A stretch of DNA of 11,225 bases, taken from positions 1-11,225 of the forward strand of contig CAIWLA010000077.1 of assembly GCA_903913345.1 (NCBI GenBank), read 5' to 3'. The DNA is from an uncultured Magnetococcales bacterium (GTDB taxonomy: Bacteria > Pseudomonadota > Magnetococcia > Magnetococcales > Magnetaquicoccaceae). Numbering within the stretch: the stretch's first letter is position 1; each line of letters opens with the position of its first letter. Shown one piece after another: positions 1 through 11,225 of this stretch. Position numbers and translations under genes: made by a program. The notes under the pieces were generated by a model. It saw nothing but the letters and a program-made list of their open reading frames with translations, searched no databases and had not been told where the DNA came from.

Positions 1-706
1 GCCACAGGCGGGCACTGCCCAAGGCTTCCGCCCCGCCCGACACCTCCCAACTGGGCAACCCCTGGGGAAAACCGGTTACCCGAATCTGCGACTGGTGCGT
101 GGCCACCGGTTTCAGCAATTGCAGATCAAGAATTTCGAAAAAACGGTGGTATACCTCGCTCAATGTATGCAGAAAGAGTCCATGATGGCCGCTGTCGGTC
201 AGATTGACATCAAAGGCCGATGCCGGCTTGGCCTCGCGCAACACCGCCTGCGGAAAAACCATAAAATGGTTATGAATCATGCGGATGGAGGGCACACCCG
301 GCTTGTTCAAGGGCCAGGTGGAATCCAGGCTGGCCTCACCACACAGAATCAATGCCTCCTCCGGGTCGGGATATTTTTCCAGCATATAGGAAAAAATGGT
401 CTGGGTCATCCGGCTCCACACCTTTTTTTCCCGGACGGAGAGTTGATCCCGGCGGACCGGACGACCCAGTGGATTCAAAATACGCTGTGAGGTATCCAGG
501 ATGATGGATGTATCAAATTCCAGGCTATGGCCCAGCAGTTTGCGGTAGAGGAGAAAATCTTCCGGGGTTCGCAACAGGCCGTTTTCATTGGCCAAATGTT
601 TCAAGTTGCACGGGCTGTTAAAAAATTCCACCGCCGTCATCCCTTCGGGAACGGCCAACGGCATCTTGAGCCGGGGTGTCACAACTTCTCGTGGTCCGAT
701 CTCCAT
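1..706 (-). CDS. Hypothetical protein, C-terminus cut by window edge
   Basis: I do not recognise this family. The frame is open from an ATG at 706 to the window edge, giving 235 residues without a stop. The start is well supported: GAGGAG lies about six bases upstream, and the TGA of the preceding TPR lipoprotein gene overlaps this ribosome binding site, so translation is probably coupled. There is no signal peptide or membrane helix, so the product should be cytoplasmic. The visible part is mixed alpha/beta in character. It has a His-Asn-His cluster at residues 145-147 inside a hydrophobic segment (MIHNHFMVFP) and a His pair at 174-175, which could be metal- or phosphate-binding, but this is only a guess. 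It is the most distal visible gene of the mla-like operon. Its real length and function cannot be judged here. Confidence 0.8.
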   Translation of the reverse strand, partial: MEIGPREVVTPRLKMPLAVPEGMTAVEFFNSPCNLKHLANENGLLRTPEDFLLYRKLLGHSLEFDTSIILDTSQRILNPLGRPVRRDQLSVREKKVWSRMTQTIFSYMLEKYPDPEEALILCGEASLDSTWPLNKPGVPSIRMIHNHFMVFPQAVLREAKPASAFDVNLTDSGHHGLFLHTLSEVYHRFFEILDLQLLKPVATHQSQIRVTGFPQGLPSWEVSGGAEALGSARLW

Positions 707-716
707 ACCAGACTCC

Positions 717-1580
717 TCAGTGCCCATCGTTCAGATATTTCATCTGGTCAGAAGAAAAAATCCGGCTGCGCTCCAGGCCACAATAGTCGAATATATGGCT
801 GGCCTGCCGGAAATGGTTCTGTGCCGAATCCGTCTCCCCCTCTCTGTCCGCAATCACCCCCAGCAGCACCAGATCGGCACCGATCCCCAACAGATTTTCC
901 AGAGAACGATCCATCTCCAGAACCTGGACAACCTCCTGCCTGGCAACAGAGAGGGCACCCTGTTTGAAATGAATACGCGCCCGGTTCATCAGAGTGGCGG
1001 CCAGATCCCGTGCAAAACCCCTCTCCCTGGCCTCTCTTTCCGCCTGATCCAGGGCGGCATGGGCCTCAGGATAACGATCCAACCCCCCATAGGCCACGGC
1101 CAAACCGTTCCATATCATGACATGGAAAACCGGTGGAAAGGTTTTTTCCTGATCCAATTGCCGCAACAGAGGTTGATACGCCGCCACCCCGACTTCAAAA
1201 TGGCCCTGTCTGACCTGGAGGGTGGCCAGATTGATCTCCGACTGGAGGCGGGAGACGGCATCATTCAGTGCCTCGAATCCCCTCCTGGCCTGAGTGAATT
1301 GCGACTCGGCCTCCCGGAAATCGCCCCGAACCAGATGGATGGTACCCAGATTCAGTCGCGCAGTGGCAATGCCCGGTTTGTCATCCCGCAATTCCGCCAA
1401 ATGGAGCACTTTGCGATATTCCGCCATGGCCGATTCGGTATGACATTCCTGAAAGAGTTGCGCTGCCTTGTCGCGTGTGGTGTGCCACTTCTCGGCCAGG
1501 GGATTGGATGAAGGGGCCACGGAACAGGCCGTCAGAAAAACCATCACCAACAGGGTGGAACAACAGCGCACATGAGACAT
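717..1580 (-). CDS. TPR-repeat outer-membrane lipoprotein
   Basis: This is a 287-residue predicted lipoprotein. The N-terminus has a short charged region, a hydrophobic stretch and the lipobox LTAC, with Cys19 as the expected lipidated residue. Ser at +2 suggests sorting to the outer membrane. The rest, from about residue 33, is helical with TPR-like units: small residues at A/G positions recur in segments such as ARLNLGTIHLVRGDFREAES and INLATLQVRQGHFEVGVAAY, and in later copies to about residue 265. Such superhelices normally bind other proteins. The gene begins 18 bases after the mlaD-like stop, with AGGAAGAGAG before its ATG, and ends 10 bases before the next gene. I infer a periplasm-facing scaffold of the same transporter, perhaps filling part of the role of the accessory lipoproteins found with other MCE systems. 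That role is not shown by the sequence. Confidence 0.85.
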   Translation of the reverse strand: MSHVRCCSTLLVMVFLTACSVAPSSNPLAEKWHTTRDKAAQLFQECHTESAMAEYRKVLHLAELRDDKPGIATARLNLGTIHLVRGDFREAESQFTQARRGFEALNDAVSRLQSEINLATLQVRQGHFEVGVAAYQPLLRQLDQEKTFPPVFHVMIWNGLAVAYGGLDRYPEAHAALDQAEREARERGFARDLAATLMNRARIHFKQGALSVARQEVVQVLEMDRSLENLLGIGADLVLLGVIADREGETDSAQNHFRQASHIFDYCGLERSRIFSSDQMKYLNDGH

Positions 1581-1598
1581 GATCTCTCTTCCTGGACA

Positions 1599-2558
1599 TC
1601 ACGGAGTGATAGGCGTTTGGATCATCGGTAAATCGCGTGGCGTATAGGTCAACCGACCATCCGAGCCATCCTTCGTGTCCAACAAACCAAGCGGCACGAA
1701 ATGGTTGACCCGATGCATCAGGGCTTCTGCTTCCTGCATGACATCACGACCATGGTTGACAAAAACCGGTATTTCAGGGCTGGCCTTGGCCAGTTGTTCC
1801 GACACCTTGGCCAAATCGACAGCCATTTGATTGCCCTTTTCCAGCAGGCTCCGCAATTGTTCGGCCAGGGGTTGGGCCAACTGGACGGTTTTTTGCGCAT
1901 CCGAGAGGGTTTTTTGCCCATCCAGGGCGGTCTTCTCCACCTGATTGGTCATCCTGGACAGATCAACCAGGGCACCATCGGCATGCAATAAACCCTTTTG
2001 AAAATGTCCATCGGGATCCAATAATTGTTCCGTGAAGGTTTTCATATGGGCGAGAATGGTATCCACATGCGTCAGCGTCTCCGGCAATTGGACAAACACA
2101 TCATTGATATCGTTCGTCTTGTCAAACTGGATCAACTGATTGTTTTGCAAAACCGCCGTCTCGGAAGAACCGAGGCTGATATCCAGAGAGGCTCGTCCAA
2201 AATAGGGCTTGATCAGGGTGACAACGGAATCATCCCGGATCTTCTCCATATATTTCTTGAACAAACACAAGGTCACCCGAATCTTGTTATTGTCGGTCAA
2301 TTGCAAATCCGACACATTGCCCACCATGATACCCGCCAAAGTGACCGGCGTATCCTTTTTCAATCCTCCGGCGTGGACAAGCTCCATCTGCAGGAAATAT
2401 TTGGCACCAAACGGATTGGATGTGGCGTTTCCAAGCCAGAGAATACCCAACACCAGGCCCATGCTGACGAAAATAAAAAGGCTGACAATCTGTTTGAACC
2501 GTCGATCCCTTTTAAATCTCTGATCCCTCTCTTTCCGGAATGTGCTGGTTTCCGACAT
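1599..2558 (-). CDS. mlaD: MlaD-like MCE-domain protein (lipid transport substrate-binding subunit)
   Basis: This is an inner-membrane-anchored MCE protein of 319 residues. MCE proteins form hexameric rings in the periplasm that carry phospholipid or other hydrophobic cargo to or from an MlaE-type permease. A very basic N-terminus (about residues 8-23) precedes one membrane helix at about 24-43. The MCE domain covers about 51-134 (GLKKDTPVTLAGIMVGNVSD, then the closing LIKPYFGRASLDISLG). A long helical region at about 155-285, probably coiled-coil, follows, so it is nearer in layout to longer MCE proteins than to E. coli MlaD (about 183 residues). I chose ATG 2558 because GGGGGA lies seven bases upstream. 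A TTG at 2588 overlaps the mlaF stop but has no well-spaced Shine-Dalgarno. It follows the permease and ATPase genes directly. The symbol is given by family, not proven orthology. Confidence 0.88.
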   Translation of the reverse strand: MSETSTFRKERDQRFKRDRRFKQIVSLFIFVSMGLVLGILWLGNATSNPFGAKYFLQMELVHAGGLKKDTPVTLAGIMVGNVSDLQLTDNNKIRVTLCLFKKYMEKIRDDSVVTLIKPYFGRASLDISLGSSETAVLQNNQLIQFDKTNDINDVFVQLPETLTHVDTILAHMKTFTEQLLDPDGHFQKGLLHADGALVDLSRMTNQVEKTALDGQKTLSDAQKTVQLAQPLAEQLRSLLEKGNQMAVDLAKVSEQLAKASPEIPVFVNHGRDVMQEAEALMHRVNHFVPLGLLDTKDGSDGRLTYTPRDLPMIQTPITP

Positions 2559-2584
2559 GTTTGCATCCCCCGCAATCACCCACT

Positions 2585-3316
2585 TCAATATCCCTTGACG
2601 ACCATGACGACATCCGGGTTGGGATGATCGTACAGATCGATCAATCGACCAGAGGCCAACACACTTCCGTTCCTGACGATGGCCAGATGGACGCGATCTC
2701 TGGGAAAAAAGCCGATCATGGCCGCTCCGCCACGCACCACCATGGCCAGGGATTCCTCGTTCAACTTTTGCCCCAGGCCGGCCTTCATGAAACGTGTCAG
2801 ATGGAATGCCACGATATCATTGTCCAAAAACAATAATTCCGGATCTTTCAGCACGGCTCGAATGAAGGCCACGCGCAACCGTTGCTCCACCGTCAGGGTG
2901 GCCGCGACCCGGTGCAAGAGATGAACATCTTCCTGATACCGAAGCAGTTGGGAATGGATATAGGGTTCCAACTGCTCTTTCTTGAGCAGGTCATGGTAAC
3001 GCCATGGCAAGGCCAGATTTTCAAAAACGGTCCAGGATGGAATCAATCCATCCCCCTCCAGCAACACACCCATGCGGCGGCGCAAACGGCCCAGTTGCCC
3101 GGCACGGGCTTTGTTCAATGGACAATCAAAAAGGGAGACTGTCCCTGTTTCGGGGGGAATCAAACCCAACATGACCTTGAACAGAATCGTTTTCCCCGAT
3201 CCGCTCGGACCATCAACCAACCATATCTCCCCCTTGGATACCACCCAATCGATCGACTGACCCTCCTGTGCCATGGGCAAGGTGACGGAACGCAGGGTCA
3301 AGAGAGGTTCAGCCAT
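2585..3316 (-). CDS. mlaF: MlaF-like ABC ATPase with degenerate catalytic motifs
   Basis: A 243-residue ABC nucleotide-binding subunit, the normal size for MlaF, placed between permease and MCE genes. Walker A is intact (GPSGSGKT, 36-43). The other motifs are not. The Q-loop position reads LLEGDG with Glu87 where MlaF has Gln. The signature LSGGQ/M is replaced by LTVEQ at 141-145. Walker B reads LLFLDN with Asn166 in place of the catalytic Glu. The following D-loop reads DIVAFHL, and the H-loop region reads MVVRGGA near 192-198 without His. The frame is uninterrupted and the protein full length, so it is not a simple decaying pseudogene. It starts within the end of mlaE (8-base overlap), has no clear Shine-Dalgarno of its own, and is probably coupled. 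It may be a nucleotide-binding but weakly or non-hydrolysing subunit, or may pair with an active ATPase encoded elsewhere. Confidence 0.87.
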   Translation of the reverse strand: MAEPLLTLRSVTLPMAQEGQSIDWVVSKGEIWLVDGPSGSGKTILFKVMLGLIPPETGTVSLFDCPLNKARAGQLGRLRRRMGVLLEGDGLIPSWTVFENLALPWRYHDLLKKEQLEPYIHSQLLRYQEDVHLLHRVAATLTVEQRLRVAFIRAVLKDPELLFLDNDIVAFHLTRFMKAGLGQKLNEESLAMVVRGGAAMIGFFPRDRVHLAIVRNGSVLASGRLIDLYDHPNPDVVMVVKGY

Positions 3317-4076
3317 AACGTACCAAAGAAAACAGGGTGATAATCAGCAAACAACCCAGAAAGGAGCGCACAAAGGCCTTGGGCAGATTCATGGCCGTCT
3401 GCACGGCATCGACGGACAGAAATCCATAGTAACAATGGATCGTACCGATCGCCATCCCAAACCACACCATCATCAAAACCGTGAGACCGGATTCGGATAA
3501 CGCATTCGCGCTGGCATGAATCGCCTGCAACCAGCCGATATCGTCCACAAAAAAAACGATGGAACTGGCTCCAAGAATGGTCCCGACAACCATCCAGATG
3601 GTCAGAAGCAGCATGGAGACGACCACGCCGATCACCCGTGGCTGTACCAGAAGATGCTGCGGATCAATACCTTCCAACAGAAGCACTTCCATCACCTGCT
3701 GGGTCTGCATGCTGGCAATTTCCGAAGTGATGGCCGTTCCAGACCGTCCAATGACCACAATGGCTGTTATGAATGGGACCATCTGATGGAATAATATTTT
3801 TTCCATCAATGAACTGAGCAAATCGATGTCGGTAAAACCCAGTGAAACCAGAGGCAGTACCAGCAATACCCCCAACACCACACCGATAAAGAACATCAAC
3901 TTGAAGCTCTGAAAAGCCGTAAAATAAACCTGCTGAATGGAATATTTGATCAGATAATAAAATCGGCCACTGGAGGTGTGAAACAAACCCGCCATGGCGT
4001 TGCCAGACATGTATAAATAACGGGAAATGCCCTGCAAAAGCCCGTCCTGATGTCTGGAAAACACCCTTGCCATCAT
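3309..4076 (-). CDS. mlaE: MlaE-like ABC transporter permease
   Basis: This is a 255-residue integral membrane protein of the MlaE family, the usual length. In the known complex two MlaE subunits sit in the inner membrane between the MCE ring and the ATPases. An amphipathic N-terminal segment (about 11-35) precedes several hydrophobic helices at roughly 60-80, 97-115, 148-178, 196-220 and 235-252. The family signature is visible: RSGTAITSEIASM at 111-123, then EGIDPQHLLVQPRV at 135-148, matching the coupling-helix region E..G..P...LV.PR. The usual EQ-x-AL just before it reads QQVMEV, so one conserved acidic residue is altered. The ATG at 4076 is the first possible start after an in-frame stop; a second ATG follows at once at 4073. 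It lacks an evident Shine-Dalgarno and overlaps a short upstream reading frame. The next gene overlaps its end by eight bases. Confidence 0.92.
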   Translation of the reverse strand: MMARVFSRHQDGLLQGISRYLYMSGNAMAGLFHTSSGRFYYLIKYSIQQVYFTAFQSFKLMFFIGVVLGVLLVLPLVSLGFTDIDLLSSLMEKILFHQMVPFITAIVVIGRSGTAITSEIASMQTQQVMEVLLLEGIDPQHLLVQPRVIGVVVSMLLLTIWMVVGTILGASSIVFFVDDIGWLQAIHASANALSESGLTVLMMVWFGMAIGTIHCYYGFLSVDAVQTAMNLPKAFVRSFLGCLLIITLFSLVRYG

Positions 4077-4114
4077 GGCACGTCTGCCCGAACCCGGTTT
4101 TTCATCGCGTCCAT
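4073..4114 (-). CDS. Possible 13-residue leader peptide upstream of mlaE
   Basis: A very short frame, MDAMKNRVRADVP, starts at ATG 4114 with a near-ideal ribosome binding site: GGAGG at 4120-4124, five bases from the ATG. Its TGA (4075-4073) overlaps the mlaE start ATG (4076), giving the ATGATG junction. MlaE itself has no visible Shine-Dalgarno, so the short frame probably loads ribosomes for mlaE by termination-reinitiation. The peptide is basic and shows no obvious run of one regulatory amino acid. The alternative is that it is an untranslated accident and the good Shine-Dalgarno serves nothing, which seems less likely given its spacing. Confidence 0.5.
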   Translation of the reverse strand: MDAMKNRVRADVP

Positions 4115-4147
4115 TGTATCCTCCGGCGCATCACGCCTGGGGTATCC

Positions 4148-4173
4148 AAAACGGCCCTTTACGGCCCCGTTTT
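4148..4173 (-). terminator. Possible intrinsic terminator or attenuator hairpin before mlaE
   Basis: An inverted repeat lies between the small lipoprotein gene and the mlaE leader. On the transcribed strand it runs AAAAC, GG bulge, GGCC, a six-base loop, GGCC, GTTTT. An alternative pairing gives a seven-base stem AAAACGG/CCGTTTT with a 12-base loop. A GC core followed by a short T tract resembles a weak intrinsic terminator, and the A-rich 5' arm would make it symmetrical. It could end the lipoprotein transcript or reduce read-through into mlaEFD. The T tract is only four bases long, so efficiency is uncertain. Confidence 0.4.
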
Positions 4174-4214
4174 CTCGTCCAGAACTCGAAAACAGCGACG
4201 GGTTTACAGACCAA

Positions 4215-4403
4215 TCACTCCGGCTTTTTCTCTTCATCGGACGATTTTGCCAGTGATGTGACCCCATCCACAGCCGATCCGACCGCCTTTACGCCCGTCT
4301 TGACCACGGTCGCAGCGGTACTGACCGCCATATCCGCCACAGTCACCACCGCACAACCACTCAGGCACATGGCAACCAAAAGAACACCCATATAATGACG
4401 CAT
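4215..4403 (-). CDS. Small lipoprotein (NF038104-like)
   Basis: A 62-residue predicted lipoprotein. It begins MRHYMGVLLVAMCLSGC, with lipobox LSGC and Cys17 as the lipidation site; Ala at +2 favours the outer membrane. The mature part is short, rich in Val, Ala and Thr (ADMAVSTAATVVKTGVKAVG) and ends in a charged tail. This resembles the small NF038104-type lipoproteins I recall from other proteobacteria, whose function is unknown. The ATG at 4403 was chosen because AGGAG lies five bases upstream and because it gives a clean signal peptide; an in-frame start at 4490 would put 29 unrelated residues in front of it. It precedes the mlaE-like gene by about 140 bases in the same direction, with a possible hairpin between, so it may belong to the operon or be separately expressed. 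Confidence 0.75.
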   Translation of the reverse strand: MRHYMGVLLVAMCLSGCAVVTVADMAVSTAATVVKTGVKAVGSAVDGVTSLAKSSDEEKKPE

Positions 4404-4447
4404 CTCCACTCCTTTCAATAACATCGACACGTAACCGTTCAAACCCA

Positions 4448-4468
4448 CCAGGGAGACAATCCCCCTGG
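4448..4468 (-). other. Stem-loop in the region upstream of the small lipoprotein
   Basis: On the minus strand this reads as an imperfect palindrome beginning CCAGGG and ending CCCTGG, forming about eight base pairs (one G-T wobble) around a five-base loop. It sits 44 bases before the lipoprotein ATG and is not followed by a T tract, so it looks more like a leader structure than a terminator. Its role is unknown and it may be incidental. Confidence 0.3.
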
Positions 4469-4510
4469 ACCACTGGACCCCTGATAACAAAAAACTATTT
4501 AAAATCCGGT

Positions 4511-4530
4511 GGAGGCGGTTCTCTGCCTCC
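4511..4530 (-). terminator. Possible terminator after the beta-helix protein gene
   Basis: A perfect GC-rich six-base stem, GGAGGC/GCCTCC, encloses an eight-base loop. It lies about 55 bases downstream of the stop of the large exported protein. On the transcribed strand it is followed by ACCGGATTTTAAATAGTTTTTT, so the T-rich tail begins seven bases late. This fits a modest intrinsic terminator separating the FHA/beta-helix gene pair from the small lipoprotein and mla-like genes. The rest of the 4404-4584 gap shows no promoter that I would call with confidence. Confidence 0.4.
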
Positions 4531-4584
4531 CCCAGGAATGGCCGAAACCATGAAAAACCCCCGCAACCCCCACCGGTATGGCCA

Positions 4585-6969
4585 TCAATGCAACACCTTC
4601 AGCATACTCTGGATCGGTTCATACTCACCCTTGCCAGCCGCTTCACGCCAGACGCGCTCTGCCTTGTCGGGATGGCCCATCCGCACATGGTGAATACCCA
4701 GCCAATAGCGATAGCCGAGTTGTCCCGGGTCCAGATCTGCCGCCTTCTGGAAACCCTCCAGGGACTCTTTCATTTTCCCGGCCGCAGACCACAATCTGCC
4801 AAGCAAATAATGGGCCGGAGCCGTCCGCTCCTCATCGGGGATGCGCATCAACTCCAGATAGGCCCCCGGATGGTCCCCATCCTGAAATTTGCGGACCGCC
4901 GATTGGATCCCTGCCCCGGAGTCCGGGGTCTGGGCCGCAGCGGAGACGGCAGGCAAAACCACCGCCAGGGGCAGAGGCTTGCCGCCCATGGTGGTGATGC
5001 AGGAGCGGTTGACGTGCCAGGCGGCAATACGATCCCACACATGGAAGGGGTTGCAGGTACCCCAACCATTTTCCGACAGATCCAAAGGAATCTTGCCTTC
5101 ATTGATCCCCACCAGGTCGAACGCCCGATTGCCATGGAAAAGATTGCCCTGCACCTTGGGCAAACCGTGGCGAACCACCAGGCCAAAACCCTCATTATGG
5201 CCAATCAGGTTACCCTGAATGACCGGATTGGACTGCACAACCGTCACCCCCGTTCCCCGGTTGTGACTCACTTCACTCTTGCGTAATATCGACTCGGACG
5301 ACTCGATAAAGGTGGCTCCGGTCCCGTTGCGGGTCAGTTTGACCTCCTCCATCAAAATCCGTGAATTATAAACCACCACGCCCAATTCCGCATCCCGAAC
5401 AGAGACATGACGCAGACGGTTTTCCTTGAGTGTCTGGTCCAGGAGAATCCCCTGCCACTCTTTGGATTGGCCGTCTGCCTTGCGCAACAGGACCGGCTCT
5501 TCGGTACTCCCTTCCAGCAGCAGGATCCCCTTGATGGTGATACCCGCACCGCCAGAGAGAACCACCTCCACCCCCGGTTCCGCCTCCAGACGTACCCCCC
5601 GTGGGACAATGATGGATTTTTCGATCACATAGGGAGATCCCCCTTTGCGCCAGTGGGCATCCTCTTCCAGATCCCCGGTCACCGGGGTCGGCCCGGCCTT
5701 CATGGGTACCACCGCCAGGGGGGGAGAGGCCGCACCGACATTGCCGGCACGATCCACCCCCTCCACCTTGTAATAGTAGGTGGTTCCGTTCCGCAATCCG
5801 GAATCCGTGCAGGCGGTATCCTCTACCCGTGCCACCTCCCGGTAGCCGGAGAGGGGACTCTCACTGCGCAGCACCAGATAGGCGACCAGATCCTTGTCCG
5901 GCAGTGCCGTCCAACGGAGGACCGCCTTGCCCTCGGTGCCACGACCGGTCACACCGGTTGGGGCCTTGGGCGGTATGGTATCCAGGGTGATCGGTCCCTG
6001 GAAATCCATCCACTGGGAGACCTGGCCCGATGCATCACCCAAATGGGCCACCAGGGTCTCTCCGTCCGCATTATCCTTGGGGGCCACCTGATACCGTCCC
6101 CGATAGATACCCGGCTGCACCTCCTCCATGGGCAACCCCTTCTTGAAGGTGCCAATATCGAAGGAGGCAAAACGGCCCGCATCCCCTTCCATGGCCACCT
6201 CCAGCCACGCCCCGGCCTTGAGTGACAGATTGGCGGCATTGTGTACCACCGTGCGTATGGAGGGCGGTTTGGTCACATTTTTCGCAGGGGTGTCGGGAAT
6301 GGTGCCCACCAGATCCCTGGCCCATTGATCGGTCACCCGATACAACACGGTCTCCCGCATATTGGCGGCACTGGCAATGATGGTAAACAACAGGTCAATC
6401 GGACTGGTTGGCAAACCACCATTGACACTGACCGCCGTCTGTTTTCCCCGCCAGAGTACCCGACCCTCTGGAATGCCCACCAATTCCAACTCCGCCCCCA
6501 CCGAAACCTTGGAGGCCACCACGGCAAACATCTGGGAAAAGGAGGTCACTTTGCCCCGAATGATGGCATCCACTTTCAGGACGGAGGCCAGCTTGTCCAG
6601 GGGCGCGGAGGCCAGGGCCTTTTCGTCCCCCATGTAGGCCTGGTGGAGACGCTCGTCGGACTGCACCAGTTTCAGAATTTCATAGGAGAGGGAGCTGAAA
6701 TGGTTGAAAAAGGCACGTCGCACAAAATCCGGACCCCCAGGAGAGTCGGTCTCGTTCGTAAAAGGCAGAACAGCCACCCGCCTGGGACGGCTTTCCGGCT
6801 GGTTGCGAAAGGTATCGTCCATCGAGATGTCTGGATCCAGGATACTGAAATTACCCTCCTCGGCCCAGGCGGGCGAGACAATCCAGAACAACCCGTACAA
6901 CAGCACCAGCCATCGACACACCATGAGCCGACATCCCCCCCTCGCAACCCTGGCGATGGACCCATTCAT
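4585..6969 (-). CDS. Exported GNA1162-like / FN3 / beta-helix / TPR multidomain protein
   Basis: A 794-residue exported protein. A hydrophobic signal peptide ends near AWA-EE (about residue 36), suggesting signal peptidase I cleavage and no lipidation. Residues about 60-225 resemble the GNA1162/DUF799 family (RRVAVLPFTNET near 63, LKVDAIIRGKVTSFSQMF, GRVLWRG), which is usually a separate outer-membrane lipoprotein. A beta-rich linker (235-330) leads to a fibronectin-III-like domain at about 331-422 (PPKAPTGV, NGTTYYYKVEGVDRAGN). Residues 440-640 show repeating short beta strands with N-G-x-G turns (LTRNGTGATF, SHNRGTGVTV, GHNEGFGLVV), typical of a right-handed parallel beta-helix. Residues 690-790 are TPR-like helices (AHYLLGRLWSAAGKMKES). 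The ATG at 6969 overlaps the upstream stop as ATGA. A second ATG at 6924 has GAGGGGGGG upstream and gives a more compact signal peptide, so it may be the true start. Confidence 0.85.
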   Translation of the reverse strand: MNGSIARVARGGCRLMVCRWLVLLYGLFWIVSPAWAEEGNFSILDPDISMDDTFRNQPESRPRRVAVLPFTNETDSPGGPDFVRRAFFNHFSSLSYEILKLVQSDERLHQAYMGDEKALASAPLDKLASVLKVDAIIRGKVTSFSQMFAVVASKVSVGAELELVGIPEGRVLWRGKQTAVSVNGGLPTSPIDLLFTIIASAANMRETVLYRVTDQWARDLVGTIPDTPAKNVTKPPSIRTVVHNAANLSLKAGAWLEVAMEGDAGRFASFDIGTFKKGLPMEEVQPGIYRGRYQVAPKDNADGETLVAHLGDASGQVSQWMDFQGPITLDTIPPKAPTGVTGRGTEGKAVLRWTALPDKDLVAYLVLRSESPLSGYREVARVEDTACTDSGLRNGTTYYYKVEGVDRAGNVGAASPPLAVVPMKAGPTPVTGDLEEDAHWRKGGSPYVIEKSIIVPRGVRLEAEPGVEVVLSGGAGITIKGILLLEGSTEEPVLLRKADGQSKEWQGILLDQTLKENRLRHVSVRDAELGVVVYNSRILMEEVKLTRNGTGATFIESSESILRKSEVSHNRGTGVTVVQSNPVIQGNLIGHNEGFGLVVRHGLPKVQGNLFHGNRAFDLVGINEGKIPLDLSENGWGTCNPFHVWDRIAAWHVNRSCITTMGGKPLPLAVVLPAVSAAAQTPDSGAGIQSAVRKFQDGDHPGAYLELMRIPDEERTAPAHYLLGRLWSAAGKMKESLEGFQKAADLDPGQLGYRYWLGIHHVRMGHPDKAERVWREAAGKGEYEPIQSMLKVLH

Positions 6970-8810
6970 CGCCGGAATTTATCCACGACAGACCCCTCTC
7001 CCTGAAACAGATCCACCGTTTCGCGACTCTGGTAGACCGCTTTCTTGCGTTGAACCTCGACCAGGGCATCCCGATACAAAGCGACCTGGGGATCCAGGTG
7101 ACTGGCCTGTTCCAACAGACGTTCCACCCCTTCCAACAATTTTCCCTTGTTCTTGCTGGTGCCCGCTTCCACACTCTGCAACTGGATCTGGGCCTGGTCA
7201 TACCCATTCCTCGCCAACTCCTTGCGTCCAGACAGACAGGGTTCCCCGGCACTCGCCAACTCCAACATGCACCGTTCGAGCAGACGGGAAGCCCCCTCCG
7301 CATCGCCCTTGGCAGCCAGTGCCATGGCCTCTCCCCGCACCTGTCTGGCCTTCTCGAATTGGCCGATTCGCTCTGTCAATATCTTGAAATCATGTAACTC
7401 TTTGACCGATGGAATGTTCTCCCCGACCCAGGTCATGACCAGACCACCCCGTTGATCCTCTCCCTTGTCCATCATGCGACCCGCATATTTGAGAAGCAAT
7501 CCGGTCATCCGACCTTCCACACCCTGTGCCGTGTTGGCATCGCCACCGGTCAGGATATCCAGACTTTTCCGAAAATGGGTCAAGGCATCCGGGACATTGC
7601 CTCCATCCAGCAATGATGCCCCTTGTTCCAGATGGGCCAACCCATATTTTTCCCGGATCAACCCCTTTTGATCGGGGGTCAGATCCTTTTCATTGGCCAA
7701 CATCTCCTCATATTTGGGCAACACCTTGTAATATTGCCCCTCCCGTTCGGTACGGGCCAACTCCTCCAGACGAACGCTTAATTTGGAAGGAAACCAGTGC
7801 CACGGATCCATCCACCCCACGGCCGCCCCCCCCAGCAAAAGGGCAACCAGCAGATAACCGGTCACCGAACTCCTGGCAGCAGCAGGAGCCTCTATCCGCA
7901 CCTCCACCTTGGGCTGAACGGCAGAGGCCACAGACGCCTCCTCCGGGGCATTTTTCAAACGAAAGATCATCTGGGTCTTGCCCAGACGAATGCGATCCTT
8001 GTGCTGAAGGGTCCGCTGGTCGCAGGCTTCACCGTTGACATACAGTTTGCTTTCCGAACCCTTCTGGACCGTAATGAGGTGGGCATCCCCCTCACGGTAG
8101 ATCATCGCATGTTTCCGGGATACCGTGGCATCGTCCAGGACAAAATCGCACTCCAGGGAGCGTCCGATCACCACCGCCTTGCCGCTGAACTCCTGAGAAG
8201 CCCCAACGTGGGCACCGGCCACAATCTCCAGAATAAATTCCGACTGCCCGCCGTCAAACAGGATTGTCCGCCCTTCATGATCCAACTCTGCCGACTGGGC
8301 AGGGGCCTCCGGGATGGATGGAGAGGAATGGAGGGCGGTCACCGGCGGCAGGGGATGCACAGGCATGACAATCGGCGGAGGGGGTGGAGCGGAAGGAGGA
8401 GAAACCGGCGGCGATGGCGGGGCAGTCTGGTCGAGAGGCCGCCCTTCAGGAGTCGGCCTCTTGGGCGGCAGGAGCACCGTCATGGCATCACCTGACTCCC
8501 CCCCCTCTCCCAGCGTCAATACCAGGGAGACATCCCCCAACTGGTAGATTTCACCCGGAACCATCTCCTGGTCTGTCTTGAGGAGATGCCCCCGGAAGAA
8601 AACACCATTATGACTTCCCTCATCGCAAATCCGATACTCCCCCCCCGACCCGATAAAAATACGGGCATGTACACGGGAAAGGGTATTATTGTCAATATGT
8701 ATATCGCATTTCTCACCGCGTCCCAGAATATGGACCGGTTGGTCGAGGAGAAACGTCTGCGACTCCCCGTCTGGCGTACTGATCTCAATTCGTGCATTAT
8801 TGTTTTCCAT
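6966..8810 (-). CDS. Tandem-FHA transmembrane protein with TPR-like C-terminus
   Basis: A 614-residue protein. FHA domain 1 (about 8-100) has GR at 30-31, SRVH at 45-48 and NG at 68-69. A Pro-rich linker at about 115-170 follows. FHA domain 2 (about 192-286) has GR at 216-217, SRKH at 231-234 and a VNG turn at 258-260. These are the residues FHA domains use to bind phosphothreonine peptides, so both look functional. One membrane helix lies at about 316-334 (VTGYLLVALLLGGAAVGWM), placing FHA domains in the cytoplasm and the C-terminal 275 residues in the periplasm. That part is helical with TPR-like units (AHLEQGASLLDGGNVPDALT near 392-411, also near 497-525). ATG 8810 has AGGA nine bases upstream; a TTG at 8819 abuts that site and is unlikely. 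It overlaps the following gene by ATGA. No kinase is visible in the window. Confidence 0.9.
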   Translation of the reverse strand: MENNNARIEISTPDGESQTFLLDQPVHILGRGEKCDIHIDNNTLSRVHARIFIGSGGEYRICDEGSHNGVFFRGHLLKTDQEMVPGEIYQLGDVSLVLTLGEGGESGDAMTVLLPPKRPTPEGRPLDQTAPPSPPVSPPSAPPPPPIVMPVHPLPPVTALHSSPSIPEAPAQSAELDHEGRTILFDGGQSEFILEIVAGAHVGASQEFSGKAVVIGRSLECDFVLDDATVSRKHAMIYREGDAHLITVQKGSESKLYVNGEACDQRTLQHKDRIRLGKTQMIFRLKNAPEEASVASAVQPKVEVRIEAPAAARSSVTGYLLVALLLGGAAVGWMDPWHWFPSKLSVRLEELARTEREGQYYKVLPKYEEMLANEKDLTPDQKGLIREKYGLAHLEQGASLLDGGNVPDALTHFRKSLDILTGGDANTAQGVEGRMTGLLLKYAGRMMDKGEDQRGGLVMTWVGENIPSVKELHDFKILTERIGQFEKARQVRGEAMALAAKGDAEGASRLLERCMLELASAGEPCLSGRKELARNGYDQAQIQLQSVEAGTSKNKGKLLEGVERLLEQASHLDPQVALYRDALVEVQRKKAVYQSRETVDLFQGEGSVVDKFRR

Positions 8811-8942
8811 TGGACACAATCCTGCGAGTCAAAGAAATATCAGGGGATTCATGCCGACCAGTCTGAAAAGCTACCATACCTTTTCTCTCTTTACCACCCG
8901 AAAAAAAGGGACTCGCCATTCTGATCTGCATTTTTCAGTCAC
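8811..8942. other. Intergenic gap before the FHA gene; likely promoter region, none resolved
   Basis: These 132 bases separate the reductase gene from the FHA gene and are the natural place for a promoter of the FHA/beta-helix pair. On the minus strand there is a seven-T run (8901-8907) flanked by CCC and CGGG, and a TATGGT hexamer near 8871-8876. No well-matched -35 box sits at the right distance, so no promoter is called. No convincing terminator for the upstream gene is seen. Confidence 0.3.
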
Positions 8943-9692
8943 TCAAACCAACCCCCGCCCGCCATCCACATGCAACATATCCCCGGTGACAAACCGGGCG
9001 GTCAACAGATAACGGATGGCCTGCAATACCGCAGAAGGTCCCGCCTGTCGGGCCAACGGGGTGCGAGAGAGGAGCCGCTGAAAGTTGGCCTCTCCCTCTT
9101 TGGGCAAAACGGCTCCGGGGGCAATGCCATTCACCCGTACCGAAGGGGCCAGCTCACGGGCCAAGGCCCGCGTCGCCATGATCAACCCCGCCTTGCTCAC
9201 ACTGTAAGCGACATGACCCGCCAGGGGCCGTTCCCCCCAGATATCGCATATCTGGATGATCTGCCCCTCCTCCATCCCCCCCTTCATCCGTTCGCCCACC
9301 CGCATGGACAGCCACACCGGCCCGTGCAGATTGACTCGATAGAGGTACTCCAATGCCGCCCAGGTCGTCTCTTCCAGGGAGGTCGGCAAAAAAAGGCTGG
9401 CATTGTTGATCAGCAGATGGGGAACCCCCCACGCCTCTTCCACGGCGTGGAGCAGGCGATCAATCTGTGCGGGATCGCTGATGTCCAACGGAAAGGGCTG
9501 GGCGATACCACCCTGCGCCCGAATCCCGGCCACCACCCCCTCGGCCTGCTCGACAGAGCGGTGATAGACCACCGCCACCCGATAGCCCAGGCTGGCCAGA
9601 TCCCGGCAGATGATCGCCCCCAGATGACAGCCCCCCCCGGTCACCAGGGCGATCCCGCCCGCAGGGGGCGATGGCAAGATGGCGCGATTCAT
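8943..9692 (-). CDS. Short-chain dehydrogenase/reductase, pteridine-reductase (FolM/PTR1) type
   Basis: A 249-residue classical-length SDR. The NAD(P)-binding loop is TGGGCHLG at 18-25, followed by NNAS at 96-99, the catalytic YxxxK as Y163-SVS-K167, and PG at 192-193. The usual catalytic serine is replaced by Asp150 (IICRD-like context QICDIWG). That Asp, with NNASLF and the RVNGIAPGAVLP segment, is characteristic of pteridine reductases such as PTR1 and FolM, which reduce dihydropterins with NADPH. Members of that group usually have Arg in the glycine loop (TGxxxRxG); here it is His23, so cofactor preference could differ. There is no signal or membrane segment, so the protein is cytoplasmic. 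It starts 15 bases after the xerD stop and lacks a clear Shine-Dalgarno, suggesting dependence on upstream translation. Substrate is inferred, and another SDR substrate remains possible. Confidence 0.88.
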   Translation of the reverse strand: MNRAILPSPPAGGIALVTGGGCHLGAIICRDLASLGYRVAVVYHRSVEQAEGVVAGIRAQGGIAQPFPLDISDPAQIDRLLHAVEEAWGVPHLLINNASLFLPTSLEETTWAALEYLYRVNLHGPVWLSMRVGERMKGGMEEGQIIQICDIWGERPLAGHVAYSVSKAGLIMATRALARELAPSVRVNGIAPGAVLPKEGEANFQRLLSRTPLARQAGPSAVLQAIRYLLTARFVTGDMLHVDGGRGLV

Positions 9693-9707
9693 CGGAGAGC
9701 CATCGCG

Positions 9708-10613
9708 TCACGCACGGGGATGAAACCGGGCATGAACCTGTTTCATCCGCACCTTGGCCACATGGGTATAGATCTCCGTGGTGGAAATATCCGCATGGCC
9801 CAGCATCATCTGGATGGCCCGCAGATCGGCATCGTGGTTGAGCAGATGGACGGCAAACGAGTGCCGCAATAAATGGGGAGAGATCGGTTTGAGAATGCCC
9901 GCATTGACCGCATGACGGCGAATGATATACCAGAAATTTTGCCGGGTCATGGCCCCTCCCCGTGCGGTCACAAAGAGGGCCGTGGTATTCTGTCCCGCCA
10001 GCAGTACAGGACGCGAGGCCCGCTGATAGTGGGCCACCCGTTCCAGGGCCATCTCCCCCACCGGCACCACCCGCTCTTTGTCCCCCTTGCCGATCACCCG
10101 CACCATGCCAAAATGGTCATCCAGACCGTCCGTGGTCAGATTGACCAACTCGGAGACCCGCAACCCGGTGGCATACAACAGTTCCAGCATGGCGGCATCC
10201 CGCAACCCCAGTTCCGTCCCCTGTTCTGGCGCGGCCAAGAGGGCACTCACCTCGGCTTCATCAAAAATTTTGGGCAGCGCACGATGGGATTTGGGCGAAC
10301 GGATCAGACGGGTCGGATCGTCACTGCGCTGCTCGGTCACCAACAGATGACGACACAGGCGGCGAATGGCCGACATTTTGCGCGCCACAGTGGTCGCCGT
10401 CATCTTTTGGTGAAACAGATGCTCCAAAAAATTGGCCAAATCCTCCGGGGTCACGGTGGCAAGCGTCACCGTCCCGCTGGCCCGTCTTTGCTGGGCCAGA
10501 AATTCTGAAAGTCCTTCCAGATCCAAACGGTATGCCTCCAATGTATTGTCAGACAACCCTTGTTCAACCAGAAGATCATCCAAAAAATCTCGAATCAGGT
10601 CGGAATCTGGCAT
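9708..10613 (-). CDS. xerD: Tyrosine recombinase XerD
   Basis: A 301-residue tyrosine recombinase, the expected length for XerD, which with XerC resolves chromosome dimers at dif under FtsK control. The N-terminal SAM-like DNA-binding domain covers about 1-95 (GLSDNTLEAYRLDLEGLSEF). The catalytic domain carries the full set: Arg152 (TGLRVSEL), Lys176 (GKGDKER), His247 and Arg250 (HLLRH), His273 (LGH) and nucleophile Tyr282 (IYTHV). The C-terminus ends HPRA like XerD proteins, and DLRAIQMMLGHADISTTEIY is close to E. coli XerD, so XerD is preferred over XerC or an integron or phage integrase. The ATG at 10613 overlaps the methyltransferase stop (TGATG) and has GGAG six bases upstream. The frame stays open further upstream, but that part overlaps the methyltransferase and is not XerD-like. 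No dif site was recognised in the window. Confidence 0.95.
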   Translation of the reverse strand: MPDSDLIRDFLDDLLVEQGLSDNTLEAYRLDLEGLSEFLAQQRRASGTVTLATVTPEDLANFLEHLFHQKMTATTVARKMSAIRRLCRHLLVTEQRSDDPTRLIRSPKSHRALPKIFDEAEVSALLAAPEQGTELGLRDAAMLELLYATGLRVSELVNLTTDGLDDHFGMVRVIGKGDKERVVPVGEMALERVAHYQRASRPVLLAGQNTTALFVTARGGAMTRQNFWYIIRRHAVNAGILKPISPHLLRHSFAVHLLNHDADLRAIQMMLGHADISTTEIYTHVAKVRMKQVHARFHPRA

Positions 10614-11225
10614 CACTCGCTCCGTTCGGTGTGACCGTGGCGATAACGGGAGGCAAATCCCTGGGAAAGGGGGCGACTGTGGGGCGTCAGGACAGAGGTC
10701 GATGTAGAAATCGACGTTGTGGCATAGACTACCTTTTCCGCTTCGCATAGAATGACCCCCCCCAAAGGAGCGAACCAGCGGCTGCCCGCCTTTTCCCAGG
10801 CCGGGGCGAAGCGGGGAAAATATTTTTCTGCCACAGGAGGCATGAAAAGTGCGAAGCGGGATTGACGGGGAATAAACAACGACTCCGTCAGCATCCCGGT
10901 CAGTTGTCCGGGGGAGAAGGAACGACCCTGACCAAAGGGTGTGGAGTGCCATCGCGCCCACAGACCGCCTCGGTTGGGGACCATGATCAACAGTCGGCCA
11001 CCCGGTTCCAGGACGCGCCAGGTCTCCCGAAGGGTCGCTTCGGGAGAGGCACTGCCCTCCAGAAAATGGGCCATGATCACCTGGTTGAACTGTTGATCGG
11101 CAAAAGGGAGGGCATCGGGACGTATCTGGGCCACCCGATTCGGCTCTCCCCTGGGCCAGGCCAGCACGCCCATCTCGGCTGGAGAGGCCCCAATGGGTCG
11201 GCCACGCCGTTCTTTTGGCAAAGAA
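10613..11225 (-). CDS. SAM-dependent methyltransferase, N-terminus cut by window edge
   Basis: The last 204 residues or so of a class I methyltransferase; the frame is open to the window edge, so the start and the glycine-rich SAM-binding motif lie outside. Visible are LPFADQQFNQVIMAHFLE (post-motif region with the acidic/aromatic signature), RETWRVLEPGGRLLIMVPN (motif III, typical of Methyltransf_11) and GLWARWHSTPFGQGRSFS. The last segment, plus the later PAWEKAGSRWFAPLGGVIL, matches a family I know from alphaproteobacteria, where it often lies near a glyoxalase II gene. Its substrate is unknown. The final 35-40 residues (TTSISTSTS onward) look low-complexity and poorly conserved. The stop overlaps the xerD start as TGATG, so the two are probably translated from one message. 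Confidence 0.88.
   Translation of the reverse strand, partial: SLPKERRGRPIGASPAEMGVLAWPRGEPNRVAQIRPDALPFADQQFNQVIMAHFLEGSASPEATLRETWRVLEPGGRLLIMVPNRGGLWARWHSTPFGQGRSFSPGQLTGMLTESLFIPRQSRFALFMPPVAEKYFPRFAPAWEKAGSRWFAPLGGVILCEAEKVVYATTSISTSTSVLTPHSRPLSQGFASRYRHGHTERSE

What the first reader, a model, noticed from the sequence alone, without database searches (positions are those of the whole stretch)
2585..3316. MlaF-like ATPase that has lost every catalytic motif except Walker A
Seen directly: Walker A GPSGSGKT is intact, but the Q-loop has Glu87, the signature is LTVEQ, Walker B ends Asp165-Asn166, the D-loop is lost and the H-loop has no His. Known: in ABC ATPases these residues are needed for ATP sandwich formation and hydrolysis. 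The gene is full length, in frame and embedded in an overlapping operon, which argues for selection rather than decay. Inference: this MCE transporter may work passively, as an ATP-gated bridge, or borrow an active ATPase from another locus.
Basis: partly seen in the sequence, partly recalled or inferred. Interest (0 to 1): 0.75.

Follow-up and report, generated by a model that had tools for sequence, protein, structure and literature searches.

The report
Conserved dead ATPase in lipid transporter
A lipid-transport operon of magnetic-bacteria relatives keeps a motor subunit that can probably still hold ATP but has lost the parts needed to burn it, and the same losses are preserved in related genomes, which suggests that this transporter no longer works as an ATP-driven pump.

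Summary
Window 2585-3316 (minus strand) encodes a full-length ABC nucleotide-binding domain (NBD) with Walker A and the Walker B Asp intact, but Glu at the Q-loop, LTVEQ for LSGGQ, Asn for the catalytic Glu, no D-loop and no His at the H-loop. It is not decay or error: 14 distinct proteins share these losses, and the replacement residues are conserved; dN/dS is 0.15-0.27 in nine pairs. Nine of 48 Magnetococcales genomes have it, in the order MlaE-NBD-MlaD-TPR. All nine also hold a second, canonical-type MlaE; its NBD could be read in eight and is canonical. In the window's genome that set is complete, MlaA/E/F/D/C. The predicted fold is an intact NBD, Foldseek's first match being MlaF. Best reading: a cognate, nucleotide-binding, non-hydrolysing subunit of a divergent Mla-like complex that conducts lipid passively or is driven from elsewhere. 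Borrowing of the canonical MlaF is possible, but the coupling helices differ. Nucleotide binding, loss of hydrolysis and transport are inferred, not measured.

The parts
2585..3316 (-). pseudo-MlaF: 243-aa ABC nucleotide-binding domain with degenerate catalytic motifs
   Evidence: (PF00005 1.1e-18)
3188..3211 (-). Walker A GPSGSGKT (residues 36-43), intact; G36, G41, K42 invariant in the family
2993..3070 (-). residues 83-108 (GVLLEGDGLIPSWTVFENLALPWRYH): highly conserved stretch, Q-loop and (inferred) permease-facing surface; Glu87 replaces Gln
2882..2896 (-). LTVEQ (141-145) in place of the ABC signature LSGGQ/M
2819..2839 (-). Walker B (160-166), Asp165 kept, catalytic Glu replaced by Asn166; no D-loop follows
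2729..2740 (-). VVRG (193-196) at the H-loop; no His; Arg195 invariant
3309..4076 (-). divergent MlaE-type permease, cognate partner; overlaps the NBD gene by 8 nt
   Evidence: PF02405 1.1e-26
3669..3725 (-). presumed coupling helix of the permease (SEIASMQTQQVMEVLLLEG), differing from the canonical AELGIMRIREQIDALEVMG
   Evidence: placed by position between TM2 and TM3, not by a model
1599..2558 (-). MlaD/MCE protein with N-terminal helix, one MCE domain and a predicted helical C-terminal part
   Evidence: PF02470 7.2e-12; residues 148-319 at pLDDT under 50
717..1580 (-). TPR protein with lipobox-like start, fourth gene of the conserved operon

Best explanation
This is the nucleotide-binding subunit of a divergent second Mla-like (MCE) lipid transporter of Magnetococcales: MlaE-like permease, pseudo-MlaF, MlaD-like MCE protein, TPR lipoprotein. 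Shown: the subunit keeps the NBD fold (predicted model), the P-loop and the Walker B Asp, and has lost the residues of the hydrolysis and ATP-sandwich machinery in the same way in every orthologue found. Inferred: it binds ATP (or another nucleotide) without hydrolysing it, docks on its own permease through a conserved Q-loop/helical-domain surface, and holds the permease in a fixed or nucleotide-sensitive state. Lipid then moves through MlaE and the MlaD-like channel towards or from the outer membrane down its gradient, or is driven by something other than this NBD.
For: 14 distinct proteins share Q-loop Glu/Asp, L[TSP]x[ED][QE], Asn (13) or His (1) for the catalytic Glu and Arg195, with K42 and D165 kept wherever covered (one search has 15 rows, one a fragment of the window's protein). 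39 of 243 positions are invariant in 14 rows, among them G36, G41, K42, D165, R195 and much of 83-108. dN/dS 0.145-0.272 in 9 pairs, dS near saturation. In 8 genomes the dead NBD evolves faster than its own permease (tree length 3.83 vs 2.24) while the canonical NBD does not (1.57 vs 1.81), as expected if catalysis is no longer constrained. Operon order kept. Model mean pLDDT 92.2, first Foldseek match E. coli MlaF. In E. coli, MlaF K47A and E170Q fail to complement (passages of PMC7367683) and a K47R complex shows no ATPase activity (passages of PMC5016091), so losses of this kind should abolish canonical activity. The signature position 144, which faces the phosphates in ATP-sandwich dimers (recalled), is now acidic.
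Against: No binding, hydrolysis or transport measurement. Some NBDs without the catalytic Glu keep slow hydrolysis (recalled). In M. tuberculosis, Walker B variants of MceG failed to stabilise Mce1/Mce4 (passages of PMC9947336), so a dead NBD is not automatically a good scaffold. The idea of a long MlaD channel rests on a low-confidence model (mean pLDDT 56.5). Glu at the Q-loop is not special to this family: another Magnetococcales NBD (L089) has it with Walker B Glu, D-loop and His intact.
Confidence: 0.55

Rival explanations
1. Borrowing or mixing: the canonical MlaF of the same cell (contig C575) powers this permease, alone or as a heterodimer with the pseudo-MlaF, as MceG serves several Mce systems.
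For: All 9 genomes with the dead NBD hold a second MlaE, with a canonical NBD in 8 of 8 readable loci; MlaA, E, F, D and C at C575 in the window's genome. Sharing of one ATPase by Mce1 and Mce4 is reported (PMC9947336, passages incl. abstract).
Against: The presumed coupling helix of the dead-system permease ([AS]EI[AS]SMQ[TNS]QQ) differs from the canonical one (AELGIMRIREQ) in all 9 genomes, and the NBD surface 83-108 is conserved in a different form in each clade. A mixed dimer would still have one site with no catalytic Glu and the other with a degenerate signature.
Confidence: 0.2
2. Regulatory or sensor subunit: the NBD gates an otherwise active or passive conduit according to nucleotide level, or inhibits a second transporter.
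For: P-loop Lys and Walker B Asp are conserved although hydrolysis residues are gone, over a tree length of 3.83 substitutions per site.
Against: Pfam finds no domain other than PF00005 in the protein; of the seven other window genes tested against the eight orthologous loci, only the permease, MCE and TPR genes recur (some loci are short and not every window gene was tested).
Confidence: 0.12
3. Active enzyme with re-tooled catalysis, using the conserved Glu87, Glu144 or Arg195 in place of the canonical residues.
For: The replacement residues are conserved (E/D at 87 in 14 of 14 covering rows, E/D at 144 in 15 of 15, Arg195 in 15 of 15).
Against: Signature, D-loop, catalytic Glu and His are all gone together; none of the 223 other listed NBD hits has this combination.
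Confidence: 0.08
4. Recent decay, assembly or binning error.
For: The window is a contig of a fragmented assembly with 729 contigs.
Against: Same losses in 8 other genomes and 5 further proteins, no internal stops, dN/dS well below 1.
Confidence: 0.02

Closest known systems
MlaF of MlaFEDB (E. coli 6xbd; P. aeruginosa 7cha; A. baumannii 7d06)
   Same: NBD fold; best PDB match by profile (7d06) and by Foldseek (6xbd); gene beside MlaE and MlaD
   Different: Catalytic motifs lost; no C-terminal extension; no MlaC gene or STAS domain found among the window genes scanned; about 22-26% identity in the structural alignments
MceG/Mkl of mycobacterial Mce transporters (8fed)
   Same: NBD of an MCE system; Foldseek match
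   Different: MceG is described as an active, shared ATPase; the pseudo-MlaF is encoded with its own permease and lacks hydrolysis residues
ABC exporters with one degenerate site (such as TM287/288, MRP1, CFTR; PMC7756269, passages)
   Same: Loss of catalytic residues with ATP-binding residues retained
   Different: There the second site is canonical; here the operon encodes a single NBD gene, so a homodimer would have two dead sites
Elongated-MlaD Mla of Veillonella parvula (PMC10665443, abstract and outline)
   Same: MlaEFD core without MlaA/MlaC, elongated MlaD proposed as an envelope-spanning bridge
   Different: The abstract describes no degenerate MlaF; here a TPR lipoprotein is added, and a separate full Mla set exists
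PqiABC and LetAB (recalled; YebT/LetB is the best PDB match of the MCE protein)
   Same: MCE tunnels that work without an ABC ATPase (recalled)
   Different: Their membrane subunits are PqiA/LetA (recalled), not MlaE

Membership tests
ABC nucleotide-binding domain (PF00005) | Profile match above the curated cut-off and NBD fold | tested here: met
Active ABC ATPase | Walker B Glu, signature LSGGQ/M, Q-loop Gln, D-loop, H-loop His | tested here: not met
   All absent in 14 distinct proteins
Active ABC ATPase | ATP hydrolysis | not testable with these tools
   needs biochemistry
MlaF | NCBIfam equivalog NF008809 cut-off 441 bits | tested here: not met
   54.8 bits, and several other NBD families score higher, FtsE best at 75.9; the canonical MlaF of the same genome also misses the cut-off (202.1 bits) but has MlaF as its best family
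MlaF | C-terminal extension that forms the dimer handshake | tested here: not met
   The protein ends where E. coli MlaF residue ~246 of 269 aligns; the extension is required in E. coli
MlaFEDB-type transporter | MlaE permease in the operon | tested here: met
   PF02405 94.2 bits
MlaFEDB-type transporter | MlaD/MCE protein in the operon | tested here: met
   PF02470 45.8 bits
MlaFEDB-type transporter | MlaB (STAS) partner | tested here: inconclusive
   No STAS domain in the nine window ORFs scanned; the rest of the genome was not searched for one
ABC transporter with one degenerate site | A canonical second NBD in the same transporter | tested here: inconclusive
   No second NBD among the window ORFs scanned; a canonical MlaF exists elsewhere in the genome

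The most novel reading that the evidence does not exclude
A symmetric, double-dead ABC transporter under purifying selection: ATP serves as a structural ligand only, and the conserved acidic residue in the former signature (Glu144) and the conserved Arg195 near the former H-loop form protein-protein contacts across the NBD dimer that replace the gamma-phosphate bridge, locking MlaE into a permanently open base for a passive inter-membrane lipid channel.
Probability: 0.25. Interest if true: 0.82.

Novelty: new variant of a known kind. Interest (0 to 1): 0.6.

Why it matters
How ATP hydrolysis is coupled to lipid movement in Mla-type systems, and in which direction lipid goes, is not settled (direction: recalled). 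A natural MlaE-MlaD system whose own NBD is dead in every relative found is a ready-made test: it separates the conduit from the motor. It would also be an unusual ABC transporter in which the only NBD encoded with the permease is dead, rather than one of two sites.

Tried and rejected
Decay or error: rejected by orthologues. G025:C292 (1e-29) looked like a distant orthologue but has canonical motifs, so the count is 9, not 10, of 48. G003:C110 (same genus) looked like a broken copy of the permease; it is a fused NBD-MlaE protein with canonical motifs.

Origin of the family: the permease has relatives at 31-44% identity beyond the named Magnetococcales ones (P0135-P0168, 34 proteins, one of them named, Rhodocyclaceae). 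I could not find which NBD goes with them: none of 398 phylum genomes has a permease scoring between 150.3 and 331.6 bits with the mixed profile, the plasmid matches are weak, and P0141 found nothing in the 1 genome of family f68 or in 399 of family f23; these empty answers have no positive control. One search was only used to choose those two families. A search with the nearest other NBDs led to a different family, whose three named members are Spirochaetia, with no contig length shared with the permease list. So it is open whether the loss of motifs came before or after the split.

The model of the MCE protein is poor from residue 148 on and I draw no length from it. Literature: searches listed no paper that I recognised as reporting an MlaF homologue with all these motifs lost (listings only, seven papers opened in part); one search found none on Magnetaquicoccus with ABC transporters and nothing relevant on Magnetococc- with MCE. 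The held library misses most subscription papers.

Full report
What is there. The window is contig C77 (11,225 bp) of an assembly of 3.63 Mb in 729 contigs. Of nine loci found in named genome contigs, eight are Magnetococcales with 40-59% identity; the ninth is a Verrucomicrobia NBD with 25%. The gene is on the minus strand: ATG 3316, stop 2585, 243 aa. It matches PF00005 (68.6 bits) and lies between an MlaE-type permease (3309-4076, PF02405) and an MlaD-type MCE protein (1599-2558, PF02470), followed by a TPR protein (717-1580). The TPR protein has a lipobox-like start in the window and in six of the eight other loci; one other is doubtful and one showed none. The permease and NBD genes overlap by 8 nt.

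The losses. Against canonical MlaF of the same genome (contig C575) the protein has Glu87 for the Q-loop Gln, LTVEQ for LSGGM, Asn166 for the catalytic Glu, no D-loop, and VVRG with no His at the H-loop; Walker A and Asp165 are kept.

The losses are shared. Eight orthologues were read from other genomes of the order. A search of 5.8 billion proteins, in which only the 7,998 candidates sharing most words were scored, listed 14 proteins above a sharp gap (1e-61, then 6e-24); 10 of the 14 carry a taxon name, all Magnetococcales, Magnetococcus or Ca. Magnetaquicoccus. In 15 alignment rows (the fragment included): Q-loop E 13, D 1, one row not covering; signature position 144 E 14, D 1; position 166 N 14, H 1; position 195 R 15; K42 14 of 14 covering; D165 15. 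Of the 223 other NBD hits listed have Gln at the Q-loop, 222 Gly at 144, 214 Glu at 166 and 213 His at the aligned H-loop column; none has Glu or Asp at the Q-loop, so none has the combination. These 223 are listed best hits, not a sample of all NBDs. Outside that set, one Magnetococcales NBD (L089) does have Glu at the Q-loop and LTDGI, with Walker B Glu, D-loop and His intact, so single changes of this kind occur elsewhere.

Distribution. Of 48 Magnetococcales genomes searched, 10 had a match to the family profile at 1e-25; one of them (G025) is a canonical NBD, leaving 9: five of seven in the window's genus (the window included), three of eleven in the next genus, and one in another family. 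Several of the rest are incomplete assemblies. The order permease-NBD-MCE-TPR is kept in 9 of 9 including the window, one TPR gene being cut by a contig end.

Selection. Pairwise dN/dS of the NBD is 0.145-0.272 in nine pairs; dS is 0.9-2.5, near saturation, so the values are rough. The canonical NBD gives 0.054-0.161 in six pairs with finite dS and is lower than the dead NBD in each of those six. Total tree length for eight genomes (G005 left out): dead NBD 3.83, its permease 2.24, its MCE protein 3.99; canonical NBD 1.57, canonical permease 1.81. Some canonical and MCE rows were read from stop to stop and carry a few upstream codons, which inflates their values. The dead NBD is thus constrained but freer than its working paralogue. 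The dead-system and canonical trees agree on the main groups, consistent with descent plus loss; they are unrooted and small, and differ inside the second genus.

The second set. All 9 carriers hold two MlaE genes. In 8 of 9 the NBD next to the second MlaE could be read, and all 8 have canonical motifs; in G005 the contig ends there. In the window's genome the second locus holds MlaA, MlaE, MlaF, MlaD and MlaC; the other eight were not checked for MlaA, MlaD and MlaC. At least in the window's genome the dead system is therefore additional to a full Mla set.

Mechanism. In E. coli, changes of Walker A Lys47 or Walker B Glu170 abolish MlaF function (passages of PMC7367683; PMC5016091, for K47R). 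With Glu, signature, D-loop and His all lost, hydrolysis by the canonical route is very unlikely (inference). Conservation of the P-loop and Asp165 suggests that nucleotide binding still matters (inference). [quoted passage not shown] By position, I take this to be AELGIMRIREQ[IV]DALEVMG in the canonical permeases, 9 of 9, and [AS]EI[AS]SMQ[TNS]QQ in the dead-system permeases, 9 of 9. The NBD stretch 83-108 is conserved in a different form in each clade. This argues that the dead NBD is the cognate partner of its permease, and weakly against routine use of the canonical MlaF. Glu144 and Arg195 lie at positions that in an ATP-sandwich dimer lie near each other across the gamma-phosphate (recalled geometry); a salt bridge there is the boldest reading and is untested.

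Literature seen: passages of PMC7367683, PMC5016091, PMC7790496, PMC7756269, PMC9947336; abstract and outline of PMC10665443 and PMC12436622; the rest only as search listings. An elongated MlaD working without MlaA/MlaC as an envelope bridge has been proposed in Veillonella (PMC10665443) and a bridging Mla-Pqi chimera in PMC12436622, so the bridge part of the idea has precedents; I found none for the dead NBD.

Verdict. A real, conserved pseudo-ATPase variant of a known transporter kind, so far seen only in Magnetococcales among the named hits. What is shown is sequence-level; function is inferred.

Noticed in passing
L088:3270-4811 (-), G003:C110: A 514-aa ORF fuses an ABC NBD with canonical motifs to an MlaE-like permease domain (PF00005 79.5 bits, PF02405 51.2 bits); the same-genus genome G003 has this and no match to the dead-NBD family.
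   Followed up: partly
L089:3424-4194 (-), G026:C110: An MlaE-F-D set in another Magnetococcales genome whose NBD has Glu at the Q-loop (FEEGG) and LTDGI for the signature, but keeps Walker B Glu, D-loop and His: a half-way state.
   Followed up: partly
L033:4035-5078 (+), and nine further Magnetococcales loci: The canonical MlaF has an N-terminal extension of about 100 residues with no Pfam match in the one protein scanned.
   Followed up: no
P0015, P0034, P0255, P0258, P0293, P0347: Six MlaF-like NBDs, from searches whose three named members in that family are Spirochaetia, that have Asp for the catalytic Glu and Gln at the H-loop His.
   Followed up: partly
P0135-P0168: A sister family of MlaE permeases (34 listed, 31-44% identity, one named Rhodocyclaceae); none of the 15 that I aligned has the EQ pair of the canonical coupling helix. 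Their NBDs are unknown.
   Followed up: partly
window 4585-6969 (-): A 794-aa protein combines a GNA1162-like N-terminal domain, a weak fn3-like stretch, a right-handed beta-helix and a TPR.
   Followed up: no
window 6966-8819 (-): A 617-aa protein with two FHA-type stretches (PF00498, PF16697).
   Followed up: no
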